Origin: Treponema sp.
GTDB lineage: Bacteria > Spirochaetota > Spirochaetia > Treponematales > Breznakiellaceae
Assembly: GCA_031257195.1 (NCBI GenBank)
Contig: JAIRPD010000094.1
Span: 1-64,000 of the forward strand
Direction of reading: 5' to 3'
Length of the DNA stretch: 64,000 bases
Part shown: positions 1 through 64,000 of the stretch, piece by piece
How the letters are laid out: every line of letters begins with the position of its first letter
How positions within the stretch are numbered: position 1 is the stretch's first letter
Notes under the pieces: generated by a model
What the model saw: the letters and a program-made list of their open reading frames with translations, nothing else
Told to the model about the DNA's origin: nothing
Databases searched by the model: none
Translations under genes and position numbers: made by a program

Positions 1-386
1 AGCAGCCAGCAAGGAACCCGTCCCTGAAGCTGGTAACGCCGGACAGGCCGGAAAGGTCCACCGCGGTAAGATTATTAAAGTAGCAGGCAAAATAATCGGG
101 AACCGCCGTCAGCCCCGCGAGGTCTCCGCCTAGGACGAGTTCCTGTACCTGGTTTTTCTGGAAGCTCAGGGGGCCGATAATTTTGGAGGTAGTATAGCCC
201 GCCAGCAGAGCCGCTTGCGCCGCCGCCTTGTCGGCCTCGGTAACCGCCCCTAGAGGATTTACCCGGGCCGGGTTATCCATCAACCGGAATCTGTCCTGGC
301 CGGTGACGGTAATATACGAGGATGTCCAACTCCGACGTGATCAAGATGCCGCCTCCCGCGGGGTTCCCCACCCGGAACAGGGTCAT
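1..386 (-). pseudogene. Fragment of a leucine-rich-repeat (BspA-like) surface protein, cut by the window edge, with an apparent frameshift
   Basis: Read on the minus strand, bases 1 to about 335 translate without stops into a sequence ending in LRR-like text (VQELVLGGD, then LTAVPDYFACYFNNLTAVD, then LSGLSGVTSF). Going upstream this frame hits a stop near 340. A second frame opens at an ATG at 386 (MTLFRVGNPAGG, then ILITSELDILVY) and runs into the first if one base is shifted near 312-318, giving a smooth join (LDILVY to ITVTGQDRF). No signal peptide or good ribosome binding site precedes the ATG. I infer an N-terminally truncated, frameshifted remnant or a degenerate repeat-protein gene. 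The rest lies outside the window, so a sequencing error or a real programmed shift cannot be excluded. Confidence 0.5.
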
Positions 387-398
387 GCCCCCAAGCCC

Positions 399-893
399 TC
401 ACGGGCTTACGGTCAAACAGCCGCGTCCCTGCGGCCCGGGCGGCGGGGGGTCCCGGCGGCGGGCGAGTAGTCTGTCAAAGGAATCGGCGAAAGCCTTAAG
501 CTCCTTCTTGCCGTAGCCGGGGGCGCGATCAAAGTCCAGACCGTTTTTCACCAGGTCCAGGGTAAAATTCCGCAGGGAAAGGAATTCCCGAATCGTTTCC
601 CCGGTGTAAACCCGGCCCCGGTCGTCCAGGGCCGCCGCCCCGGCCTCCAAAAGCCGGGCCGCCAGGGGAATGTCCCTGGTTACCGCCAGGTCCCCCGGCC
701 CGGCCATCCCCGCCAGGCGGTCGTCCGCGGAACCTTCCCCCGGGGGGCATAGCAGCATCCGGCCCCGGCCCTCTACCCCCGGAATAACCCTGTTGGCCGC
801 GAAAAACGCCGGAATCCCCGTCCGCTCCGCCGCCCGGAGTATCAGCTCCCGAACCGGGGCGGGGCAGGAATCGGCGTCCACCAGGATCTTCAT
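399..893 (-). CDS. yaiI: YaiI/YqxD family protein (UPF0178, DUF188)
   Basis: A protein of 164 residues beginning MKILVDADSCP, the family hallmark, with the further conserved blocks VTRDIPLAARLLEAGA (about 91-106) and LDDRGRVYT. The fold is PIN-like, with acidic residues D6 and D8 near the N terminus, but the biochemical role is not established. The C-terminal tail after residue 150 is Pro/Gly-rich and not conserved in the family as I know it. The ATG is preceded by AAGGA at a reasonable distance. It is the last gene of a minus-strand run and starts 11 bases after the manA stop. Confidence 0.88.
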   Translation of the reverse strand: MKILVDADSCPAPVRELILRAAERTGIPAFFAANRVIPGVEGRGRMLLCPPGEGSADDRLAGMAGPGDLAVTRDIPLAARLLEAGAAALDDRGRVYTGETIREFLSLRNFTLDLVKNGLDFDRAPGYGKKELKAFADSFDRLLARRRDPPPPGPQGRGCLTVSP

Positions 894-904
894 CGATTTT
901 ATCC

Positions 905-2143
905 TTATGTGTCTTGGCTTCTATCCCCGGGGGCGTCCGGCCCCAGCGCGGCAAAGGCGGTAAACCGCTTCGAGGTCTGGCCGCTCAGGATAAGCCGCTC
1001 CCCCGGTTCCCGGCGGCCCACATAGGCCGCTTCCCCGGGGTTTAGCTTAAGCCGGGGCCCGTCCCCGTCCTTCCAAACCCGGCACTCCACCGCCCCTTCG
1101 CTGACGGTGATGATCCCCGGCTCCGGCGCCTCCAGTTCCACCCCCCGGGGGATGTCCCCCACGGCCTCCGCCCCGCCGTCCAGCAGGTACAGGGCGAATT
1201 CCTCGCGGGGGGCCGGGTACAGGTAACACCCCGGGGCAAGCTCCAGGGGGTTCAGGACCTCCGGCTTAAAGGGATCGAGCCTCAAAATGGAAAGAAGTTC
1301 CTCCGGGTCCACGCGCTTGGAGGTAAGCCCCCCCCGTAAAACGTTGTCCGAGTTGGCCATGCATTCCATGGCGAAGCCCTCCACATAGGCGTGGAGTATC
1401 CCCGCGGGGATAAAGATCGCCTCCCCGGGCGTAAGGTCCAGCAGGTTAAGGTAGAGCGGGGAGAGGATTCCCGGATCGCCGGGGTAGTGGCGGGCGAATT
1501 CCCCGCAGAGCCCCAGGGCTTTGGCCTCGTCCGGGGCGTAGGCCCCGTAGGTTCCGCCCGTTCCGGCCCGCCGCGCCTGGTCCGCGAGGTCCAGGATCTC
1601 CCCGGTTAGGGTGTTCCGCTCTTCCCCGTCCAGGGAAAAAAGGGCGGAAAGGAGTTGGCCGTACCCTCCCTCCAGGGCGCGGAGGAGGTTTTTAGTCCCC
1701 TCCACCAGGGAAAGGAGCCGCCGCGTTTCCTCCCGTTCCCGAAAGCCCGCCATGGCCCTAAAAGGGCTTAGGGCGCGGAGGATCTCCGGCTTGTGATTGG
1801 GGTCCCGATAGTTCCGCTCCGGGGCGGAAAGGGGAATGCCCGCCTTGTTTTCCCGTTTAAAGCCCTCCCGGGCCTGGTCCCGGTTGGGATGGGCCTGGAT
1901 GGAGAGGGGGCTTCCCGCGGCGAGGAACTTAAACAAAAAGGGGATTTCCGCGATTTCCCCCAGGGGGATAGTTTTACCTTCCCCGGTGGTTACCATCGAG
2001 GGGCCCCCGGAGTGGGTTCCCATCCACAGCTCCGCCCAGGGTTCCCCTTTGGGGTTTTCCTTTCCCAAAAGCCGGGGTATCCACTCCGGGGAGCCCCAGG
2101 CGTAGTGTTTTACCTTGTTATCCAGTTTGTATATCGCGGTCAT
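905..2143 (-). CDS. manA: Mannose-6-phosphate isomerase, class I
   Basis: Interconverts mannose 6-phosphate and fructose 6-phosphate in the cytoplasm. The 412 residues carry the type I zinc site: QAHPNRDQA (83-91), NHKPE (116-120), PAGILHAYVEG (246-256) and SDNVLRGGLTSKRVD (265-279). Length is normal for the class. The start codon overlaps nothing but lies 4 bases after the zapA stop, so the gene is probably read with zapA. The ribosome binding site is weak, which suggests translational coupling. Its product links to glycolysis, and fba lies 3 kb away, but there is no sugar-specific operon here. Confidence 0.95.
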   Translation of the reverse strand: MTAIYKLDNKVKHYAWGSPEWIPRLLGKENPKGEPWAELWMGTHSGGPSMVTTGEGKTIPLGEIAEIPFLFKFLAAGSPLSIQAHPNRDQAREGFKRENKAGIPLSAPERNYRDPNHKPEILRALSPFRAMAGFREREETRRLLSLVEGTKNLLRALEGGYGQLLSALFSLDGEERNTLTGEILDLADQARRAGTGGTYGAYAPDEAKALGLCGEFARHYPGDPGILSPLYLNLLDLTPGEAIFIPAGILHAYVEGFAMECMANSDNVLRGGLTSKRVDPEELLSILRLDPFKPEVLNPLELAPGCYLYPAPREEFALYLLDGGAEAVGDIPRGVELEAPEPGIITVSEGAVECRVWKDGDGPRLKLNPGEAAYVGRREPGERLILSGQTSKRFTAFAALGPDAPGDRSQDT

Positions 2144-2147
2144 CGGG

Positions 2148-2438
2148 CTATTCCGAGGGTATGATCTCGTCGATCCGGGCGATAAGATCCAGGGTTAGCT
2201 GCTCCGCTTCCCGGCCTTCCCGGGCGCCGTTTTTCTTTATCTTTTCGATTTCATCGCAGAGCAGAAAACCGGTAAGGATCGCCAGCTTTAAGGGGTTTTG
2301 AAGGCCCGTGGACTTTTGGGTGCTTTCCAGGATAACCCGGTAGCGGGTGAGGAGGCTGTCCAGATAAACCGGATCCTCGTCGGCGGCGATGGAAAACGAG
2401 GTTCCCAGGAGGTCGATACGAAGGCCGCTCTTCTCCAT
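2148..2438 (-). CDS. zapA: Cell division protein ZapA-like
   Basis: A 96-residue protein with ZapA family features: an N-terminal strand region (LRIDLLGTSFSIAADEDP) followed by YLDSLLTRYRVIL and a long helix ending in an acidic stretch. ZapA binds FtsZ and cross-links protofilaments at the Z ring. Here it is followed upstream by a coiled-coil protein gene only 4 bases away. The zapA/coiled-coil pair beside infC-rpmI-rplT is a common bacterial arrangement. No odd features seen. Confidence 0.85.
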   Translation of the reverse strand: MEKSGLRIDLLGTSFSIAADEDPVYLDSLLTRYRVILESTQKSTGLQNPLKLAILTGFLLCDEIEKIKKNGAREGREAEQLTLDLIARIDEIIPSE

Positions 2439-2442
2439 GGCG

Positions 2443-2844
2443 CTAGAATATGTCTAGTTCAGCGTCGGACGACGATTCGGCTCCGTCCCCGCCTTCCTCT
2501 CCCGGCTCCCCGTTTGTTCCGGCCTCGTCCACCGTATAGGCCGACGAGGGGGGCGCGGGCGGCGCGGCTGTGGCCGGAATCGCCGCCGGCGGCCGGGGGG
2601 CGGCCGGGCCCTTAACGGCGGAAAGGCTCCGCTCTATGGCGTCCTCAAACTGGTTGAGTCTGCCCAGGGCGGAAACGATTCCCTCCTCGACCTTGGCCTT
2701 TTCCTCCCGAAGCCTGGCAATCGCCTCCTCAAGCTCATCATTCCGTTTCTTTAACCGGCTGTTCTCTTCCGTTACCTGGTTGACAAAGCCAATCGCCCGG
2801 GCGATTTTGGACTCCAACAGTTTGATTTGCTCAAGGCTTACCAT
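2443..2844 (-). CDS. Small coiled-coil protein (ZapB-like?)
   Basis: A protein of 133 residues. Residues about 1-70 are a continuous charged heptad coiled coil (LEQIKLLESKIARAI, then ENSRLKKRNDELEEAI). After residue 78 the sequence turns into a low-complexity Pro/Ala linker and then an acidic tail ending ELDIF. There is no membrane segment. The position directly upstream of zapA and the coiled-coil form suggest a cell-division partner like ZapB, but that is inference from context and shape. The coding start lies 3 bases after the rplT stop, so it belongs to the ribosomal-protein transcript. Confidence 0.7.
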   Translation of the reverse strand: MVSLEQIKLLESKIARAIGFVNQVTEENSRLKKRNDELEEAIARLREEKAKVEEGIVSALGRLNQFEDAIERSLSAVKGPAAPRPPAAIPATAAPPAPPSSAYTVDEAGTNGEPGEEGGDGAESSSDAELDIF

Positions 2845-2847
2845 ACG

Positions 2848-3207
2848 TTAGGCTCCCAGGGCGGCTTTGGCTTTGTCCGCCACGGCCTTGAAGGCGTTCA
2901 CGTCCTCCGAGGCCAGGTAGGCCAGGGCCTTCCGGTTGATCGTTACCCCCGCTTTGGTAAGGCCCAGGATAAACCGGGAGTAGCTGAGGCCCTCGGCCCG
3001 GCATGCGGCGTTGATCCGGATAATCCAGAGCCGCCGAAAATCCCCCTTCCGGTCTTTTCTGTCCCGGTAGGCGTAAAAGAGGGCCTTGGTAACCGCGTCC
3101 TTGGCGGTTTTGTAATTTGAGTGCCGCCGGCCCCAGTAACCCTTGGCCAGCTTGAGTATTTTTTTTCTGTGGTTCTTCCGTCTGGAACCGTCTACAGCGC
3201 GCGACAT
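2848..3207 (-). CDS. rplT: 50S ribosomal protein L20
   Basis: The 119 residues match bacterial L20 throughout: [21 protein letters not shown] near the N terminus, then [18 protein letters not shown] and [16 protein letters not shown]20 binds 23S rRNA early in 50S assembly. It is the third gene of the infC-rpmI-rplT operon, 11 bases after rpmI. No leader-type autoregulatory structure was visible in the short rpmI-rplT gap. Confidence 0.97.
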
Positions 3208-3218
3208 ACCTTTACTCC

Positions 3219-3425
3219 TTAGCCGTAGGGCATCAATTTTTTCCGGATCACCGGTACGTTATCCTTGGATAGTATCCCCGGATGGCGTAAATTCCGTTTC
3301 CGTTTGGTGGACTTTTTGGTGAGGATGTGGCGAAGGTTCTGTTTTTTGTACTTTACCTTCCCCGATCCGGTAAATGAAAAGCGCTTGGCGGCGCTTTTTT
3401 TGGTTTTCATCTTGATCTTAGCCAT
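3219..3425 (-). CDS. rpmI: 50S ribosomal protein L35
   Basis: The 68 residues contain the L35 signature [20 protein letters not shown] and the lysine/arginine-rich core with [15 protein letters not shown]. It overlaps the end of infC by 8 bases (start ATGGCTAA, where the TAA ends infC), so translation is probably coupled to infC. Confidence 0.97.
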
Positions 3426-4038
3426 TACCCTGTCCTTCCCGCCCGGTTTCCCCCGGGCGCGCTTCCTGTTTTGAGGGGGATTCGTCCCCTTGTTTGGCCG
3501 GCTCCGCCGGGCGGAGCGGCTTGCTCTGCTTGGCTTTGGGGCTTAATACCATGGACATAAACCGTCCCTCCATGGCGGGCGGTTTGTCCATCACGTATTC
3601 CCCCTCGATCCGAGCCAGCACGTCTTTTAAAACATCCAGTCCCAACTCGGTATGGGCCAATTCCCGGCCCCGGAACCGGATCGTTACCTTAACCTTGTTG
3701 CCCTCCGCGAGAAATTCCCCCACATGCTTGGATTTAAAATCCAGGTCATGATCATCAATCTTGGGCTGCATGCGGATTTCTTTTAACTTTAACAGTTTTT
3801 GCTTTTTCTTCGAGTCCCGAACCTTCTTCTCATTCTCGAATTTAAACTTACCGTAGTTGAGGATCTTAACCACCGGCGGACTTGCCTGGGGGGCCACCTC
3901 CACCAGATCCAGCCCCTGTTCCTGGGCCAATTCGAGGGCTTCCTGGGTAGACATGATCCCCTGCTCCCCGTCGTCCCGGATGAGCCTGACCTCCCGCACC
4001 CGAATTTGTCCGTTTATCCGTAAATCCTTATCCGCCAA
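3418..4038 (-). CDS. infC: Translation initiation factor IF-3
   Basis: IF-3 keeps the 30S subunit free and checks the start codon. The 206 residues have the N-domain start [16 protein letters not shown], the linker [18 protein letters not shown] and the C-domain with [11 protein letters not shown]. About 30 residues at the C terminus (Lys/Pro/Glu-rich, after [10 protein letters not shown]) exceed the usual length. The start is TTG at 4036-4038, preceded by GGAGG at good spacing. The use of a non-ATG start fits the known habit of infC to use rare starts under IF-3 autoregulation; here the codon is TTG rather than ATT. It is the first gene of the ribosomal operon and has a clear promoter upstream. 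Confidence 0.96.
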
Positions 4039-4087
4039 CTGACCTCCTTCCTGTTTTACAGGGCTTACGTTATAAAAATATCACTTT

Positions 4088-4116
4088 AGTATACCCGGTG
4101 ATGGGAAGAATGTAAA
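4088..4116 (-). promoter_or_regulatory. Sigma70-type promoter of infC operon
   Basis: On the minus strand TTTACA (4116-4111), 17 bp, then TATACT (4093-4088). It lies about 50 bp upstream of the infC TTG start. Both boxes are near consensus. Confidence 0.8.
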
Positions 4117-4145
4117 GTGGTGTAGCAACAAAAAAGAAAAACGGT

Positions 4146-4151
4146 TATACT
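4146..4151 (+). promoter_or_regulatory. -10 box placed for a leaderless start of the 4158 gene
   Basis: TATACT ends only 6 bases before the ATG at 4158, and no Shine-Dalgarno sequence is present. The -35 region 17 bp upstream (TAGCAA at 4123) is weak. If used, the transcript would start at or next to the ATG. Confidence 0.5.
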
Positions 4152-4157
4152 CTCCCC

Positions 4158-4769
4158 ATGACCGTTTTTTGCTTCCTCTGGGCGCCCCTGTTTTACCTTT
4201 TCTGGCGTTCGTTGAACGGGGGCTCGGCTTTGACCGGGGGGACGTGGGCCCTGTTTATCGGGGCCGTGGTGGCCTTTTTCCGGTTTTTCCTTGGTTCCTT
4301 TGTCAACCCCGGGGGGTTCGGCTTTTCCCGGTGGGTTTCCGCCTGTATCGACGTGGTGGCCCTTCCCGCGGCGCTGCCCTACCTGGTGTGCCTTGTTTTT
4401 GTTTTTTTTAAAATCATCTCCCCCCAGGCCAACTTAACAAACTACGCCTTTTTATGGCTCATCCCCGTGGCGGCGGTCCGCGCCCTGGGCTGGAGTTCCC
4501 AAAACGACCCTATCCTCCTCATGGGAGCGCCCGTCCTCTGGACCACCGTGGTGGCGGGCATGGGCTGGTTTATCCAAATGATCCCCGGCGGTTCGCGCTG
4601 GACCGCCGGTTCCGCCATTCTGGGAACCGTCGCGCTTCCCCTCCTGGCCGCCACGGCCTACTGGGCGCTTTTTGCCCAGTATACCGTCCTCGGCTTGGTC
4701 CTGCTGTTCCTCTGCGCGGTTCCCGCGGGCTTTTCCCTCACCGTTTCCTTTCTGGAAAGCCGGAGGTAG
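4158..4769 (+). CDS. Polytopic membrane protein, uncharacterised
   Basis: A protein of 203 residues with about six hydrophobic segments (roughly 1-16, 28-47, 60-87, 95-108, 120-137 and 150-195) and few charged residues apart from a basic C terminus (ESRR). I do not recognise a named family. Short conserved-looking loops include FVNPGGFGFSRWV and QMIPGGSRW. It stands alone between divergent infC and convergent fba. No ribosome binding site precedes the ATG, but a -10 box is positioned for leaderless transcription. Confidence 0.7.
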   Translation: MTVFCFLWAPLFYLFWRSLNGGSALTGGTWALFIGAVVAFFRFFLGSFVNPGGFGFSRWVSACIDVVALPAALPYLVCLVFVFFKIISPQANLTNYAFLWLIPVAAVRALGWSSQNDPILLMGAPVLWTTVVAGMGWFIQMIPGGSRWTAGSAILGTVALPLLAATAYWALFAQYTVLGLVLLFLCAVPAGFSLTVSFLESRR

Positions 4770-4881
4770 CGGCCGCGAAATTCCCCGCTGGGGGAGGGGT
4801 AAGTAAGTCCCGCCCCGCGTTCGCCCCGAACCCTTAAAGGGGCCGGCGTTATACGCGGCGCGGGTCCGGAAAATTCCCCCG

Positions 4882-5880
4882 TTACGCCTGACCCGCGGAA
4901 CCCAGCACGCTCTTGTTTTTTTCCGCGTACATTTTTTTAAGCTCGTCCCGGGCGGGGCCCAGGTACTTCCGGGGGTCGAATTCGTCGGGCTTTTCGGCGA
5001 ATACCTTGCGGATTATCGCCGTCATGGCCAGCCGGCCGTCGGAATCGATGTTGATCTTGCACACCGCGCTCTTGGCCGCTTTTCTAAGCTGTTCCTCGGG
5101 GATCCCTACCGAGTCGGGAAGCTTGCCGCCGAACCGCTCGATGATCTTCACGTACTCAATGGGCACCGAGGAGGAGCCGTGCAGCACAATGGGGAAACCG
5201 GGGATCTTCTTTTCAATCTCTTCCAATATGTCGAACCGCAGCGGGGGAGGAACAAGGATCCCGTTGGCGTCCCGGGTACACTGTTCCGGCCTGAACTTTG
5301 CCCGGCCGTGGCTGGTGCCGATGGAAATGGCCAGGCTGTCCACCTTGGTCTTGTTGACAAAGTCGATCACCTCTTCCGGCGGGGTATAGTGGCTTTCCTC
5401 CGCCGCCACGTCGTCCTCCACCCCCGCCAGAACCCCCAGTTCCCCCTCCACGGAGACATAGTCCTTCTGGGAGTGGGCGAAATCCACCACCTTTCTGGTT
5501 AGGGCCGCGTTTTCGTCGTAGGGTTTACTGGAGCCGTCGATCATCACGCTGGAAAAACCCGATTCGATGCAGTCCTTGCAGAGCTCAAAGGTATCCCCGT
5601 GGTCCAGATGGAGGACGATGGGGATGTCGTAGCCCAACTCGTGGGCGTACTCCACCGCGCCCTTGGCCATGTTTTTTAGCAGGTTCTGGTTGGCGTACTT
5701 ACGGGCGCCCGAGGAAACCTGAAGAATCACCGGGGATCTGGTTTCCACGCAGGCCTGGATGATCGCCTGCATCTGCTCCATATTGTTAAAATTGTAAGCC
5801 GGGACGGCGTAACCCCCGGAGATCGCCTTTTTAAACAGCTCCACCGTATTGACAAGGCCCAATTCCTTATAACTGGTCAT
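4882..5880 (-). CDS. fba: Fructose-1,6-bisphosphate aldolase, class II
   Basis: Cleaves fructose 1,6-bisphosphate in glycolysis. The 332 residues contain the metal site LHLDHGDTFE (90-99), VSVEGELGVLAG, LAISIGTSHGR and LHGSSSVP, typical of class II zinc aldolases. The sequence from YKELGLVNTVELFKKAI to the C terminus is co-linear with the family. In Treponema pallidum fba also lies beside the flaA genes, as here. It has its own promoter on the minus strand and is convergent with the 4158 gene. Confidence 0.96.
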   Translation of the reverse strand: MTSYKELGLVNTVELFKKAISGGYAVPAYNFNNMEQMQAIIQACVETRSPVILQVSSGARKYANQNLLKNMAKGAVEYAHELGYDIPIVLHLDHGDTFELCKDCIESGFSSVMIDGSSKPYDENAALTRKVVDFAHSQKDYVSVEGELGVLAGVEDDVAAEESHYTPPEEVIDFVNKTKVDSLAISIGTSHGRAKFRPEQCTRDANGILVPPPLRFDILEEIEKKIPGFPIVLHGSSSVPIEYVKIIERFGGKLPDSVGIPEEQLRKAAKSAVCKINIDSDGRLAMTAIIRKVFAEKPDEFDPRKYLGPARDELKKMYAEKNKSVLGSAGQA

Positions 5881-5948
5881 GTAACACTCCTTACTCTTTG
5901 ATTACCGAAAGACGCGCCAAAAAACTTTGGCTTTTAAACATCCTTTTT

Positions 5949-5977
5949 ATTTTACACGCCGTTCCCGGATTGGTCAA
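5949..5977 (-). promoter_or_regulatory. Sigma70-type promoter of fba
   Basis: Minus strand TTGACC (5977-5972), 17 bp, TAAAAT (5954-5949), about 70 bp upstream of the fba ATG. Its -35 box overlaps the -35 region of the divergent promoter at 5970-5999. Confidence 0.75.
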
Positions 5978-5999
5978 GACGGCGGTTTTATGGTATGAT
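5970..5999 (+). promoter_or_regulatory. Probable extended -10 promoter of the 6045 gene, overlapping the fba promoter
   Basis: TTGGTC (5970-5975), 18 bp, TATGAT (5994-5999) preceded by TGG, i.e. an extended -10. Its -35 shares bases with the fba -35, so the two polymerases would compete. Confidence 0.55.
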
Positions 6000-6044
6000 A
6001 AAGTAGGGATTTCCGGAAACCGCGGTTTCCGGGGACACCAAACC

Positions 6045-6968
6045 ATGAGGAAAAGAGCGTTTATCCTGGTTCTTATTCTGATCCCCGCCCTGCTGACCGC
6101 GGCTTTTTTGGGCCGCCGCCCCGTGATTTTGGTGGGGGACGACGCTTTTAACATGATTTACGGGGAAAGGCGGGCGCTGATCAGCCGCTGGGCCCTTTCC
6201 CTGAGGCTTTTTCGGTGGATAAAGACGATCAACGTGTCCTCCGGGGTGGGGCCCGATTTGGTGGCCCAGGCGGCGGCGAGCCTTTCCCGGCGGCCGGAGG
6301 CGGTTTTTTTCCCCTACCGCTACCGGGAAGGGGCCCGCCGCTACCTGAAAAACCGGCCCGGCCCGGCGGTCGTGATTTTGGGGGGGCGGAACCCGCCGGA
6401 TCGGGGCGTGAATGAGGGTCCGGAACCCCTGTGGATTGTAACCGATACCGGGACCGACCTGTACCGGGCCGGGGCCGCGGCGGGGATCATCACCGGAAAT
6501 TCCGGTATGCCCACGGCTCTGTACTATGAAAAGCTTGAGGAGGCTGGAAAAACGGCCTTTATCCAGGGCTTACGGGATCAGGGCTATACCGGAACGCCCT
6601 TTTTTCCCCTTTCCGGCGACTCCCTCGCCACCGCCCGGGAGGGGGGGCTTGCCGGGGGCGGCCTGGGCTGCGCGGTTCTGGTGGACGAGGACGATCCCGC
6701 CCCCTACGAGGCGAAAAATCCCCTGGTCCTCTTTAGCTGGCTTGATCCCCTCCTGCTTCCCCGGAATACCGCCGCGGTCTTTGACGATTCCCCCCTGACC
6801 CAGCTCGAGCCCGCCCTGGCCTTGCTGCGGAAAGGGGCTTCCGGAGGGGGGGTTCCCTCCCAAATTTGGGCGCCGCGGCGCGATAGGGCCCTGAAAAATA
6901 AATATATTGAAATAAACCGGTTAAAAAGTCTAAAATATGAGCGGGAAAATACGGATAATAATAAATAA
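6045..6968 (+). CDS. Membrane-anchored periplasmic-binding-protein-like protein (Med/BMP-like)
   Basis: The reading frame is open from 5898, but the first 49 codons overlap the promoter. The ATG at 6045 opens a clean N terminus: MRKRAFILVLILIPALLTAA, an uncleaved signal anchor. The resulting 307 residues resemble the type 1 periplasmic binding fold, with ILVGDDAFN, AVVILGGRNPPD, LYRAGAAAGIITGNSG and FIQGLRDQGYTG, as in Med/BMP basic-membrane proteins. The ligand is unknown. The C terminus turns charged and AT-rich. It lies upstream of the flaA pair, but those have their own strong promoter. A sensor or assembly role is possible; nothing in the sequence decides it. Confidence 0.65.
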   Translation: MRKRAFILVLILIPALLTAAFLGRRPVILVGDDAFNMIYGERRALISRWALSLRLFRWIKTINVSSGVGPDLVAQAAASLSRRPEAVFFPYRYREGARRYLKNRPGPAVVILGGRNPPDRGVNEGPEPLWIVTDTGTDLYRAGAAAGIITGNSGMPTALYYEKLEEAGKTAFIQGLRDQGYTGTPFFPLSGDSLATAREGGLAGGGLGCAVLVDEDDPAPYEAKNPLVLFSWLDPLLLPRNTAAVFDDSPLTQLEPALALLRKGASGGGVPSQIWAPRRDRALKNKYIEINRLKSLKYERENTDNNK

Positions 6969-6987
6969 GAAAAACCTTTTTTACGGT

Positions 6988-7016
6988 TTGACAAAAATTG
7001 AAGAAGGGATTATACT
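6988..7016 (+). promoter_or_regulatory. Near-consensus sigma70 promoter of the flaA genes
   Basis: TTGACA (6988-6993), 17 bp, TATACT (7011-7016), about 75 bp before the first flaA start. This fits high-level, housekeeping expression of filament sheath proteins rather than a sigma28 type promoter. Confidence 0.85.
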
Positions 7017-7091
7017 AAGAGAGATTTCATTTTTCAGGACAGGAACATAAGCGGGGCTTAGGTTCCCGGTAAAGTGAAAAGGAGTATTGGG

Positions 7092-7961
7092 ATGAAACAT
7101 GGTAGTTATAGGGCGATTTGCCTGCTTTTACTGGCGGGGACAGCCCTGGCGGCATTCGGAGACGATCGTACCGTAAGTGTGGAGTCGAAGATATTGGAGA
7201 CCTTTGACAATGAGGAAGACTCCAAATACGTATGGCGTAAGGACGCCAGCCGTTACGCGGTGGGCAAGGATCCCGTGGATAAGGACAACCCCGCTTTTGC
7301 CGATCTGGGCCTCGCGGATGGAGACTTTTTCCCCAAGGTTAACTATTTTAAAACCTGGCCGATGGCCCTGTTTAAAACCAACAGGGAAGGCAGAAACCTT
7401 CAAAGTCTGGGGATCTGGGGTAAATTTAAGCGGATGGGGTTTAACTGGATCGACATTTACCCCACCCTTAAATCTCAGGGGGACGACGCCCAGGCCTTTG
7501 AGATACCCCTTCCGGGCAGGGTGCGGGCCCTTGATCTGTGGGTTTGGGGTTCCGGCCTCGATTACTACCTGGAAGCCTACCTAAGGGATCAGCGGGGGGT
7601 AATCCACGTGGTTCCCATGGGGAGCCTTAAGTACAGGGGCTGGGAAAATCTCCGGGGAACCATACCCCACAGTGTACCCCAGAACCGGGCTATTATCCCC
7701 GATCCCACTACCGCGGGGGTAATCGCCGCCGACAACGAGAACAACCGTTCCGTTTACCTTAAGTTTGTCAAATTCAGGATTTGGACTACCCCCCGGGAGG
7801 AGGTGGCCAATTTTTACATCTACTTTGACCAGTTCAAGATTTTGACCGATATTTTTGAATCCCTGTATGATGGGGATGAACTGGCCGATCCCTTCTGGGT
7901 CCGGGAAAACTGGGCCGGTGATGGTTCGGGGCAGCAGGGCGCTCAGGGCGCGCAGAATTAA
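7092..7961 (+). CDS. flaA: Flagellar filament outer layer (sheath) protein FlaA, copy 1
   Basis: FlaA proteins coat the FlaB core of spirochaete periplasmic flagella. The 289 residues begin with a signal peptide (ICLLLLAGTALAA) and contain the FlaA-like pattern VRALDLWVWGSG, LRDQRGVIHVVPMG, YRGWENLRGTIP, FVKFRIWTTP and FYIYFDQFKILTD. I chose the ATG at 7092 because AGGAG lies 7-11 bases upstream; a GTG at 7074 in frame lacks a good site. A Gln/Gly/Ala tail ends the protein. It is followed 11 bases later by a second flaA, and the pair mirrors the arrangement in T. pallidum beside fba. Confidence 0.9.
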   Translation: MKHGSYRAICLLLLAGTALAAFGDDRTVSVESKILETFDNEEDSKYVWRKDASRYAVGKDPVDKDNPAFADLGLADGDFFPKVNYFKTWPMALFKTNREGRNLQSLGIWGKFKRMGFNWIDIYPTLKSQGDDAQAFEIPLPGRVRALDLWVWGSGLDYYLEAYLRDQRGVIHVVPMGSLKYRGWENLRGTIPHSVPQNRAIIPDPTTAGVIAADNENNRSVYLKFVKFRIWTTPREEVANFYIYFDQFKILTDIFESLYDGDELADPFWVRENWAGDGSGQQGAQGAQN

Positions 7962-7972
7962 GGAGGCCGCAG

Positions 7973-8707
7973 ATGAAACGATTAACAGTAACCTTCCTGT
8001 TCATAACTCTTGCCGCGGGGCTTTTTGCCCAGGCTCAGCAGCAGACGGAGGTGGGGCAGGAAAACGCCGCCCAGATAGGCATTGCCGAGGCCCAGCAGAA
8101 ACTCAAAGAAATTTCGGTGGACAAATTCGAGATGGAGGGCTTTTGGCGGGCCGTTATCTCCTACGACGAGGGCTATACCGCCTACAGGCTTTTTGAGGGT
8201 GGTCCCGCCGCCAAGGTTCCCGTTCCCGAGGAACAGGATCTTAATATCCCCGACAAGTATGTTTTTGGCGTCAGGGTGGATTTTATCCGCCGGGGCATTA
8301 ACAGCGTCTTTGTCAGATCCGAGCGGCCCCTCCCCATAGAGGGAATTACCAAGACCGTTTCGGTCTGGGTGGCGGGGCGTAATTTTAACCATACCCTTAA
8401 CCTTCTGCTGGAGGATGTCTTTGGCCGGTACTATGAGCTGTACATGGGGAAGCTGAATTTCCAGGGCTGGAAGAAGATGACCGTGGCGATCCCTCCCCAG
8501 GCTGTTGACGGCCTTCATGGGATTATCCAAAGGAACTACCACTACGGCAACCAGATGCTGGGGATCAAAATCCTCGGCTTTCGCATCGACTGTGATCCCG
8601 CGGACGCCTACGGTTCCTATTACGTGTACTTTGACGACCTCCGGGCCGTAACAGACCTCTTTGCCGAAGATGTAAGGGACGCTGACGATCCTAACGACAG
8701 TTGGTAA
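7973..8707 (+). CDS. flaA: Flagellar filament outer layer (sheath) protein FlaA, copy 2
   Basis: The 244 residues start with a signal peptide (LTVTFLFITLAAGLFAQA) and show the same plan as the preceding protein: TKTVSVWVAGRNFN, LLEDVFGRYYELYMG, FQGWKKMTVAIP, GIKILGFRIDCDP and YYVYFDDLRAVTDLF. The two are clearly diverged paralogues rather than a recent duplication. The start is preceded by GGAGG. A hairpin terminator follows, so the two genes form one transcript. Confidence 0.92.
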   Translation: MKRLTVTFLFITLAAGLFAQAQQQTEVGQENAAQIGIAEAQQKLKEISVDKFEMEGFWRAVISYDEGYTAYRLFEGGPAAKVPVPEEQDLNIPDKYVFGVRVDFIRRGINSVFVRSERPLPIEGITKTVSVWVAGRNFNHTLNLLLEDVFGRYYELYMGKLNFQGWKKMTVAIPPQAVDGLHGIIQRNYHYGNQMLGIKILGFRIDCDPADAYGSYYVYFDDLRAVTDLFAEDVRDADDPNDSW

Positions 8708-8730
8708 TCCAGGTTTTACGGGTTTTTGAG

Positions 8731-8760
8731 GGGACTATCCAGGCGGGTAGTCCCTTTTCG
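8731..8760 (+). terminator. Rho-independent terminator after flaA pair
   Basis: GGGACTA (8731-8737) and TAGTCCC (8748-8754) form a 7-bp stem with a 10-nt loop, followed by TTTTCG TTT. The rest of the gap to 8878 holds only short inverted repeats (AAGGAG/CTCCTT) and no gene that I can see. Confidence 0.8.
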
Positions 8761-8878
8761 TTTATATGATGGGGGAGGGGAAGGAGGAATTCTCTCCTTG
8801 CCGGTGGGGAATGGCGATGGTTTGTTCTAATTACGAACATGGCGTTGTTCCCGGTGTACGTCCCGGCGGTTCGCTTCT

Positions 8879-9646
8879 TTAGTCCGCCGGGCGCGCGCGA
8901 GGGGGAGGCTTTTTGCCGCGGCGCTTCGCGGGGGATGGGGGCTTTTTCCCGGCGGTCCGGTAAACCCAGCTGCGGCCCTCTTTCCGTGGTTTTTCCACCA
9001 GCCCGGCTTTTTCCAGCACATAGAGGGTCTTCCGGGCCAAAACGGGGCTGATGCGGGCCGCGGGGGCCATGGTTTTGGCGGTAAATTCGCCTTCCAGGGG
9101 GAGAAAGCGCAGCCAGTGGCTCTTTTTTTCCAAAACGACCCCCTCCCGCCAGGAATCGAGGATCCGGTCCTCTATGCTTATCCCCTTTCGCCGCCAGGAA
9201 CCTTTGCCGTCGTCCCGGCGGCGTTCGGTGGCGTCCACCAGGGCGATTTCCACGGTCAGTCCCGGGAGCCCCACCAGGCCCGGGGCGTAAATCAACTCGT
9301 TAAAAATGTCCCAGGCCGTTCCCTTTCGAGGGCTTTTTCGGCGGGAAAGGAGATTTCCCTCCGCGTCGTAGAGTTCTATGTTTTTATTCACGATCACGGG
9401 ATAGATAAGCCGGACTTTGCCCCGGGCGGCCAGGAGGGGGACCTTGTTTTTAAGGGCGCTGAAATTACCGGTCTGTATTTCCACCGCCTCTCCGCCGGGG
9501 CCTATGGCGTCGCAGACAAAGCCGTCCAGGGTTTCCTCGGTCCTGCCCGGCTCCGCGTAAAAAAACTTGAGCGCCCTGTGCAGGCCGCTTTCGTTTTCCT
9601 GGCCGATGCCGCGGAACGACGGTTTTTGGCGCCTAGCGGAGGTCAT
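8879..9646 (-). CDS. Uncharacterised protein with PD-(D/E)XK-like N-terminal half and winged-helix-like C-terminal half
   Basis: A 255-residue protein. In the N-terminal half FVCDAIGPGGEAVEIQTGNF has an acidic residue spaced before an E-x-Q motif after a glycine loop, like many restriction-endonuclease-fold proteins, and is followed by KVRLIYPVIVNK. The C-terminal half has helices and ARKTLYVLEKAGLVEKPRK, EGRSWVYR, which looks like a winged helix, then a very basic Pro/Lys/Arg tail. Both points suggest DNA binding. I do not recognise a named family. It overlaps the upstream gene (9633-9905) by 14 bases, so the two form a unit. Confidence 0.55.
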   Translation of the reverse strand: MTSARRQKPSFRGIGQENESGLHRALKFFYAEPGRTEETLDGFVCDAIGPGGEAVEIQTGNFSALKNKVPLLAARGKVRLIYPVIVNKNIELYDAEGNLLSRRKSPRKGTAWDIFNELIYAPGLVGLPGLTVEIALVDATERRRDDGKGSWRRKGISIEDRILDSWREGVVLEKKSHWLRFLPLEGEFTAKTMAPAARISPVLARKTLYVLEKAGLVEKPRKEGRSWVYRTAGKKPPSPAKRRGKKPPPRARPAD

Positions 9647-9905
9647 CCGGCGCGGCCTCCGGGGCTTGGGTATACGGAAAAAGTTCCTCCGCGGCCAGGA
9701 GTTCCAGGAAATGGCGGGTTTCGCGGCTTCCCTTTTTTTCGGAGGTCTGTATCCGGGCCACCCGGAAAGCGATCATCCTGTGGGTGGGCAGGGGCAGGGG
9801 CAGAATCCGGCCGTTTATGTCCACCAGGGCGTTCAGGGGCAGCCGGCCGGGAACTTCCTGGGCGTCGCCCTCGGGAAAGACAATAAAAAAATCCTCCATA
9901 AACAT
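9633..9905 (-). CDS. Small uncharacterised protein
   Basis: The frame is open from 9941, but a -10 box (TATGCT) lies within it and ends 7 bases before the ATG at 9905. I therefore take the start MFMEDFFIVF there (90 residues). The sequence has a beta-rich look (VPGRLPLNALVDINGRILPLPLP, MIAFRVARIQTSE) and ends Pro/Asp-rich. The family is not recognised. It is read with the nuclease-like gene downstream, which it overlaps. Confidence 0.5.
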   Translation of the reverse strand: MFMEDFFIVFPEGDAQEVPGRLPLNALVDINGRILPLPLPTHRMIAFRVARIQTSEKKGSRETRHFLELLAAEELFPYTQAPEAAPDDLR

Positions 9906-9912
9906 GGGTAAG

Positions 9913-9941
9913 AGCATAGCAGGAGGAAAAAAAACCCGCAA
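9913..9941 (-). promoter_or_regulatory. Candidate leaderless promoter of the 9905 gene
   Basis: Minus strand TTGCGG (9941-9936), 17 bp, TATGCT (9918-9913), then 7 bases to the ATG at 9905. No Shine-Dalgarno sequence fits. Confidence 0.5.
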
Positions 9942-10038
9942 TGCCGCGTTTTGCCGCCTTTACTATACGAATGTTAAGAAAAACTAGAGAAATTTGTAAC
10001 TATTCATATTATTTTTTCTTTTTTTTGGCCTAACCCGC

Positions 10039-10067
10039 TTGACTAGGGCTCTTTTTGTTCAAATAAT
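10039..10067 (+). promoter_or_regulatory. Promoter of the mraZ division operon
   Basis: TTGACT (10039-10044), 17 bp, AATAAT (10062-10067). The MraZ operator repeats begin at the -10 box. Upstream, 9942-10038 is unusually AT- and T-rich for this region and holds no gene. Confidence 0.7.
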
Positions 10068-10122
10068 GGGAGAAAGTGGGAAAGAATTAAGTAAAGTGGG
10101 ATAAAGTAGGAAAAAGTGGAAT
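10063..10122 (+). promoter_or_regulatory. MraZ operator: 10-bp direct repeats phased from the -10 box to the mraZ start codon
   Basis: Copies of AAAGTGGGAN fall in strict 10-bp register: 10073-10082, 10093-10102, 10103-10112 (AAAGTAGGAA) and 10113-10122 (AAAGTGGAAT, running into the ATG). The register at 10063 keeps TGGGA, and the one at 10083 is degenerate. MraZ from other bacteria binds repeated GTGG/TGGGA boxes spaced by about one helical turn upstream of its own gene, so this is very probably the autoregulatory site. Binding would cover both transcription start and ribosome binding region. Confidence 0.85.
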
Positions 10123-10609
10123 GGCATTGCTAAGCGGGGAGTATCAGGCGACTCTGGATGATAAGGGCCGGATAAGCATACCCGCCCGTTTTAGAGAGGG
10201 GGTACCCGATAACGTCCTTGTTTTAACTAGGGGTTTGATAGAACACTGCGTTTGGGCTATGACGATGGAGAATTGGGAGGAATTTTCGGCCCAGTTCAAA
10301 GGGCGGCTGTCCATACCGCTCCAAATGGCCGACATGGTGCATCACCGGATGCTCCACTCGACCTACGAGGTTGAGCTTGACAAGGCGGGCCGTATCGCGG
10401 TACCCCAGAAACTGCGGGACTTCGCGGGGCTTTCCAAGGACTGTGTGGTAACCAGCGATGGTTTCCGGATCGAGATCTGGGACGCGGCCCGGCACGCGGA
10501 TTATGAGCGGAGAATAGAGGAGCAGTTCCCTATGGTGCTGAACGAGATGGGGACGGATATGCGTTTGCTGATCGATAAAGGCGTCCAGCCGGGGAAAGGC
10601 GGCCTTTGA
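10121..10609 (+). CDS. mraZ: Transcriptional regulator MraZ
   Basis: A DNA-binding protein of 162 residues that autoregulates the division/cell-wall operon. It has two AbrB-like half domains: LDDKGRISIPARF (12-24) and LDKAGRIAVPQKLR (86-99). Length is slightly above the usual 140-150 because of the C-terminal tail. It is the first gene of the cluster, under the phased operator. There is no strong Shine-Dalgarno; AGG lies 11 bases upstream inside an operator repeat, so operator binding may also affect translation. Confidence 0.96.
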   Translation: MALLSGEYQATLDDKGRISIPARFREGVPDNVLVLTRGLIEHCVWAMTMENWEEFSAQFKGRLSIPLQMADMVHHRMLHSTYEVELDKAGRIAVPQKLRDFAGLSKDCVVTSDGFRIEIWDAARHADYERRIEEQFPMVLNEMGTDMRLLIDKGVQPGKGGL

Positions 10610-10635
10610 ACAGGAAATTAAGGGGTGAGGGGGAT

Positions 10636-11589
10636 ATGAAGGCTGTCCATACTCCGGCGCTGCTGGAAGAAACAATCCGCTATCTCGCGCCCCGGCGGGG
10701 AGGGGAACTCATGGTGGACGCTACCCTGGGCGAGGGGGGGCACAGCGGGGCTTTTCTTGAGCGTTTCCCCACCCTGCGGATCCTGGGGCTGGACGCGGAT
10801 GGGGAAATCCAGGAGCGGGCCCGGGAACGGCTGAAGGCTTTTGGGGACCGGGCGCGTTTTTACCGGGTTTGGTCCCAGGAATTCTTTGCCGCCTACCCGG
10901 CGGATTTGGACAGGCCCGACACGATTCTCTTTGATCTGGGGATCAGCCTGTACCATTACGAAAGTTCCCGCCGGGGTTTTAGTTTTTTAAAGGACGAGTA
11001 CCTGGATATGAGGATCGATACTTCCCGGGGAAGAACCGCGGCGGAAATAATCGCCGCCCTTTCGGAGAGGGAACTGGCGGATCTGCTCTATTTAAAGGGC
11101 GGGGAGCGCTATTCCCGCCGCATAGCCAGGGCGGTGGCGGCGGCGAAAAAACGGGGTCCGGTAACCACCACCGGGGCCCTGGCGGAACTGGTGAGCGCCT
11201 CGGTGCCCGCCGGATACCGTCGCGGCCCCACGCATCCCGCCACCCGGAGCTTTCAGGCCCTGCGGATAGCGGTAAACGGCGAGGCGGAAACGCTGCCGGT
11301 TCTGCTGGAAAAAGCCCTGGGGGTTCTTAAGGCCGGGGGCCGCATGGGGGTGATTAGTTTTCATTCCGGGGAAGACCGGGAGGTTAAACATTTTTTCCGG
11401 GCGAAAAGCCGGGAGTGTACCCCGGCCCCGGAAACGCCGATAGGTAGAAGTGGAGGGTTCCCGGTGGTTAAGATCCTTACCCCCAGGCCTGTTTCCGCGG
11501 GGGAAGGGGAGCGGCGAAATAATCCCCCCTCCCGGAGCGCCAAGTTCCGGGCGGTGGAAAAGATAAACGATCCCGGGGTAAACGCGTGA
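10636..11589 (+). CDS. rsmH: 16S rRNA (cytosine1402-N4)-methyltransferase RsmH (MraW)
   Basis: Methylates C1402 of 16S rRNA with S-adenosylmethionine. The start ATG at 10636 gives MKAVHTPALLEETIRYLAPR, the family N terminus; an in-frame TTG at 10606 would add ten atypical residues. Motifs are DATLGEGGHSG (28-38), FDLGISLYHYESSRRGFSF and GVISFHSGEDREVKHFF. The usual Q in DLGVSSxQ is replaced by YHYE here. The total of 317 residues is normal. It overlaps the next gene by 4 bases (GTGA). Confidence 0.95.
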   Translation: MKAVHTPALLEETIRYLAPRRGGELMVDATLGEGGHSGAFLERFPTLRILGLDADGEIQERARERLKAFGDRARFYRVWSQEFFAAYPADLDRPDTILFDLGISLYHYESSRRGFSFLKDEYLDMRIDTSRGRTAAEIIAALSERELADLLYLKGGERYSRRIARAVAAAKKRGPVTTTGALAELVSASVPAGYRRGPTHPATRSFQALRIAVNGEAETLPVLLEKALGVLKAGGRMGVISFHSGEDREVKHFFRAKSRECTPAPETPIGRSGGFPVVKILTPRPVSAGEGERRNNPPSRSAKFRAVEKINDPGVNA

Positions 11590-11873
11590 AACGCCGTTTT
11601 TTATTTTATGTCATGATCCTTTCCGTTCCCTTCTTTTTAGCCCTGGTTACCTGGCAGTCCGCCCGTTATGGTGATCTGGAGCGGGAACTCGCGAGAATGG
11701 AAGAGGTCCAGGAAGAGTGGGTGGAAAACAACAAACGGCTTATCGCGGGCATTGTCTTTTATTCCTCCCCCCAGCGGATAGAGCGTATAGCCCGGGAGGA
11801 GCTGGGCCTGCGGAAGAAGCCGCCGGAAGAGGTGCTTCAGATTTTTGTGGACGGCGAGGCGGTGAATGACTAG
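11586..11873 (+). CDS. ftsL: FtsL/DivIC-like septum protein
   Basis: A 95-residue bitopic protein with one membrane segment (FLFYVMILSVPFFLALVTW, about 5-23), a short coiled coil (LERELARMEEVQEEW) and the septum-protein end motif SPQRIERIAREELGLRKK. It sits exactly where ftsL lies in division clusters, between rsmH and murF. The start is GTG. It would bridge FtsQ and FtsB-like proteins at the septum. Confidence 0.8.
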   Translation: MKRRFLFYVMILSVPFFLALVTWQSARYGDLERELARMEEVQEEWVENNKRLIAGIVFYSSPQRIERIAREELGLRKKPPEEVLQIFVDGEAVND

Positions 11874-13323
11874 GGATACGCTGATGGATCACCGCGGCGC
11901 CGCCGAAGCTTTGGGGGCCCGGCTTTTACCCGAAGACGCGGAGGGGGGATTCTCCTCGGTGTCCATTGATTCCCGGGAGACGGCGGAGGGGGGCCTGTTT
12001 GTCGCCCTCCGGGGTTCCAGGACCGACGGCCACCGTTACCTTTCCCGCGCCTTTGAGGCCGGGGCCGCCGCCGCCCTGGTTACGGAACGGGGTATGGAAG
12101 AGGCGGGTTTTGACAGGGAGAGGGCCCGGGAAAGCGGGGCGGTGTTGATCCTGGTAGAGGATACCCTTAAGGGGCTGCAGGATTTGGCCGCGGCCTACCT
12201 GGACCGTTTTCCCCGGCTGCTCCGGGTGGGGATCACCGGCTCCGCGGGCAAGACCACCACCAAGGAAATCGCCGCCGCCATGGTGGGCGGGGAGAAAAAG
12301 ACGGTGGTAAATCCGGGGAACCTCAACTCCGAAACGGGCCTGCCCCTGGCGGTCTTTAATGTCCGGGAAGAACATGAGGTGGGTATTTTTGAGGCGGGGA
12401 TGAACCGGAAGGGGGAAATCGGGGAGTTGGCGGCGGTACTGAGGCCCCAGATTGCCCTGATCACCAACATAGGCTCCGCCCATATCGGCGTCCTGGGAAG
12501 CCGGGAGGCGATCGCCGGGGAAAAGAAGGACCTTTTTTCGCGGTTTACCGGTGGGGAAACCGCCCTGATCCCCGAGGACGATCCCTTTAGGGATTATCTG
12601 GCCCGGGACGTGAAGGGCAAGGTGGTGTTTTACGGGCAAAAAAGCCTGGAGGCCCTGGGAAAACTCACGGCCCTGCGCGGCCGGGGGCTGGAGGGGACGG
12701 AGATTGTCTGGGAGGGGATTCCCGCCGGCCTTGGTCTCCCCGGACAGCACAATGTAAGGAACGCCCTGGCCGCGGCCTCCCTGGCGGGGGAAGCGGGGAT
12801 TTCCGGAAGGGCGATCCGGAAAGGGCTGGCCGGCGCGCGGGGGCTTTTTGGCCGCGGCGAGGTACTCCGGGGCAGGACCACGGTGATTCGGGATTGTTAC
12901 AACGCCAGCCCCGAATCCGCCGCCCAGGTCCTGGCTTTTTGCGACGCCCTGGACTGGCCCGGCCGCCGGGTATACGTGATGGGGTCTATGCTTGAGCTGG
13001 GGGATCGCGAGGCGGAGGCCCACAGAAAAATTGGGGAACTTTTGGCGGAGTCCAGGGCGGAGCTGATCTTTCTTTATGGCCCGGAGATGAGGAGCGCCGC
13101 CGCTGTCCTGGAGGAGAAAGGGGCGCGCCCGGGGGGGGCGTTTTTTCACGCCGGGACCATGGAGGAACTTTCCGCCGCCCTGGCGGAAAAAATACAAGAG
13201 GGGGATCTGGTGCTTCTTAAAGGGTCCCGGGGGCGCGCCCTGGAGCGGCTTACCGGTGTGGTGATGATGGATTCCGGCCTGGCGGATCCTGTGGTAAGCG
13301 GGGGGGAAGCGGATGTTTCTTGA
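11866..13323 (+). CDS. murF: UDP-N-acetylmuramoyl-tripeptide--D-alanyl-D-alanine ligase
   Basis: Adds the D-Ala-D-Ala dipeptide to UDP-MurNAc-tripeptide. The 485 residues show the Mur-ligase plan: N-terminal SVSIDSRETAEGGLFVALRG, P-loop GITGSAGKTTTKE (122-134), NPGNLNSETGLPL, NIGSAHIGVLGSREAIAGEK and DCYNASPESAA (about 343-353). It overlaps the ftsL-like gene by 8 bases and mraY by 11, so the three are co-translated. Other Mur ligases are not in the window. Confidence 0.95.
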   Translation: MTRDTLMDHRGAAEALGARLLPEDAEGGFSSVSIDSRETAEGGLFVALRGSRTDGHRYLSRAFEAGAAAALVTERGMEEAGFDRERARESGAVLILVEDTLKGLQDLAAAYLDRFPRLLRVGITGSAGKTTTKEIAAAMVGGEKKTVVNPGNLNSETGLPLAVFNVREEHEVGIFEAGMNRKGEIGELAAVLRPQIALITNIGSAHIGVLGSREAIAGEKKDLFSRFTGGETALIPEDDPFRDYLARDVKGKVVFYGQKSLEALGKLTALRGRGLEGTEIVWEGIPAGLGLPGQHNVRNALAAASLAGEAGISGRAIRKGLAGARGLFGRGEVLRGRTTVIRDCYNASPESAAQVLAFCDALDWPGRRVYVMGSMLELGDREAEAHRKIGELLAESRAELIFLYGPEMRSAAAVLEEKGARPGGAFFHAGTMEELSAALAEKIQEGDLVLLKGSRGRALERLTGVVMMDSGLADPVVSGGEADVS

Positions 13324-14392
13324 GTTTCTTTATCCCCTGGTTCGTTATTTTAAGCCCTTTAACGTATTCCAGTATTTAACCTTCCGGGGGGCTTACGCGG
13401 CGCTCACCACCCTGCTGTTCTGTTACCTCCTGGGGCCAAGGATCATCGAGGCCCTGCGGAAACTGAAAGTGGGGCAGGCCATCCGGAACGACGGCCCCCA
13501 GAGTCATCTGAAAAAAGGGGGAACCCCCACCATGGGCGGGGTGATGATCCTTCTTTCCCTGGTCCTCGCCGCCCTGTTATGGCAGGATGTGGAAAACGCC
13601 ATGATCTGGCTCTGCCTGGGATCTCTTCTGGCTTTTGGGGCCATAGGGTACGCGGACGATTACCTGAAGGTGACGAAGAAAAATTCCGACGGCCTCCCGG
13701 GATGGGTCAAGTTCAGCGCCCAGCTGGGGGTCGCCCTGGCAATCGCCCTGATCCTCTACTTTTCCGGACGGGAGGAAATTACCTATTTGTACATTCCCTT
13801 CTTTAAGAACCCTGTCCTGGATTTAGGGCCCCTTTGGATTCCCTTCGCGGTGCTTCTGATGGTGGGGGAATCCAACGCGGTAAACCTTGCCGACGGCCTG
13901 GACGGCCTTGCCACGGGGCTTCTCCTTTCGGTGTTCGCTACCCTGGGGATTTTAAGTTACCTTTCCGGCCGGGCGGACTTTTCCGCCTACCTGGGGATTC
14001 CCTACATAGAGGGCGCCGGGGAATTGACGGTGTTTTGTTTGGCCGCGGTGGGAGCCTGCGTGGGTTTCCTGTGGTTCAATACCCATCCCGCGGAGATTTT
14101 TATGGGAGACGTGGGGAGCCTTTCCCTGGGGGGAATCATCGCCACCATTTCCCTGATTCTAAAGAAAGAGGCGCTGATTTTGATCATCGGCGGGGTCTTT
14201 GTGCTGGAGGCGGCCTCGGTGATCCTGCAGGTTCTTTCCTATAAGCTGTGGAAGCGGCGGATCTTTAAGATGGCGCCCCTTCATCATCATTTTGAGTTAT
14301 CCGGCTGGATGGAAACCAAGGTGGTTGTCCGTTTCTGGATTCTTGGGGGGCTCTTCGCGATTATAGCCCTCTCCACATTGAAGATACAGTAG
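13313..14392 (+). CDS. mraY: Phospho-N-acetylmuramoyl-pentapeptide transferase MraY
   Basis: Makes lipid I from UDP-MurNAc-pentapeptide and undecaprenyl phosphate in the inner membrane. The 359 residues hold about ten membrane segments and the family motifs HLKKGGTPTMGG (65-76), YADDYLKV (113-120), NAVNLADGLDGLATG and MAPLHHHFELSGW. All catalytic aspartates of the family appear present (ADDY, LADGLD, MGDVGS). Confidence 0.97.
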   Translation: MFLEFLYPLVRYFKPFNVFQYLTFRGAYAALTTLLFCYLLGPRIIEALRKLKVGQAIRNDGPQSHLKKGGTPTMGGVMILLSLVLAALLWQDVENAMIWLCLGSLLAFGAIGYADDYLKVTKKNSDGLPGWVKFSAQLGVALAIALILYFSGREEITYLYIPFFKNPVLDLGPLWIPFAVLLMVGESNAVNLADGLDGLATGLLLSVFATLGILSYLSGRADFSAYLGIPYIEGAGELTVFCLAAVGACVGFLWFNTHPAEIFMGDVGSLSLGGIIATISLILKKEALILIIGGVFVLEAASVILQVLSYKLWKRRIFKMAPLHHHFELSGWMETKVVVRFWILGGLFAIIALSTLKIQ

Positions 14393-14399
14393 GCCGAAG

Positions 14400-15527
14400 A
14401 TGGAACCGCGATTTATCATGGAAAGGGCTGGCCGCGGAAACGTCCAGGATCCGCTTTTGGCTGCCGCCATTCTGCTCCTTACCGGCATTGGGCTGGTAAC
14501 CCTCTATTCCTCATCCTACGCCTTCGCGGAACGGTTTTTTGGGAACGGCCTGTACTTTATTTCCCGTCAGGGAATGTTCGCCCTCCTTGGGTTTGGCCTT
14601 TTCTTTCTGTTCTCCCGGATCAACCTGGACTTTATCCGCCGGTGGATGCCGCTGATCATCGGGGGAACCATGGCGCTTTGCGCGCTCACCTTTATTCCCG
14701 GCGTGGGGATAATGAAAAACGGCGCCGCCCGCTGGATCCGGCTGGGGGCTTCCACCTACCAGCCTTCGGAGATGGTTAAACTGGTGCTGCCTTTTTATCT
14801 GGCCCATATCTTTGACAAAAAAAACGACAGCCTGGACTCTTTCCCCGCCGGGGTATTGCCGCCCGCGGTGATCACGGTGATCTTTTGCGCCCTCGTTTAT
14901 TCGCAGAACAATTTTTCCACCGCCTTTTTTATCCTGATCAACGCGCTGATCCTCTTTTTCCTGGCGGGGATCAAGCTGCGCTACTTCTTTGGGGCCGCGC
15001 TGATCTTCCTGCCGCTTTCGGCGTTTTTTGTCCTCACCGAGGAACACCGGTTCCGGCGGGTCTTTAGCTTTTTCCTGCCCGAATGGGAACCCCAGGGGGC
15101 GGGGTATCAGATTGGCCTGAGCGTCGCCACGATTAGGTCCGGGGGATTTTGGGGCAAGGGTATAGGCCAGGGGACCAGGAAGATCGCCAGCGTGCCGGAG
15201 ATTCATTCGGACTTTATCTTCGCGTCCTTCGCGGAAGAGATGGGATTCGCGGGGGTTCTGGTTATCTTTATCCTCTTTGCCCTCTTTGCCTTCGCGGTTT
15301 ACCGCCGCGCCCTGCGAAGCCATACCCCCTTTAGGCGGCTGTTGACCTTTGGCCTGGGCACGATGATCCTTTCCCAGATCCTGCTTAACATCGCCGTGGT
15401 GATTGGGGCGGTTCCCACCACCGGCATACCCCTGCCGTTTTTTTCCGCCGGGGGGTCCTCGCTGGCCACTACCCTGGTGATGTGCGGGTTACTGATTAAC
15501 AATTCACGGGAGGCGGATCATGTCTAG
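14400..15527 (+). CDS. ftsW: Septal SEDS glycosyltransferase FtsW
   Basis: The polytopic SEDS protein polymerises lipid II at the septum with a class b PBP partner. The 375 residues contain KNGAARWIRLG near residues 100-110, YQPSEMVKL, and the late motif GAVPTTGIPLPFFSAGGSS. The position directly between mraY and ftsQ favours FtsW over RodA. The gene starts 7 bases after mraY and overlaps ftsQ by 8 bases. No murD or murG is found between them. Confidence 0.9.
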   Translation: MEPRFIMERAGRGNVQDPLLAAAILLLTGIGLVTLYSSSYAFAERFFGNGLYFISRQGMFALLGFGLFFLFSRINLDFIRRWMPLIIGGTMALCALTFIPGVGIMKNGAARWIRLGASTYQPSEMVKLVLPFYLAHIFDKKNDSLDSFPAGVLPPAVITVIFCALVYSQNNFSTAFFILINALILFFLAGIKLRYFFGAALIFLPLSAFFVLTEEHRFRRVFSFFLPEWEPQGAGYQIGLSVATIRSGGFWGKGIGQGTRKIASVPEIHSDFIFASFAEEMGFAGVLVIFILFALFAFAVYRRALRSHTPFRRLLTFGLGTMILSQILLNIAVVIGAVPTTGIPLPFFSAGGSSLATTLVMCGLLINNSREADHV

Positions 15528-16344
15528 CGGATATATATACGGGGACGAGGCGTTTAACGTCAAGACCTCTCCCCGCCTGTGGGGGGATAAAAAACTTAAG
15601 CGGCTCCTCGCGGTCCTGGCGGTGGTTCTTGGGGCGGAGCTGGTTTGGCTTTTTGGGATCAGTCCCTGCATGCCCCTCTCCAGGGTGGAGATTTCCGGTA
15701 TCCCCGGGATCGACCGGGGGGCGGTTCTCGCCCTGGCGGGCATAGGGAGCCATTCCTCCTACATGACGGTGAACGCCCCCGCGGCGGAGCGGGCCCTGCG
15801 GGAACTTCCCGTGGTCCGGGCCGCCCGGGTGGTAAAGCTTTTTCCCAACCGGGTAAGGATAATCCTGGAGAAACGCCGGGCCGCGGCCATGACCTTTGTG
15901 GAGGCGGGGGAACGGATCTTTCCCGCGCTGATCGACGGGGACGGCATGATCATCAGCCTGGGCAGGGAGGGCTTTCAGCGGGACGAGCGGCTGCCGGTAA
16001 TTTCGGGCCTTGCCCTGGAGGGGGTTTCCCCGGGGATGAGGCTTCCCCGGATCTACGGCCCCCTTTTCTCGCGGCTGGAAACCCTGGCCCGGGACGCGCC
16101 GGAACTGCTGTCCACGATTTCGGAAATCAATATCAAGCAAAAAAATTACGGCGGCTTTGATCTGACCCTTTTCCCCGCCCATAGGGGCATTAGGGTAAAG
16201 ATAAACGAGGATATTAATGAGGAAACCCTCCGGTATATGCTGCTTATGCTGGACGTGCTTTCCGCCTCGCCCCGCCCGGTGGAGGAGCTTGATTTTAGGA
16301 CTGGAACCGCTTCGTACAGGATGAAGGAGGCCCGCTCTGGCTAG
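15520..16344 (+). CDS. ftsQ: Cell division protein FtsQ
   Basis: The 274 residues have a cytoplasmic N-terminal part, a membrane segment (LLAVLAVVLGAELVWLFGI, about 29-47), a POTRA domain (MPLSRVEISGIPGIDRGAVLALAGI) and the FtsQ core with LRELPVVRAARVVKLFPNRVRIILEKRRA. FtsQ joins the FtsBL complex to the divisome. Sequence around the stop supplies the ribosome binding site of ftsA. Confidence 0.9.
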   Translation: MSSGYIYGDEAFNVKTSPRLWGDKKLKRLLAVLAVVLGAELVWLFGISPCMPLSRVEISGIPGIDRGAVLALAGIGSHSSYMTVNAPAAERALRELPVVRAARVVKLFPNRVRIILEKRRAAAMTFVEAGERIFPALIDGDGMIISLGREGFQRDERLPVISGLALEGVSPGMRLPRIYGPLFSRLETLARDAPELLSTISEINIKQKNYGGFDLTLFPAHRGIRVKINEDINEETLRYMLLMLDVLSASPRPVEELDFRTGTASYRMKEARSG

Positions 16345-17596
16345 TGACGGTTTAGTGGTCGGTCTGGACATAGGCACGACCAAAGTGTGCGCCGTAATCG
16401 GCGAGCGGAATGAAAGGGGCGCCCTGGAGATAACCGGCGTGGGGCTCTGCCCCTCCACGGGACTGCGAAAGGGCGTGGTGGTTAACATTGAGGCCACCCT
16501 CCGTTCCGTGGCCGCGGCCATTGAGGCCGCGGAAATGATGAGCGGCCGGGAAGTTCACGGCGCCTACACGGGGATCGGGGGCAGCCACATCGACGGGATC
16601 AATTCCCGGGGGGTGGTGGCGGTGACGGGTAAAAACCGGGAAACCCGGGAAATTGGGGAAGATGATATTGTCCGGGTCCTGGAAGCGGCCCGGGCGGTGG
16701 TGATCCCCATGGACCGGCAGGTGCTGGAATTGATCCCCCAGAGCTATATTGTGGATGACCAAAGGGGGATCCGGAATCCTCTGGATATGATTGGGGTGCG
16801 GCTGGAGGCGGAGGTGCATATCATCACCTGTTCGGTTACCAGCGCCCAGAATCTGATCAAGTGCGTAAACCGGGCCGGTTTCCGGGTGGAGGGCCTTATA
16901 CTGCAGTCCCTGGCCGCGGGCCGGGCGGTGCTGACGGAGGAAGAGAAGGAACTGGGGGTGGCCCTGGTGGATATGGGGGGGGGCACCACGGACGTACTGG
17001 TCTACGCCGAGGGGGCGCCCTATTCAACCACCACCATACCCGCGGGGGGAACCCAGGTAACAAACGATATTTCGATTATCAAGAACATTTCTTTTGAGAC
17101 CGCGGAGAAGATCAAGCTTGAGGCGGGAAGCTGCTGGGAGGGGGCTTTCGCGGGGGACGAGGACATTATCGTGCCCGGCGTGGGGGGGCGTCCCCCCCTG
17201 CCCATCCCCCGGTCCCATATTGAGGAAATTATCCGCCCCCGGATGGAGGAGATCTTCCTGATGGTGAGGGAAAAACTTGAGGATCTGGTTATTTCCCGGC
17301 CCCTGGGGGGCGGGGTGGTGCTGACCGGCGGGGGCGCCCAGCTTTTGGGGGCCGCCGAACTGGCCGCGGAAATTTTTCAGCTCCCCGCCCGGGTGGGGTC
17401 GCCCCTTCCCGTGGGGGGGCTGGTGGAGGAGTACCGGAACCCGGTTTACGCCACCGCCGTGGGACTGGCCCTGGAAGGGGACAGCAGAGAAATAGGGAAC
17501 GTCCTTGAGCGGGGCGGGGAAAAAGGAAGGCCGGAAAGGGGGAACGCTTCCCTCTTTGGAAGGCTTGCTGAGTGGCTAAAGAGGGAATTCTTTTAG
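16337..17596 (+). CDS. ftsA: Cell division protein FtsA (probable CTG start)
   Basis: An actin-like membrane tether of FtsZ. Motifs are VGLDIGTTKVCAVIGE (phosphate 1), the 1C subdomain with GAYTGIGGSHIDGI, ALVDMGGGTTDVLVYAEGA and VVLTGGGAQLLGAAELA, with a C-terminal amphipathic helix (LFGRLAEWLKREFF) as membrane target. The first standard start is GTG at 16355 (413 residues), but it lacks a Shine-Dalgarno and would begin right at the phosphate-binding strand. AAGGAGG at 16324-16330 is 6 bases before CTG at 16337, which gives LASDGLVVGLDIG, a normal FtsA N terminus of 419 residues. I therefore prefer the CTG start, overlapping ftsQ by 8 bases. Confidence 0.88.
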   Translation: MASDGLVVGLDIGTTKVCAVIGERNERGALEITGVGLCPSTGLRKGVVVNIEATLRSVAAAIEAAEMMSGREVHGAYTGIGGSHIDGINSRGVVAVTGKNRETREIGEDDIVRVLEAARAVVIPMDRQVLELIPQSYIVDDQRGIRNPLDMIGVRLEAEVHIITCSVTSAQNLIKCVNRAGFRVEGLILQSLAAGRAVLTEEEKELGVALVDMGGGTTDVLVYAEGAPYSTTTIPAGGTQVTNDISIIKNISFETAEKIKLEAGSCWEGAFAGDEDIIVPGVGGRPPLPIPRSHIEEIIRPRMEEIFLMVREKLEDLVISRPLGGGVVLTGGGAQLLGAAELAAEIFQLPARVGSPLPVGGLVEEYRNPVYATAVGLALEGDSREIGNVLERGGEKGRPERGNASLFGRLAEWLKREFF

Positions 17597-17625
17597 GTTC
17601 CTGAATTAAAATAGCGGGAGGGAAT

Positions 17626-18828
17626 ATGAACATCCAGGTTTTGGACGAAAGGGAACGGTCGCTGGGTCCGCGTTCCACGCTTATCAAGGTGATAGGCGCC
17701 GGCGGCGGCGGATCAAACGCCGTGAACCGTATGATCGAATGCGGTTTAGGGGGCGTGGAATTTATCGCCGCCAATACGGACCTGCAGGCTTTGAATCAAA
17801 GCCAGGCGGAAATTAAGCTTCCCATAGGGTCCAAACTTACCTCGGGGCTCGGCGCCGGGGGCAGGCCGGAGGTAGGAGAAAAAGCGGCCATGGAGGATCG
17901 GGACATGATCGCCAACACCCTTAAGGGGGCGGACATGGTTTTTGTTACCGCCGGCATGGGGGGAGGGACCGGCACGGGGGCCGCGCCGGTGATCGCCCAG
18001 GTGGCCCGGGAATGCGGCGCCCTGACGGTGGGGGTGGTAACCAAGCCCTTCGCCTTTGAGGGCCGTTATAAAACGCGGCTGGCGGAGGAGGGGATCGCCA
18101 AGATGCGGCTGGCGGTGGATTCCCTGATTGTCATCCAGAATCAGCAGCTCCTTTCCCTGGTGGAAAAGCGAACGCCGATCAAGGACGCGTTCCTTAAGGC
18201 CGACGATATACTCCGCCAGGGGGTTCAGAGTATTTCCGGCTTGATTCTGGAAACGGGGCTGGTCAATCTGGACTTCGCGGACGTGAGGAACGCCATGTAC
18301 GGCCAGGGAGACGCCCTGATGGGGGTTGGCCTCGCTTCGGGGGATAACCGGGTTCAGGACGCGGCGTTTCAGGCCATGGACAATCCCCTGCTGGAGGATA
18401 CCACCATTGTCGGCGCCCGGCATATCCTGGTCAATGTTTCCGGGGGCGATTTTACCCTTTCGGAATTTGAGGAAGTGATGGAGATCATTACCGAAAAGGC
18501 CGATCCTGACGCGGAGATAAAAATAGGGGCGGTCCTTGACAGCGAGCTGGGGGATCAGCTTCAGGTTACGCTGATCGCCACGGGATTTCAGGCCCCAACG
18601 GTAAGCTTTGAGGGCGCGGCGGAGGTTTCCGCCGATTCCCGGGAAAAGGACGTGGTGGGTTTTGAGGAGTGGGACAAAATATCCGGCCGGGGCCGGGGCC
18701 GGGCGGAGTATCTTTCCCTCCGGAATTACCATTACCGGCGGGAGGACTTGGATGTTCCCACGGTGATGCGCTTCCCCGTTGAGCCGGAGGAAAAACCCGG
18801 GGAAAAGAGGGAAAGCGCCGCCCTATGA
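17626..18828 (+). CDS. ftsZ: Cell division GTPase FtsZ
   Basis: The tubulin-like ring protein. The 400 residues include [14 protein letters not shown] (23-36), the tubulin signature [12 protein letters not shown] (110-121), [11 protein letters not shown] and the T7 loop with [12 protein letters not shown] linker follows after about residue 340, and a C-terminal peptide ([12 protein letters not shown]) matches the site that binds FtsA and ZipA-type partners; a further 18 residues follow it, which is longer than usual. GGGAGG lies upstream of the ATG. It shares 4 bases with the next gene. Confidence 0.97.
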
Positions 18829-19763
18829 GGGATTTCCTCGCCGGCTACCGTTCCCGGCTTATCGCCATAGAACGCCGGTCGCTCCTGACGGCGGAAACCT
18901 ATGTGGGGGAGATCCGCTGTTTCCTGACCTGGATTCAGGCGGCCCGGCTTACGGGCCCCGGGGCGGAGCCCGACCAGGGATCCGCCGGCTTGGAAACCGC
19001 CCTTAAAGCCGTGGATAACCAGGCCCTGACCGCTTACCTGGAAGAAAGGCGGAAGACCATTGGAAACCGGTCCGCCGCCAAGGCGGTGTCGGCCCTCCGT
19101 TCTTTTTTCCGTTACCTCACCGGTGAGGGCCTGAGGGAAGATAACCCCGCGGGGCTTCTGGAAACGCCCCGGCGGTCTTTTAGGCTTCCGGCGGTTCTTT
19201 CCCGGCGAAAAATTGAGGCGCTCTTTGAAGCGGTGGACACGGCGAAGCCCTTAGGGATACGGAACCGGGCTCTTTATGAGTTGATCTACTCCGCGGGCCT
19301 CCGGGTATCGGAGGCGGTTCACCTGAACGTGGGGGATCTGTTTTTTGGGGAGGCCCTGATCCGGGTAAGGGGAAAGGGAGGCAGGGAAAGGATGGCGGTC
19401 TTTGGGGGCGAGGCGGCGCGGTGGCTTAAACGCTACCTGGCTGACGTCCGGCCCCTGTTGGCGGGGCGCCAGCGTCCCCTCGCGCTGTTTCTAAGGCGGG
19501 GGGGCGGGCGTCTTTCCCGAAAGGGTATCTGGAAGAACTACGCCCTGTTGGCGGGAATCACCGGAACCGGTTCCCACCTTCATACCCTGCGGCACAGCTT
19601 CGCGACGGAGCTGCTCGCGGGGGGGGCGGATCTGCGGCAGGTTCAGGAACTGCTGGGGCACGCCGATTTGGCCACCACCCAGATCTATACCCATGTGGAT
19701 GTTTCCCAGTTGAGGGAAAATCACCGGAAGTATCTGCCCCGGTTGGGGGTAAACGATGGCTAA
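18825..19763 (+). CDS. xerC: Tyrosine recombinase, XerC-like
   Basis: Xer recombinases resolve chromosome dimers at dif. The 312 residues have the N-terminal SAM-like domain ([18 protein letters not shown]) and a catalytic domain with R in [10 protein letters not shown] in [26 protein letters not shown] and the nucleophile in IYTHVD. The coupling to ftsZ by ATGA overlap fits a role at division. A second Xer protein lies 4 kb downstream, so the pair could be XerC and XerD; which is which is inference. Confidence 0.88.
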
Positions 19764-20487
19764 ACAGGGGATGGCGAAATCGGTAATCATTCTTATCATT
19801 CTCGCGGGGGGGATAAGCGGGATCTTCGCCGTAAAAAAGGTCCTTGCCCGGAATACCCTGGCCGCCCGGATCGCCGCGTTGAGCCCCCGGGGAACGCCCC
19901 AGGGGATTGAGGATTTGCGGAAGGCCATTGACCTCTACGAGCGGAAAATAGAGGAACATGTCAAGGACGCCGCCCAGACGGGGATATACTGGAAGATCCT
20001 GGGGAACCGGCTGATAGACAAAAAACTCTACGGCGAGGCCCTGGAAGCCCTGGAAAACGCCGCCCGCTACTATCCCGAGGACGAGACAATACAGTATCTT
20101 ATAGGAATATCCGCGGGAACGCTGGCGAAGTCGGAACATGTTTCCCCCCAGCGGAAACAGGCCCTGCGGGAGGAGTGCGAACTGGCCTATCTGCGGGCCA
20201 TTGAAATTTACGAACGTTACGGAAAAGCCCTGTACGGTCTTTCCGTGTTATACGTGTTTGAGCTGGGCCGCCCGGCGGAGGCGGTTCCTTATTTGGAACG
20301 GCTGCTGGAGGTTCACCGCGGCGACACCGACGGTATGTTTGTCCTGGCCGCCGCCTATTATATGACGGAAAATTACCAGGCCGCGGTGGATCTTTACGAC
20401 CGGATCGGCGGCCTTACCAAGGACAAGGATGTGAAAATCCAGGCGGAAAGGAACAAGGGACAAGTGATGGATGAGTGGTACCGGTGA
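19756..20487 (+). CDS. Membrane-anchored TPR protein
   Basis: The 243 residues start with an N-terminal membrane anchor (VIILIILAGGISGIFAV, about 9-25), followed by TPR-like helices (YGEALEALENAARYYPEDE, GRPAEAVPYLERLLEVHRG, ENYQAAVDLYDRIGG). It is probably a periplasmic scaffold. The frame overlaps xerC by 8 bases and dprA by 17 bases. Specific partners are unknown. Confidence 0.8.
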   Translation: MAKQGMAKSVIILIILAGGISGIFAVKKVLARNTLAARIAALSPRGTPQGIEDLRKAIDLYERKIEEHVKDAAQTGIYWKILGNRLIDKKLYGEALEALENAARYYPEDETIQYLIGISAGTLAKSEHVSPQRKQALREECELAYLRAIEIYERYGKALYGLSVLYVFELGRPAEAVPYLERLLEVHRGDTDGMFVLAAAYYMTENYQAAVDLYDRIGGLTKDKDVKIQAERNKGQVMDEWYR

Positions 20488-21319
20488 GCGCGGCGCGGAT
20501 ATGGCGGATATGATGGAAAAAGAACGGGTGAACCCCGGCGGCTTTTTTGTGGTGGAAAAGGATTCTCCCCTTTATCCGCCGCTGCTGCGGGAAATTTACG
20601 ATCCCCCCGCCCGGATTTACTGCCGGGGGGTTCTTCCCGATCCCGAGCGCCCCGCGGTGGCCCTGGTGGGTACCCGGCGTCCCAGCGCCGCCGCCTCCAC
20701 GCAGGCCCTTAAGCTGGGCGGGGAATTCGCCCGCCTGGGGATCGCCGTCATTTCCGGCATGGCCTTGGGCATTGACGCCCTGGCCCACCGGGGCTGCCTG
20801 GAGGGCGGGGGCCGTACCGTGGCCGTCCTTGGTTCCGCGGTGGATCAGGTGTTTCCCGCTTCCAACCGGGGTCTGGCCCGGCGCATCCTGGAAACCGGGG
20901 GCGCGCTCTTGAGCGAGTACGAGCCGGGGACCGGTCCCCGGAAGTGGCATTACCCCCAGCGGAACCGGATTATTTCGGGGCTGGCCCGGGCCACGGTGAT
21001 TGTGGAAGCCCCCGCCGGTTCCGGGGCCCTCCATACGGGCGCTTTTGCCCTGGAGCAGGGAAGGGACCTGTTTGTCGCTTCCATCGGGGTCTCTTCTCCC
21101 CTGGGGGCGGGGACAAAAAAACTGGCCGGCGAGGGCTGCCGGGTTATTTCCAGCGCCGCCGAGGTTCTGGCGGACTGGGGGCTGGATCTTTCATTGGTGG
21201 AGAAAAATGGCGGCAGCCGGGTTTCGCCGGCGCGGGGGGGATTGGACGGGAATGGCGGGACGGCCCGGGACCAGGCGGCGTTTCTGGCGGAATCCCTAAA
21301 AAGGGAACTTGGCCTGTAA
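20471..21319 (+). CDS. dprA: DNA processing protein DprA
   Basis: Binds incoming single-stranded DNA and loads RecA. The 282 residues contain the extended Rossmann fold motifs VALVGTRRPS, ISGMALGIDALAHRG, AVLGSAVDQVFPASN and KWHYPQRNRIISGLA. The family loop usually reads GSG(S/T)L(I/H)TA; here it is AGSGALHTGAFALEQGRD, a minor deviation. The exact start (20471 or ATG at 20501) is uncertain. Position before topA matches other treponemes. Confidence 0.92.
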   Translation: MSGTGERGADMADMMEKERVNPGGFFVVEKDSPLYPPLLREIYDPPARIYCRGVLPDPERPAVALVGTRRPSAAASTQALKLGGEFARLGIAVISGMALGIDALAHRGCLEGGGRTVAVLGSAVDQVFPASNRGLARRILETGGALLSEYEPGTGPRKWHYPQRNRIISGLARATVIVEAPAGSGALHTGAFALEQGRDLFVASIGVSSPLGAGTKKLAGEGCRVISSAAEVLADWGLDLSLVEKNGGSRVSPARGGLDGNGGTARDQAAFLAESLKRELGL

Positions 21320-21326
21320 GGGCGGG

Positions 21327-23537
21327 ATGGGGAACATGGAAGTGAAAAAAGCCGAAACGGTTAAAGCGAAACCCAAAACCAGGGCCGGCGGGAAAAAACC
21401 GGGCGGAAAGGAAAGGGATAAAAAGATCCTTGTCATTGTGGAGTCTCCCGCGAAGGCGAAAACCATAGAAAAGTACCTGGGGCCCGATTACAGCGTTAAG
21501 GCCTCCATGGGGCATTTGATTGACCTCCCCAAGTCCCGGATGGCTATAGACGTGGATCATGAATTTGAGCCCGAGTACATCACCGTCCGGGGGCGGGCCA
21601 AGCTGCTTAAGGAGCTTCAGGGGGACGCGAAGAAGGCCGATGAGGTGCTGCTGGCCAGCGATAATGATCGGGAGGGGGAGGCCATCGCCTGGCATCTGCG
21701 GAACGCGATTACCGCAAAAACGGAACGGGTTCCCATCAAGCGGATCAGCTTTAACGAGATCACCCCCCAGGCGATTAAGGAGGCGGTGGACCATCCCTCG
21801 GGCATAGACGAGGCCAAGGTAAACGCCCAAAAGGCCCGGCGCGTTCTGGATCGCCTGGTGGGCTACAACCTTTCGCCCCTGCTCTGGAAAAAGGTAAAGA
21901 ACGGCCTTTCCGCGGGCCGGGTCCAGTCGGTAGCCCTGAGGCTTATCTGCGAGCGGGAAAAGGAGGTGGAGTCCTTTATCCCCGAAGAGTACTGGACCCT
22001 GGAGGCGGATTTCAAGGCCGGGGGAAAGCACGCGCCCTTTGCCGCCCAGCTGGTGTTATGGCGGGGGAAAAAACCGGAGCTGAGGAACGAAGGGGAAGTT
22101 AACGCGTTAATTGACCTTATAAAGGGCGCCGATTGCGCCGTGGCGGATATCCGGGAAACGGAAAAGACCGTAAGGCCCAAGCCTCCCTTTACCACCTCCC
22201 AGCTGCAGCAGACCGCGGCGAACAGATTGGGTTTTACCAGCAAAAAAACCATGCAGATCGCCCAGCAGCTCTACGAGGGGGTCAATATAGGGGAAGGCCG
22301 GGTGGGGCTGATCACCTACATGCGTACCGACTCAACCCGGATTTCCCAGCTTGCCCTGAACGAGGCCCGGGAATGGATAGGCAAACACTATCCCCAGGAC
22401 CTGCCCGATAAAGCGGTGGAATATTCGGTGGGGAAAAAAGCCCAGGACGCCCATGAGGCGATCCGGCCCACCTACATAAGCTATACCCCGGAGAGCCTTA
22501 AAGATTCCCTTTCCAGGGATCAGACCCGGCTCTACGGGATCATCTGGGAACGTTTTGTGGCCTGCCAGATGAGGAACGCCCGGACTAAAACGGTGAGCGT
22601 GGACATCGCGGCGGCGGTTCCCGGTTTGGGGGACGGCGGCGAAGATGGCGGAGGGGTTTTCCGGGTCTCCGGGACCAAAATTATGGAGAAGGGTTTTTAC
22701 CAGGTGATGAAATTCCTGGCCTCCAAGGAGGAAAAGGGCGGCGCCGTTCCCCCGGTAAAGAAGGGGGAACCGCTTACGGTAGAAAACTTTCGTAGTGAAC
22801 AGCATTTTACCCAGGGGCCGCCCCGGTATACCGACGCCTCCATTGTGAAGATCCTGGAGGAAAAGGGCATAGGCCGGCCCTCGACCTACGCCCCCACCAT
22901 CTCGGTGCTTCTGGATCGTTACTATGTAACCCGGTCCAATAAACAGCTCGTGCCCACCCTGCTGGGAAGGATGATCAGCGACATGCTCAGCGAGTACTTT
23001 CCCCATGTGGTGGACGCGGCTTTTACCGCCTCCATGGAGTCGAGGCTTGACCAGGTGGAGGAAAACCTGATCCGCTGGCCCGACATGATCCGGGAATTTT
23101 ACGATCCCTTTAAGGATCAGGTGGACGAGGTGGGGAAGACCCTGGAATCTTACAAGGGAACCCTGGACGAACCTACCGATTATGTCTGCGAAAAATGCGG
23201 TAAACCCATGGTGAAGAAGCTGGGGCGGTTTGGCTTTTTTCTGGCCTGCTCGGGTTTTCCCGCCTGCCGTAACGCCCGGTCGGTGCCCCTGGCGGTGTGC
23301 CCCAAATGCGGGGGCGATATTGTGGCCCGGAAAACCAGGGGCAGGGGTAAGGAGTTTTACGGCTGCGCCAGCTATCCGGAGTGTGATTTTGTCAGCCACC
23401 ACAAGCCCCTTTCCCAGAACTGTCCCAAATGCGGGCATTTCCTGGTGGAAAAGTACGATAAGCGGAATGGAAGCTACAAGGCATGCGTCAACCCCGGCTG
23501 CGATTACCTTCACAGCGCGGACGCGGAGGAAGAATGA
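21327..23537 (+). CDS. topA: DNA topoisomerase I (type IA)
   Basis: Relaxes negative supercoils. The first plausible ATG is 21327 (736 residues), with a basic leader before the Toprim domain (KILVIVESPAKAKTIEKYLG). Further motifs are DNDREGEAIAWHL, and the catalytic tyrosine in GLITYMRTDSTRIS. The C terminus has three zinc-ribbon modules, each with four cysteines, starting CEKCGKPMVKK, CPKCGGDIVAR and CPKCGHFLVEK. An in-frame TTG at 21309 would add six residues. Full-length and normal. Confidence 0.96.
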   Translation: MGNMEVKKAETVKAKPKTRAGGKKPGGKERDKKILVIVESPAKAKTIEKYLGPDYSVKASMGHLIDLPKSRMAIDVDHEFEPEYITVRGRAKLLKELQGDAKKADEVLLASDNDREGEAIAWHLRNAITAKTERVPIKRISFNEITPQAIKEAVDHPSGIDEAKVNAQKARRVLDRLVGYNLSPLLWKKVKNGLSAGRVQSVALRLICEREKEVESFIPEEYWTLEADFKAGGKHAPFAAQLVLWRGKKPELRNEGEVNALIDLIKGADCAVADIRETEKTVRPKPPFTTSQLQQTAANRLGFTSKKTMQIAQQLYEGVNIGEGRVGLITYMRTDSTRISQLALNEAREWIGKHYPQDLPDKAVEYSVGKKAQDAHEAIRPTYISYTPESLKDSLSRDQTRLYGIIWERFVACQMRNARTKTVSVDIAAAVPGLGDGGEDGGGVFRVSGTKIMEKGFYQVMKFLASKEEKGGAVPPVKKGEPLTVENFRSEQHFTQGPPRYTDASIVKILEEKGIGRPSTYAPTISVLLDRYYVTRSNKQLVPTLLGRMISDMLSEYFPHVVDAAFTASMESRLDQVEENLIRWPDMIREFYDPFKDQVDEVGKTLESYKGTLDEPTDYVCEKCGKPMVKKLGRFGFFLACSGFPACRNARSVPLAVCPKCGGDIVARKTRGRGKEFYGCASYPECDFVSHHKPLSQNCPKCGHFLVEKYDKRNGSYKACVNPGCDYLHSADAEEE

Positions 23538-24445
23538 CGGCGCGCGATAAGTCTCCTGGGGGCATGATAGAACAGTACCTTTCTTATCTGGAGGCGGTGC
23601 GGGGTGTTTCGGCCCGTACTCTGGCGGCCTACGGAAAGGATCTTTCCCATTTCGCCGCCTACTGCGCTAACGGGAACATGGACCCGGAAAGGGTGGATTC
23701 CCGGGGGGCGCGGAATTTTATCGCCGACCTTGCCGCCGAGGGAATCGCCCCGGTAAGCGTGAACCGGGCCCTTTCTTCCCTCCGGGGTTTTTACCGCTGG
23801 CTTATCCGGACGGGAAAGCGCGGGGACGATCCTTCCGCGGGGCTCCGGAATTTAAAAACCCCCAAGGCCCTGCCGGTGTTTCTTTGGGAAAAGGAGATGG
23901 CGGCCTTCGCGGGGCTCCCCGAAAAAGAGGGAATCCTCTGGCCCCTTCGGGATAAGGCGCTGATCCTGGTCATGTACTCCGGGGGGCTCCGGATTTCCGA
24001 GGCGGTGTCCCTTTCCATGGGGAATTTGGAGGCCGATTGTTTTTCCGCCCGGGTTAGGGGAAAGGGAGACAAGGAGCGGTACGTGTTTTTTTCCGGGGAA
24101 GCCGCCGCCGCCCTGGGGGAGTACCTCCCCGCCAGGGCCGCGCGGGTCCGGGCGGAGGCGCCCACGGATAAGGTGTTTGTCAACCGCCGGGGGAGGGGCA
24201 TTTCCACGCCGGGGGCGCGGTGGATCATAGGCCGTTACGGGGATCGCCTGGGGCTGGGAAAGCGTATTCACCCCCACGCCCTGCGGCACAGCTTTGCCAC
24301 CCACCTGGTAAACGCCGGCTGCGATGTCCGGCTGATACAGGAACTGCTGGGTCACGCCAGTATTTCCACCACCCAGCGCTACACCCATGTGGATATGGAA
24401 CGGCTTAAGCGGGCCTACATGAAGGCCCACCCGCGCGCTTTATAG
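23534..24445 (+). CDS. xerD: Tyrosine recombinase, XerD-like
   Basis: The frame is open from 23483, but ATG at 23534 overlaps the topA stop as ATGA and gives MTARDKSPGG, then MIEQYLSYLEAVRGVS, a usual Xer N terminus (303 residues). Catalytic residues are seen in YSGGLRISEA, VRGKGDKERYVFF, HALRHSFATHL, LGHASISTTQ and RYTHVD. It is the second Xer recombinase of the window and precedes hslVU as in many bacteria (the codV-hslVU order). Assignment to XerD rather than XerC is by best guess. Confidence 0.88.
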   Translation: MTARDKSPGGMIEQYLSYLEAVRGVSARTLAAYGKDLSHFAAYCANGNMDPERVDSRGARNFIADLAAEGIAPVSVNRALSSLRGFYRWLIRTGKRGDDPSAGLRNLKTPKALPVFLWEKEMAAFAGLPEKEGILWPLRDKALILVMYSGGLRISEAVSLSMGNLEADCFSARVRGKGDKERYVFFSGEAAAALGEYLPARAARVRAEAPTDKVFVNRRGRGISTPGARWIIGRYGDRLGLGKRIHPHALRHSFATHLVNAGCDVRLIQELLGHASISTTQRYTHVDMERLKRAYMKAHPRAL

Positions 24446-24454
24446 GAGGAAGGT

Positions 24455-25021
24455 ATGATCCGGGGAAGGAAAAGTATGAACGATGTAACGATCCGCTCCA
24501 CCACGGTACTGGCGGTGCGGCGGAAGGGAGAGGTGGCCATGGCCGGGGACGGCCAGGTAACGCTGGGGGAAACGGTGGTAAAAAACAACGCCCGGAAGGT
24601 CCGCCGGCTTTGGGACGGCAAGGTCCTCTGCGGTTTCGCCGGCGCCACCGCCGACGCCTTTACCCTCTTTGACCGCTTTGAAAGCAAGCTTAAGGAGTAT
24701 TCCGGGGACCTGGCCCGGTCGGCGGTGGAGCTGGCCAAGGACTGGCGGACCGACAGGACCCTGCGGCGGCTGGAGGCCATGCTTCTTACCGCGGACCTCC
24801 AGAAGACCCTGCTGATCTCCGGTACGGGGGATGTGATAGAGCCCGCCGGGGACGCCCTGGCTATCGGCTCCGGGGGCAACTACGCCCTGGCGGCGGCCCT
24901 GGCCTATCTTAACGGGAGCGAATTTTCCGCGGCGGAAACGGCAAGGCGGAGTTTGGAGATCGCGGGAACGATCTGTATCTATACCAACAGCCAAATTATG
25001 GTGGAGGAATTAAAACCCTAA
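24455..25021 (+). CDS. hslV: ATP-dependent protease subunit HslV (ClpQ)
   Basis: The threonine peptidase of the HslUV complex, 188 residues from an ATG with AGGAGG 5 bases upstream. The catalytic Thr lies in [20 protein letters not shown], so about 15 residues would be removed, longer than the single Met of many HslV proteins. An internal ATG at 24476 also has a purine-rich site and would leave a shorter propeptide. Other motifs: [17 protein letters not shown] and [14 protein letters not shown]. It shares one base with hslU (TAATG). Confidence 0.95.
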
Positions 25022-26571
25022 TGGAAAAAAATCTTGATCATCTTACGCCCAAAGAAATTGTGGCGGAACTGGATAAGTATATCGTGGGCCAGAAAAAGGC
25101 CAAGCGCGCCGTGGCGGTGGCCCTGCGGAACCGGATCCGGCGGATTAAACTGGACCCGGAGACCCGGGAGGATATCGCCCCCAAGAATATTTTGATGATC
25201 GGTCCCACCGGGGTGGGGAAGACGGAGATCGCCCGCCGCCTGGCCCGGCTTGCCAATTCCCCCTTTGTGAAGGTGGAGGCCACCAAGTATACCGAGGTGG
25301 GCTATGTGGGCCGGGACGTGGAGTCCATGATCCGGGACCTTATGGCCGCGGGGGTTCAGATGGTTAAACAGGAGATGCAGCAGTCGGTCAACGCCGAGGC
25401 GAAAAGGCGGGCGGAGGAGGCCCTGCTGGATCTGCTGGTACCCCAGCCCAAAAAGAAAGCCCGGGATCCCAAAACACCGGGGCCGGTGATCCGGCCCATG
25501 GGGACCTTTTCCTTTAACAACGGCGGCGGGCCGGGGATCATGGGCACCGCCATCCAGGTGGGAATCCCCATGGCCCGGGATATGGCCGGCGCCGGGGACC
25601 AGGTTCCGCCCCTGGGGGAAGACGCCGGGGAACAGCCGGCGAATGAGGAAATCCCGGGAGGACCCGGGGGCGAGGCGGCGGGGGAAAAATTCAACCATAC
25701 CCGGGAAAAGTTCCGGACCTGGCTTAGGGAGGGAAAGCTGGAAGAGGGGACCGTGGAGATCACGGTGAACCAGAACCCCCAGTTTCCCTCCATGGAAATG
25801 ATGGGCGGGAGTTTTGAGGATCTGGAATCGAGCCTTTCGGGGATCGCCGGTTTCTTTGGGGGGGGTAAAAAGAAAAAGGTGGTTTCCGTTAAGCGGGCCC
25901 GGGAGATCCTTGTCGCCGAGGAGGCGGAAAAACTCATAGACCGGGACCGGGTAAGCGACGAGGCCCGCCGCCGGGTGGAGGAAACGGGGATTGTGTTTAT
26001 CGACGAAATAGACAAGATCGCCGTGAGGGGAGAACGGGGCGGCGGTCCCGATGTTTCCCGGGAAGGGGTGCAGCGGGATATCCTTCCCATCGTGGAGGGG
26101 GCCACGGTGAATACCAAGTGGGGGCCCGTGGACACCAGCCACATCCTCTTTATCGCCGCGGGGGCCTTTAACGTAAGCAAACCCTCGGACCTGATCCCCG
26201 AACTCCAGGGCCGCTTTCCCCTAAGGGTGGAACTGGATTCCCTGGGCAAGGATGAATTCCTGCGGATCCTCACGGAACCGAAGAACGCCCTGACCAAGCA
26301 GTACAAGGACCTTCTCGCCACGGAACAGGTGGAAATCAATTTTAGCCAGGAGGCGATCCGGCGTCTGGCCGCCCTCGCGGCGGATGTCAACTCCCGGCTG
26401 GAAAACATAGGGGCCCGCAGGCTTCACACGATCATGGAAACGCTTTTGGAGGAACTTTCCTTTGAGGCCCCCGACATCGCCCCCGCCAAAATCGCCATCA
26501 CCGAGGACTATGTGAACGAAAAACTTTCCAATTTGGCCATGGACCAGGATTTGGGGAGATACATTCTTTAA
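25021..26571 (+). CDS. hslU: HslU AAA+ unfoldase (ClpY) with enlarged I domain
   Basis: Unfolds proteins and feeds HslV. Motifs: [18 protein letters not shown], Walker A GPTGVGKT (61-68), [14 protein letters not shown] (with the pore loop), Walker [10 protein letters not shown] (326-334), [12 protein letters not shown] and the C-terminal DLGRYIL that docks on HslV. The length of 516 exceeds the roughly 440-460 usual, owing to a Gly/Pro-rich insertion at about 145-225 in the I domain. Otherwise all functional residues are present. Confidence 0.95.
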
Positions 26572-26613
26572 GGGGGGAAGAAAAAAAGCCGATGTTGAGA
26601 GGAGAGGTATAAG

Positions 26614-27027
26614 ATGAGTAATTTTTCAAGAACCCTGGACCTGCTTAACCGGGCCATGGATACGGGCATCCTTCGGGACGCCGTGTACGCCGACAATCTG
26701 GCCAACAAGGACGTGCCCAACTGGAAGCGGACGGAGGTCAACTTTGAGTCGGAACTTAAAAAGGCGGTCCTTTCGGAAAACTATAAGCCCTCCTTTGAGA
26801 TGGCCCGGAGCGATCCCCGGCATATAAGCAACTGGACCCAGCTTGATTACCGGGACGCGCGGCCCCGGCGGGTGCTGGACTATCTTTCCAGCTACAACAA
26901 CAACGGGAACAACGTGGACCCGGAAGAGGAATTCAACAAGATCCTGAAGAATCAGCTTCAGTATACCCTGTACGCCCACGCGGCGGCCTTTGAGTACGGC
27001 CAGGTAAGCCTGGTGCTGCGGGCGTAG
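26614..27027 (+). CDS. flgB: Flagellar basal-body rod protein FlgB
   Basis: A proximal rod subunit of 137 residues. The N terminus FSRTLDLLNRAMD, LRDAVYADNLANKDVPNWKR is the FlgB rod-protein signature, and the C terminus LKNQLQYTLYAHAAAFEYGQ is a helix that packs with it. GAGGAGAGG precedes the ATG. No promoter is obvious in the 42-base gap after hslU, so the motor operon may be read from upstream in part. Confidence 0.95.
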   Translation: MSNFSRTLDLLNRAMDTGILRDAVYADNLANKDVPNWKRTEVNFESELKKAVLSENYKPSFEMARSDPRHISNWTQLDYRDARPRRVLDYLSSYNNNGNNVDPEEEFNKILKNQLQYTLYAHAAAFEYGQVSLVLRA

Positions 27028-27041
27028 GATAAGGAGGGACC

Positions 27042-27500
27042 ATGGGACTTTTTACTTCAATTAACATAGCCTCCACCGGCATGAGCGTCCAGCGGCTGCG
27101 GAGCGACGTGATCGCCGATAACATGGCCAACGTCAACACCACCAGGACCAACGAGGGGGGGCCCTTTAGGAGAACCAGGGTGATCACCCGGCCCCGAGTG
27201 GAGCAGCCCTACTGGCGTTCCCCCTTTCTGCCCCAGATGCTGGACAATGGGCCGGGCCGGGGGGTACGGGTGGTGGAACTGCGAAAGGACAACGCCCCTT
27301 TCCGCAAGATCTACGATCCCACCCATCCCGATAGAATTCTGGAGGGGCCCGATAAGGACTATGTGCTGATGCCCAATACGGACGTGGTTACCGAAATGGT
27401 GGACATGATCGAGGCCTCGAGGATGTACGAGGCCAACGCCCAGGTGGTGGAGGGGTACAAGTCAATGTTTCAGAAAGCCCTGGAAATAGGGGGGAGGTAA
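27042..27500 (+). CDS. flgC: Flagellar basal-body rod protein FlgC
   Basis: A rod subunit of 152 residues starting MGLFTSINIASTGMSVQRLR with SDVIADNMANVNTTRT, the common rod/hook motif. The C-terminal VDMIEASRMYEANAQVVEGYK is typical. It is 14 bases after flgB and has AAGGAGG upstream. Confidence 0.95.
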   Translation: MGLFTSINIASTGMSVQRLRSDVIADNMANVNTTRTNEGGPFRRTRVITRPRVEQPYWRSPFLPQMLDNGPGRGVRVVELRKDNAPFRKIYDPTHPDRILEGPDKDYVLMPNTDVVTEMVDMIEASRMYEANAQVVEGYKSMFQKALEIGGR

Positions 27501-27503
27501 TAG

Positions 27504-27887
27504 ATGACCATTCAACCGCGATACTTTAGTCCCGTGCCGATGCCGAAGGTTCCCGCTTCCACGCCGGACTTTCGGCCCAAGGTTTTGAACGAGGAATTTT
27601 ACAACGGCTCCGGTTCGGGCGTCGCCGGGCTGGGCAAGGTCATCGGCGCGGAGAACGTAACCCGGGACGGCCTTTTTGACGAGGTCATGCTTAAGGCCCT
27701 GGACCGGGTAAGCGGTTACCAGACCCAGGCGGAATACATTCACCAGCAGGCCATTCTGGATCCGGAGTCGGTGGATGTGCACCAGGTAGCCGACGCGGAG
27801 GCGAAGGCGAGCATGGCGCTGAATATAACCAGGACTATCCTGAACCGGGTTGTTCAAGCCTGGAAGGACGTTATTAACACAAGATAA
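27504..27887 (+). CDS. fliE: Flagellar hook-basal body protein FliE
   Basis: Links the MS ring to the rod. The 127 residues are longer at the N terminus than the roughly 100 of other FliE proteins, with a Pro-rich start. The conserved C-terminal half reads FDEVMLKALDRVSGYQ, SVDVHQVADAEAKASMALN and NRVVQAWKDVINTR. GGAGG lies before the ATG. Confidence 0.93.
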   Translation: MTIQPRYFSPVPMPKVPASTPDFRPKVLNEEFYNGSGSGVAGLGKVIGAENVTRDGLFDEVMLKALDRVSGYQTQAEYIHQQAILDPESVDVHQVADAEAKASMALNITRTILNRVVQAWKDVINTR

Positions 27888-27910
27888 CCTAAACGCGTAG
27901 GGGGGGGAAC

Positions 27911-29614
27911 ATGGATTTTTTGCGAAAATTACTCGAACAGGTTAAGGCCCTTTGGGGAAAGTGGGGCCTTGTCCAGAAGCTGACGCTGGGCGGCATAGCG
28001 CTGGTTTTGCTCGTGGGGATCGCCGCCCTGGTGTCGGTTTCCTCGGCGCCCAGCATGACGCCGGTGATGGACGCGCCCATCACCGACGAGGACGCCCGGA
28101 ACCGGATCGTGAACCGGATAAACCAGGAGGGCTACAAAACTTCCGTCGGCGCCAACGGCGTCGTCATGGTGGAAAACGCCGAAACCGCCAGGAAGATGCG
28201 GGGCATCCTGATCCGGGAGGATCTGATCCCATCCGGGATTGATCCCTGGAATATCTTTGACCGGGAACGCTGGACCCTTACGGATTTTGACCGGAAGGTG
28301 AATTTCCTCCGGGCGCAGACCGAAATGGTGAAGGAACACATCAAGGCCGTGGACGGGGTGGACGACGCGGACGTAACTATCGTGATCCCCAAGGACGCCC
28401 TGTTTACGCAGGATCAAAACCCCGTTACCGCCAGCGTGATCCTTATCCCCACGCCGGGGAGCGACATTACCCAGAACCGGAAAAAAATTGAGGGGATCCA
28501 GAAGATCCTTAAATACGCCGTGGAGGGGCTTCGGGACGAAAATATCGTTATCACCGATCAGGGCGGCCTGCAGCTCAACGATTTTGAGGGAACCGCCGCG
28601 TGGGACGAGCAGACCCTGATCGAGCGGCAGCAGAAGTACATCGCCCAGCAGGAGGCGCTGTACAAGGGACGGGTGATCAAGGCCCTTCAGGAGAGCTTTT
28701 CGCCGGACCGGGTCCGGGACATGAACGTCAAGTTTGATATGGACATGTCCAAGAAATCGGTGAGCCAGACCGATTACCTCCCCACCACCATTAAACCCAG
28801 AACCCCGGGGCTGGCCTATGACGATTCCCAGATTGTGGAATCCATTCCGCTTTCCACCGAGGACTACAACACTACCTATGAGGGAACGGGCTTTAACCCC
28901 GAAGGCCCCCCGGGGGTGGAGCCCAACGTGATGCCCGCCATGAGGGACATGTCCAATGTCCAGGGTAAAGTTACCCAGAGTACGACAAAGAAAAACAACC
29001 TGGTGGGCAGCAAGGTAAGCGAGATCGAGGTAAAGCCCAAGATAGACCGGGTGTCGGTGTCGGTAAACATTGACGGGACCTACAAGTTCAAGTTCGATGA
29101 AAAAGGGAAACCCGTGATGCTTCCCGATAACTCCCGGGAAAGGGAGTATGTGCCGCTGACCCCGGAGCAGATAATGGCCGCGACGCTTTTGGTACAGGGC
29201 GCCGTGGGGTACCAGGCCGCCCGGGGAGACGTGGTAAACGTGACTAATCTTCAGATTGACCGGACCCGGCAGTTTTCCGAAGAGGACGCCGCGTACCTCA
29301 AGCAGCAGAATTTCCAGCGGGCGGCGCTGTTTTTCCTGATCGGCCTCGTGGTGCTTCTTATCGCCTTTGTGGTCTTCCGGCTGGTGTCCAAGGCTATTGA
29401 GCGCCAGCGGCTGGCGGAAGAGGAAAGGCTGGCCCGGGAACGGCAGGCCGCCCGGGAACGGGCTTTGCTGGAGGCGGAGCAGGAAGGGATGGAGGTTTCC
29501 ATGTCCGTGGAGGAACGGAAGCGGATGGAACTTCAGGAAAATGTCATCAGCATGGCCAAGGATCATCCCGAGGACGCCGCCCAGTTGATCAGAACCTGGC
29601 TTCTGGAGGATTAA
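27911..29614 (+). CDS. fliF: Flagellar MS-ring protein FliF
   Basis: Forms the MS ring in the inner membrane. The 567 residues have a first membrane segment (LGGIALVLLVGIAALVSV, about 26-43), ring-building motifs (EMVKEHIKAVDGVDDADVTI, QNPVTASVILIPTPG), a second membrane segment at about 473-493 (ALFFLIGLVVLLIAFVVF) and a cytoplasmic tail ending DAAQLIRTWLLED that binds FliG. It starts 23 bases after fliE. Confidence 0.96.
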   Translation: MDFLRKLLEQVKALWGKWGLVQKLTLGGIALVLLVGIAALVSVSSAPSMTPVMDAPITDEDARNRIVNRINQEGYKTSVGANGVVMVENAETARKMRGILIREDLIPSGIDPWNIFDRERWTLTDFDRKVNFLRAQTEMVKEHIKAVDGVDDADVTIVIPKDALFTQDQNPVTASVILIPTPGSDITQNRKKIEGIQKILKYAVEGLRDENIVITDQGGLQLNDFEGTAAWDEQTLIERQQKYIAQQEALYKGRVIKALQESFSPDRVRDMNVKFDMDMSKKSVSQTDYLPTTIKPRTPGLAYDDSQIVESIPLSTEDYNTTYEGTGFNPEGPPGVEPNVMPAMRDMSNVQGKVTQSTTKKNNLVGSKVSEIEVKPKIDRVSVSVNIDGTYKFKFDEKGKPVMLPDNSREREYVPLTPEQIMAATLLVQGAVGYQAARGDVVNVTNLQIDRTRQFSEEDAAYLKQQNFQRAALFFLIGLVVLLIAFVVFRLVSKAIERQRLAEEERLARERQAARERALLEAEQEGMEVSMSVEERKRMELQENVISMAKDHPEDAAQLIRTWLLED

Positions 29615-29617
29615 GCG

Positions 29618-30682
29618 ATGGCCCAGACGGCAAACACCCCGGGCGCCGGGGGCGCTTCCGGCCCTTCCAAAAAGAAGGGAAAAAACGAGTTTACCGGCCG
29701 GCAGAAGGCGGCCATATTTCTTGTCAGTGTGGGATCGGAAATTTCCGCGGAAATTTTCAAGTTCCTCCGGGAAGACGAGATAGAAACCCTGACTTTCGAG
29801 ATCGCCCGGCTTGAGACCGTGGAGCCGGATCAAAAAGACGCCATCCTGCTGGAGTTCCAGGAACTCATGATGGCCAACCAGTTTATCACCACCGGGGGTA
29901 TCGATTACGCCCGGGAGCTGCTGGAAAAATCCCTGGGAAGCCAGAAGGCCATCGACATCATCAACCGCCTTACCTCAAGCCTTCAGGTGCGGCCCTTCGA
30001 CTTTATCCGCCGTACCGACCCGGCCCACCTGTTGAACTTTATCCAGCAGGAACATCCCCAGACTATCGCGCTGATCCTGGCCTACCTGGAGCCCAACAAG
30101 GCGTCGATCATTCTGCAGAACCTTCCCCACGAGGTGCAGAGCGACGTGGCCCGGCGGATCGCCACCATGGATCGTACTTCCCCGGAGGTGCTGCGGGAGG
30201 TGGAACGGGTGCTGGAAAAGAAACTTTCCACCCTGTCCAGCGAGGATTACACCGCCGCCGGCGGCGTGGAAAGCATCGTGGAGATCCTTAACCTGGTTGA
30301 CCGGTCCAGTGAAAAACAGATTATCGAGGCCCTGGAAGACGAGGACCCGGAACTGGCGGAGGAGATCAAGAAGCGGATGTTCGTGTTCGAGGATATTGTG
30401 ATGCTTGACGACCGGGCCATCCAAAAGGTTATGCGGGAAGTGGATTCCCAGGAACTGGCCAAGGCCCTTAAGAGCGTGGACACGGAAGTGCAGGACAAGA
30501 TCTTCAGGAACATGAGTAAGCGGGCCGCGGGGATGCTCAAGGAAGACATGGAATTCATGGGCCCCATCCGCTTAAAGGACGTGGAAGAGGCCCAGCAGAA
30601 GATTGTTTCCATTATCCGCCACCTGGAGGATACGGGCGAAATCGTTGTCGCCCGGTCCGGCGAAGACGAAATGGTAGTGTGA
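29618..30682 (+). CDS. fliG: Flagellar motor switch protein FliG
   Basis: The torque-generating rotor protein of 354 residues. Visible blocks: FTGRQKAAIFLVSVGSEIS (N domain), EHPQTIALILAYLEP and PHEVQSDVARRIATMDRTSP (middle), and the charged C-terminal ridge AEEIKKRMFVFEDIVMLDDR plus AIQKVMREVDSQELAKALK. A low-complexity Gly/Ser/Lys leader of about 25 residues precedes the domain. It follows fliF by 3 bases. T. pallidum encodes two FliG proteins; this is the one in the motor operon. Confidence 0.96.
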   Translation: MAQTANTPGAGGASGPSKKKGKNEFTGRQKAAIFLVSVGSEISAEIFKFLREDEIETLTFEIARLETVEPDQKDAILLEFQELMMANQFITTGGIDYARELLEKSLGSQKAIDIINRLTSSLQVRPFDFIRRTDPAHLLNFIQQEHPQTIALILAYLEPNKASIILQNLPHEVQSDVARRIATMDRTSPEVLREVERVLEKKLSTLSSEDYTAAGGVESIVEILNLVDRSSEKQIIEALEDEDPELAEEIKKRMFVFEDIVMLDDRAIQKVMREVDSQELAKALKSVDTEVQDKIFRNMSKRAAGMLKEDMEFMGPIRLKDVEEAQQKIVSIIRHLEDTGEIVVARSGEDEMVV

Positions 30683-30689
30683 GGCGGTT

Positions 30690-31646
30690 ATGGCTAAAGC
30701 GGTTTTCAGGCCCGGCGAGATAACCCTGATGGACGCCCGGGTGCTGCTCGATCCCCCGGGGATGCCTTCCCTCCTGGAGCGCCTTGCCCCCGCGGCGGCG
30801 GAGCCGGAGGAAGTTGAGGAGCTGGGGGAGGAATACACGGGCCCCACCGTGGAGGAACTCCGCCGGGAGGCGGAGGCCTTTAAGGCCCAGTGGGGGGAGG
30901 AAAGGGAGGCGCTGATCAGCGCCGCCAGGGCGGAGGCCGAGGGGATTATCAAAGAGGCGGAGCGGACCGCCTTCCAGGAGGTAAAACGCAAAACCGACCA
31001 GGCCCAGGCCGCGAAACAGCGGGCGGAAGAGGAGGCGGAACGGCTTGTCGCCGAGGCCCGGGAAAACGCCCGGCGGATTGAGGAAGACGCCCGGGCGGCC
31101 TTTGACAAGGACCGGAAGGAAGCGGAAGATCAGGGCCGCGAGGCGGGCAGGGAGGCGGGTTACGCCGAGGGAAAGGCGGAGGTGGACCGGCTGGTGGAAA
31201 GAACCCAGACCGTCCTTGAGCGGGCCCAGGAAAAGCGCTCGGAGATCCTCGCCGAAACGGAACAGCAGGTTATCGATCTGGTCCTCCTCATCGCCCGGAA
31301 GGTGATCAAGGTAATCTCCGAAAACCAGCGTACCGTGGTGGTCTCCAATGTGGTCCAGGCCCTGAAGAAGATACGGGGCCGGGGCAATATCATCATCCGG
31401 GTAAATATGGCGGACCTTAAGCTTACCACGGAACACAAAAAACGGTTTATCGATATGGTGGAGGGGGCGGCGTCGCTGCAAATAATGGAGGACTCCGGCG
31501 TTGATCCCGGGGGCTGCGTGGTGGAGACGGAGTTTGGGGAGATAGACGCGCGGATAGCCAGCCAGTTGGCGGAACTGGAACAGAAGATCCTGGAGATGAG
31601 TCCCATCAAGGCCAGGCCAAAGGCCGCCCCGGCGGAGGGAGCCTAG
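30690..31646 (+). CDS. fliH: Flagellar assembly protein FliH
   Basis: Regulates the export ATPase FliI. The 318 residues have an extended charged coiled coil (about 55-200, rich in Ala/Glu/Arg with AxxxG-type repeats such as GREAGREAGYAEGKAE) and the conserved C-terminal domain VIDLVLLIARKVIKVI and DPGGCVVETEFGEIDARIASQL. Longer than enterobacterial FliH, as usual in spirochaetes. Confidence 0.93.
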   Translation: MAKAVFRPGEITLMDARVLLDPPGMPSLLERLAPAAAEPEEVEELGEEYTGPTVEELRREAEAFKAQWGEEREALISAARAEAEGIIKEAERTAFQEVKRKTDQAQAAKQRAEEEAERLVAEARENARRIEEDARAAFDKDRKEAEDQGREAGREAGYAEGKAEVDRLVERTQTVLERAQEKRSEILAETEQQVIDLVLLIARKVIKVISENQRTVVVSNVVQALKKIRGRGNIIIRVNMADLKLTTEHKKRFIDMVEGAASLQIMEDSGVDPGGCVVETEFGEIDARIASQLAELEQKILEMSPIKARPKAAPAEGA

Positions 31647-31647
31647 C

Positions 31648-33000
31648 GTGGCCTCCTCGATTATCGGCAAATATCTGCTTACCGCGAAACAGGTGGATCC
31701 GATAAAATGTGTGGGCCGTATAACAAAAGTCCAGGGCCTGCTTATTGAAAGCTGGGGGCCCCAGGCGGTGGTGGGGGAACTGTGCCGTATCGAGGTCCCC
31801 AAGGGCGCGGGGATTGTCCAGGCCGAGGTGGTGGGCCTCCGGGGCGACGCGGTCCAGCTTATGGCCTACGGCGAGACCGGCGGTATAGAACTGGGCGCCC
31901 GGGTTATCGCCTCCGGCAGGCAGCTGGAAATTCCCGTTTCCCCAAAACTTCTGGGCCGGGTGCTGGACTGCCTGGGCCGCCCGCTGGACGAGGGGAAGGG
32001 GGGGATCGCCTCCGGCGTCCGCTATCCCGTCATGGCCTCGCCGCCGGACCCGTTAAAGCGCCGCCGGGTTACCCGGCGGATAGCCACCGGTATCCGGGTC
32101 ATTGACGGCCTGCTCTCCGTGGGCCGGGGCCAGCGGCTGGGGATCTTCGCCGGTTCCGGGGTAGGCAAGTCCACCCTGCTGGGAATGATCGCCCGGAACA
32201 CCAACGCCGACGTGAACGTGGTGGCCTTGATTGGCGAGCGGGGCCGGGAGGTGAACGATTTTATCGCCAACGATCTGGGACCCGAGGGCCTGGCGAAGAC
32301 CGTGCTGGTGGTTTCCCCCTCCAACTCACCGCCCCTGGCCCGGCTGAGGGGGGCCTATACGGCCACCGCCGTGGCGGAGTACTTTCGGGATCAGGGCCTG
32401 GACGTAACGCTGCTCTTCGACTCGGTAACCCGCTTTGCCCGGGCTCAGCGCGAGATAGGGCTCGCCATTGGGGAACCCCCCGCTACCCGGGGCTATACCC
32501 CCAGTGTTTTCGATTCCATGCCGAAGCTTTTGGAACGCTGCGGCACTTCCGACAAGGGAACGATCACCGGGTTTTACACGATCCTGGTGGACGGGGACGA
32601 TCTGGATGAGCCCGTGTCGGACACGGTGCGGGGGATTCTGGACGGCCACATCGTCCTTTCCCGCCGCCTGGCGGAGGCTTACCATTACCCCGCGGTGGAC
32701 GCCCTGGCGAGTATTTCCCGGCTGGCCCCGGCGGTTACGGGCCCCGTTACCCAAAAGGCGGCGGGGTATATCCGGCGGCTTATCGCGGTGTACAACGAGG
32801 CGGAGGATCTGATCAATGTGGGGGCCTACCACCAGGGCGCCAACCCCGCCATTGACGAGGCCGTCGCGAAAAAAGCCGCCATCGACGCGTTTCTGATTCA
32901 GGGGGTGGAGGAAAGGTCGACCCTGGTTGAGACCAGCGAGGCCATGGGTAAAATCGCGGAGATGGAAATTCCCCCGGAGGAAACCCGGGAGTATCCATGA
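31648..33000 (+). CDS. fliI: Flagellum-specific export ATPase FliI
   Basis: Powers the flagellar type III export. The 450 residues start at GTG and contain GIFAGSGVGKSTLLGMIAR (Walker A), VALIGERGREVNDF, LLFDSVTRFARAQREIGLA, GEPPATRGYTPSVFDSMPKL and DGHIVLSRRLAEAYHYPAVD. The frame overlaps fliJ by 4 bases. Confidence 0.97.
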   Translation: MASSIIGKYLLTAKQVDPIKCVGRITKVQGLLIESWGPQAVVGELCRIEVPKGAGIVQAEVVGLRGDAVQLMAYGETGGIELGARVIASGRQLEIPVSPKLLGRVLDCLGRPLDEGKGGIASGVRYPVMASPPDPLKRRRVTRRIATGIRVIDGLLSVGRGQRLGIFAGSGVGKSTLLGMIARNTNADVNVVALIGERGREVNDFIANDLGPEGLAKTVLVVSPSNSPPLARLRGAYTATAVAEYFRDQGLDVTLLFDSVTRFARAQREIGLAIGEPPATRGYTPSVFDSMPKLLERCGTSDKGTITGFYTILVDGDDLDEPVSDTVRGILDGHIVLSRRLAEAYHYPAVDALASISRLAPAVTGPVTQKAAGYIRRLIAVYNEAEDLINVGAYHQGANPAIDEAVAKKAAIDAFLIQGVEERSTLVETSEAMGKIAEMEIPPEETREYP

Positions 33001-33446
33001 GGCGTTTTCACTTTGAGCTGGAGAAGGTACTCGTTTTACGGCGGAACCGGGAGCGGGAAGCGGAACTGGCCCTGGGCGGCGCCATGGGCGTCCTGATGGA
33101 GATCGAGAACCGGCTTAAGCGGACGGCGGAAGAAAAGGTTAAGGCCGCCGCGGGGCGCTTTGTCCGGGGCAACGGCGCCGCCGAAATCGCCGCCCATGAA
33201 CACTACATAGTCCGGCTGGACGCGGCCCGGGACCGGCTTTTGGCCGAGTCCGCCCGGGCGGAACGGGCCGTGGAGGAAGCCCGGGGGGCGTACCTGGAGG
33301 CCTCCAGGGATCGCAAGGTGATCGACAAGCTTAAGGAACGCCGGGAAAAGGAATACCGCAAGGCGGCGGCCCTGGAGGAGATCCTGGCGGTGGACGATAT
33401 TTCCGGCGGCGCCGCGGCCCGGAAGCTCGCGGCGGGGCTTGGTTAG
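32997..33446 (+). CDS. fliJ: Flagellar export chaperone FliJ
   Basis: A 149-residue, entirely helical coiled-coil protein (RRFHFELEKVLVLRRNRERE at the start, then KLKERREKEYRKAAALEE), which matches FliJ in length and pattern. Last gene of the flgB-fliJ run. Its 3' end overlaps the convergent TGS-kinase gene by 4 bases. Confidence 0.88.
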   Translation: MRRFHFELEKVLVLRRNREREAELALGGAMGVLMEIENRLKRTAEEKVKAAAGRFVRGNGAAEIAAHEHYIVRLDAARDRLLAESARAERAVEEARGAYLEASRDRKVIDKLKERREKEYRKAAALEEILAVDDISGGAAARKLAAGLG

Positions 33447-35131
33447 TACTTAAACTCGCTTTCCCCAATAAATTCCCGCAATATGCTGTTTCCCGGCACG
33501 TACTGGGGGGGGATGGGGGCGAAATTTTCCAGAAAGGAAAGGAGCCGCCGGGCCTCGGCGTATTCGCGCATGTTGGGCTTTACCGACCGGAGCAGGGGAT
33601 CGGCGTAGAATTTAAGCACCGCCAGTTCATAGTCCAGCGCGGAGTTAAAGGCCACGTCGGCGCCGTCCTGGAAGGGAAAGATGTGCTTCCGTTCCCCGGC
33701 CTGGACGCTGGGCCACATTTGTATGGACTTGGCCGCCCCGGCGCCCCGGAACTGGCTGTCCCGGACCATGCGGCGCAGGAGCCGGTTATCGCTGGTGGGA
33801 ATCCGGTTGTGGTCGTCCAGGTTAAGCTGGGTTAGGGCGGAAACATAGAGCTTAAACTTTTTCTTCCGTTCCACCTGGGAGGTACACGCGTCGTTAAGAC
33901 CGTGGATCCCCTCCAGGATCAACACCGAATGTTCGTTCAGCTTGATTGGCCTGCCCCGTTCCCCCCGCTTTCCTGTCTTAAAGTCAAAGAGGGGAATATC
34001 CACCGTCTCGCCGTTCAGCAGTTCCACCAGCTGCCGGTTCAGGTAGGGCACGTCCAGGGCTTCCAGGCATTCCAGGTCCGGCTGGCCCTTTTCGTCCTTG
34101 GGGGCCTCCCCGGGACCGCGGTAGTAATCGTCCATGCTGACCATAATGGGGGACATGCCCATAACCTGGATCTGTATGGCCAGCCGCTTGGCGGTGGTGG
34201 TTTTGCCGGAACTGGAAGGCCCGGCGATAAGGATCAGCCGCGCCTCCCGCCGCCGCTCGTAGATCCGGTCGGCGATTTCCGAAAGCTTCTTCGCCTGAAA
34301 GGCCTCGGCGATGCGGATATAGTCCTTGGCGGTCCGTTCCGCGACAAAACGGTTAAGCTGGCCCACCGCCCGGACCCCCAGGATGTTCCCCCACTTTTTA
34401 TACTCCTGGTACACCGAAAAGAGGCCGGGGCTATCCTCGAAGGGCCGGATTGTCTTTCCATCCCCGGAGGCGGGATACCGGAGAAGGAGGCCGTCCCCGT
34501 ATTCCATTAGGGCGAAGGCGTCCAGCAGGCCCGCCCGGCTGACCAGGGGCTCCACGTAGAGATCGGCGAAACCCTTACAGCGGTTTACCCGCACCTTGGA
34601 TTCCCCCCGCTGCTCAAAGAGAAGGAGGGTATCGGCCTGACGGTTCCGCTCAAAGAGGGCCAGGGCCTCGGCGTAGGCCATGTAGCCGCAGGAGATGGGC
34701 GGGTCCTCCGCGATCAGTTTACGCATCTCCCCCTCCAGGGCCGCGGCGTCCCCCGGTTCGGGCTTCTTCCCGTCGGCGAAGGTGTAGTAGTAGCCGTGCC
34801 CCAGGGAGTGGCCCACCATAAGCCGGCGGTGGGGAAACCGTTCCCGGGCGGCCACCGCCAAAAGAAAGGCCAGGGAACGACGGTAGATCATCCTCCCGTC
34901 GGGGGAGGCCAGGGAGACCGGCTCCAGGACGCAGTTGATTTCCAGCCTGGAGGAAAGGGGGAGGATCTCGTTGTTCACCCTCACCGCCGCCAGGCCCCCC
35001 TCAAGCTCGCCGAAACTTTCAAGAAAGGAGTCCACCGGGACCCCAAAGGGGCAGGTTACCTCCCGCCCCTCCTGTACCCCGCCCTTTCCCGTATGGGAAA
35101 AGCGGACCGTTATGGTATTGGACATATCCAT
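33443..35131 (-). CDS. TGS/SAD-domain plus uridine kinase-like fusion protein
   Basis: The 562 residues combine an N-terminal threonyl-tRNA-synthetase-like part (VRVNNEILPLSSRLEINCVL as TGS; GHSLGHGYYYTFADGKKPEP and CKGFADLYVEPLVS as second additional domain) with a uridine/phosphoribulokinase domain (LILIAGPSSSGKTTTAKRLA, VSMDDYYRGPGEAP, ILEGIHGLND). Such fusions occur in spirochaetes and clostridia, annotated as uridine kinase; the true substrate is not certain. I chose the ATG at 35131 with GGAG upstream; a GTG at 35137 adds two residues. Confidence 0.85.
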   Translation of the reverse strand: MDMSNTITVRFSHTGKGGVQEGREVTCPFGVPVDSFLESFGELEGGLAAVRVNNEILPLSSRLEINCVLEPVSLASPDGRMIYRRSLAFLLAVAARERFPHRRLMVGHSLGHGYYYTFADGKKPEPGDAAALEGEMRKLIAEDPPISCGYMAYAEALALFERNRQADTLLLFEQRGESKVRVNRCKGFADLYVEPLVSRAGLLDAFALMEYGDGLLLRYPASGDGKTIRPFEDSPGLFSVYQEYKKWGNILGVRAVGQLNRFVAERTAKDYIRIAEAFQAKKLSEIADRIYERRREARLILIAGPSSSGKTTTAKRLAIQIQVMGMSPIMVSMDDYYRGPGEAPKDEKGQPDLECLEALDVPYLNRQLVELLNGETVDIPLFDFKTGKRGERGRPIKLNEHSVLILEGIHGLNDACTSQVERKKKFKLYVSALTQLNLDDHNRIPTSDNRLLRRMVRDSQFRGAGAAKSIQMWPSVQAGERKHIFPFQDGADVAFNSALDYELAVLKFYADPLLRSVKPNMREYAEARRLLSFLENFAPIPPQYVPGNSILREFIGESEFKY

Positions 35132-35169
35132 ACTCACGCTCCTCTCGACCTTTTAAGCCGCCCCCCGGC

Positions 35170-36342
35170 TCACACCGGGCGGGAATCCTTGATAGCCCTG
35201 ATCCACATCCCCGGTCCCAGGTAGCGGACGGCGGGGGGAAGTTCCCGGATCAGTTCCTCAAAAGAAGGGGGGACCCGGAGGGCCCGCTCGATAAACGAAA
35301 GGGCCTCCCCGGAAAGGCTTTTCTTTAAGAGACCCAGCAGCTTCCCGGTGGTGAGGCCGGCGTTTTGTCCGGCCCCGGTTTCACCCGGCGGCGGGGGGCT
35401 TTCCGCGAACAGATCCGGCTGGAGACGGGAGGACCCCCTCCGGCCCCGGCCCCCGCCGCGTTTACCGGCGCCCCCTCCCGCTTCCCGGACACTCCCCCGT
35501 CCCCCGGCGGCGGGGGAGGCGCTTTCCAGGAACCGCGCCAGAACCTGGACGGAACCGGAGGTGTTTCCCTGGAGGAGTGCCCTTTCCTCCCCCCCGCCCC
35601 GGGCCGCCCCCCCTCCCGGCGGGGGGGCGTACTTGAGGGCGTTGTTCAACGCGGCGGCGGCGGCGGCGTTGTTTTTGCCCGCCAGGGCGAAACCCAGGGC
35701 GCAGAACGCGTCACTGTCCCCCAGGCATTTTTGCAGGAGGGGGAAGAAGCGCTTCCCCCCGGTCCCCGCGTCGTTGAGCAGGGTCAGGCAGTACACCCCG
35801 TAGCGGAGGCCCAAAAACGGGGACTCCTCCTTGAGGGAGCACAGCACCCTCGACGCGAGGCCGCCGAACTGTTCCTCCAAATCCTGACGCAGGGCCTCTT
35901 CCGCCTGCTCGGCGATCAGCGCGAGGGGGTGGGGCTCTATGATAAGCCGGTGGAACAACTCCGCCGCGGGACGGCTCCCGCCGGCCGGGGCCTTCCCCTT
36001 CCCCCGGGCCTTGCCGCGGCCGCCGCCGGAGGGGGAGGCCCCTTCCCGCCGGACAAGCCAGGCCTGGAACAGGGGCTTCAGGCTTCCCGGCGCGGAATGA
36101 GCGGGAATCGCCGCCGCCGCCCGGCGGCACTCCTCGCTGTTCCCCCCGTACAGGGCCGCGATGGCCCTAATCAAAAGCTTCCACGGCTCCAGTTCGGGCC
36201 GCCTCAGGGCCTCGGCCTTTTTCATCGCCTCGGGATTTTCCATGCCGTTGGTGATCGCGTCAAACGCGTCCAGCAGGTTCCACGCGGGATCGTTTTTGGG
36301 AAGCCCCTCCACCAGGGCGTAGAGATCCGCGTCCCGGCTCAT
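35170..36342 (-). CDS. Uncharacterised helical repeat protein
   Basis: A protein of 390 residues with no named family. It looks all-helical and TPR-like (WKLLIRAIAALYGGNSEECRRAAA, AFCALGFALAGKNNAAAAAALNNALKY), broken by two Gly/Arg/Pro-rich low-complexity linkers (about 103-121 and 236-320). The start abuts the pncB stop (TAA then ATG), so it is co-translated with pncB. Residues before 100 and after 325 seem the best-ordered parts. Confidence 0.65.
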   Translation of the reverse strand: MSRDADLYALVEGLPKNDPAWNLLDAFDAITNGMENPEAMKKAEALRRPELEPWKLLIRAIAALYGGNSEECRRAAAAIPAHSAPGSLKPLFQAWLVRREGASPSGGGRGKARGKGKAPAGGSRPAAELFHRLIIEPHPLALIAEQAEEALRQDLEEQFGGLASRVLCSLKEESPFLGLRYGVYCLTLLNDAGTGGKRFFPLLQKCLGDSDAFCALGFALAGKNNAAAAAALNNALKYAPPPGGGAARGGGEERALLQGNTSGSVQVLARFLESASPAAGGRGSVREAGGGAGKRGGGRGRRGSSRLQPDLFAESPPPPGETGAGQNAGLTTGKLLGLLKKSLSGEALSFIERALRVPPSFEELIRELPPAVRYLGPGMWIRAIKDSRPV

Positions 36343-37788
36343 TTACCATTCCCCAAGGTAGTTGGCGAGGAGCGCCAGCTTTACCTTCCGCAGCCCCTCG
36401 GTAACGGACACCTTGTACACATGGGGATTGAGGAGCCGCTTGTAGCTGGGGTCAAAGGTCTCAAGCCCGTCCTGGACCGCGCGCTGGACCGCCCGCAGGG
36501 GGGGATGGGCCTCCACCAGCCGGCCCCCCGCCAGCCGGGGTTTCAGGAGGGGCTCGGCGCTTCCCTCCAGGGTATGGTAGAAATGCCGGTAATCCGCCTG
36601 GGGATGCCAGAAGGCGTACCGCCCGCCCCGCTGGGGAAAGCCCGAATCCTCCCCGCCGTCCAGGGCCAGGATATCCGCCAGGGAAAGCCCCCCCCGGTCC
36701 TTGATCCGCCACACCTGCTTAACCCCGGGGGTGGTGGTCTTTTCCGGGTGGTCGGAGAACTTCATCACCGGGACAAGTCCGCCGGACCCGTCGTCCCGGG
36801 CGGCCAGTTTGTACACCCCCGTAAAGGCCCCGTCCCCCCCGCCGGTAGCCATCTGGGTTCCCACCCCCCAGACATTGACCGGCGCCCCCGCCCGGGTAAG
36901 GGTATCCACAATGTACTCGTCCAGGTCGTTGGACACGGTGATGCCCGCCTTGTCCAGCCCCGCCTCGTCCAGAATCCGCCGGACCTCCACGGAAAGGTAG
37001 TGGATGTCCCCCGAATCAAGGCGGACCCCAAAGGTTCCCCCCCGGGCGGTCAGCTCCTTTCCCACCGTCACGGCGTTCCGGACCCCGCTCTTGAGGGTAT
37101 GGTAGGTGTCGATGAGGAACACCGTGTTGGCGGGGTACAGTTCCGCGTAGGACCGGAAGGCTTCTTCCTCGCCGGGAAAGGACATTACCCAGGAATGGGC
37201 CATGGTGCCCAGCACGGGGATGCCGTAGGTCTTTCCCGCGAGGACATTGCTGGTCCCAAAGGCCCCGCCGATAAAGGCCGCCCGGGAAGCGGAGAGCGCG
37301 CCGTCGGGCCCCTGGGCCCGGCGGAGGCCGAATTCCATCACCGCCCCCTTGCCGCTGGCCAGCCATATCCGGGCGGTCTTGGTGGCGATGAGGCTTTGGA
37401 AGTTGACGATGTTGAGGAGCAGCCCCTCGATGATCTGGGCCTCGATGAGGTTCGCGTCCACCCGGATCAACGGCTCCTGGGGAAAGACCACGGTCCCCTC
37501 GTCCATGGCCCAGAGGCCGCCGGAAAACCGGAACTTCCCCAGGTAGTCCAGGAAGGGAGCCTCGAAGAGGCCCAGGCCGTCAAGGTAGGCCAGGTCTTCC
37601 CCGGAAAAGCGAAGCTCCCGCAGCCGCTCCAGGAGGGTTTCCAGGCCGGCGAAGACCGAAAAGCCCCCGCCGAAGGGCTGCCGGCGGAAGAACACCTCGA
37701 ACACCGCCCGGCGGTTCATGGCGTTCTTCCAGTACCCCTGGGCCATGGTGAGGGAGTAGAGGTCTGTAAACAGGGCGGAGACGCTCAT
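36343..37788 (-). CDS. pncB: Nicotinate phosphoribosyltransferase
   Basis: Makes nicotinate mononucleotide from nicotinate and PRPP for NAD salvage. The 481 residues have LFTDLYSLTMAQGYWKN at the start, then VVFPQEPLIRVDAN, NFQSLIATKTARI, FGLRRAQGPDGALSASRAAF, GTMAHSWVM and GVRLDSGDIHYLS, all typical of the family. It lies first in the minus-strand group with the helical protein downstream. A promoter candidate lies about 150 bp upstream, leaving a long leader. Confidence 0.94.
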   Translation of the reverse strand: MSVSALFTDLYSLTMAQGYWKNAMNRRAVFEVFFRRQPFGGGFSVFAGLETLLERLRELRFSGEDLAYLDGLGLFEAPFLDYLGKFRFSGGLWAMDEGTVVFPQEPLIRVDANLIEAQIIEGLLLNIVNFQSLIATKTARIWLASGKGAVMEFGLRRAQGPDGALSASRAAFIGGAFGTSNVLAGKTYGIPVLGTMAHSWVMSFPGEEEAFRSYAELYPANTVFLIDTYHTLKSGVRNAVTVGKELTARGGTFGVRLDSGDIHYLSVEVRRILDEAGLDKAGITVSNDLDEYIVDTLTRAGAPVNVWGVGTQMATGGGDGAFTGVYKLAARDDGSGGLVPVMKFSDHPEKTTTPGVKQVWRIKDRGGLSLADILALDGGEDSGFPQRGGRYAFWHPQADYRHFYHTLEGSAEPLLKPRLAGGRLVEAHPPLRAVQRAVQDGLETFDPSYKRLLNPHVYKVSVTEGLRKVKLALLANYLGEW

Positions 37789-37940
37789 ATCATGCCGCCG
37801 GGGGGATACGCCTTTCCCGGGCGGGACCCCGGGATCGTAAACCAGCTTTTTGGATAAAAACTGTCCTCATTATTTCGCGCCGCCGCCGGGGCGGGGGTCC
37901 GTTCCCCCTTTCCCCGGACGGGCGGGCTTCTCCTCTCTTG

Positions 37941-37969
37941 AATATACGCCCTTCCCGGTCCTTTGCCAA
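37941..37969 (-). promoter_or_regulatory. Candidate promoter of pncB with a long leader
   Basis: Minus strand TTGGCA (37969-37964), 17 bp, TATATT (37946-37941). The transcript would have about 145 nt before the pncB ATG, including a CCCGGG/CCCGGG hairpin near 37815-37835. No known riboswitch class was recognised. The rest of 37789-38021 is GC-rich and holds no supported gene. Confidence 0.5.
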
Positions 37970-38021
37970 GGGGCGGGTCTTCCCCGGCGGGGGGGGTTCC
38001 CCGGCCCCGGGCGGATAGCCC

Positions 38022-38050
38022 TTGATGTCCCGGCCCCGGCCCGGTATACT
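38022..38050 (+). promoter_or_regulatory. Promoter of small ORF A (leaderless geometry)
   Basis: TTGATG (38022-38027), 17 bp, TATACT (38045-38050), with the ATG of the 168-nt ORF 6 bases later at 38057. Transcription would start on or next to the ATG. Confidence 0.65.
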
Positions 38051-38056
38051 GTTTCC

Positions 38057-38224
38057 ATGGGACGGCCGGCAGAACGGCTTCCGCCGCCGGCAAGGGGCGT
38101 ACCGCCACCGGTAAGGACGCTATCACCACCGGTAAGGGTCTTATCATCACCGGTAAGGGGCGTATCGCCGCCGGCGGGGACGCTATCACCGCCGGCGGGG
38201 GGGCCGCCGCCGTCAAAACGATAA
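38057..38224 (+). CDS. Small ORF A: 55-residue heptapeptide-repeat peptide made of eight 21-nt blocks
   Basis: The ORF is exactly eight 21-nt blocks including the TAA stop. It reads MGRPAER, LPPPARG, VPPPVRT, LSPPVRV, LSSPVRG, VSPPAGT, LSPPAGG, PPPSKR: a proline-rich basic peptide of seven-residue repeats. No known protein family is recognised. It has no Shine-Dalgarno but a promoter fits leaderless translation. It is followed after 15 bases, in the same frame, by the gene at 38240. It may instead be only a DNA or RNA repeat array that happens to be open; the second locus at 57454 with identical length argues that the frame matters. Confidence 0.5.
   Translation: MGRPAERLPPPARGVPPPVRTLSPPVRVLSSPVRGVSPPAGTLSPPAGGPPPSKR
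38078..38203 (+). repeat. 21-bp tandem repeat array A (six units) with a palindromic hexamer per unit
   Basis: Six contiguous units of 21 bp (starts 38078, 38099, 38120, 38141, 38162, 38183) follow the pattern [C/G]T-x-[CT]CRCCGG-YRRGG. Each contains a self-complementary hexamer: GCCGGC in units 1, 5 and 6 and ACCGGT in units 2, 3 and 4, so both outer bases change together. Units are direct repeats without spacers, hence not CRISPR. 21 bp is two helical turns. Confidence 0.85.
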
Positions 38225-38239
38225 CTGGGGAGGCAACGA

Positions 38240-38902
38240 ATGCACGGAAAGAGCTATATCCCAACCCGGGAGGCTGATTTTGTGGACTGGAGCGGTAATC
38301 TATTGGCCGTGGCCAGGGCCCACCAACAGGAATGGGGGCTGAATGGGACCCACTTGACGGAGCTGGAGGGCCTTCAGGCGGAGGTGAAGGCCCTGCACGA
38401 GACCTGCCGGACCTCGATGTACACCAAGCTGGATATGCAGGCCAAGAACGAAAAGAAGGCGCTTTTGAAGAAGCGGCTGGAGGTGTATGTGCGGAATAAC
38501 CTCCAGAATAACGACGTTATGACGGATAACGGCCGGGAGGCTCTGCGGATTCCTATCCACGACCGGAATCCTACCCCCCGGCCCGCGCCGGATACGGCGC
38601 CGGAGACGGAGACGGAAACGCCCCTGCCCCGGACGCTGCGGATCAAGTTCCGGGGGGTGGCCGCTCCCCGGTGGGGGAAGCCCGAGGGGGTTCACGGCCT
38701 GGAGTGCCGCTGGGTGGTGTCGGACGCGCCGCCGGAGAGCATGGCGGGGCTGGTCAATTCGGATTTCGCCACCCGCAGCCCCCTGACCTTGACTTTTGAC
38801 GAGGGCGCCCGGGGGAGGCGGCTGTACTTCGCCGTCCGCTGGGAGGGAACCTCCGTCCAGAAGGGGCCGTGGAGCGAAATCTTCTCCACCATCATTCCAT
38901 GA
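38240..38902 (+). CDS. Uncharacterised repeat-array-associated protein, copy A
   Basis: A protein of 220 residues with GGAGG 6 bases before the ATG. No signal peptide. The N-terminal part is helical (MHGKSYIPTREADFVDWSGN, HQQEWGLNGTHLTELEGLQA), with a second helical block (KKRLEVYVRNNLQNND). A Pro/Thr/Glu linker at about 106-130 follows, then a beta-rich, fibronectin-III-like C-terminal domain (LRIKFRGVAAPRWGKPEGVH, RRLYFAVRWEGTSVQKGPWS). It is clearly paralogous to the 57645 protein. From memory, similar uncharacterised proteins occur in gut Bacteroidetes and other taxa; function unknown. The downstream hairpin cluster overlaps its stop codon. Confidence 0.8.
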   Translation: MHGKSYIPTREADFVDWSGNLLAVARAHQQEWGLNGTHLTELEGLQAEVKALHETCRTSMYTKLDMQAKNEKKALLKKRLEVYVRNNLQNNDVMTDNGREALRIPIHDRNPTPRPAPDTAPETETETPLPRTLRIKFRGVAAPRWGKPEGVHGLECRWVVSDAPPESMAGLVNSDFATRSPLTLTFDEGARGRRLYFAVRWEGTSVQKGPWSEIFSTIIP

Positions 38903-39006
38903 TTGTGGAGAAGTTTGGGATGCGCGCGATCCGTTGAAGACGGATCGCGGTGGAGTTTTGTCCCCTTTGGTAAATTGATAATTGGGCGCGCGGGGACAAA
39001 ACTCCA
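38881..39006. repeat. Cluster of three perfect inverted repeats between the array protein and the HNH gene
   Basis: First, CTTCTCCAC (38881-38889) and GTGGAGAAG (38905-38913), with an inner ATCAT/ATGAT stem, spanning the stop codon of the preceding gene. Second, GCGATCCGT (38926-38934) and ACGGATCGC (38940-38948), loop of 5. Third, a 15-bp pair TGGAGTTTTGTCCCC (38951-38965) and its complement at 38992-39006, 26 bases apart. The first two could act as terminators, although no clean T-run follows. The third resembles a small mobile-element end or a recombination remnant. Confidence 0.8.
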
Positions 39007-39057
39007 GGGCGAATTCGCGAATTGATTCAGGACACTGTTAAATTAAGGAGAAACGGT

Positions 39058-39294
39058 ATGGGAAGAAGATCAAATTCAAGGGGCGGTAAAACCTATGTTA
39101 CCTCAAAAGGCTATCGTAGGTTTAAGGATAGCGGCACGTATGTGCATCGCTGGATGGAAGAAAAAAAACTTGGACGTGAACTAAAGTCCGGTGAAGTTGT
39201 GCATCATAGGGATGGGAATACACTTAACAATTCTCCTGGCAACTTGAAAGTTTATCCTAATCAAGCGGCGCACATGAGGGATCACCATAAATAA
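39058..39294 (+). CDS. Small HNH endonuclease-like protein
   Basis: A protein of 78 residues from an ATG with AAGGAG upstream; an in-frame ATG at 39022 lacks a site. The C-terminal half VVHHRDGNTLNNSPGNLKVY with following HMRDHH is the HNH/homing-endonuclease pattern (paired His, Asn-x-x-Asn, later His). The N-terminal half (GRRSNSRGGKTYVTSKGYRR, then VHRWMEEKKLGRELK) is like the DNA-binding lead of phage HNH proteins. Base use is visibly more AT-rich than the neighbours, which suggests transfer by phage or a mobile element. It is shorter than free-standing enzymes, so activity is uncertain. Confidence 0.7.
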   Translation: MGRRSNSRGGKTYVTSKGYRRFKDSGTYVHRWMEEKKLGRELKSGEVVHHRDGNTLNNSPGNLKVYPNQAAHMRDHHK

Positions 39295-39420
39295 AAATCG
39301 GCCGCCGCCGCGTAACCCGGCGGCGGGGTTCCCGGCCTTTTCGGCCGCTTTCCCGGTGGCTCGCCGCGCTGTCTGGAAGTTTCCGGGGTAACGTGATACA
39401 GTAAGAACCGAGGTGGCGGG

Positions 39421-42420
39421 ATGAAAAAACGGGCATGGGGACAGTATCTTTATCTCGCGGCGGCGGCGCTCCGGGTTCTGGTCTTTACGGGGTGCGCGGA
39501 GCCCTATTTCGAGCGTTCGTTTCTGCAGGCGACGCCCCTGCGGACCAGCTACGACGTGGGCGGTTCGTTTGACCCGGCCTCGGACATCGCCGTGTACCGG
39601 TGGGAGGAGGCCGGGGGTACGCGGCCCCTGTCCTTCGCCGCCGGGGAGTTTACCGTAACGCTGACATCCCCTTTGGGAGGCGCCGTTACCCTCACTTCCG
39701 GGACGCATAACCTCGACGCGGGGGGGGACTGGGGAGTGGCGGTGTCGGCGGCGGGGTTGAGCGTCCGGTCCTACACCATCACCGTGGGCCGCGGCCCGGT
39801 CGTCTGGCCCGCGGAGGCCCGGGTGGTCCCCCTCAAAAACACCTACGACGTGAATGATTCCATCGTTAAGGCCGGGGACCTGGCCGTGTACACCCGGAAT
39901 ACCGCGACCGGCCTGATGACGCCGGTCCCCGCCGCCGATATACAACTGGCCGCCGGGGGGCTTTCGTCCCCGGCGGGGACCGCGGCCCTGGGGCCGCTGC
40001 CCCCGGGGGACCCCTTGACGGTTACCGTGACGGTGAGCGGCTACGCCGTGAGCCCCGCCCCGGTCTACAATGTGTGGGTGGGTTCCGGGGGCGGGCCCGT
40101 AATCCCCGCGCTGCTGGTGGTGCCCCTGCGGAGCGTCTACAGCGTGGGGGGCGTTATCGATCCGGCCAATGACCTGCGGGTGTACCGGGGCAACCCGACC
40201 GGGGTCTACAGCCTCCTGACCCATGGGACGGGGATGGGGAACTACAAGCTCACCCTCGGCTCGGGGACGGAGGATCCCGTTACCGCGCCCTTTACCTCGG
40301 CGCAGGTGGGGACCCCCGTTGCCATCACGGTAACGGAAATCGCCGCCGGCGGCCTCACCGCCGCCTACACCGTGGACGTCATGGACGCCGGGGTCGCGGT
40401 CCTGTCCTTCTTTTACGCGGACCACTCCCCGGGGAACCCCACCCCCGACGGCGTCCTGAGGCGGAACGTCCAGGGGGCCTACCTGAGAGAGGGGACGCCC
40501 CAGGGCAAGACGATCCACAGCGTGGTTCCCATCAACCCGGCCACCGGCCAGCCCTTCCCGGGCAAAACCTACCCGGTGGGCCGGGCGGACACCGAGGCGG
40601 TAACCCTCAACCTGGACCCCTCCTCGGGGGATCTCTCGTTCCGGGCCGCCTACAGCGCCGGGCCCTACAACGGCTTTATCCCCATCGGGAGCGCGGCGGA
40701 GCTGGCGATGATTACCAACCTGAACGGCAAGTACGCGCTGACCGCGGATATCGACCTGCTGGGTTTCGCCGCCTATAATCCGCGGAACTGGACGCCCATC
40801 GGCGATCAGGGCGCTCCCTTTAGCGGCGTCTTTGACGGCGGCGGCAAAATGATAAGCGGCGTCAGGATTCCCGCGGGCGGCGGCCACACCGGCTTCTTTG
40901 GGGCGGTGGGCGGCGGTACGGCGGTGGTCAGGAACCTCATAGTGGACGGCGGTATCACCGGCGGGGGGAATACCGGCGGCGTGGCCGGGAAAGTCGGCGG
41001 CTCCGCGAAACTCGAGAACTGCGAGAACCGGGCGTCGGTAACCAGTAACAGCCCAAACACCGGCGGCGTGGCGGGCTGGGTTACGGGCGGCGCGTCCCTG
41101 ACCAACTGCCGCAACGCCGGCGCGGTAACCAGTACGTACAAGCGCGAAAGCGACGCGGGCATGGGCGAAACCTTCCCCGGCAACACCGGCGGCGCGGCGG
41201 GCTTTGTTGACGGCGGCGGCGTCCTGACCGGCTGTTCCAACTCCGGCCCGGTGAAGAGCGGTTCCAGCAACACCGGCGGCGTGGTGGGGAGTATCGAACT
41301 GTCGAACGGCGCCGTCCTGTCCTACTGCTCCAACTCCGGCAGCGTAACAAGCGAGGGCAGTGTTTCTTCCCCCTCTCCCTCCGAATCCCCCCACTGCTTC
41401 GCCGACAATACCGGCGGGGTGGCGGGGAAAATAACCGTCCCGCCGGGCGCGGCCGCGGCCGTAAACGGCTGTTCCAACAGCGGCGCGGTGATGCCCAGAA
41501 ATTTCTCTTTCCCCCCCAACGTCTACGGCCCCACCTTGGGTAGTTGGAATGCCGGCGGGGTGGCGGGCCTTGTCCGGGGCGCGGTAACCCTCAGGAACTG
41601 CTTTAACTATGAAACGATAAATGGCGCCTCCGATACCAGGGTCCGCTATTTGGGCGGCCTGGTGGGAAACGTTGACGGCGCCGTTCTGTCCGCCTGCCAC
41701 AACCTGGGCGCGGCGCATGGCGGTAACGGTTCCGGCGGCGTGGCGGGCATCGTCCAGAACGGCGGAAGAATCGAAAATTGCGTCAACTGGGGCCAAATAG
41801 ACTGCGACGGCCAGTGGGAAGGCGGTATAGCGGGGATGGTCGATAACGGAACCCTCTCCAACTGCCTCAACCGGGGTGTCGTGAACAGCTTCAACAGCGG
41901 CGGCCGCTATGTCGGCGGCGTGGCGGGCCTCGTCCAGAACGGCGGGATCGTCAGGAACTGTTCCAACTCCGGTAACCTGGATACCTACACCGCTGAAACC
42001 GGCGGCGTCGCGGGGAAGGTCGAGGACGGGACGCTGGTGAATTGCTCCAACACGGGACTGGTACTGTTTGCCGTCGGTAGTGATAAAGGCGGCGTGGCGG
42101 GTATTGTTGGGAACGGCGGAACTCTCCGGGACTGCTCCAATTCGGGGGAGGTGAGACGCGACACCGTCCCCTATGGTACCGCCTACAACGCCGGCGGCGT
42201 GGCGGGGAGGGTCGAGGGCGGAGTACTCCGCGACTGCTCCAATTCGGGCGATGTTACCTTTGCCGGAAACGGCGACTATGTCGGCGGCGTGGCGGGCCGG
42301 CTTGTTACCGGAACTATTGACAACTGCCATAACACGGGGACGTATACGGGCGCCCCGAACACCGGCGGCGTCTGCGGAATGAACGACGGCGGAACGGTTA
42401 CCAACTCCACCTCCACCTAG
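39421..42420 (+). CDS. Large GLUG-repeat lipoprotein
   Basis: The 999 residues start with a lipoprotein signal (AAAALRVLVFTGC, Cys about 22). Residues about 30-330 hold three related beta domains (TPLRTSYDVGGSFDPASDIAVY, VPLKNTYDVNDSIVKAGDLAVY, VPLRSVYSVGGVIDPANDLRVY). After about residue 420 (AYNGFIPIGSAAELAMI and YALTADIDLLGF) come many GLUG-type repeats, NTGGVAGxV...L.NC.N.G.V, up to the stop. Such proteins form long beta-helix surface structures, with adhesion or glycan contact as inferred roles. A gap of 126 bases before it has a GC-rich hairpin (CCGCCGC/GCGGCGG at about 39303-39330) and no strong promoter. Confidence 0.88.
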   Translation: MKKRAWGQYLYLAAAALRVLVFTGCAEPYFERSFLQATPLRTSYDVGGSFDPASDIAVYRWEEAGGTRPLSFAAGEFTVTLTSPLGGAVTLTSGTHNLDAGGDWGVAVSAAGLSVRSYTITVGRGPVVWPAEARVVPLKNTYDVNDSIVKAGDLAVYTRNTATGLMTPVPAADIQLAAGGLSSPAGTAALGPLPPGDPLTVTVTVSGYAVSPAPVYNVWVGSGGGPVIPALLVVPLRSVYSVGGVIDPANDLRVYRGNPTGVYSLLTHGTGMGNYKLTLGSGTEDPVTAPFTSAQVGTPVAITVTEIAAGGLTAAYTVDVMDAGVAVLSFFYADHSPGNPTPDGVLRRNVQGAYLREGTPQGKTIHSVVPINPATGQPFPGKTYPVGRADTEAVTLNLDPSSGDLSFRAAYSAGPYNGFIPIGSAAELAMITNLNGKYALTADIDLLGFAAYNPRNWTPIGDQGAPFSGVFDGGGKMISGVRIPAGGGHTGFFGAVGGGTAVVRNLIVDGGITGGGNTGGVAGKVGGSAKLENCENRASVTSNSPNTGGVAGWVTGGASLTNCRNAGAVTSTYKRESDAGMGETFPGNTGGAAGFVDGGGVLTGCSNSGPVKSGSSNTGGVVGSIELSNGAVLSYCSNSGSVTSEGSVSSPSPSESPHCFADNTGGVAGKITVPPGAAAAVNGCSNSGAVMPRNFSFPPNVYGPTLGSWNAGGVAGLVRGAVTLRNCFNYETINGASDTRVRYLGGLVGNVDGAVLSACHNLGAAHGGNGSGGVAGIVQNGGRIENCVNWGQIDCDGQWEGGIAGMVDNGTLSNCLNRGVVNSFNSGGRYVGGVAGLVQNGGIVRNCSNSGNLDTYTAETGGVAGKVEDGTLVNCSNTGLVLFAVGSDKGGVAGIVGNGGTLRDCSNSGEVRRDTVPYGTAYNAGGVAGRVEGGVLRDCSNSGDVTFAGNGDYVGGVAGRLVTGTIDNCHNTGTYTGAPNTGGVCGMNDGGTVTNSTST

Positions 42421-42456
42421 CCGGGGCGAACTCCGCCGGCGGGGTTCCGCGGGGGC

Positions 42457-43722
42457 TTATTCCCCGTCCGCCTCCATCCGCGGGGCTTCGCGTTTCCCCT
42501 CAAGGACGAGCCAGCCCCGGCCAAAGCGCTGGGCCTCCCGGCGGGCTTCCCCGCCTTCTTCCGCGGGAAAGGGAAGGGGGTCGCTCAGGGGAGGGCCGTA
42601 GATGGCCAGGCCCGCCGCCAGGGAACGGGCCAGGGGGCCGCCGCCGGAGGCGGTTCCCAGGGGCCGTTTTCCCTCGATTCCCGGCAGTTTTTCCCGGCGT
42701 AAAAGGAGGGAGAGGATCGCCCCGCCGAGGCGCCGGGCCCGGAAGGGAAGGGGCGGCCCCTCAACCAGGACCAGCGCGTCCTTTCCCTGGTTGTAGCTTT
42801 TCACGTAAAACCCGGTAACGGCGATGTCCTCCTCCCGGGTCTGGATGATCCATGGCTTGGGACAGGTAAGCCGGACTATGGGGCCGTCGCTTTCCCCCTC
42901 TCGGTCCGTAAAGGTAAAGGCCCAGGCCCGGGCGAAGGCTTCCCCCGCGGCGGGGGGGACCCCGCCGAATTCCCTGTCCCGCTCCCCCGGCGAAAGGGAG
43001 GCCAGCCGGGCCAGGCAGGGATCGTCCCCGGGGATAAAGCGGTCTCCCTCCGGGCCGGCGGTGATCCGGCCCCGGCTGAATCGCTGGGCGGTCCCGCCGT
43101 TTTCGTAAAAGGCTTCCCCCAGGGGAACGCCGTAGCCCGCCGCCCCGTTGGCTCCCCCCCGCCCGGCGCTCAGGCCGTAGAGGTGGAGGATCCGTCCGTG
43201 GATGGTGTATACGGGGCCTCCGGTTTCGGCGTGGTTTTCCAGGGCTAGGACCAGTCCCGGCACGCCCCAGGAATTGGGCTGGACGCCGGCGCCGGCCCAG
43301 TTTTGGCACCAGCTTTCGGGCCCGCCGGGCCCGCCGTCGTTCGGCCAGGGGTTTACCCGGTCGCCCCCCAGAACCCCGGTTAGGGGAAGGCCCCGGAGCA
43401 GGGCCTCCGCGTAGGCTTCCCTAAAGGCGGCCCGCCGCCGTTCCGCGGGGTCCTCCGGGCTGTCCTGGCTCTCCGGGCCGGTTTCGTCTTCCGGACCGCC
43501 CCGGGCCGCGCCGGGGGAGGGGCGGGATCTTTCCGCGGGCAGCCCCACTTCCGGGGGGATCCGCGGGTAGGGCGGGGGCTGGGGGATAAAGGACAGGTTC
43601 CCCCTTTCGGCCTCGTCCGCCGCCGTTTCCCCCGGGTCCCGGACGGGGGGGCTTTTGCAGGCGGAAAGAGCCGCCAGGATCAGGGCCGCGGCGGCGGCCC
43701 GGCGGGGACCGGGACGCCTCAT
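42457..43722 (-). CDS. Lipoprotein with an LGFP-like repeat, uncharacterised
   Basis: The 421 residues begin with a lipoprotein signal peptide (AAAAALILAALSACKSPP, Cys about 22), followed by a long Pro/Glu-rich disordered stretch (about 25-95). The folded part contains AAGYGVPLGEAFYENGGTAQ and RFSRGRITA, which resembles one LGFP repeat, a motif tied to cell-wall binding in other bacteria. The later part (YVKSYNQGKDALVLVEGPPL) is not recognised. It starts 4 bases inside the end of the upstream gene and is probably read with it. Confidence 0.65.
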   Translation of the reverse strand: MRRPGPRRAAAAALILAALSACKSPPVRDPGETAADEAERGNLSFIPQPPPYPRIPPEVGLPAERSRPSPGAARGGPEDETGPESQDSPEDPAERRRAAFREAYAEALLRGLPLTGVLGGDRVNPWPNDGGPGGPESWCQNWAGAGVQPNSWGVPGLVLALENHAETGGPVYTIHGRILHLYGLSAGRGGANGAAGYGVPLGEAFYENGGTAQRFSRGRITAGPEGDRFIPGDDPCLARLASLSPGERDREFGGVPPAAGEAFARAWAFTFTDREGESDGPIVRLTCPKPWIIQTREEDIAVTGFYVKSYNQGKDALVLVEGPPLPFRARRLGGAILSLLLRREKLPGIEGKRPLGTASGGGPLARSLAAGLAIYGPPLSDPLPFPAEEGGEARREAQRFGRGWLVLEGKREAPRMEADGE

Positions 43723-44312
43723 CTAAGCCCCTTGAGTTTCGCCAGGATTATCAGGCTGTTCGCCTCCGCCATGCTTTTAAGCCGCTCAAAGTCTTCTTTT
43801 GTTTCCGTGTCCGAACCGGAAAGGACCAGATCGCCCCCCCGCCGGCGGTACCACAGGTAGTGTTTAGAGCGGATGGTGAGGGATTTTTGGCGGTATATGG
43901 TTTCCATCCGCCGTTCCAGAAGTTCCGCCAGGGTAATGTGGTTGTCCTCCCCGGCAAGCCAGTAGATGGTGTCCTCGGCGAAGAAGATCACCGCCCGGCG
44001 GAAGCCCTCGGCTATGGCGGCGTCGTTGCGGAAGCCCTCGATGACGAGGTTCTGCCGGGCCAAGCCAAGATCGTAGCCCTGCCGCCGCAGGGACCCCCGG
44101 AGTCCGGTGATTTCCCCCCGGATCCGCCGGGCCCGCTCGCTGTTTCCCGGGGCGTTTTGCAGGTCCCGCCGCCAAAACCGAAGCTGTTCCTCGTAGTGGG
44201 GAAAGGCCGGGGTTCTGCTGAGGAAACTGGTGGTCTCCGAAAGCAGCCGCCAGGTATCGGCGAAGCGGTCGGCCAGGAATTCCCGGATGGCGCCGGTTTT
44301 TTTCTTGCCCAT
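43719..44312 (-). CDS. Uncharacterised 197-residue protein
   Basis: A charged, mainly helical protein (IREFLADRFADTWRLLSETTSF, HYEEQLRFWRRDLQNAPGNSE, EITGLRGSLRRQGYDLGLAR) with a possible beta part near residue 150 (RSKHYLWYRRRGGDLVLSGS). No membrane segment and no named family. The start is set by a -10 box 6 bases upstream and lacks a Shine-Dalgarno. It overlaps the lipoprotein gene downstream by 4 bases. Confidence 0.65.
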   Translation of the reverse strand: MGKKKTGAIREFLADRFADTWRLLSETTSFLSRTPAFPHYEEQLRFWRRDLQNAPGNSERARRIRGEITGLRGSLRRQGYDLGLARQNLVIEGFRNDAAIAEGFRRAVIFFAEDTIYWLAGEDNHITLAELLERRMETIYRQKSLTIRSKHYLWYRRRGGDLVLSGSDTETKEDFERLKSMAEANSLIILAKLKGLR

Positions 44313-44318
44313 ATCTAT

Positions 44319-44347
44319 AGTATAGAAGAAGCTTTCACCCTGTTGAA
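44319..44347 (-). promoter_or_regulatory. Candidate leaderless promoter of the 44312 gene
   Basis: Minus strand TTCAAC (44347-44342), 17 bp, TATACT (44324-44319), then 6 bases to the ATG. The -35 is weak, the -10 good. Confidence 0.5.
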
Positions 44348-44417
44348 GGGTTTCCCGGGCCGGGTTCCCTTAGCGAGGGTCCTAAGCGGCGGCGGGTGAT
44401 TTTTCCTTTCCCCGCGA

Positions 44418-44446
44418 TTGACTTCCTTAAAAAAATCGTTTAAACT
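44418..44446 (+). promoter_or_regulatory. Promoter of the PilZ gene, leaderless geometry
   Basis: TTGACT (44418-44423), 17 bp, TAAACT (44441-44446), then 7 bases to the ATG at 44454. There is no Shine-Dalgarno sequence in the interval. With the divergent promoter at 44319, two leaderless genes diverge from one 141-bp region. Confidence 0.7.
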
Positions 44447-44453
44447 GGTTTAA

Positions 44454-45374
44454 ATGTCTGTTATAACCAGTCAAAAAATAACCAGCTACTATGATCGCTT
44501 TAAGACCGTGGAGGTTACCTTTTCCAGGGAGATTGTCAAGGTAACGGGGCTGGTCACCAAGCAGGTGTACCTGAAGTGCGGGGGCGATATTTGGCCCTGC
44601 GTGGTGTACGCCGCCTCTTTTGAGGGGGCCAAGGTGGCGGCCAATGTCCAGGCCGGCCTGATGAGCAAGCTGGAACAGGCTAAAAACACGGTAAGCCTTC
44701 GTTTTTGTTTCCAAAAGCCCGATACCGACGGGCCGGTTACCTTTTTCGTGAGCGCCCGGGTTTCCGGTCAGTCTCCCCACGGGGAGTCCAAGGACACGGT
44801 TCTCTTTTCCCTCCAGTACACCCAGCGTCCCCCGGACGACTTGATTGAAATTATGGGCAGGGTGCTGGACGCCAATGTCAACGCGGGGAAGAGAAAAAAT
44901 GACCGGATAGACCTTAACCCCGAGGTGATCCGTAAGCTGAACCTGGTAACCAAGGATACGGCGATCTACATCCAGGGGGTTCCCCGCCGCTGTATGGTCC
45001 GGGATATTTCCTTTTCCGGGTCCAAGCTGATCATGCTGGGGGTGGCGAAATTCCTTATTAACCGGGAGGCCTCCCTGCGGCTGGACTTTGACGATCCCCG
45101 GGAGAACTTTCTTATTAAGGGGATCTTTATCCGGGCCGAGGAGGTGGCGGGCCGGAAAGAGCTTTTGGCCCTGGCGCTGGAATTCGCCGAAAACGAGATC
45201 CCCATGGGCTACAAGATAAGGATCAATGAGTACCTGGGGCAGCCCAGGAACGATTCCAAGGGCAGAGCCCCGGAAGACGCTCCCGCCTCAGCTCCTGTTC
45301 CCGCTTCCGCCCCAGCCCCGGTTTCCGCCCCGGGTGTTCCGGAACCCCCCGCCGAAGGCCAGGATAAACTCTAG
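44454..45374 (+). CDS. PilZ-domain c-di-GMP-binding protein, two-domain spirochaete type
   Basis: The 306 residues have an N-terminal beta-rich half (about 1-140; IVKVTGLVTKQVYLKCGGDI) and a PilZ-like half beginning near residue 140 with RKNDR as the RxxxR motif and DISFSG as the (D/N)xSxxG motif. The tail after 270 is a Pro/Ala-rich linker. It probably binds cyclic di-GMP and acts on motility or surface functions. A strong promoter lies directly upstream. No ribosome binding site is seen. Confidence 0.82.
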   Translation: MSVITSQKITSYYDRFKTVEVTFSREIVKVTGLVTKQVYLKCGGDIWPCVVYAASFEGAKVAANVQAGLMSKLEQAKNTVSLRFCFQKPDTDGPVTFFVSARVSGQSPHGESKDTVLFSLQYTQRPPDDLIEIMGRVLDANVNAGKRKNDRIDLNPEVIRKLNLVTKDTAIYIQGVPRRCMVRDISFSGSKLIMLGVAKFLINREASLRLDFDDPRENFLIKGIFIRAEEVAGRKELLALALEFAENEIPMGYKIRINEYLGQPRNDSKGRAPEDAPASAPVPASAPAPVSAPGVPEPPAEGQDKL

Positions 45375-45383
45375 GGGCGGCCT

Positions 45384-46577
45384 GTGGAAACCCGCGGATT
45401 CCCCGGCCATGGGGGATTAGAAACCGGCCCGCTTCGGTATATCGCCATCCCCGGCTCCCTTAAAAAAGACTTTGCCCGTTTCGCCGCCCTGGATCCCTCC
45501 ATTCCCCTGCCGGTGGAACTTCCCCCGGGGGTGGAAGAGCTGGAAAGCGCTTCCCTCAGGCCGGAGATGTTCCTTTCCGGGATGCTCCGGGCCCTCGCGG
45601 GGGAGCCGGAGGGGGAGCGGAGCGCCTATTACCGGGGGCTTATCGCCGCCCTCAGGCCGGGGATCTTTGGGGAACTGAGGGAGGCGGCGCTGTTCAAGGC
45701 CCGGAACGGCGATTACGCCGCCGCCCTGGATATTTTTGATTTACTGGAGGGTCTTTGTCCCCGCCATCCGGCTCCGCTTCTTCACCGGGCCCTGGTTCTG
45801 GACGCCCGGGCCCAGGGGCTGGAAAAAACCGCCGCCGCGGACTCCTCCGGCGCGGAAAGGGCCCTGGCGGAAGCGGAGGCGGCCTACGAGCGGGCCCTTT
45901 CGGTGATTCCCGCCGCGCCGCCGGGGGAGGGGGCCGCCCTGGAGGCCCTCTTTTACGCCGGGCTCTTTTACGAGCGGCGGGGAAATTACCGCCGCTGCGC
46001 CGGCTGCCTCCGCCTCTACCTGGCTGGGCGGGCGGAGGATGACGCGGGGGATGATCCCGCCTCCGCGGAGGCGGAACGGCGGCGGCGGGCGAAGGGTATC
46101 CTGGAAACGGTGCGAAGGGAGGGTCTGGACGACGAGGCCCTGGAGGAGGCCGCCGCCCTGGTACGGAAGGGTGATGAGGAGGGGGGGATCCGCCGGGCCC
46201 GGGATTTCCTGGAACGCCACCCCGGGGCGGGGAAGGGCTGGTTTGTCCTGGGCTGGGGGTTAAGGCGGCTTTCCCGTTGGGAAGACGGGGCGGCCTGCTT
46301 TGAGAAAGCCCTTGAGCGGGGGATCCTTAACGCCGATGTCTACAACGAGCTGGCCATTTGCCGCATGGAGGGGGGGGATCTGGAAAGGGCGGAGCGGGAA
46401 CTGGAAAAGGCCCTGCGGCTGGATCCGGAGAATGTTAAGATCATCAGCAATATGGGGGTCCTCGCCTTGAGGCGGGGTGAGGGGGACAGGGCGGCGGGTT
46501 TTTTCCGGGCCGCGCTGGAACTGGATCCGGGGGACCCCGTGGCGGCGAAATTTTTCGCGGAACCGGAGGAACCATGA
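45384..46577 (+). CDS. TPR protein
   Basis: A cytoplasmic protein of 397 residues from a GTG start with purine-rich sequence upstream. TPR units are clear near the C terminus (GWFVLGWGLRRLSRWEDGAA with CFEKALERG, DVYNELAICRMEGGDLERAE with RELEKALRLDPENVK, ISNMGVLALRRGEGDRAAGF with FRAALELDPGDP) and weaker before. The N-terminal part (RYIAIPGSLKKDFARFAALD) may be a separate domain. It lies 9 bases after the PilZ gene and overlaps the kinase gene by 4, so the three probably form an operon. Confidence 0.8.
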   Translation: METRGFPGHGGLETGPLRYIAIPGSLKKDFARFAALDPSIPLPVELPPGVEELESASLRPEMFLSGMLRALAGEPEGERSAYYRGLIAALRPGIFGELREAALFKARNGDYAAALDIFDLLEGLCPRHPAPLLHRALVLDARAQGLEKTAAADSSGAERALAEAEAAYERALSVIPAAPPGEGAALEALFYAGLFYERRGNYRRCAGCLRLYLAGRAEDDAGDDPASAEAERRRRAKGILETVRREGLDDEALEEAAALVRKGDEEGGIRRARDFLERHPGAGKGWFVLGWGLRRLSRWEDGAACFEKALERGILNADVYNELAICRMEGGDLERAERELEKALRLDPENVKIISNMGVLALRRGEGDRAAGFFRAALELDPGDPVAAKFFAEPEEP

Positions 46578-47884
46578 TAACCATCCACGGAACAGGCTGC
46601 GGCCTGATCGATTTTCTCTATCCCCGCCGGGATTTTACCGCCCCGGCTTTCCGGTCCCGGCTTTCCCGGGAGGAGGGGGACGGGGGTCTGGCCATTGGCA
46701 AACTGGTCTTTGCCGAGGATTTTGAGCGCTTTGCCGGAAAGCCCTATGACGAGGTTCTGCGGGAACTGACCGGCCTTACCGACGCCGCGTCCCTGTCCGC
46801 CGGAACCGCGGGAAAAGCCGCCGCCGCCGGCCCCTCCTGGAACCTGGGCGGTCCCGCGGTGGTGTCCCTGGTCCACGCCGCCCAGGTCCTGGGCGGTAAC
46901 GCCCGGGTTTCTTTTTACGGCGTCCGGGGGGATGATCCCGCGGGAAACCTGGTGGAGGAGGCCCTGAAAAGGGCCGGTTTTGTCCCCCGGGACGGCGAAG
47001 ACGGTTCCCCCCCGGCTTCGTACGTCCTTAAACGGCGCGGGGGATTAACGGCCCGTACCGACGTGCTTTCCGATCCCGCCTATGATAACGGCCACGGGGA
47101 GCGGACTTTTATCAACCTGATCGGGGACGCGGGGCGGTTTGGCCCGGAAGACCTGGGCCCGGATTTTTTTGACGCCCGGATCGTTACCTTTGGGGGTACG
47201 GCCCTGACCCCGCGGATCCACGACAGCCTGACGGAACTCCTCGCCGGGGCGAGGCGGAAAAAAGCCCTGACGGTGGTAAATCTGGTGTACGATTACCGGA
47301 GCGAGCAACGGGCGCCGGGAAAAAAATGGAAACTGGGAAAGGATGATGACGCCTATCCCTTCATTGATCTTCTTATCGCCGACAGGGACGAGGGGCTGAA
47401 GACCTCCGGCCGGACCGATCCGGAGGAGGCCCTGGCCTGGTTTCTTGACCGGGGCTGCGGGGCGGCGGTGATCACCGAGGGCTCCCGGCTGATCCGCCTG
47501 GCCGCGGGAAAGGGGGTTTTCCGCCCGGTGAAGGTTTCGCTTCCCGTTTCCGCGGCCATTGACCGGGAGCTGGCCGCCCACCCGGAAAGGCGGGGGGACA
47601 CCACCGGCTGCGGGGACAACTTCGCCGGGGGGCTTATCGCCGGTTTGGCGGAGGCCCTGGCGCTCCGGGAGGCCGGCGGGCCGGGGGTGGCCGCCCCCCC
47701 GCCGGAGGCCTCCCTGGATTTGCGGGAAATTTGCGTTCCCGGTATAGTCGCGGGGGGCTTTGCCTGTTTTACCCTGGGGGGGGTGTTTTACGAAGAGGAG
47801 CGGGGGGAAAAACGGCGGCTCCTCGCCCCCTTTATCGAAGCGTACCGGCGGGAAAGGGCCGGGTCCGGCGGTACGCCGGTTTGA
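46574..47884 (+). CDS. PfkB-family sugar kinase
   Basis: A carbohydrate kinase of 436 residues. The PfkB signature is GDTTGCGDNFAGGLIAGL near residue 340, with the catalytic Asp in GCGDNF, and NLGGPAVVSLVHAAQVLGG as the substrate/N-terminal signature. The N-terminal IHGTGCGLIDFLYPRRDF and a lid region are longer than in typical ribokinases. The substrate is not predictable. The overlap with the following mannitol-1-phosphate dehydrogenase gene (TTGA) hints at a common sugar pathway. Confidence 0.85.
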   Translation: MITIHGTGCGLIDFLYPRRDFTAPAFRSRLSREEGDGGLAIGKLVFAEDFERFAGKPYDEVLRELTGLTDAASLSAGTAGKAAAAGPSWNLGGPAVVSLVHAAQVLGGNARVSFYGVRGDDPAGNLVEEALKRAGFVPRDGEDGSPPASYVLKRRGGLTARTDVLSDPAYDNGHGERTFINLIGDAGRFGPEDLGPDFFDARIVTFGGTALTPRIHDSLTELLAGARRKKALTVVNLVYDYRSEQRAPGKKWKLGKDDDAYPFIDLLIADRDEGLKTSGRTDPEEALAWFLDRGCGAAVITEGSRLIRLAAGKGVFRPVKVSLPVSAAIDRELAAHPERRGDTTGCGDNFAGGLIAGLAEALALREAGGPGVAAPPPEASLDLREICVPGIVAGGFACFTLGGVFYEEERGEKRRLLAPFIEAYRRERAGSGGTPV

Positions 47885-49155
47885 AGCTCCTTCAGTTTGG
47901 CGCGGGCAATATAGGGCGTTCCTTTCTGGGCCGGCTTTTTTCCGCCGCCGGCTGGGAGGTGGTCTTCGCCGACGTGGACGAGCGGCTTGTGTCCCTGCTT
48001 AACGAAAGGCGGTACTATACCGTGGCGATCAAGCGGGAGGGCCGGGAAGACGAGCGGCGGAGGGTCGGCCCGGTCCGGGCGATCCCGGGAACTGACGCCG
48101 CCCTGGTGGTTTCAGAGCTGGCCGGGGCGGATATGGTTTCCACCAGCGTGGGCAAAAACGCCCTGGAAAGCATCCTTCCCCTTATAGCCGGGGGGCTTAG
48201 GGAACGGCGGCGGCTTTACGGGGACCGGCCCCTGGACATTATCATCGCGGAAAACGCCCGGGAAGCGCCGGGGCTCTTTAGGGCCGTCCTTTCCAGGGAG
48301 CTGGCCGTCCCCGCGGGAAGCCCGGAACCGGCCTATCCCCTGGAAGATTTGGCGGGTATCGTGGAGACCAGCATAGGCAAGATGGTCCCCCTTATGCGGG
48401 CCCGGGACCTGGCCGCGGACCCCCTCCTTCTCTTCGCCGAGGAATACGAGTCCCTGATTGTGGACAAGCGGGGTTTCCGGGGGCCCATTCCGCGGGTAAA
48501 AAACCTCTGTCCCGTGGAGCCTATCCAGGCTTATGTGGACCGGAAGCTCTTTATCCACAACCTGGGGCACGCCGCCGCCGCCTACCTGGGGTACCGGGCT
48601 TATTCCCGCCGCGGGGACGGTCCCGGTAACGGGGCCCCGCCGGGGACGGGCGCGGTTCCTCCCCCGGCCGGGATACCCCAGGTCCTGGCCCTGCCCGGTG
48701 TGGAGGGGGAAGTCCGGGAAGCGATGGCCGAAGCCGCCGCCGCGCTGCTTAAAGAATACCCCGGCGTTTTTACCTCCGCCGGTCTTGGGGCCCACATCGA
48801 GGACCTGCTGTCCCGGTTTAAAAACACCGCCCTGAACGATACGGTATACCGGGTGGGCCGGGACCTTCCCCGCAAACTGGGCCGGGAAGACCGCCTTACC
48901 GGGGCCATGCTCCTCTGCGCCAAACAGGGCCTGCCCTTTGGGGCTGTCGCCCGGGTTTACCGGGCCGCCCTGGACTTCGCCTGCCCCGGCGAGGACGGCG
49001 CCCTTTTTCCCCCGGACGCCCGGTTCAGGGAGGCCCTGGGCGGGGAATTGACCGGGACGGCCCTGGACCGGGTTTTAAGGGAGGTATCCGGCCTAACCGG
49101 GGCCGCTGGGGCCGACGCCGCGGTAAGGGAAGCCCTGCTGGATAAAGCCGTTTGA
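47881..49155 (+). CDS. mtlD: Mannitol-1-phosphate 5-dehydrogenase
   Basis: Oxidises mannitol 1-phosphate to fructose 6-phosphate with NAD. The start is a TTG at 47881 that overlaps the kinase stop (TTGA); it gives LKLLQFGAGNIGRSFLGRLF, the NAD-binding N terminus of the family. Upstream in-frame codons belong to the kinase gene region. Later motifs: VSTSVGKNALESILP, IIIAENAREAPGLFR, RKLFIHNLGHAAAAYLGY and RFKNTALNDTVYRVGRD. The 424 residues include a Pro/Gly-rich insertion at about 246-260. No mannitol PTS gene is nearby, so the kinase might supply the phosphate, which is inference. Confidence 0.88.
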   Translation: MKLLQFGAGNIGRSFLGRLFSAAGWEVVFADVDERLVSLLNERRYYTVAIKREGREDERRRVGPVRAIPGTDAALVVSELAGADMVSTSVGKNALESILPLIAGGLRERRRLYGDRPLDIIIAENAREAPGLFRAVLSRELAVPAGSPEPAYPLEDLAGIVETSIGKMVPLMRARDLAADPLLLFAEEYESLIVDKRGFRGPIPRVKNLCPVEPIQAYVDRKLFIHNLGHAAAAYLGYRAYSRRGDGPGNGAPPGTGAVPPPAGIPQVLALPGVEGEVREAMAEAAAALLKEYPGVFTSAGLGAHIEDLLSRFKNTALNDTVYRVGRDLPRKLGREDRLTGAMLLCAKQGLPFGAVARVYRAALDFACPGEDGALFPPDARFREALGGELTGTALDRVLREVSGLTGAAGADAAVREALLDKAV

Positions 49156-49159
49156 TCCC

Positions 49160-49188
49160 TTGACAAGGGGCTGGAACCGGGCTATGTT
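49160..49188 (+). promoter_or_regulatory. Promoter upstream of the PH-like gene
   Basis: TTGACA (49160-49165), 17 bp, TATGTT (49183-49188), about 40 bp before the ATG at 49228. A TATACT at 49195-49200 lacks a matching -35. Confidence 0.65.
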
Positions 49189-49227
49189 TAAGGGTATACT
49201 GTTCACCATGGGCTGTACGGAGGGATC

Positions 49228-49851
49228 ATGAAATCTATCGGAAAGAAGGATCTGCTGGCCGGGGAAGTGGTCATTTACAAACCCAAAGTACACTGGATCG
49301 TTCTGTTCAGGCCCTCGCTGCTCTTTGGCCTCGCCTTTTTGCTGTGGTTTGTTAAGTGGAACGTGCGCCTCAGTGGCGCGCGGGGGGTGTTTTTGGCCAT
49401 CCTCGATCCCACCGTTAAATTTGATTTGCTCGCCATTATCGTAGCCGCCGCCTTCTGTTTGGTATGGTCGATGATCGAGTACTGCGCCTCCGATTACTAT
49501 ATCACCAATAAGCGGCTAATCCTGAAGAAGGGGCTTTTTTCCGTTTCCTTAATCGAGATGCCCATGGGCAAGGTGGAAAGCGTTTTTTGCCGCCAAAACC
49601 TCTTTGGCCAGCTTTTTAAGTATGGAACGGTGTTCGTTTCCGGCGTGGGCGGGAAACAGCGGTCCCGGTATGACACCATCCGGAAGCCCTACCTTACCCG
49701 GCGGATCATCAACCGGGTCCTGGAAAGGGACAAGAACATCACCGTGGTAAGCGGACCCCCAAAAGGGGCGTCCGCGCCGGTGGGGCGAAGGTCCGAACAG
49801 GATATTGAGTACGGGATCTTCGTGGTTAATCCCCGCCCGGCCAAGGCCTGA
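49228..49851 (+). CDS. Membrane protein with bacterial PH-like domain (bPH2/DUF304)
   Basis: The 207 residues start with GGAGGG upstream. Two membrane segments (about 24-45 and 66-86) are followed by SDYYITNKRLILKKGLFSVS and LIEMPMGKVESVFCRQNLFG, the bPH2 pattern seen in YdbS/YdbT-like proteins. The C-terminal part is basic. It precedes the topoisomerase gene by 12 bases. A role in envelope stress is known for some relatives but is not shown here. Confidence 0.8.
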   Translation: MKSIGKKDLLAGEVVIYKPKVHWIVLFRPSLLFGLAFLLWFVKWNVRLSGARGVFLAILDPTVKFDLLAIIVAAAFCLVWSMIEYCASDYYITNKRLILKKGLFSVSLIEMPMGKVESVFCRQNLFGQLFKYGTVFVSGVGGKQRSRYDTIRKPYLTRRIINRVLERDKNITVVSGPPKGASAPVGRRSEQDIEYGIFVVNPRPAKA

Positions 49852-49863
49852 TCTTTCTGTCCG

Positions 49864-51792
49864 ATGGCGTACATAAAAAACCTGTTTGATAAAAACTTCC
49901 TCGAATACGCTTCCTACGTTATCAAAGACAGGGCCATTCCCGATCTGGAGGACGGCCTTAAGCCGGTGCAGCGGCGGATCCTCCATTCCCTCTTCGAGAT
50001 GGATGACGGCAAGTTTCACAAGGTGGCCAACGTGGTGGGCCACTGTATGCAGTACCACCCCCACGGGGACGCGTCCATTGGCAGCGCCCTGGTGGTGCTG
50101 GCCAACAAGGACTTGTTCATAGACCGGCAGGGGAATTTCGGCAACATCTACACCGGCGACGAGGCCTCCGCGGCCCGTTACATCGAATGCCGCTCCACCC
50201 CGCTGGCCAAGGAAATCTTTTACAACCCCAAGCTTACCCCCACGGTGGATTCCTACGACGGCAGAAAAAGGGAACCCGTCCTCTTTCCCGCCAAGATCCC
50301 CGTGGTCCTTATCATGGGGGCCGAGGGGATCGCCGTGGGAATGTCCACAAAGATCCTTCCCCATAACGCGGTGGAGGTGCTGGAGGCGGAAAAGGCCTGC
50401 CTGCAAGGGAAAAAGTTTGAGCTTTACCCGGACTTTCCCACCGGGGGCCTCGTGGACGTGTCGGACTATCAGGACGGGAACGGCAGGGTTTTGGTGAGGG
50501 CCAGGCTGGATACCCAGGACCCCAAGCGTATTTTGATCCGGGAACTGCCCTTTGGTTCCACCACGGAAAGCGTTATCAACAGCATAGAGACCGCCGCCAA
50601 AGCGGGGCGGATCAAAATCCAGGGGATCAGCGACTACACCACGGAAAAGGTGGAAATCGAGATAAAGCTGGCCCGGGGGGTCTACTCGGAAGAAACCGTG
50701 GACGCCCTCTTTGGCTTTACCGAGTGCGAACAATCCATCTCGGTGAACCTTCTGGTGATCAAGGACGGTCTTCCCGCGATAATGACCGTGACGGAGGTGA
50801 TCCAATACCACGCCAAACAGCTGGTAAAGGTCCTTACCAGGGAACTGGAACTGGAAAAGGGCGAGCTTCTGGACAAGCTCCACCTGAGGACCCTGGAGCG
50901 GATCTTTATAGAGGAGCGGCTCTACAAGGATATCGAAAAGATGAAGACCGCCAAGGGCGTCGCCGACGCGGTAATCGCCGGGTTCAAGCCCTTCGCCAAA
51001 GAAATAGGCGGGCGGGAGGTCAGCGGCGATGATGTGGAACACCTCCTTAAAATCCCCATCCGGCGGATTTCGCTCTACGATATCAACAAAGCCCGGGAAG
51101 AGATGGACGCGATCCAGGCCCGGATCAAGCGGATCAACGCCCACCTGAAAAACATCACCGCCTACGCCCTTGGTTTTCTTGACGGGATCATCGCCAAGAT
51201 CAAGGCCGACGGGGAGCTGGGGAACGGCGTCCGGCGGACCAGGGTGGGGGCCTTTGAGAAGATCGACGTCAAGGAGGTGGTCCGCAAGGATGTGCAGCTT
51301 AAGTACGACCGGACCGCCGGTTATCTGGGAACCTCCGTGGCCGGCGGGGAGATTGTGGCGGAACTTTCCCCCTTTGACCGGATCCTGGTGATCCGTAACA
51401 ACGGCCTCTGGTCGGTAACGGACATTCCCGAAAAGGCCTTTATCGGCCCCAACGCCTGGTACATCGGCGAGGCCAACAAAGAGGTTCTGGCGAAGACGGT
51501 GTTTACCCTGATCTACCTGGAGCCCAAGACCGGGTACCCCTGTGTTAAGCGTTTCCAGATAGAGGGGTGGATCATGAACAAGGACTACGCCCTCCTCCCC
51601 GACGGCTCCACGGCCCTGCACGGCGATACCCGGCCCAAATTCACCTTCACGATTCACTACAAACCCAAGCCCCGGCTTAAGGTGCTTTCGGAAACCTTTA
51701 AGGTCCAGGACTATTTGGTCAAGGGCCTTAAGGCCGGGGGGGTACGGCTGGCCGCGAAAGAGGCCCAGGGAATAGAAGTAAAAGGAGGATAG
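49864..51792 (+). CDS. parC: DNA topoisomerase IV subunit A (ParC-like)
   Basis: Type IIA topoisomerase breakage subunit. The 642 residues contain ASYVIKDRAIPDLEDGLKPVQ, VGHCMQYHPHGDASI, RQGNFGNIYTGDEASAARYIE with the catalytic Tyr106, and AVGMSTKILPHN. The consensus around the tyrosine is usually AARYTE, so Thr is replaced by Ile. The C-terminal part is short and no GyrA box is seen, which favours ParC over GyrA. No ParE gene is adjacent in this window. Confidence 0.88.
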   Translation: MAYIKNLFDKNFLEYASYVIKDRAIPDLEDGLKPVQRRILHSLFEMDDGKFHKVANVVGHCMQYHPHGDASIGSALVVLANKDLFIDRQGNFGNIYTGDEASAARYIECRSTPLAKEIFYNPKLTPTVDSYDGRKREPVLFPAKIPVVLIMGAEGIAVGMSTKILPHNAVEVLEAEKACLQGKKFELYPDFPTGGLVDVSDYQDGNGRVLVRARLDTQDPKRILIRELPFGSTTESVINSIETAAKAGRIKIQGISDYTTEKVEIEIKLARGVYSEETVDALFGFTECEQSISVNLLVIKDGLPAIMTVTEVIQYHAKQLVKVLTRELELEKGELLDKLHLRTLERIFIEERLYKDIEKMKTAKGVADAVIAGFKPFAKEIGGREVSGDDVEHLLKIPIRRISLYDINKAREEMDAIQARIKRINAHLKNITAYALGFLDGIIAKIKADGELGNGVRRTRVGAFEKIDVKEVVRKDVQLKYDRTAGYLGTSVAGGEIVAELSPFDRILVIRNNGLWSVTDIPEKAFIGPNAWYIGEANKEVLAKTVFTLIYLEPKTGYPCVKRFQIEGWIMNKDYALLPDGSTALHGDTRPKFTFTIHYKPKPRLKVLSETFKVQDYLVKGLKAGGVRLAAKEAQGIEVKGG

Positions 51793-51796
51793 CGTT

Positions 51797-53020
51797 ATGA
51801 GCGCCATGGCCGCGAACGAGGATATTGAGGTTTTTTCCGAGGAGGAACGAAGGGAGATCAGCGCCCGGATAGAGGCCGCCTCCGCCCGGGAGGCTATTGC
51901 CCCGGCCCGGCCTCCCGCCCGGGGGGAAGCCGCCAAAGGGGGCTTCTTTCCCCTGGCGGTCAATATCGCCGCCGTTGTTTTGCTGGGGGCGGGCCTTTTC
52001 TGCCTGTTTTCCTTTCAGCGGACGGACACGGCGGAGATTCGGGAAACCGGGGCGGTTTTGGGAATCGCCGAGCGCGCCCTGATCCAGGAAATCCGTAAAG
52101 AGGCGGGACAGCGGATAAGCGAGAAGGAAGCGGCCATTAACTCCATGAGCGGGCGGCTTGCCGAGGTGGACGCCGAGCTTGAGCGGCTTGAGTCTCTGGA
52201 GGAGTTGAGCGCCGAACAGCGGGCCGCGGCGGAAGGCCTGCGCCGCCAGCGGGAGGAATACCAGGGCAGCCTGACCCAGCTTCAATCCGAGCGGTCCCAG
52301 ATCCTCGCCGGGGCCCGGCGGCGGGAGGCGGAACTCTTTGCCCAGCGGGAAACCGCGGAAGACCCCCTCCAGGATCGGTCTTCCCAGTCCGAGGGGGAGC
52401 CGCCAAACGCCCGGGAAGAACTGGCCAGGCTTTCCGGGGAGGATGAAAAGGCCGCCTTAATTGAGCGGCAGATAGGAGGTTATTACACCGCCCTGGCCGG
52501 TCAGATCCAGGAGGGCCGTTACGGGGAGGCCTCCCAGACCCTGGCGGCCCTGCGGGACTTCCTTTCCACCCCCTCGTTCCAGACGGTTAAGCGGATTCAG
52601 GCCCGCCGGGAAAGCGACATCGCCGCCGCCGCCGCCTTTTCCGCCTTAATCGCGGAGGCCCAAAAACCCGGCGGCGCCCCGGCCCAAAACACCCCGGCCC
52701 CCGCCCAAAGTCCGGCGGCGGAAGCGGGAACCGCCGGGGCGGAAGAGGCCCTGCGGCGGCAGCTTGCCGCCCAGAGCGCCGCCGCTTCCCAAAACGCCGC
52801 CGCCAGCGCCCAAACCCAGGCCGCCCTGGAGCGGCAGACGGCGGAACTGCGGAAGAGCCTGGCGGATCTTGAGGTCCGGGCCTCCGAGGCCCAGCGGATC
52901 ATAGCGGAAAGGGACGCCCAGATAGCGAACCTTAATACCCAGGTCAGCGCCCAAAACCAGAATATCCAGCGCCTGCAGAGGACCATAGACGCCATTCGGA
53001 CGGGGCTGGAAAGTCAGTAA
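51797..53020 (+). CDS. Membrane-anchored coiled-coil protein
   Basis: The 407 residues have a short cytoplasmic N terminus, one membrane segment (FFPLAVNIAAVVLLGAGLFC, about 50-70), then a coiled coil (about 100-190: INSMSGRLAEVDAELERLES), a folded helical section with IGGYYTALAGQIQEGRYGEA, a Pro/Ala-rich linker and a second long coiled coil to the end. It follows parC by 4 bases. Function unknown; the shape suggests a periplasmic scaffold. Confidence 0.7.
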   Translation: MSAMAANEDIEVFSEEERREISARIEAASAREAIAPARPPARGEAAKGGFFPLAVNIAAVVLLGAGLFCLFSFQRTDTAEIRETGAVLGIAERALIQEIRKEAGQRISEKEAAINSMSGRLAEVDAELERLESLEELSAEQRAAAEGLRRQREEYQGSLTQLQSERSQILAGARRREAELFAQRETAEDPLQDRSSQSEGEPPNAREELARLSGEDEKAALIERQIGGYYTALAGQIQEGRYGEASQTLAALRDFLSTPSFQTVKRIQARRESDIAAAAAFSALIAEAQKPGGAPAQNTPAPAQSPAAEAGTAGAEEALRRQLAAQSAAASQNAAASAQTQAALERQTAELRKSLADLEVRASEAQRIIAERDAQIANLNTQVSAQNQNIQRLQRTIDAIRTGLESQ

Positions 53021-53033
53021 CAAGGAGGCCGGG

Positions 53034-53591
53034 ATGACGTTGGATAATCCGGCGGAGATTCCTAAAAGGATCAGGGAACTCCGGGAAGACGAGGAGATAA
53101 GCGCCCTTGACATGGCCCGGGACATCGGGGTTACCCCGGGGGATTACGACGGGTACGAGTCCGGGGAACTGGACATTCCCATCAGCGCGTTGTATAAAAT
53201 CGCCGCCCGTTTTAGGGTGGATCCCACGGTGCTGCTTACCGGCGAGGACCCCCGGATGGCCAGCGCCGCGGTCTGCCGGGCCGGCCAGGGGGTGCGGATC
53301 GAGCGCTACCCGGGCTACGAGTTTTCCAGCCTGGCCTACAACTTCAAGGGCCGGGACCTGGAACCCCTGCTGGTCTACCTGGATCCCGGCAAGCCCGAAG
53401 CCGCCCCGGTGTCCCACGGCGGCCAGGAATTCAACTACGTAACCGAGGGTAAGGTCAAGGTAACGGTGGGCCCCCGGGCCTATGTCCTGGCCGCGGGGGA
53501 CTCGATCTACTTTGACGCCTCGCTGCCCCACGGCCAGGCCGCCGTGGAAGGCCCCGCCCGGTTCATCACCATCATTCAGGAGAGGCCCTAG
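53034..53591 (+). CDS. HTH-cupin transcriptional regulator
   Basis: The 185 residues combine an XRE-type helix-turn-helix (IRELREDEEISALDMARDIG, then VTPGDYDGYESGELDIPISA, about 12-65) and a cupin domain (VSHGGQEFNYVTEGKVKVTV, GDSIYFDASLPHGQAA, about 115-180). It ends exactly where the acyl-CoA synthetase gene begins (TAG then GTG), so it probably senses a product and controls that gene. GGAGG precedes the ATG. Confidence 0.92.
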   Translation: MTLDNPAEIPKRIRELREDEEISALDMARDIGVTPGDYDGYESGELDIPISALYKIAARFRVDPTVLLTGEDPRMASAAVCRAGQGVRIERYPGYEFSSLAYNFKGRDLEPLLVYLDPGKPEAAPVSHGGQEFNYVTEGKVKVTVGPRAYVLAAGDSIYFDASLPHGQAAVEGPARFITIIQERP

Positions 53592-55328
53592 GTGGACGAT
53601 ATACTTTCCCGGTACTGCCCCCGGATCGACTTTGACAGCTACGAGGATTTCTACCAAAACTACCGCTGTGACGCGCCGGAGAACTTTAACTTCGCCTACG
53701 ACGTGGTGGACGAATGGGCCCGGATCGATCCCGCCAAACCCGCCCTCCTGTGGACCAACGACGAGGGGGCGGCGCTTTCCTATACCTTCGCCGACATGAA
53801 GCGCCTTTCCAGCAAGGCCGCCGCGGTCCTCCTTGACCTGGGCCTTTCCAAGGGCGACGTGGTGATGCTGATCTTGAAACAGCGCCCGGAGGTGTGGATC
53901 ATGCTGACGGCGCTGGAAAAGATCGGCGCCGTGGCGATCCCCGGCACCTACCAGCTTACCCGGAAAGACATCGCGTACCGCTGCAACGCCGCGGAGGTCA
54001 AGGTCCTGATCACCGTGGACGATGGGGAACTGCTGGACAACATCGCCGCGGCGCTGCCGGAATGCCCCGGGGTCAGGCATTGGGCGGTGGTAACCCCGCC
54101 GCGGGCCGCCGGGGCGGGAATCCCCGCGGGATGCCTTGATCTGCGCCGGGCCATGGAGGGAGCGCCGGAAACCTTTACCCGCCCCTCCGGCGGCGCGGAC
54201 ACCAGGCTCCGGGAACCGATGCTGATCTACTTCTCCTCCGGTACTACCGGCATGCCCAAGATGGTCCTCCACGATCATTCCCTTCCCCTGGGGCACATCG
54301 TTACCGCCAGGTACTGGCTTTGTGTCCAGGACGGCAAGGTCCACATGACCCAGACCGATTCCGGCTGGGCCAAATTCGCCTGGGGAAAGATCTACGGCCA
54401 GTGGATCTGCGGGGCGGTGATCGGCGCCTATGACACGGAAAAATTCACCCCCCGGGGGATACTGGACGCGATAGACCGCCTGAGGCCGGCCACCTTCTGC
54501 GCCCCCGCGACGATCTTCCGCTTCCTCATCAAGGAAGACCTTTCCGGCCGGGATTTCAGCTTTATCAAGCGCTGCTCCGTGGCGGGGGAACCCCTCAGCC
54601 CCGAGGTGTACCACCAGATCAAGGAAAAGACGGGCCTGGAGATCCGGGAGGGCTTTGGCCAGTCGGAGACCTCGGTCATGGCCGCCTGCTTCAAGTGGCT
54701 GCCGGTCCGGCCCGGCTCCATGGGAAAACCCGCCCCCCTCTTTGGCTTGGAGCTGCTGGACGAAGCCGGCGCCCCCTGCGACGACGGCATGGTGGGGAAC
54801 ATCAGCGTTACCGCCGCGGGAGATCCCGGAAGCGCCGGCCCGGGGGCGGCCCCCGTTTCCGGCGGCTCCCCCCCCGGCCTTTTCCGGGGCTACTGGAAGG
54901 ACGGCGAGGTTACCGCCCGGTGCTGGAGCGGCGGGGTCTACCGGACCGGGGACATGGCCTGGCGGGACAGCGATGGTTACTACTGGTTTGTGGGCCGCAA
55001 CGACGATGTCATCAAGTGTTCCGGCTACCGGATCGGCCCCTTCGAGGTGGAAAGCGCCCTGATGGAACATCCCGCGGTGCTGGAATGCGCCGTTACCGCC
55101 GCCCCGGACCCCACCCGGGGCCAGGTGGTCAAGGCCACCATCGTCCTCGCCAAAGGCCGCGTTCCCTCGGAGGACCTGAAACGGGAACTGCAGAACCACG
55201 TAAAGCGGGTTACCGCCCCCTACAAGTACCCCCGGATTGTGGACTTTGTGGAGGAGCTGCCCAAAACGGTGAGCGGGAAGATCCAGCGTAACCTGATACG
55301 GCAAAAAGACGCGGGCCCCGCCGGGTAA
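53592..55328 (+). CDS. AMP-forming acyl-CoA synthetase (medium-chain/acetyl type)
   Basis: Activates a carboxylic acid with ATP and CoA. The 578 residues start at GTG immediately after the regulator stop. Motifs of the ANL family are visible: IYFSSGTTGMPKMVLHDHSL (A3), REGFGQSETSVMAACF (A5), GVYRTGDMAWRDSDGYYWFV (A7), GRNDDVIKCSGYRIGPFEVE (A8) and KTVSGKIQRNLIR with the catalytic lysine (A10). A Gly/Pro-rich insertion lies near residue 410-430. The sequence resembles medium-chain synthetases (ACSM type) rather than classical Acs; the substrate is not certain. Confidence 0.88.
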   Translation: MDDILSRYCPRIDFDSYEDFYQNYRCDAPENFNFAYDVVDEWARIDPAKPALLWTNDEGAALSYTFADMKRLSSKAAAVLLDLGLSKGDVVMLILKQRPEVWIMLTALEKIGAVAIPGTYQLTRKDIAYRCNAAEVKVLITVDDGELLDNIAAALPECPGVRHWAVVTPPRAAGAGIPAGCLDLRRAMEGAPETFTRPSGGADTRLREPMLIYFSSGTTGMPKMVLHDHSLPLGHIVTARYWLCVQDGKVHMTQTDSGWAKFAWGKIYGQWICGAVIGAYDTEKFTPRGILDAIDRLRPATFCAPATIFRFLIKEDLSGRDFSFIKRCSVAGEPLSPEVYHQIKEKTGLEIREGFGQSETSVMAACFKWLPVRPGSMGKPAPLFGLELLDEAGAPCDDGMVGNISVTAAGDPGSAGPGAAPVSGGSPPGLFRGYWKDGEVTARCWSGGVYRTGDMAWRDSDGYYWFVGRNDDVIKCSGYRIGPFEVESALMEHPAVLECAVTAAPDPTRGQVVKATIVLAKGRVPSEDLKRELQNHVKRVTAPYKYPRIVDFVEELPKTVSGKIQRNLIRQKDAGPAG

Positions 55329-55357
55329 CCCCGGCCGGCGGCCTTGCCGGTCCGCCG

Positions 55358-57058
55358 CTACTTGCTCTTCATCACCTCCACCCCGTCCCAGCCTTCCGGG
55401 GGCGGGGCGGCGGCGTAGGCCCGGCAGCGGTCCAGGAGGTTTTGGGCGTTGAAGTCCCCGGGCAGCAGGGAAAGGACCGCCTCAAAGCGGGCCGCCGCCT
55501 CGGTGAAGGACCGCCGGTAGTACAGCTCCATCCCCTGGTTGTGGATCGCCCAGGCCCGCTCCTCGCCGCCGCTCTCAAAGCCGCGGCGGACCGTGTATAT
55601 CTTGACCCCCCGGGTCTTGCCCTTAACGGCCACCGTGTCCAAAAGCCGCGCCGGCGGGGGCCCCCCCAGACCCGCGGCGGAAAACAGGGCGGGGTCCAGG
55701 GCCTCGAGCCCGGCGAAGAGGGATTCGCTTACCAGGATTTCCGTGTGGTAGGTTTTGGTAAGCCCCTCCATCCGGGAGGCCAGGTTGACCGCGTCCCCAA
55801 TCACCGTGTAGTCCATCTTCCGTTCGCTGCCGATGTTCCCCACCGTTACGGCGCCGTAGTTGATCCCAATGCCGATATGGAACTCGGTTTTACCCAGGGC
55901 CCGCTGTTTTTCGTTAAAGGCCCGGACGGCGTCCAGCATATCCAGGCCGGAGAGGACCGCCTGAAGGGGGTCGTCCGCCCGCCTGACCGGGGCCCCCCAA
56001 AAGGCCATCACCGCGTCCCCAATGTACTTATCCACAATGCCGTTCCGGTTCATAATAATGTCCACCTGGCCGGAGAAGTACCGGTTCAGGGACTTAACCA
56101 GCTCATCCGGGGCGAGCCCCTCGGAGATTGTGGTAAAACTCCTGATATCGGAAAAGAGAATCGCCAGGTCCCGGTTATCCCCCACCAGCATGGACTCGGG
56201 GGAGGCGAAGAACTTCTCGATCAGGTCCTTGGGCACGTACTTTTGGAATATCTGCCGGATCCGCTCTTCTTTTTTTTGGGCCAGGGCCGCCTCAAACGCG
56301 TGGGCCTTGATCCGCTGGTACGCCTTTTCCAGCTCCCCCAGCATGGTGTTAAAGGTGGCCGCCAGGTGGCCGGTCTCGTCCCGGTACTCCACCGTTACCC
56401 GGCCGCTAAGGTCCCCCCCGCCGGTGATGGCGTTCATCGCGGCGATAACCCGGCCCAGGGGCTCCGTCAGGCGGCGGCTGAAGAACACCAGCAGCGCCGC
56501 CGCCGCCGCCAGGGAAAGGGCCAGGGTGATCGCCGTTTGCAGGGCGATCTTGTCCGCGTCCCGGTAAAACGCCGCCCGTTCCTCCGTAAGGAGCACGTAC
56601 CACCGGAAGGGCAGGGAATAGAAGAACCGGAACACCCGGGGCTTGCCCCCCAGGTTCGCCGAAAGGAGCCCCTGGCTTTCCGCGTCCAGCGCGGGCCGGA
56701 GGGCGGCCTTTTCCCCCTCGCTGAGGACCAGCGGGGAGGTGGCCATCACCGGGTTCAGGGAATCGTCCAGGGCCAGGATTACCTCCGTGTCGCTCAGGAT
56801 GACGCTCCGGGCGTAGGCCCCCACCGCCTCTTTAACGGCCTGGACCATGCCGGGCCGGGAGTCGTAGTGATTTTCCGCCAGCAGGTCCCACTGGTTTTCC
56901 GCGTACTTCCTCAGTTCCTCGGCCTTGAAACTCAAAAACCGCTGGGCCACCCGGGTAACGCCGTTGACGGCGTTAAAGTAGGACGCGGTTTCCGCCAGGG
57001 TCAGGGTAACGACGATCAGGGGAAGTACCACCAGGATAATCTTGGTCCGTATGCTCAT
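55358..57058 (-). CDS. Membrane-bound class III adenylate cyclase with HAMP domain
   Basis: Makes cAMP. With ATG at 57058 (566 residues) the N terminus is MSIRTKIILVVLPLIVVTLT, a membrane segment; a second is near 185-200. Between them lies an extracytoplasmic sensor part, followed by HAMP (LTEPLGRVIAAMNAITGGGD) and a coiled link to the cyclase. Catalytic motifs: ILFSDIRSFTTISEG and VDKYIGDAVMAFWGAP (metal aspartates and the Lys that selects ATP), with DYTVIGDAVNLASR. A TPR-like tail ends the protein. The in-frame ATG at 57076 lies inside the promoter. A leaderless promoter fits 57058. Confidence 0.9.
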   Translation of the reverse strand: MSIRTKIILVVLPLIVVTLTLAETASYFNAVNGVTRVAQRFLSFKAEELRKYAENQWDLLAENHYDSRPGMVQAVKEAVGAYARSVILSDTEVILALDDSLNPVMATSPLVLSEGEKAALRPALDAESQGLLSANLGGKPRVFRFFYSLPFRWYVLLTEERAAFYRDADKIALQTAITLALSLAAAAALLVFFSRRLTEPLGRVIAAMNAITGGGDLSGRVTVEYRDETGHLAATFNTMLGELEKAYQRIKAHAFEAALAQKKEERIRQIFQKYVPKDLIEKFFASPESMLVGDNRDLAILFSDIRSFTTISEGLAPDELVKSLNRYFSGQVDIIMNRNGIVDKYIGDAVMAFWGAPVRRADDPLQAVLSGLDMLDAVRAFNEKQRALGKTEFHIGIGINYGAVTVGNIGSERKMDYTVIGDAVNLASRMEGLTKTYHTEILVSESLFAGLEALDPALFSAAGLGGPPPARLLDTVAVKGKTRGVKIYTVRRGFESGGEERAWAIHNQGMELYYRRSFTEAAARFEAVLSLLPGDFNAQNLLDRCRAYAAAPPPEGWDGVEVMKSK

Positions 57059-57064
57059 AGAAGC

Positions 57065-57093
57065 AGTGTAAAACATGGCCCCCCCTCTGGCAA
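57065..57093 (-). promoter_or_regulatory. Candidate leaderless promoter of the adenylate cyclase gene
   Basis: Minus strand TTGCCA (57093-57088), 17 bp, TACACT (57070-57065), then 6 bases to the ATG at 57058. It lies just after the end of the 57125 gene. Confidence 0.55.
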
Positions 57094-57124
57094 GGGGAAG
57101 CCGGAACCCCCCGGCCCCCCGCGA

Positions 57125-57343
57125 CTAGGCCACGGAGGAACCGGTGGAATCGGCGGCCACCTCGGAAAGGTAGCCGGTTTTTACGCAGATAGCGAAAAGA
57201 TGGTGGTCGATAAAGTCCTCCCGGATCTTTTCGTCCCCGTCGCATTGAGTAACAAGCCGGATCCGGTAGCCCTCCTCGGTTTCCGTAAGAATATCCAGGT
57301 ATTCCGAACGGCCGGGACGGCTTTTTACGCTGTACCTTTTCAT
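57125..57343 (-). CDS. Small uncharacterised protein
   Basis: A soluble protein of 72 residues (MKRYSVKSRPGRSEYLDILT, then EEGYRIRLVTQCDGDEKIRE) with a good site (AAAGGGGAG) before the ATG. It looks like a small beta-strand and helix protein. No family is recognised. It precedes the adenylate cyclase on the same strand, with the cyclase promoter in between. Confidence 0.6.
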   Translation of the reverse strand: MKRYSVKSRPGRSEYLDILTETEEGYRIRLVTQCDGDEKIREDFIDHHLFAICVKTGYLSEVAADSTGSSVA

Positions 57344-57418
57344 GTCGCTCCCCTTTCTTTATCGGCCCCCGCCCCCGGCGGTTTGAGGCTTTTCCCGGGA
57401 AAATCGCGCGTTTTTCCC

Positions 57419-57446
57419 TTGTCTTTTCTGGAAACCGTGGTATTAT
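57419..57446 (+). promoter_or_regulatory. Candidate promoter of small ORF B (leaderless geometry)
   Basis: TTGTCT (57419-57424), 16 bp, TATTAT (57441-57446), then 7 bases to the ATG at 57454. The same box read on the minus strand is TATAAT, but without a -35. Confidence 0.5.
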
Positions 57447-57453
57447 AAACGCC

Positions 57454-57621
57454 ATGCGCCCCCGGGCGGGGGAGGGCCGCCCGCCGGGTTGGGAGGGTCT
57501 CCCGCCGCGATGGGAGACCCTCCCTTCGGTGTGGGAGGGTCTCCCTTCGGTAGGGGAGGGCCTCCCTTCGGTGGGGGAGAGGCTGACGATGGGGTATCCG
57601 CTCCCCCTGGGGGGGCGTTAG
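57454..57621 (+). CDS. Small ORF B: 55-residue heptapeptide-repeat peptide made of eight 21-nt blocks
   Basis: Again exactly eight 21-nt blocks with the stop codon. It reads MRPRAGE, GRPPGWE, GLPPRWE, TLPSVWE, GLPSVGE, GLPSVGE, RLTMGYP, LPLGGR. The peptide is acidic where small ORF A is basic, but both have Leu-Pro-rich heptads of equal number and length. No Shine-Dalgarno precedes the ATG. Other frames, and the minus strand, are also open here, so coding is inferred mainly from the match of architecture with the first locus. Confidence 0.5.
   Translation: MRPRAGEGRPPGWEGLPPRWETLPSVWEGLPSVGEGLPSVGERLTMGYPLPLGGR
57470..57579 (+). repeat. 21-bp tandem repeat array B with GGGAG-NNN-CTCCC palindromes
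   Basis: Contiguous 21-bp units (57475, 57496, 57517, 57538, 57559). Each junction has GGGAG, three bases, CTCCC: perfect at 57491-57503, 57512-57524, 57533-57545 and 57554-57566, and imperfect at 57470. The central triplet is GGT, ACC, GGT, GGC in turn, so the centre changes while the arms stay fixed. No spacers, hence not CRISPR. Confidence 0.85.
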
Positions 57622-57644
57622 TTTACGAAACAAGGATGGCGATC

Positions 57645-58325
57645 ATGCGCGAACACAAACACGGCTATTATCTTCCCGCGGGGGACTTTGAGTTCTACGA
57701 GTGGGCCCTCAACTTCCACGCCGTCGCGGCGGCCCACGCGGCGGACTGGGGGCTGCCCGCGGAGGAGCTGGCCGCCTTCCAGGCGGGGATTACGGCCTAC
57801 AAGGCCCTTTTGGACGGGGCCTACGGGGAAAACGCGGGGAAGGAGGATATCCGCCGCAAGAATACCGCCCACCGGGAGCTGGCCCACCAGGCCCAGGACC
57901 TGGTGAACGCCCATATCCGGTATAACCGGCGGATCTCCCCCGACGATATGGCCGCCCTGGGGGGGCCGGTCCGCGACGGGACGCGCACCCCCGTGCCGCC
58001 GCCGGCGAGCCGGCCCGCGTTTACCCTCCGGCCGGTGAACAGCCGGGAGCTGCGGATCGACTTCCACGACGAGGGTTCCACCCGGCGGGCTATTCCCTAC
58101 GGCCTGGACGGGGCGATCCTCCACCTCCAGGTGCTGGAGCCGGGGGAGGCGGTTCCCCTGGACCCGGAGGCCCTCCCCAAGACCCGGCTCCTCACCGCCA
58201 GTCCCCAGGTTTACGAGTTTTCCCCCCCGGACCAGGGTAAGCGGGTGGTCTGCGCCCTCTGCTGGCAGAACGAGAAGGGGGAAAAGGGTCCCTACACGGA
58301 TATTGTTACCGCCGTTGTGCCCTAG
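57645..58325 (+). CDS. Uncharacterised repeat-array-associated protein, copy B
   Basis: A paralogue of the 38240 protein, 226 residues from the ATG at 57645, with AAGG 9 bases upstream. The frame stays open upstream to 57489, and ATG 57636 is an alternative. Shared features: HGYYLPAGDFEFYEWALNFH, AADWGLPAEELAAFQAG, a helical block, a Pro-rich hinge (GTRTPVPPPAS), and a beta-rich end (LRIDFHDEGSTRRAIPYGLD, RVVCALCWQNEKGEKGPYTD). Both proteins end in KGP(W/Y)(S/T)(E/D)I and a final Pro. They are well diverged, so the duplication is old or the copies were acquired separately. Function unknown. Confidence 0.8.
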   Translation: MREHKHGYYLPAGDFEFYEWALNFHAVAAAHAADWGLPAEELAAFQAGITAYKALLDGAYGENAGKEDIRRKNTAHRELAHQAQDLVNAHIRYNRRISPDDMAALGGPVRDGTRTPVPPPASRPAFTLRPVNSRELRIDFHDEGSTRRAIPYGLDGAILHLQVLEPGEAVPLDPEALPKTRLLTASPQVYEFSPPDQGKRVVCALCWQNEKGEKGPYTDIVTAVVP

Positions 58326-58499
58326 GGAAGGGCCGGTGTACCCGGGGCCCCCGACGGCGGGGCGGCGGGGGGCGGGGGCGGTTCCGCCGGTTCCGGGCCT
58401 TTCCCGGGGGCCGGCGGCCCCGGCCCGGGATGCCCGGCCCGGGGGCGGGGGAGGGGGCGGGCCGCCCCGGGGCGGGGGTAAAAAAACGCGAAAATTGAC
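58326..58499. other. GC-rich intergenic stretch with no recognised gene
   Basis: This interval is extremely G- and C-rich with many short inverted repeats, among them CCGCCCCGGGGCGG near 58462-58475. It then changes abruptly to AT-rich sequence at the promoter of the sugar transporter. I see no gene and no clear terminator. Confidence 0.6.
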
Positions 58500-58528
58500 T
58501 TGACAGCGGGTACAAGCCGCGCTACCCT
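58500..58528 (+). promoter_or_regulatory. Promoter of the sugar ABC transporter
   Basis: TTGACA (58500-58505), 17 bp, TACCCT (58523-58528), about 40 bp before the ATG at 58569. The -10 is weak, as expected for a regulated promoter. No operator dyad was recognised with confidence. Confidence 0.6.
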
Positions 58529-58568
58529 AAACCACATCATAAACTTACAAGGAAGAAGGAGAAAAAGC

Positions 58569-59624
58569 ATGAAGAAACTGTTTGGCGCCGGAATGGCGGC
58601 CCTTACCGCGGCGCTGCTTGTCCTCGCGCTTCCGGGCTGCGGCGGCGGCGCGAAATCCGCGGAAGCCCCGGGGCCCGCGGGCAAGTCGTCCAAGCCGGAA
58701 AAAGACTGGCGTATCGCCCTGGTCCCCAAGGACAGCACCAACGCGTGGTTTGTCAGGATGGAGGTGGGGGTTAAGGCCTTCGCCCAGGACACGGGGCTGA
58801 ACGCCTTTCAAAAGGGGCCCGCCCGAACCGACGCCGCGATGCAGGCGCAGGTTATCGAGGACCTGATTGCCCAGGGGGTGGACGCCATCTGCGTGGTTCC
58901 GGTCGATCCCGCCGCCCTGGAACCGGTGCTGGGCAAGGCCCTGGAGCGGGGTATCGTGGTTGTAACCCACGAGGCTTCCTTCCAGGAAAACACCCTGTAC
59001 GATATTGAGGCCTTTAACAACGCCGATTACGGCGCTTTTATCATGGACAACCTGGCCCAGGCGATGGGGGAGACCGGGGTGTACACCACCATGGTGGGGC
59101 ACGTTACCAACGCTTCCCACAATGAGTGGGCCGACGGGGGGGTGGCCCGGCAGAAAGCCGCGTATCCCAACATGACCCTCCTTGAGGCGGAGCCCCGGGT
59201 GGAGTCGGAGGACAACATGGAACGGGCCTATGAACGGGCGAAGGAGCTGTTCAAGAAGTACCCCGACCTGAAGGGCGTGATGGGGACTTCCTCCAAAGAC
59301 GCGCCCGGCGTCGCCCGGGCCATTGAGGAGATGGGCTTGAAGGGCAAGGCCTTTACCTCCGGGACCGGTCTTCCCGAGGAAAACAAGGTTTTCCTCAAGA
59401 ACGGTACCCTGGCGGCGGCGACCCTCTGGGACCCCAAAGACGCCGGCTACGCCCTGTGCGCCCTGGCGGTGAAGATCCTCCGGGGTGAGCGGGTGGGCGA
59501 CGGCCTTAACCTGGGGCTTCCGGGCTACGAGAACATGAGCTTCCTTTCCGGTTCGGACAAGATCCTTATTGGCGAGGGCTGGATTGTGATTAACGCGGAC
59601 AACGTTGACAGTTTTGGGTTTTAA
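58569..59624 (+). CDS. Sugar ABC transporter substrate-binding lipoprotein
   Basis: A periplasmic binding protein of 351 residues. ATG 58569 has GAAGGAG upstream and opens a lipoprotein signal (LLVLALPGC). The body is type 1 periplasmic binding fold: RIALVPKDSTNAWFVRMEVG, VIEDLIAQGVDAICVVPVDP, GIVVVTHEASFQ, and a C-terminal lobe with TLWDPKDAGYALCALAVKIL. It resembles rhamnose, xylose and autoinducer-2 type binding proteins (LsrB/RhaS). The sugar is not known. It is the first gene of the transporter set and is followed by a terminator-like hairpin. Confidence 0.9.
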   Translation: MKKLFGAGMAALTAALLVLALPGCGGGAKSAEAPGPAGKSSKPEKDWRIALVPKDSTNAWFVRMEVGVKAFAQDTGLNAFQKGPARTDAAMQAQVIEDLIAQGVDAICVVPVDPAALEPVLGKALERGIVVVTHEASFQENTLYDIEAFNNADYGAFIMDNLAQAMGETGVYTTMVGHVTNASHNEWADGGVARQKAAYPNMTLLEAEPRVESEDNMERAYERAKELFKKYPDLKGVMGTSSKDAPGVARAIEEMGLKGKAFTSGTGLPEENKVFLKNGTLAAATLWDPKDAGYALCALAVKILRGERVGDGLNLGLPGYENMSFLSGSDKILIGEGWIVINADNVDSFGF

Positions 59625-59640
59625 GCGGGCCGTCTGAGCG

Positions 59641-59666
59641 AAGGGGGCGTCCGCCCCTTTTGTTTT
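59641..59666 (+). terminator. Hairpin after the binding-protein gene
   Basis: AAGGGG (59641-59646) and CCCCTT (59654-59659) flank a short loop, followed by TTGTTTT. Such a partial terminator would raise the ratio of binding protein to membrane components. The rest of 59625-59744 holds no gene. Confidence 0.65.
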
Positions 59667-59744
59667 CGGGGCTCTCCCGGCGGAAAGGTTCCCCCTGGGG
59701 GCTTCCGCCGGGATCCGCCGTGAGGTTGTCCTCTGGAGGCCGGG

Positions 59745-61238
59745 ATGCCGGGATTCATTTTACAGGCGAGGAATATCAGAAAATCCTTTGGCGGCGTTGA
59801 GGCGCTGCGGGGCGTTAATCTTGATGTCGGGGCGGGGGAGATTCACTGTTTGGCCGGTGAGAACGGGTGCGGCAAGTCCACGCTGATCAAGATCATTTCG
59901 GGGTTTTATGAGGCCGACGGGGGGGAACTGGAACTTAACGGCCGGCGCTTTTCCCGGCTTACCCCCCTGGAGGCGATTTCGCTGGGGGTGCAGGTTATCT
60001 ACCAGGATTTTTCCCTCTTTCCCAACCTGACGGTGATGGAAAACCTCGCCATCAACATGGAACTGATGGACAAGCGGCGGTTTGTAAACTACGCGCGGAT
60101 GCGCCGGGCCGCCGGGGAAGCGGTGGCCAAGATCGGGTTTTCCGTGGACATGAACGAGCTGGTCGAGAATCTTTCAATCGCGCGAAAGCAGATCATCGCG
60201 ATCTGCCGCGCCCTCCTGTACGGCGCGCGGCTTATCATCATGGATGAGCCCACGACCGCGCTGACTAAAAAAGAAGTCCGCTCCTTGTTCCAGGTGATCA
60301 AAAACCTCCAGGCCCAGGGGATCGCCATCCTGTTTGTTTCCCACAAGCTTGACGAGGTGTTTGAGATTTCGGAGCGGTTCACGATATTCCGCAACGGCCA
60401 GAACGTGGCGGCGGGGAACACCAGCGAGCTGGACGCGAAGCGGTTCGCCTTCTATATGACCGGCCGGGAATTCGCCGATGAGGCCTACGCCGCGCCGGAA
60501 TTTTCCGGGCCGCCGGTTCTGGAAGCCCGGGGCCTTTCCTCGGGAAACGTTTACCGGGATATTTCGTTCACCGTCTCGCGGGGGGAGATCTTTGGTATCA
60601 CGGGCCTTCTGGGGTCCGGCCGGGGGGAACTGGTGCGGACCTTGTTCGGCGTTCAAAGGCCGGACGCGGGGACGATCCTGATAAATGGGGAGCCCGTGAA
60701 AATTCGCGGGGTAAAGGACGCGATCGCCCTTGGCGTAGGGTATGTGCCGGCGGACCGGCTTACGGAGGGTTTGTTTCTGTCCCAGTCCATAGGGCGGAAT
60801 ATTGTCGTATCCAGCCTGAAAAAGCTTTCCAACGCCGCGGGGATTCTGTTTCCGGATAAAACCCGGGAAGAGATTACCTCCTGGATCTCGGAGTTGGCCA
60901 TCAACACCGGGGATTACGAGCGCCAGGTAAAAACCCTGTCCGGCGGGAATCAGCAGAAGGTCGTGCTGGCCCGGTGGCTCGCGAACGACCTGAAGGCGCT
61001 TATCCTTAACGGGCCGACGGTGGGCGTTGACATCGGGTCCAAGTACGATATTCACGCCCTCCTGCGAAAACTCGCGTCCCGGGGGTTAAGCGTGATTATT
61101 ATTTCCGACGATCTGCCGGAACTTTTGGCCTGCTGTAACCGTATTGTTGTTATGCGGGAGGGCAGGATAGTTAAGGAACTGAAGGCTTCGGAAACCACGG
61201 AAGCCCGGTTGGGCGAAATCGCCACAGGGGTCGCGTAA
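59745..61238 (+). CDS. Sugar ABC transporter ATPase with two nucleotide-binding domains
   Basis: A RbsA/MglA-type ATPase of 497 residues. Domain 1 has Walker A GENGCGKST (38-46), a modified signature ENLSIARKQIIAICRALL and Walker B IIMDEPTTALTKKEV. Domain 2 has a degenerate P-loop (GLLGSGRGELVRTLFG), a good signature LSGGNQQKVVLARWLA, and LILNGPTVGVDIGSK in place of the usual LILDEPTxGVD, so the Walker B Asp and catalytic Glu are changed to Asn and Gly. The deviation in domain 2 is stronger than usual in this family. A GGAGG site precedes the ATG. Confidence 0.9.
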   Translation: MPGFILQARNIRKSFGGVEALRGVNLDVGAGEIHCLAGENGCGKSTLIKIISGFYEADGGELELNGRRFSRLTPLEAISLGVQVIYQDFSLFPNLTVMENLAINMELMDKRRFVNYARMRRAAGEAVAKIGFSVDMNELVENLSIARKQIIAICRALLYGARLIIMDEPTTALTKKEVRSLFQVIKNLQAQGIAILFVSHKLDEVFEISERFTIFRNGQNVAAGNTSELDAKRFAFYMTGREFADEAYAAPEFSGPPVLEARGLSSGNVYRDISFTVSRGEIFGITGLLGSGRGELVRTLFGVQRPDAGTILINGEPVKIRGVKDAIALGVGYVPADRLTEGLFLSQSIGRNIVVSSLKKLSNAAGILFPDKTREEITSWISELAINTGDYERQVKTLSGGNQQKVVLARWLANDLKALILNGPTVGVDIGSKYDIHALLRKLASRGLSVIIISDDLPELLACCNRIVVMREGRIVKELKASETTEARLGEIATGVA

Positions 61239-61239
61239 C

Positions 61240-62250
61240 ATGATGATCGACGCCAGAAAATTTCTTAAACGGACGGAACTGTATATCTTCGCGGCCATAC
61301 TTTTATTGAGCCTTTTGATCCAGGCGCGCAGCGGTCAGTTTTTTACCGGTAACAATTTGGTGGATCTTACCCGCTCCATGGTGATTCCGGCGATTTTCGC
61401 CATCGGATCCCTGATGGTCCTCGTGTCGGGGGGAATCGACGTTTCCTTTACCGCCATCGCCTCCCTTTCCATGTACGCGACCACGTCGATCCTGCTGCCC
61501 GGCGATTACAGCGGCCCGGTGATCGTGCCCTATATCATTGGGGCGGGTTTCGGCCTTGTGATGGGGCTGGTTAACGGCGTCCTGATCGGTTATTTTCATT
61601 TTCCGACCCTGGTGGTAACCCTCGGCACATCAAGCCTTTTCACCGGGATTATGCAGGGAGTTCTCGCGGCCCATGAAATTCCCGTGCCCCGTTCCATGCG
61701 GGATCACGGGCAGACGTATCTGTTCCGGGTGTACAATTCGCGGCTGAGCCTGGGTTCCGAAATGCCGGTAACGGTGTTTATCGTGATTGGGCTCCTTCTC
61801 CTGGTGTTCTGCGTCCTGCGCTATACCATGCTGGGCCGGGGTATTTTCGCCATCGGGGGGGATGAGGTTTCGGCCCAGCGCGCGGGGTTCAATATCTTTG
61901 GCATTAAGATGTTTGTTTATACCTTTGTGGGCGCGATGGCCGGCGTTGGGGGCATAGCCCGGGCCTGCATGATTCAGAATTGCCATCCCACGAACCTGAA
62001 CGGGATGGAGATGACGGTAATCGCGGCGGTCGTGCTTGGCGGCGCGCGGGTTACCGGCGGCGTGGGAACGCTTTTGGGCGCGACGCTGGGGGTCGCCCTG
62101 ATGACCATCATGTCAAACAGCCTTATCCTGATTGGGGTTCCAACCTATTGGCAGAAGGTCTTTACCGGGGCGATCATCATCATAGGAACCGGGGTTTCAG
62201 CGTACCAGGCGAATTCCCGCGCGCGAACCATGGGGGCGGGAAATGAGTAA
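61240..62250 (+). CDS. Sugar ABC transporter permease, first subunit
   Basis: A RbsC-type permease of 336 residues with about 8-10 membrane segments. Motifs: LMVLVSGGIDVSFTAIASLS (the family signature), GLVNGVLIGYFHFPTLVVTL and LGGARVTGGVGTLLGATLGV. It starts 1 base after the ATPase stop and overlaps the second permease by 8 bases. Confidence 0.9.
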   Translation: MMIDARKFLKRTELYIFAAILLLSLLIQARSGQFFTGNNLVDLTRSMVIPAIFAIGSLMVLVSGGIDVSFTAIASLSMYATTSILLPGDYSGPVIVPYIIGAGFGLVMGLVNGVLIGYFHFPTLVVTLGTSSLFTGIMQGVLAAHEIPVPRSMRDHGQTYLFRVYNSRLSLGSEMPVTVFIVIGLLLLVFCVLRYTMLGRGIFAIGGDEVSAQRAGFNIFGIKMFVYTFVGAMAGVGGIARACMIQNCHPTNLNGMEMTVIAAVVLGGARVTGGVGTLLGATLGVALMTIMSNSLILIGVPTYWQKVFTGAIIIIGTGVSAYQANSRARTMGAGNE

Positions 62251-63280
62251 ACCGGGAATCGCTATCCTTAAGCTTAAGCTGAAAAAAGAAGACGACCGGA
62301 CGGTGGCCAGGCTGTTTCTTGTGCTGATAGGTGTTTCTATCCTGATGAGCGCCCTCAAGCCCGGGCTGTTTCTTAAGGGAAATAATTTTATCTCCATGGC
62401 GACCCAGTTCCCCGAATACGGCCTGATGGCCATCGGTATCAGCCTGACGATGATTTCCGGCGGGATTGATCTGGCGGTGGTGGGAACGGCCAACCTTTCC
62501 GCCATCATCGCCGCCAAATACCTGATCGCGACGGTTCCCCGGGGGACCCCGGCGGATCAGGCGCTCGGCCCGATTCTGCTGGCGATAGCCCTGGCTCTTC
62601 TTGTGGGACTCGCCGCCGGGGGGGTTTCCGGCGTCCTTATCGCCGGGTTTAAGATACCGGCGATCCTCGCCACCCTGGGGACCCAGCAGCTTTTTACGGG
62701 CTTCGCCATCGTGCTTACCGACGGCAAGCCCCTGTCCCGCCTGCCCGCGCTGTACTCCAAAATCGGCAATAAGGAACTGTTCGGCTTTTTACCCGTACCG
62801 TTTCTTTTGTACGCCGCCGCCGCCGCGGCCGTTGGTTTTACGCTGACCCGTACCGTTTTTGGGCTTAAGCTGTTTCTTGTGGGTACCAACGCCAAGGCCG
62901 CGCTCTACGCGGGTATCGAAAACAAAATCATCCTGATTAAGACCTACATGTTTTCCGGCCTGCTTTCTTCCCTCGCCGGTCTTATCATGATGGCCCGCGC
63001 CAATTCCGCGAAGGCGGATTATGGCGCCGTTTATACCCTGCAGTGCGTCCTGATCGCCGTTCTGGGCGGCGTTGATCCTAACGGCGGATTCGGCACGATC
63101 CGGGGGGTTACCCTGGCGGTGCTTATTCTGCAGTTTTTGTCTTCCGGCCTTAACATGTTTGACCACATTTCCAATTTTTACCGGGACGTGATCTGGGGCG
63201 GCGTGTTGATCCTGGCGCTGATTGTTAATTGGATAATCGCCCGGCGGAATGAAAAAGTCAGGCCGAGGTTAACCGGGTGA
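62243..63280 (+). CDS. Sugar ABC transporter permease, second subunit
   Basis: A second RbsC-type permease of 345 residues. Motifs: LTMISGGIDLAVVGTANLSA, GVLIAGFKIPAILATLGTQQ and VLGGVDPNGGFGTIRGVTLA. The two permeases are diverged, which suggests a heterodimer as in the Lsr and rhamnose systems. The ORF starts inside the end of the first permease gene. Confidence 0.9.
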   Translation: MSKPGIAILKLKLKKEDDRTVARLFLVLIGVSILMSALKPGLFLKGNNFISMATQFPEYGLMAIGISLTMISGGIDLAVVGTANLSAIIAAKYLIATVPRGTPADQALGPILLAIALALLVGLAAGGVSGVLIAGFKIPAILATLGTQQLFTGFAIVLTDGKPLSRLPALYSKIGNKELFGFLPVPFLLYAAAAAAVGFTLTRTVFGLKLFLVGTNAKAALYAGIENKIILIKTYMFSGLLSSLAGLIMMARANSAKADYGAVYTLQCVLIAVLGGVDPNGGFGTIRGVTLAVLILQFLSSGLNMFDHISNFYRDVIWGGVLILALIVNWIIARRNEKVRPRLTG

Positions 63281-63409
63281 TACAGAAAGCGCCGCCGGCC
63301 GGCGGGTTGTGGACGCGCGCCGCCCGCGGCGGGAAATCCCGGGCCGGTTTAAGGGGGATAAAGTCATATCGCTGGATGCGATTATTTCGAGGGGAATAAC
63401 AGGAGTGTT
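63281..63409. other. Intergenic gap before the isomerase gene
   Basis: The first half is GC-rich with a GCCGGCCGGC palindrome and the second half is AT-richer with AGGAG before the ATG. No clear promoter or gene was seen, so the isomerase may be read through from the permease genes. Confidence 0.5.
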
Positions 63410-63991
63410 ATGGTGAAAACGATAGCGGACAGGCATGTTCTGGTCGGGGCCGATTTCGCGGGGTTTCCGCTTAAAGAGGCCGTGGTAAAACATCTAAAGT
63501 CGAAGGGCTGGAAAATAACCGATGTGGGGGTTAAATCGGCGGACGAGGAAAACCCCGAAATGTTTCACCGGATAGGCCTTAAGGTGGGCGCGAAAATCGC
63601 GGAAGGCGAATTTGAACGGGCGCTGCTTTTTTGCGGGACCGGGATGGGCATACATATCGCGGCAAGCAAATGCCCCCATGTGCATTGCGGGGTTGTGGAA
63701 AGCGCGCCGACCGCCCTGCGGGCCATTACCGGTAACGGGATCAATATACTTTCCATGGGCGCTTTCTATGTGGCGCCGCAGACGGGCATGGACATCGCCG
63801 ACGCGTTTCTTGAGCATAATCTGGGTGACGGTTATGAAGACTGGGAGAACTTTTACGAATTCCACAAACTCGCCATAGATGAACTGGAAGCGTTCGATTA
63901 CGAGGAATTCAAAAGGAACGGTTTTGAGGTAAAAAAACTCGGTGAGGTTGATCTGGCCGCGCCAAAATACGGGGTCCTGGCGAAGCCGTAG
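63410..63991 (+). CDS. RpiB/LacAB-family sugar phosphate isomerase
   Basis: The 193 residues start with an AGGAG site. The N-terminal 150 residues follow the RpiB/LacAB fold: VLVGADFAGFPLKEAVVKHL, ITDVGVKSADEENPEMFHRI, ALLFCGTGMGIHIAASKCP and TGNGINILSMGAF. The Cys in CGTGMG is the catalytic base of the family. A C-terminal extension (about 40 residues, EFHKLAIDELEAFDYEEFKR and onward) exceeds the usual length. Position after the sugar transporter suggests that it acts on the imported pentose or hexose once phosphorylated; no kinase is seen before the window ends. Confidence 0.85.
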   Translation: MVKTIADRHVLVGADFAGFPLKEAVVKHLKSKGWKITDVGVKSADEENPEMFHRIGLKVGAKIAEGEFERALLFCGTGMGIHIAASKCPHVHCGVVESAPTALRAITGNGINILSMGAFYVAPQTGMDIADAFLEHNLGDGYEDWENFYEFHKLAIDELEAFDYEEFKRNGFEVKKLGEVDLAAPKYGVLAKP

Positions 63992-64000
63992 GACCGATGG

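Follow-up and report, generated by a model that had tools for sequence, protein, structure and literature searches.

Organization of the Locus

The window (the whole stretch of DNA analyzed, 64,000 nucleotides) contains at locus A a promoter, a short tandem array and a gene of 220 codons in close succession. The predicted sigma70-like promoter A lies on the plus strand at 38022..38050 (TTGATG-17-TATACT; scan score 11.0) and ends 10 bp before array A; as read from the sequence, it consists of a -35 element TTGATG (38022-38027), a gap of 17 bp and a -10 element TATACT (38045-38050). Six bases past the -10 element, an ATG at 38057 opens a 55-codon reading frame on the plus strand (38057..38224, 168 nt, ending with TAA) that overlaps the array. 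Its end at 38224 is followed after 15 bases, and in the same frame, by the ATG of gene A at 38240. An earlier note on this DNA had described the promoter and its position relative to the ATG, the length of the small reading frame, the gap, a good ribosome binding site and the in-frame gene, and all of this is borne out by the sequence. Array A (38061..38207, no strand assigned) consists of seven 21-bp units such as CACCACCGGTAAGGGTCTTAT, which are degenerate forms of the dyad GGATAAGACCSTTATCC of its subfamily; TRF calls the array with period 21 at 38082-38174 (score 100), and a motif scan lengthens this span to the seven units. The seven units are out of register with the eight 21-nt blocks of the small reading frame. 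Array and gene are 32 bp apart (38208..38239, plus strand), and this spacer holds the ribosome binding site GGGGAGG at 38227-38233.

Gene A (38240..38902, plus strand; 220 aa) encodes a helical bundle followed by a fibronectin type III (FN3) domain and belongs to a family that has no entry in Pfam, NCBIfam or PHROGs. Its neighbors are genes for an NAPRTase, an HNH_3 protein and a GLUG protein, and there is no Par NTPase partner among them. The HNH_3 protein (79 aa; 39058-39294) lies directly downstream of gene A, and a putative lipoprotein of 999 aa with GLUG repeats follows the locus A module at 39421-42420. No known RNA family was found within the 64-kb window.

A second module, locus B (57470-58325), is located 19 kb from locus A. 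Sequence reading and the promoter scan place a sigma70-like promoter on the plus strand at 57419..57446 (TTGTCT-16-TATTAT), ahead of array B (57470..57595, no strand assigned), whose six 21-bp units have a GGGAGGGTCTCCC-like dyad motif unlike that of array A. Gene B (57645..58325, plus strand; 226 aa) is a paralogue of gene A with 28% identity. The motif of array B is also present in trans, at L345:5443-5576.

Distribution and Predicted Structure of the Protein Family

The host genome, a draft of 2.54 Mb in 135 contigs in which assemblers can have shortened arrays, contains 23 near-full-length copies of the gene A family as well as fragments. Of 98 genomes sampled from its taxonomic family, 67 contain relatives, some of them up to 30 or more, whereas relatives were absent from the other groups of the phylum that were sampled. 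In Bacteroidota the family is present in a patchy, scattered manner. The relatives that carry a name come from Treponema or Spirochaetaceae MAGs and from a single Bacteroidales MAG; record names and a published study suggest a termite-gut origin for these and a place in Breznakiellaceae for the host (PMC13067680). Pfam, NCBIfam, PHROGs, PADLOC and PDB sequences gave no convincing match to the family, and the open-access literature yielded no description of the family or its arrays. A phage origin was rejected since searches of phage records and viral contigs turned up no relatives; a plasmid origin was likewise set aside after a search of plasmids, with a distant Bacteroidota relative as the only query, gave no match.

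AlphaFold2 was run on twelve sequences. The model of gene A (mean pLDDT 90.8) comprises a three-helix bundle at residues of about 11-101 and an FN3 sandwich at about 122-218, in agreement with the helical plus fibronectin-like protein that had been proposed before. The C-domain was assigned to FN3 by its Foldseek match to FN3 domains (best E 8.4e-6). The N-domain alone gave nothing under E 0.001 against the PDB with Foldseek, and a second look for a known fold returned only generic helical bundles, so that this assignment was dropped. With a median pI of 6.4 the N-domain is not basic overall, while its helix 3 has a net charge of +3. No transposase domain was found in 20 members scanned against Pfam, with no match to Y1 at E up to 1, and the predicted helical bundle and FN3 domain show no sign of a nuclease. 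Alignments indicate that N- and C-domains are freely shuffled among paralogues (29 N clusters and 23 C clusters), with 223 pairs similar only in the N-domain and 264 similar only in the C-domain, which makes the effects of the two domains separable.

Arrays Accompany the Family Genes

Family members with upstream arrays are the rule. Among 149 members collected, 148 had enough upstream DNA to be judged, and 137 of these carry an array with a 21-bp period. Homologues without any upstream array would, according to the earlier note, have counted against its observation; they proved to be the exception. Of the readings that the note left open, a binding array or a non-coding repeat is supported. 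Of the 11 members without an array, two are cut by contig ends and four still have their best lag at 21 or 42. The copies in the host genome have period-21 arrays upstream once they are oriented on the gene, as do the relatives in other genera, and even distant homologues in Bacteroidota, in which mainly the N-domain is recognizable, carry 21-bp arrays. The step from unit to unit is exactly 21 bp in 1449 of 1463 cases, and over 142 upstream regions identity in the best window averages 0.765 at lag 21 vs. 0.38 at lags 20 and 22, whereas downstream of the family genes the profile is flat and the lag-21 peak is absent. The 21-bp array of locus A is therefore real and far above chance. It is not unique, since array B precedes a paralogue in the same window. 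The arrays have a median of 11 units and a median spacer of 69 bp to the ATG, and their units stand directly in tandem, head to tail, with no unique spacers between them, unlike a CRISPR array.

The claim that the array encodes a peptide was not sustained. Relative to expectation, nonsynonymous changes among units stand at 1.007 for open plus frames and at 1.003 for open minus frames, so there is no codon-level constraint in any frame, and 27 of 124 related arrays are closed in all plus frames. Array lengths are indeed multiples of 3, as the earlier note expected, but this follows from the fixed 21-bp unit and needs no coding; any 21-bp repeat will give heptads in every frame. A leaderless or secreted heptad peptide of 55 residues, for which the spacing between promoter and ATG would permit a leaderless mRNA, was rejected on the lack of purifying selection and on the closed arrays, and we regard it as extremely improbable. 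Judged from the sequences, the 55-codon reading frame is probably a by-product of array A.

Position of the Arrays Relative to Promoters

The position of the array with respect to the promoter depends on the spacer. At loci with a spacer of at least 55 bp, a strong sigma70-like promoter lies between array and gene in 36 of 88 cases vs. 20.8 expected from shuffles, a moderate excess obtained with an E. coli promoter model. In over half of these promoters the -35 element is no more than about 20 bp away from the end of the array, and at such loci the array would be outside the mRNA. At short-spacer loci, locus A included, the promoter is found just upstream of the array (13 vs. 8.0 expected with the same model), and the array of locus A would accordingly be transcribed. 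An antisense transcript running from the spacer into the array was considered and rejected, as the spacers give no minus-strand promoter signal.

Symmetry of the Repeat Unit

The unit sequence is private to each locus and mostly dyad-symmetric. Pairing between the arms is high at distances of 4-9 from the unit center and lower at 1-3 and at 10; since the dyad phases were picked by pairing, absolute pairing is inflated, while the tests of covariation, slid partners and mismatches are much less affected. Within arrays, the arms covary with a z of 6.9 against reshuffled partners, compared to about 2.0 or less for slid-partner controls. A purine at -2 and a pyrimidine at +2 occur without base-pair covariation, which points to dyad symmetry as in double-stranded DNA. 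On the gene strand, however, A.C mismatches due to single transitions exceed G.T mismatches (372 to 271; 67 to 35 arrays, P 0.002), and unpaired positions have no such bias. To judge from the sequences, this excess favors a hairpin on the opposite strand, and a reading based on duplex DNA leaves it unexplained. The observation that the core is conserved while the stems are free was dropped as proof of a hairpin, because in a formal test the stems followed the N-domain no less closely than the core did.

The Repeat Motif Follows the N-Domain

The more similar two proteins are, the more similar their motifs tend to be (Mantel r 0.11; null standard deviation 0.025, maximum 0.08 among 500 nulls), a correlation that is significant, yet small. 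Thanks to the shuffling of domains it can be assigned to one of them: pairs with similar N-domains and dissimilar C-domains share the motif core (0.337, with a baseline of 0.282), whereas pairs with similar C-domains and dissimilar N-domains do not (0.287, near the baseline). The spacers between array and gene in those same pairs are hardly more alike than background, meaning that the motif is kept as the adjoining DNA drifts. Linked inheritance could yield part of the correlation between motif and protein, but does not by itself explain the retention of a motif beside a drifting spacer. In the subfamily of locus A, arrays in several genera share GGATAAGACCSTTATCC. As far as sequences can tell, the pairing of array and protein is well supported. 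Single residues that set the specificity could not be named, the signals of individual columns being too weak.

Arrays in Trans

The survey for arrays with a period of 21 or multiples thereof covered 1.67 Mb (66%) of the host genome and returned 61 arrays, of which 23 adjoin family genes and 38 are located elsewhere. For 21 of these 38 orphan arrays there is a match of at least 15 bits per unit to one family motif, a value that none of 190 permuted-motif controls reached (at most 14.4 bits per unit), and at least one trans array exists for 14 of 22 motifs. Many of the remaining orphan arrays fall inside called genes. L238:13055-13253 and L273:95-332, both counted within the 21, share flanks and are probably one locus split between contigs C36 and C49.

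The motif of locus A recurs in a 22-unit array on contig C38 (L240:3557-4102), directly ahead of a promoter; the gene that follows has HisKA, HATPase_c and receiver domains, i.e., those of a hybrid histidine kinase. Other trans arrays precede genes for a class II tRNA synthetase, recQ, an IF-2B family gene and lipoprotein-like reading frames, and one sits between convergent genes. Trans arrays occur in both orientations, and about half have a plausible promoter or gene start alongside, with gene calls around them being heuristic. The L019 motif is found in about six dispersed arrays. Arrays with this motif were seen ahead of repeated short lipoprotein-like reading frames (MNGTN...HPWRVT) at L222:890-1258, at L222 about 8700 and at L304 about 2280; these reading frames share the promoter TTGCGT-16-TATACT.

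A Model for Array Function and Its Alternatives

The family with its arrays, the exact 21-bp period, the dyads, the tracking of the N-domain, the adjacency to promoters and the cognate arrays in trans are what was observed. The reading best supported by these observations, to which we give an even chance, is that locus A would be one of many modules encoding regulators that bind arrays, with each regulator controlling its own promoter as well as a small number of others. Recognition of the repeat unit of the own array would fall to the N-domain, which probably dimerizes. As 21 bp correspond to two turns of B-DNA, successive units face the same side of the helix, which permits cooperative binding. 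Filling of the array may then control the adjacent promoter, most likely as autoregulation, and arrays with the same motif elsewhere would place a few other promoters under the same protein, in the case of locus A that of the hybrid histidine kinase gene. We infer physical binding, by dimers and to double-stranded DNA, and likewise a regulatory effect with its sign and a role for the FN3 domain. Several observations count against this reading: the N-domain has no recognized DNA-binding fold and is not basic overall; the compensatory changes within arrays and the A.C excess fit an opposite-strand hairpin better than a plain dimer site; some trans arrays are away from promoters; and the Mantel correlation is significant, but small.

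By analogy, the array system appears to work most like the omega repressor, although membership in the omega family is not implied. The short iterons to which the omega protein of plasmid pSM19035 binds come in runs of 7-10 and overlap other promoters besides its own; the number of repeats tunes binding (PMC5016525). The omega fold differs from the fold of gene A. Omega, ParR and TubR have a ribbon-helix-helix or winged-helix domain; the N-domain here is a three-helix bundle with no significant PDB match. The family shares with these proteins the tandem repeats upstream of its own gene at the promoter. Locus A resembles this arrangement in that an array is present at its own promoter and the same motif at another. 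Omega is, however, a plasmid protein that works with a Par ATPase, while the system described here comprises some 23 paralogues in one chromosome, every one of which has a motif of its own, and is further set apart by the 21-bp dyad unit and the FN3 domain. In ParR/parC and TubR/tubC, too, tandem repeats precede the gene that encodes the binding protein, but these systems serve plasmid partition with an NTPase partner, none of which is found beside locus A. Among non-coding repeats, those of the spirochaete Leptospira interrogans are also dispersed and in tandem, but according to a survey of prokaryotic satellites such dispersed families are rare; the repeats that it reports exceed 30 nt, and its parts considered here describe no paired protein family (PMC6749651).

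The signals that the duplex reading explains least well would be accounted for if the arrays were tandem stem-loops of RNA or single-stranded DNA, with stems of about 7 bp and a 5-nt core, that are bound by the cognate protein, whether in an RNA scaffold or in a form of control by RNA repeats similar to type III toxin-antitoxin systems. Compensatory changes occur inside arrays, the surplus of A.C over G.T mismatches on the gene strand is what opposite-strand hairpins with G.U pairs would produce, and the array of locus A follows its promoter and would be transcribed. Moreover, ToxI likewise consists of tandem copies (5.5 of them) of a 36-nt repeat and is paired with a toxin gene (PMC5377504), and ToxIN resembles locus A in having tandem repeats directly upstream of the gene of a protein of ~200 aa. 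The promoter shared upstream of the array, a trait of type III systems, is present at locus A, but long-spacer loci have their promoter between array and gene, and at most of those with a recognizable promoter the array is not part of the mRNA, nor is there a promoter signal from the spacer into the array. The exact 21-bp period and the unpaired purine/pyrimidine dyad at +/-2 suit double-stranded DNA, and trans arrays occur in both orientations. In ToxIN, 36-nt transcribed repeats are combined with a nuclease toxin of the ToxN-type endoribonuclease fold, while here the 21-bp repeats are often not transcribed with the gene, and the modeled helical bundle with FN3 has no sign of a nuclease and the family scans gave no match. 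We regard stem-loop arrays as unlikely.

The dispersed copies also recall RAYT genes, which lie beside their own class of palindromic REP/REPIN repeats, have dispersed cognate copies and co-evolve with them (PMC3116915). A protein that aids the expansion and dispersal of its own repeats, with promoter proximity reflecting tolerated insertion, would explain why each motif has one gene-linked array and dispersed copies (about six for L019), and the 21 of 38 orphan arrays that match a family motif correspond to the dispersed copies of the repeat class that flanks a RAYT gene. The 20 members scanned against Pfam have no transposase domain, however, the arrays are strictly head to tail with 21-bp units (median 11) and not single palindromes or inverted REP doublets, and about half of the trans arrays lie beside a plausible promoter or gene start, so that such a selfish system seems quite unlikely. 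The arrays could also be chromosome-organizing sites, i.e., centromere-like or tethering sites filled by the protein in the manner of parC or parS. ParR and omega do bind tandem repeats upstream of their own operons, with omega also repressing the promoters that overlap its repeats (PMC5016525), and about 60 arrays are scattered over the genome; yet these have about 20 different motifs and not one shared site, and locus A has no adjoining Par NTPase, which leaves this explanation very unlikely.

Returning to array-binding regulators, one chromosome could carry about 20 protein-repeat address pairs that are mutually distinct yet share a single 21-bp geometry, with the N-domain reading its own repeat and the FN3 C-domains being shuffled. 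Such a private-address regulatory layer, with an architecture conserved in two phyla while each address diverges, is a possibility we consider somewhat short of an even chance. If the pairing of array and protein means binding, it would explain the 21-bp minisatellites that fill these genomes and look like genes for heptad peptides. It would also represent an unrecognized class of sequence-specific recognition of nucleic acids that involves no known DNA-binding fold, in which dozens of naturally orthogonal protein-site pairs are present per genome and hundreds across relatives. These would form a data set from which a recognition code could be read out and would supply synthetic biology with ready-made orthogonal operators. 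They would also offer a concrete way into the study of gene control in uncultured spirochaetes of termite guts.

Variant and Additional Repeats

One family member (L246, about 1116-1289, genome G028) has an array with a period of 22 bp rather than 21 bp; G028 is a complete genome of the taxonomic family in one contig and contains two loci of this type, counting all array-gene modules. Farther upstream of several family genes (L016, L054, L056, and L077) there are perfect tandem repeats of 7 or 8 bp, for example GGCCACA (x6.7), CCAGAGC (x7.9) and CGGCAATC (x14.8).

Follow-up and report, generated by a model that had tools for sequence, protein, structure and literature searches.

In Pseudomonas fluorescens, a different cluster of REPINs is found beside each RAYT gene (PMC3116915). 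REPIN/RAYT systems of Pseudomonas and enterics (REP palindromes with REP-associated tyrosine transposases; PMC3116915) combine several divergent paralogous genes in one genome, each with its own repeat cluster alongside, with copies of the repeat dispersed in intergenic DNA, palindromic units, and a gene and repeat that appear to co-evolve. The same traits were encountered in the locus described here (locus B), which lies in a window of 64,000 nucleotides of Treponema sp. (contig JAIRPD010000094.1, positions 1 to 64,000), and in its relatives. The gene family of locus B and the 21-bp array that accompanies it form an unrecognised two-part element, present in about two dozen copies in this genome. 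The element differs from REPIN/RAYT in that its protein has no homology to tyrosine transposases and is predicted to adopt a helical-bundle/fibronectin-III (FnIII) fold, in that its units form head-to-tail 21-bp arrays of about 4 to 33 copies rather than REP doublets, and in that dozens of genes occur per genome with the array nearly always 5'. An IS200/IS605-type tyrosine (Y1, HUH) transposase domain was absent from the family protein (Pfam, NCBIfam and predicted fold), so the module is not a member of the REPIN/RAYT class.

Plasmid iterons and the parC site of ParMRC are tandem, helically phased and often dyad sites lying directly upstream of the gene of their binding protein. Set beside them, the present arrays are likewise tandem, phased and often dyad units upstream of a gene, but they are chromosomal, occur as tens of unrelated types per genome with dispersed copies, and come with no recognised replication or segregation genes nearby and no recognised DNA-binding domain. 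Arrays of the TIGR and CRISPR kinds also have short units and adjoin a dedicated protein gene, but the present arrays showed no alternation of conserved repeat and variable spacer, every unit being a repeat, and no Cas or Tas domains. Open-access literature on 21-bp, tandem, palindromic and termite Treponema repeats yielded no description of the module. If confirmed, it would stand beside REPIN/RAYT as a second case for comparison, one without a transposase.

Locus B and its counterpart in the same window, locus A, comprised the following features:

57419..57446, + strand: locus B promoter, sigma-70-like in sequence (TTGTCT, 16-bp spacer, TATTAT; score 12.1 bits)
57454..57621, + strand: locus B 55-codon ORF, with its ATG at the expected transcript start, crossing the array; probably incidental
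57465..57597, + strand: locus B array, about six units of 21 bp, dyad core GGGAGGGTCTCCC / GGGAGACCCTCCC
57645..58325, + strand: locus B family protein, 226 aa, three-helix bundle (about 14-104) and fibronectin-III-like domain (about 123-226)
38022..38050, + strand: locus A promoter (TTGATG, 17-bp spacer, TATACT; -10 box at 38045-38050)
38057..38224, + strand: locus A 55-codon ORF of 168 nt, ATG at 38057, equivalent of the locus B ORF
38074..38206, + strand: locus A array, about six units of 21 bp (TRF, lag-21 identity)
38240..38902, + strand: locus A family protein, 220 aa, paralogue of the 57645 protein

Most of the anatomy proposed for locus B by the sequence-only reading was recovered. The -10 box TATTAT (57441-57446) is followed by seven bases and then by the ATG at 57454; the ORF has the announced 168 nt and its translation, MRPRAGEGRPPGWEGLPPRWETLPSVWEGLPSVGEGLPSVGERLTMGYPLPLGGR, contains the heptads GLPSVGE and TLPSVWE. 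Not all eight blocks of the ORF are repeats, however, since only about six units could be recognised in the period-21 array, which was detected by TRF and by lag-21 identity over 57465-57597. The protein at 57645-58325 is indeed a paralogue of the one starting at 38240 (28% identity, E 1.1e-19), and locus A repeats the plan of locus B in promoter, ORF, 21-bp array and family gene. As had been claimed, the DNA of the two arrays is unrelated: their profile similarity was 0.46, where unrelated arrays average about 0.40 with a 95th percentile of about 0.50. By eye, the locus A unit core TAAGGnCnCTAT is similar to GATAAGACCGTTATC, found in its closest paralogue and in orthologues. A small HNH-endonuclease-like ORF, also recognised by eye, lies directly 3' of the locus A gene (window 39022-39294).

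The pairing of gene and array extended far beyond these two loci. Among homologues with at least 250 bp of upstream sequence, a period-21 array was found upstream in 98 of 103, compared with 3 of 106 on the downstream side and 0 of 109 within the gene, and one of the exceptions (L093, scored as array-less) has a decayed array by eye. The proposals that the module exceeds chance and that selection or maintenance acts on the combination of 21-bp array and protein family, not on the unit sequence, are thus both borne out by the 98 of 103 homologues. When periods of 15 to 30 bp were compared, the best was 21 in 89 loci and 28 in six; the latter can be attributed to nearby microsatellites with a perfect 7-bp repeat, 28 being a multiple of 7. 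Gene-linked arrays contained a median of 10.7 units (3.7 to 32.8), each 62-99% identical to the consensus of its own array over the whole unit, and were separated from the start codon by a median of 79 bp. A period-21 or period-42 array was also present on the 3' side at L097, L105 and L143, where it may belong to a neighbour gene or be a gene-less array.

The sequence-only reading had called for a count of such modules in the genome and its relatives, which came to about two dozen and up to 59, respectively. In the genome of the window (2.54 Mb, 135 contigs, 91% complete), a search with the locus A protein returned 25 matches at 24 places, as two of the matches hit one gene: 22 copies were intact, one was frameshifted and one decayed (23 near-full-length copies plus the decayed one). 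All 22 copies with enough upstream sequence, the frameshifted one included, had a 5' array with an exact 21-bp period, and no clear 3' array was seen beside any of these 22. The family profile matched 16 of 40 relatives, with as many as 59 places in one genome. In a sample of 393 genomes taken from across the phylum it matched 13, almost all of them members of the window's own family (Breznakiellaceae). By name, bins with the family belonged to Treponema, Tannerella, Prevotellaceae, Dysgonamonadaceae and Planctomycetaceae; going by isolate naming, we take them to be termite-gut bins. In the protein tree, Bacteroidota members are interspersed with the spirochaete members at no fewer than two positions, so the family has probably crossed phyla, and the 21-bp period was kept across two phyla. 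No relatives of the locus A protein were found among viral contigs and plasmids, and there was no sign of phage or plasmid carriage. Two closed genomes also carried the family, which is therefore not an assembly artefact, nor are its arrays: two intact copies in the 3,855,671-bp genome (G336) both had upstream arrays (21-bp and, by eye, 22-bp units), and one of the decayed copies in the 4,059,867-bp genome had a 21-bp array. The unit of about 22 bp in G336 (L247, 982000-985000, lag-44 repeat), upstream of a family gene, indicates that the period is not absolutely fixed. If confirmed, the module would be a common unannotated repeat/protein system, reaching 59 copies in a 2.7-Mb genome and occurring in three phyla.

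Unit sequences differed from array to array. Array similarity tracked protein identity (0.40 below 40% identity, 0.64 at 80-90%; Mantel, 0 of 2000), both rising together above about 60% protein identity, but some protein pairs of about 75% identity had unrelated arrays (L030/L130, 0.36; L010/L104, 0.43). Arrays can therefore be replaced quickly, which implies either fast switching of specificity or a protein that does not read the sequence. In the latter direction, the arrays would be fast-evolving satellite DNA that hitchhikes with a mobile gene family, or is tolerated near it, without being acted on by the protein. This is consistent with arrays that change far faster than proteins and vary in unit number between assembled variants, and with the perfect 7-bp microsatellites and 23-bp arrays of the same genomes; it is hard to reconcile with an exact 21-bp period and a 5'-only placement across phyla, with dyads showing compensatory changes, or with the lack of arrays in sampled genomes without the family, and we consider it unlikely. 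What enforces exactly 21 bp while the sequence changes completely, and how the protein family keeps pace, are the questions that the module raises.

Palindromic structure, which characterises the repeat clusters of REPIN/RAYT, was significant in 51 of 99 arrays (p<=0.05, 5 expected; Wilcoxon 5e-16) in a local, column-permuted test that superseded a weak first test on consensus units alone. The dyads were often loop-less, as in TCTAGAACATGTTCTAG and CCTATATATAGG, and 22 of the 51 significant ones reached the centre without a loop. Compensatory double changes within arrays exceeded expectation (108 observed vs 70 expected), unlike those of a slid-partner control (133 vs 140), although such changes could also arise by gene conversion or template switching. 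Many arrays folded strongly relative to column-permuted ones (mean z -2.7; locus B, -3.2 forward and -4.0 reverse), which could suggest that the array acts as RNA, in the form of a 5' untranslated series of hairpins to which the protein binds or through which its translation is controlled. A promoter precedes the array in loci A and B and in 34 other strong cases, as such a leader would require, but among the 76 loci with a strong promoter the best one followed the array in 33, preceded it in 36 and fell within it in 7; in the 33 loci with a promoter between array and gene, the gene transcript would be without the array. The symmetry was moreover equal on both strands, and the arrays gave no Rfam match at curated thresholds, with sub-threshold matches being mostly to microRNA-type hairpins. 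Promoter position and loop-less dyads weaken a simple RNA hairpin, and we regard a role as RNA as very unlikely.

The small ORF, its length and its heptads had been proposed as parts of the module. A translated heptad-repeat leader peptide would fit with the position of the ATG, 6-7 nt downstream of the -10 box in 20 promoter matches before arrays, as opposed to about 2 at other distances and far above background, and with the ORFs of loci A and B, which cross their arrays. The same spacing was enriched before real genes genome-wide (aspartokinase, rubredoxin and housekeeping genes; contigs L148-L167 and L183-L202 of the own genome). Leaderless starts are thus real in this organism, in which leaderless transcripts seem common, and the leaderless ATG was rejected as a module-specific trait. 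Most ORFs from these ATGs stopped before the array; in the minority running through it, A and B included, lengths were 168 (A), 168 (B), 324, 360, 450, 453, 501 and 612 nt, so the equal length of the A and B ORFs is a coincidence and not a signal of the module. The variable array positions carried no codon signature (3-base periodicity 0.62 vs 0.75 after column permutation), open frames were slightly in excess but equally on both strands, and the gene's own frame was open back through 20 of 99 arrays. Frames through arrays were not conserved, which the sequence-only reading had named as evidence against itself. A coding function of the arrays was rejected on 3-base periodicity, two-strand open-frame counts against column permutation and the fate of ORFs across loci, and with arrays also lying upstream of promoters a functional peptide is highly improbable. 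The small repeat peptide is probably incidental, and the leaderless small ORF of loci A and B would be a by-product of a promoter preceding a stop-poor 21-bp array. An open frame across a 21-bp array should accordingly be annotated as a peptide only where there is evidence for one.

Perfect 7-bp tandem repeats (CTCACGR, CTCCCRG and similar) were seen upstream at L016, L030, L092, L103, L115 and L130, and near 12536 of L197. They closely follow a strong promoter that has an ATG where its transcript should begin, which gives small ORFs such as MLLKMADKKTEQPSRLTTHDSR..., and often sit before the 21-bp array; they are a possible phase-variable element.

The family protein had no significant Pfam or NCBIfam match, the Pfam FnIII models included, and a sequence search of the PDB gave chance matches only. 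Its structure, predicted by AlphaFold2 from 105 aligned sequences (mean pLDDT 95.5), has helices at 14-104 and strands at 124-224. Foldseek matched only FnIII domains or FnIII-containing proteins (best E 4.5e-5), and on these two predictions the C-terminal domain has the FnIII beta-sandwich; the fold of the C-terminal half is thus shared with FnIII domains, but it is joined here to an N-terminal three-helix bundle. No whole-length match to the combination of three-helix bundle and FnIII was found in the PDB or among viral models, and the matches to FnIII domains of viral tail proteins were taken as fold-level likeness only. The predicted helical bundle and FnIII domain included no DNA-binding fold detectable with Foldseek, and the charge was near neutral (median pI 7.0; locus B protein, 6.0). 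We infer recognition of the array by the family protein from genetics and anatomy, not from the fold.

Arrays without a family gene were common, as about 15 were counted in sampled contig stretches covering 0.73 Mb of the own genome, two of them being versions of one locus. Arrays away from the family had been expected to tell against the module, but the gene-less arrays mostly match gene-linked types and therefore extend the system rather than cancel it: in a first census, 10 of 13 matched a gene-linked array of the own genome (0.66-0.83), and no match to an array of another genome exceeded 0.59. The same repeat is thus dispersed in the intergenic DNA of its own genome, as in REPIN/RAYT. A gene-less sister of the locus B array lies at C116:5405-5607 (83% identical in the best stretch) and one of the locus A array at C38:13862-14096; L007-type arrays were found at C18 and C3, and the L019 type recurred on seven further contigs. 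A gene-less sister of the L081 array was not found in its Bacteroidales genome, the one genome tried. No remnants of the family gene were detected beside the gene-less arrays. Comparison of genomes with and without the family drew on samples of a few genomes: raw array calls reached 28.7 and 31.9 per Mb in two genomes with the family, and G010 had 4 arrays in 125 kb, while no genuine 21-bp arrays occurred in 374 kb of four same-family genomes without it (one call was poly-C). One array (L155:110-313) was set outside the class as a coding Pro-rich repeat.

Variation of unit number, which had been proposed as a check between strains, was seen at a single locus without a family gene, which was assembled twice. 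This region upstream of pgi (metallophosphoesterase-like gene, array, pgi; L191:13040-13223 and L201:77-345) forms the end of both C36 and C49; the flanks match, while the two arrays differ in length by 42 bp, exactly two units. Either unit number varies between population variants or the locus is duplicated. No insertion event or empty site was found for the arrays, the change seen being this one of unit number between two assembled variants. As many 21-bp arrays lie at contig ends and differ between variants, they matter for assembly.

Gene-less arrays were intergenic, between tandem, divergent and convergent genes, and some precede pgi, asnS, recQ or a CDF-transporter-like gene. The latter would suit arrays acting as operators, with the protein or a partner as autoregulator and the gene-less arrays of the same type marking its regulon, as would the strictly 5' array close to the ATG, its helical phasing and its dyads. 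Position between convergent genes argues against a purely promoter-bound role, and gene control cannot be the general role of such arrays; the target genes share no theme, 4-33 units exceed usual operators, and the near-neutral pI and lack of a recognised DNA-binding domain argue weakly in the same direction. A purely regulatory function appears rather improbable.

We tentatively favour, at somewhat less than even chances, locus B as one copy of a dispersed, multi-copy element of protein and cognate array that works at the DNA level, with a logic like that of REPIN/RAYT. If the array works as DNA, all units would face one way, like sites of a dimeric protein, since 21 bp equal two turns of B-DNA. 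An individual family protein, alone or in a complex, may recognise its own array type, and contact between protein and array would regulate the gene in cis and, in trans, maintain or multiply arrays. The fact that about half of the arrays were not significantly palindromic speaks against this element reading, as do the lack of a DNA-binding fold and the near-neutral pI of the protein, the unrelated arrays of some proteins of about 75% identity, and the gene-less arrays between convergent genes. Its wider form is more doubtful, though conceivable: a class of gene/satellite elements spread across phyla in gut communities, in which each FnIII-type protein reads its own phased 21-bp array and spreads or keeps copies without a recognisable transposase, array and specificity being re-set together fast.

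Other repeats were noted in the same genomes. A small gene (MTEVKAYERN..., MNGTN...) occurred twice at L162 (1258-1702 and 8324-8700) with the same promoter and an L019-type 21-bp array, and represents a second gene family travelling with 21-bp arrays. Arrays with a 23-bp period, some palindromic, were present at L156:3913-4146, L160:17334-17495, L185:10540-10716 and L200:213-330 and 387-511, with four more in G010, and showed no link to the gene family of the 21-bp arrays. The 23-bp array of L185 lies behind a gene (10800-11462) that, judged by eye, looks like one for an HU/DUF4469-type DNA-binding protein.
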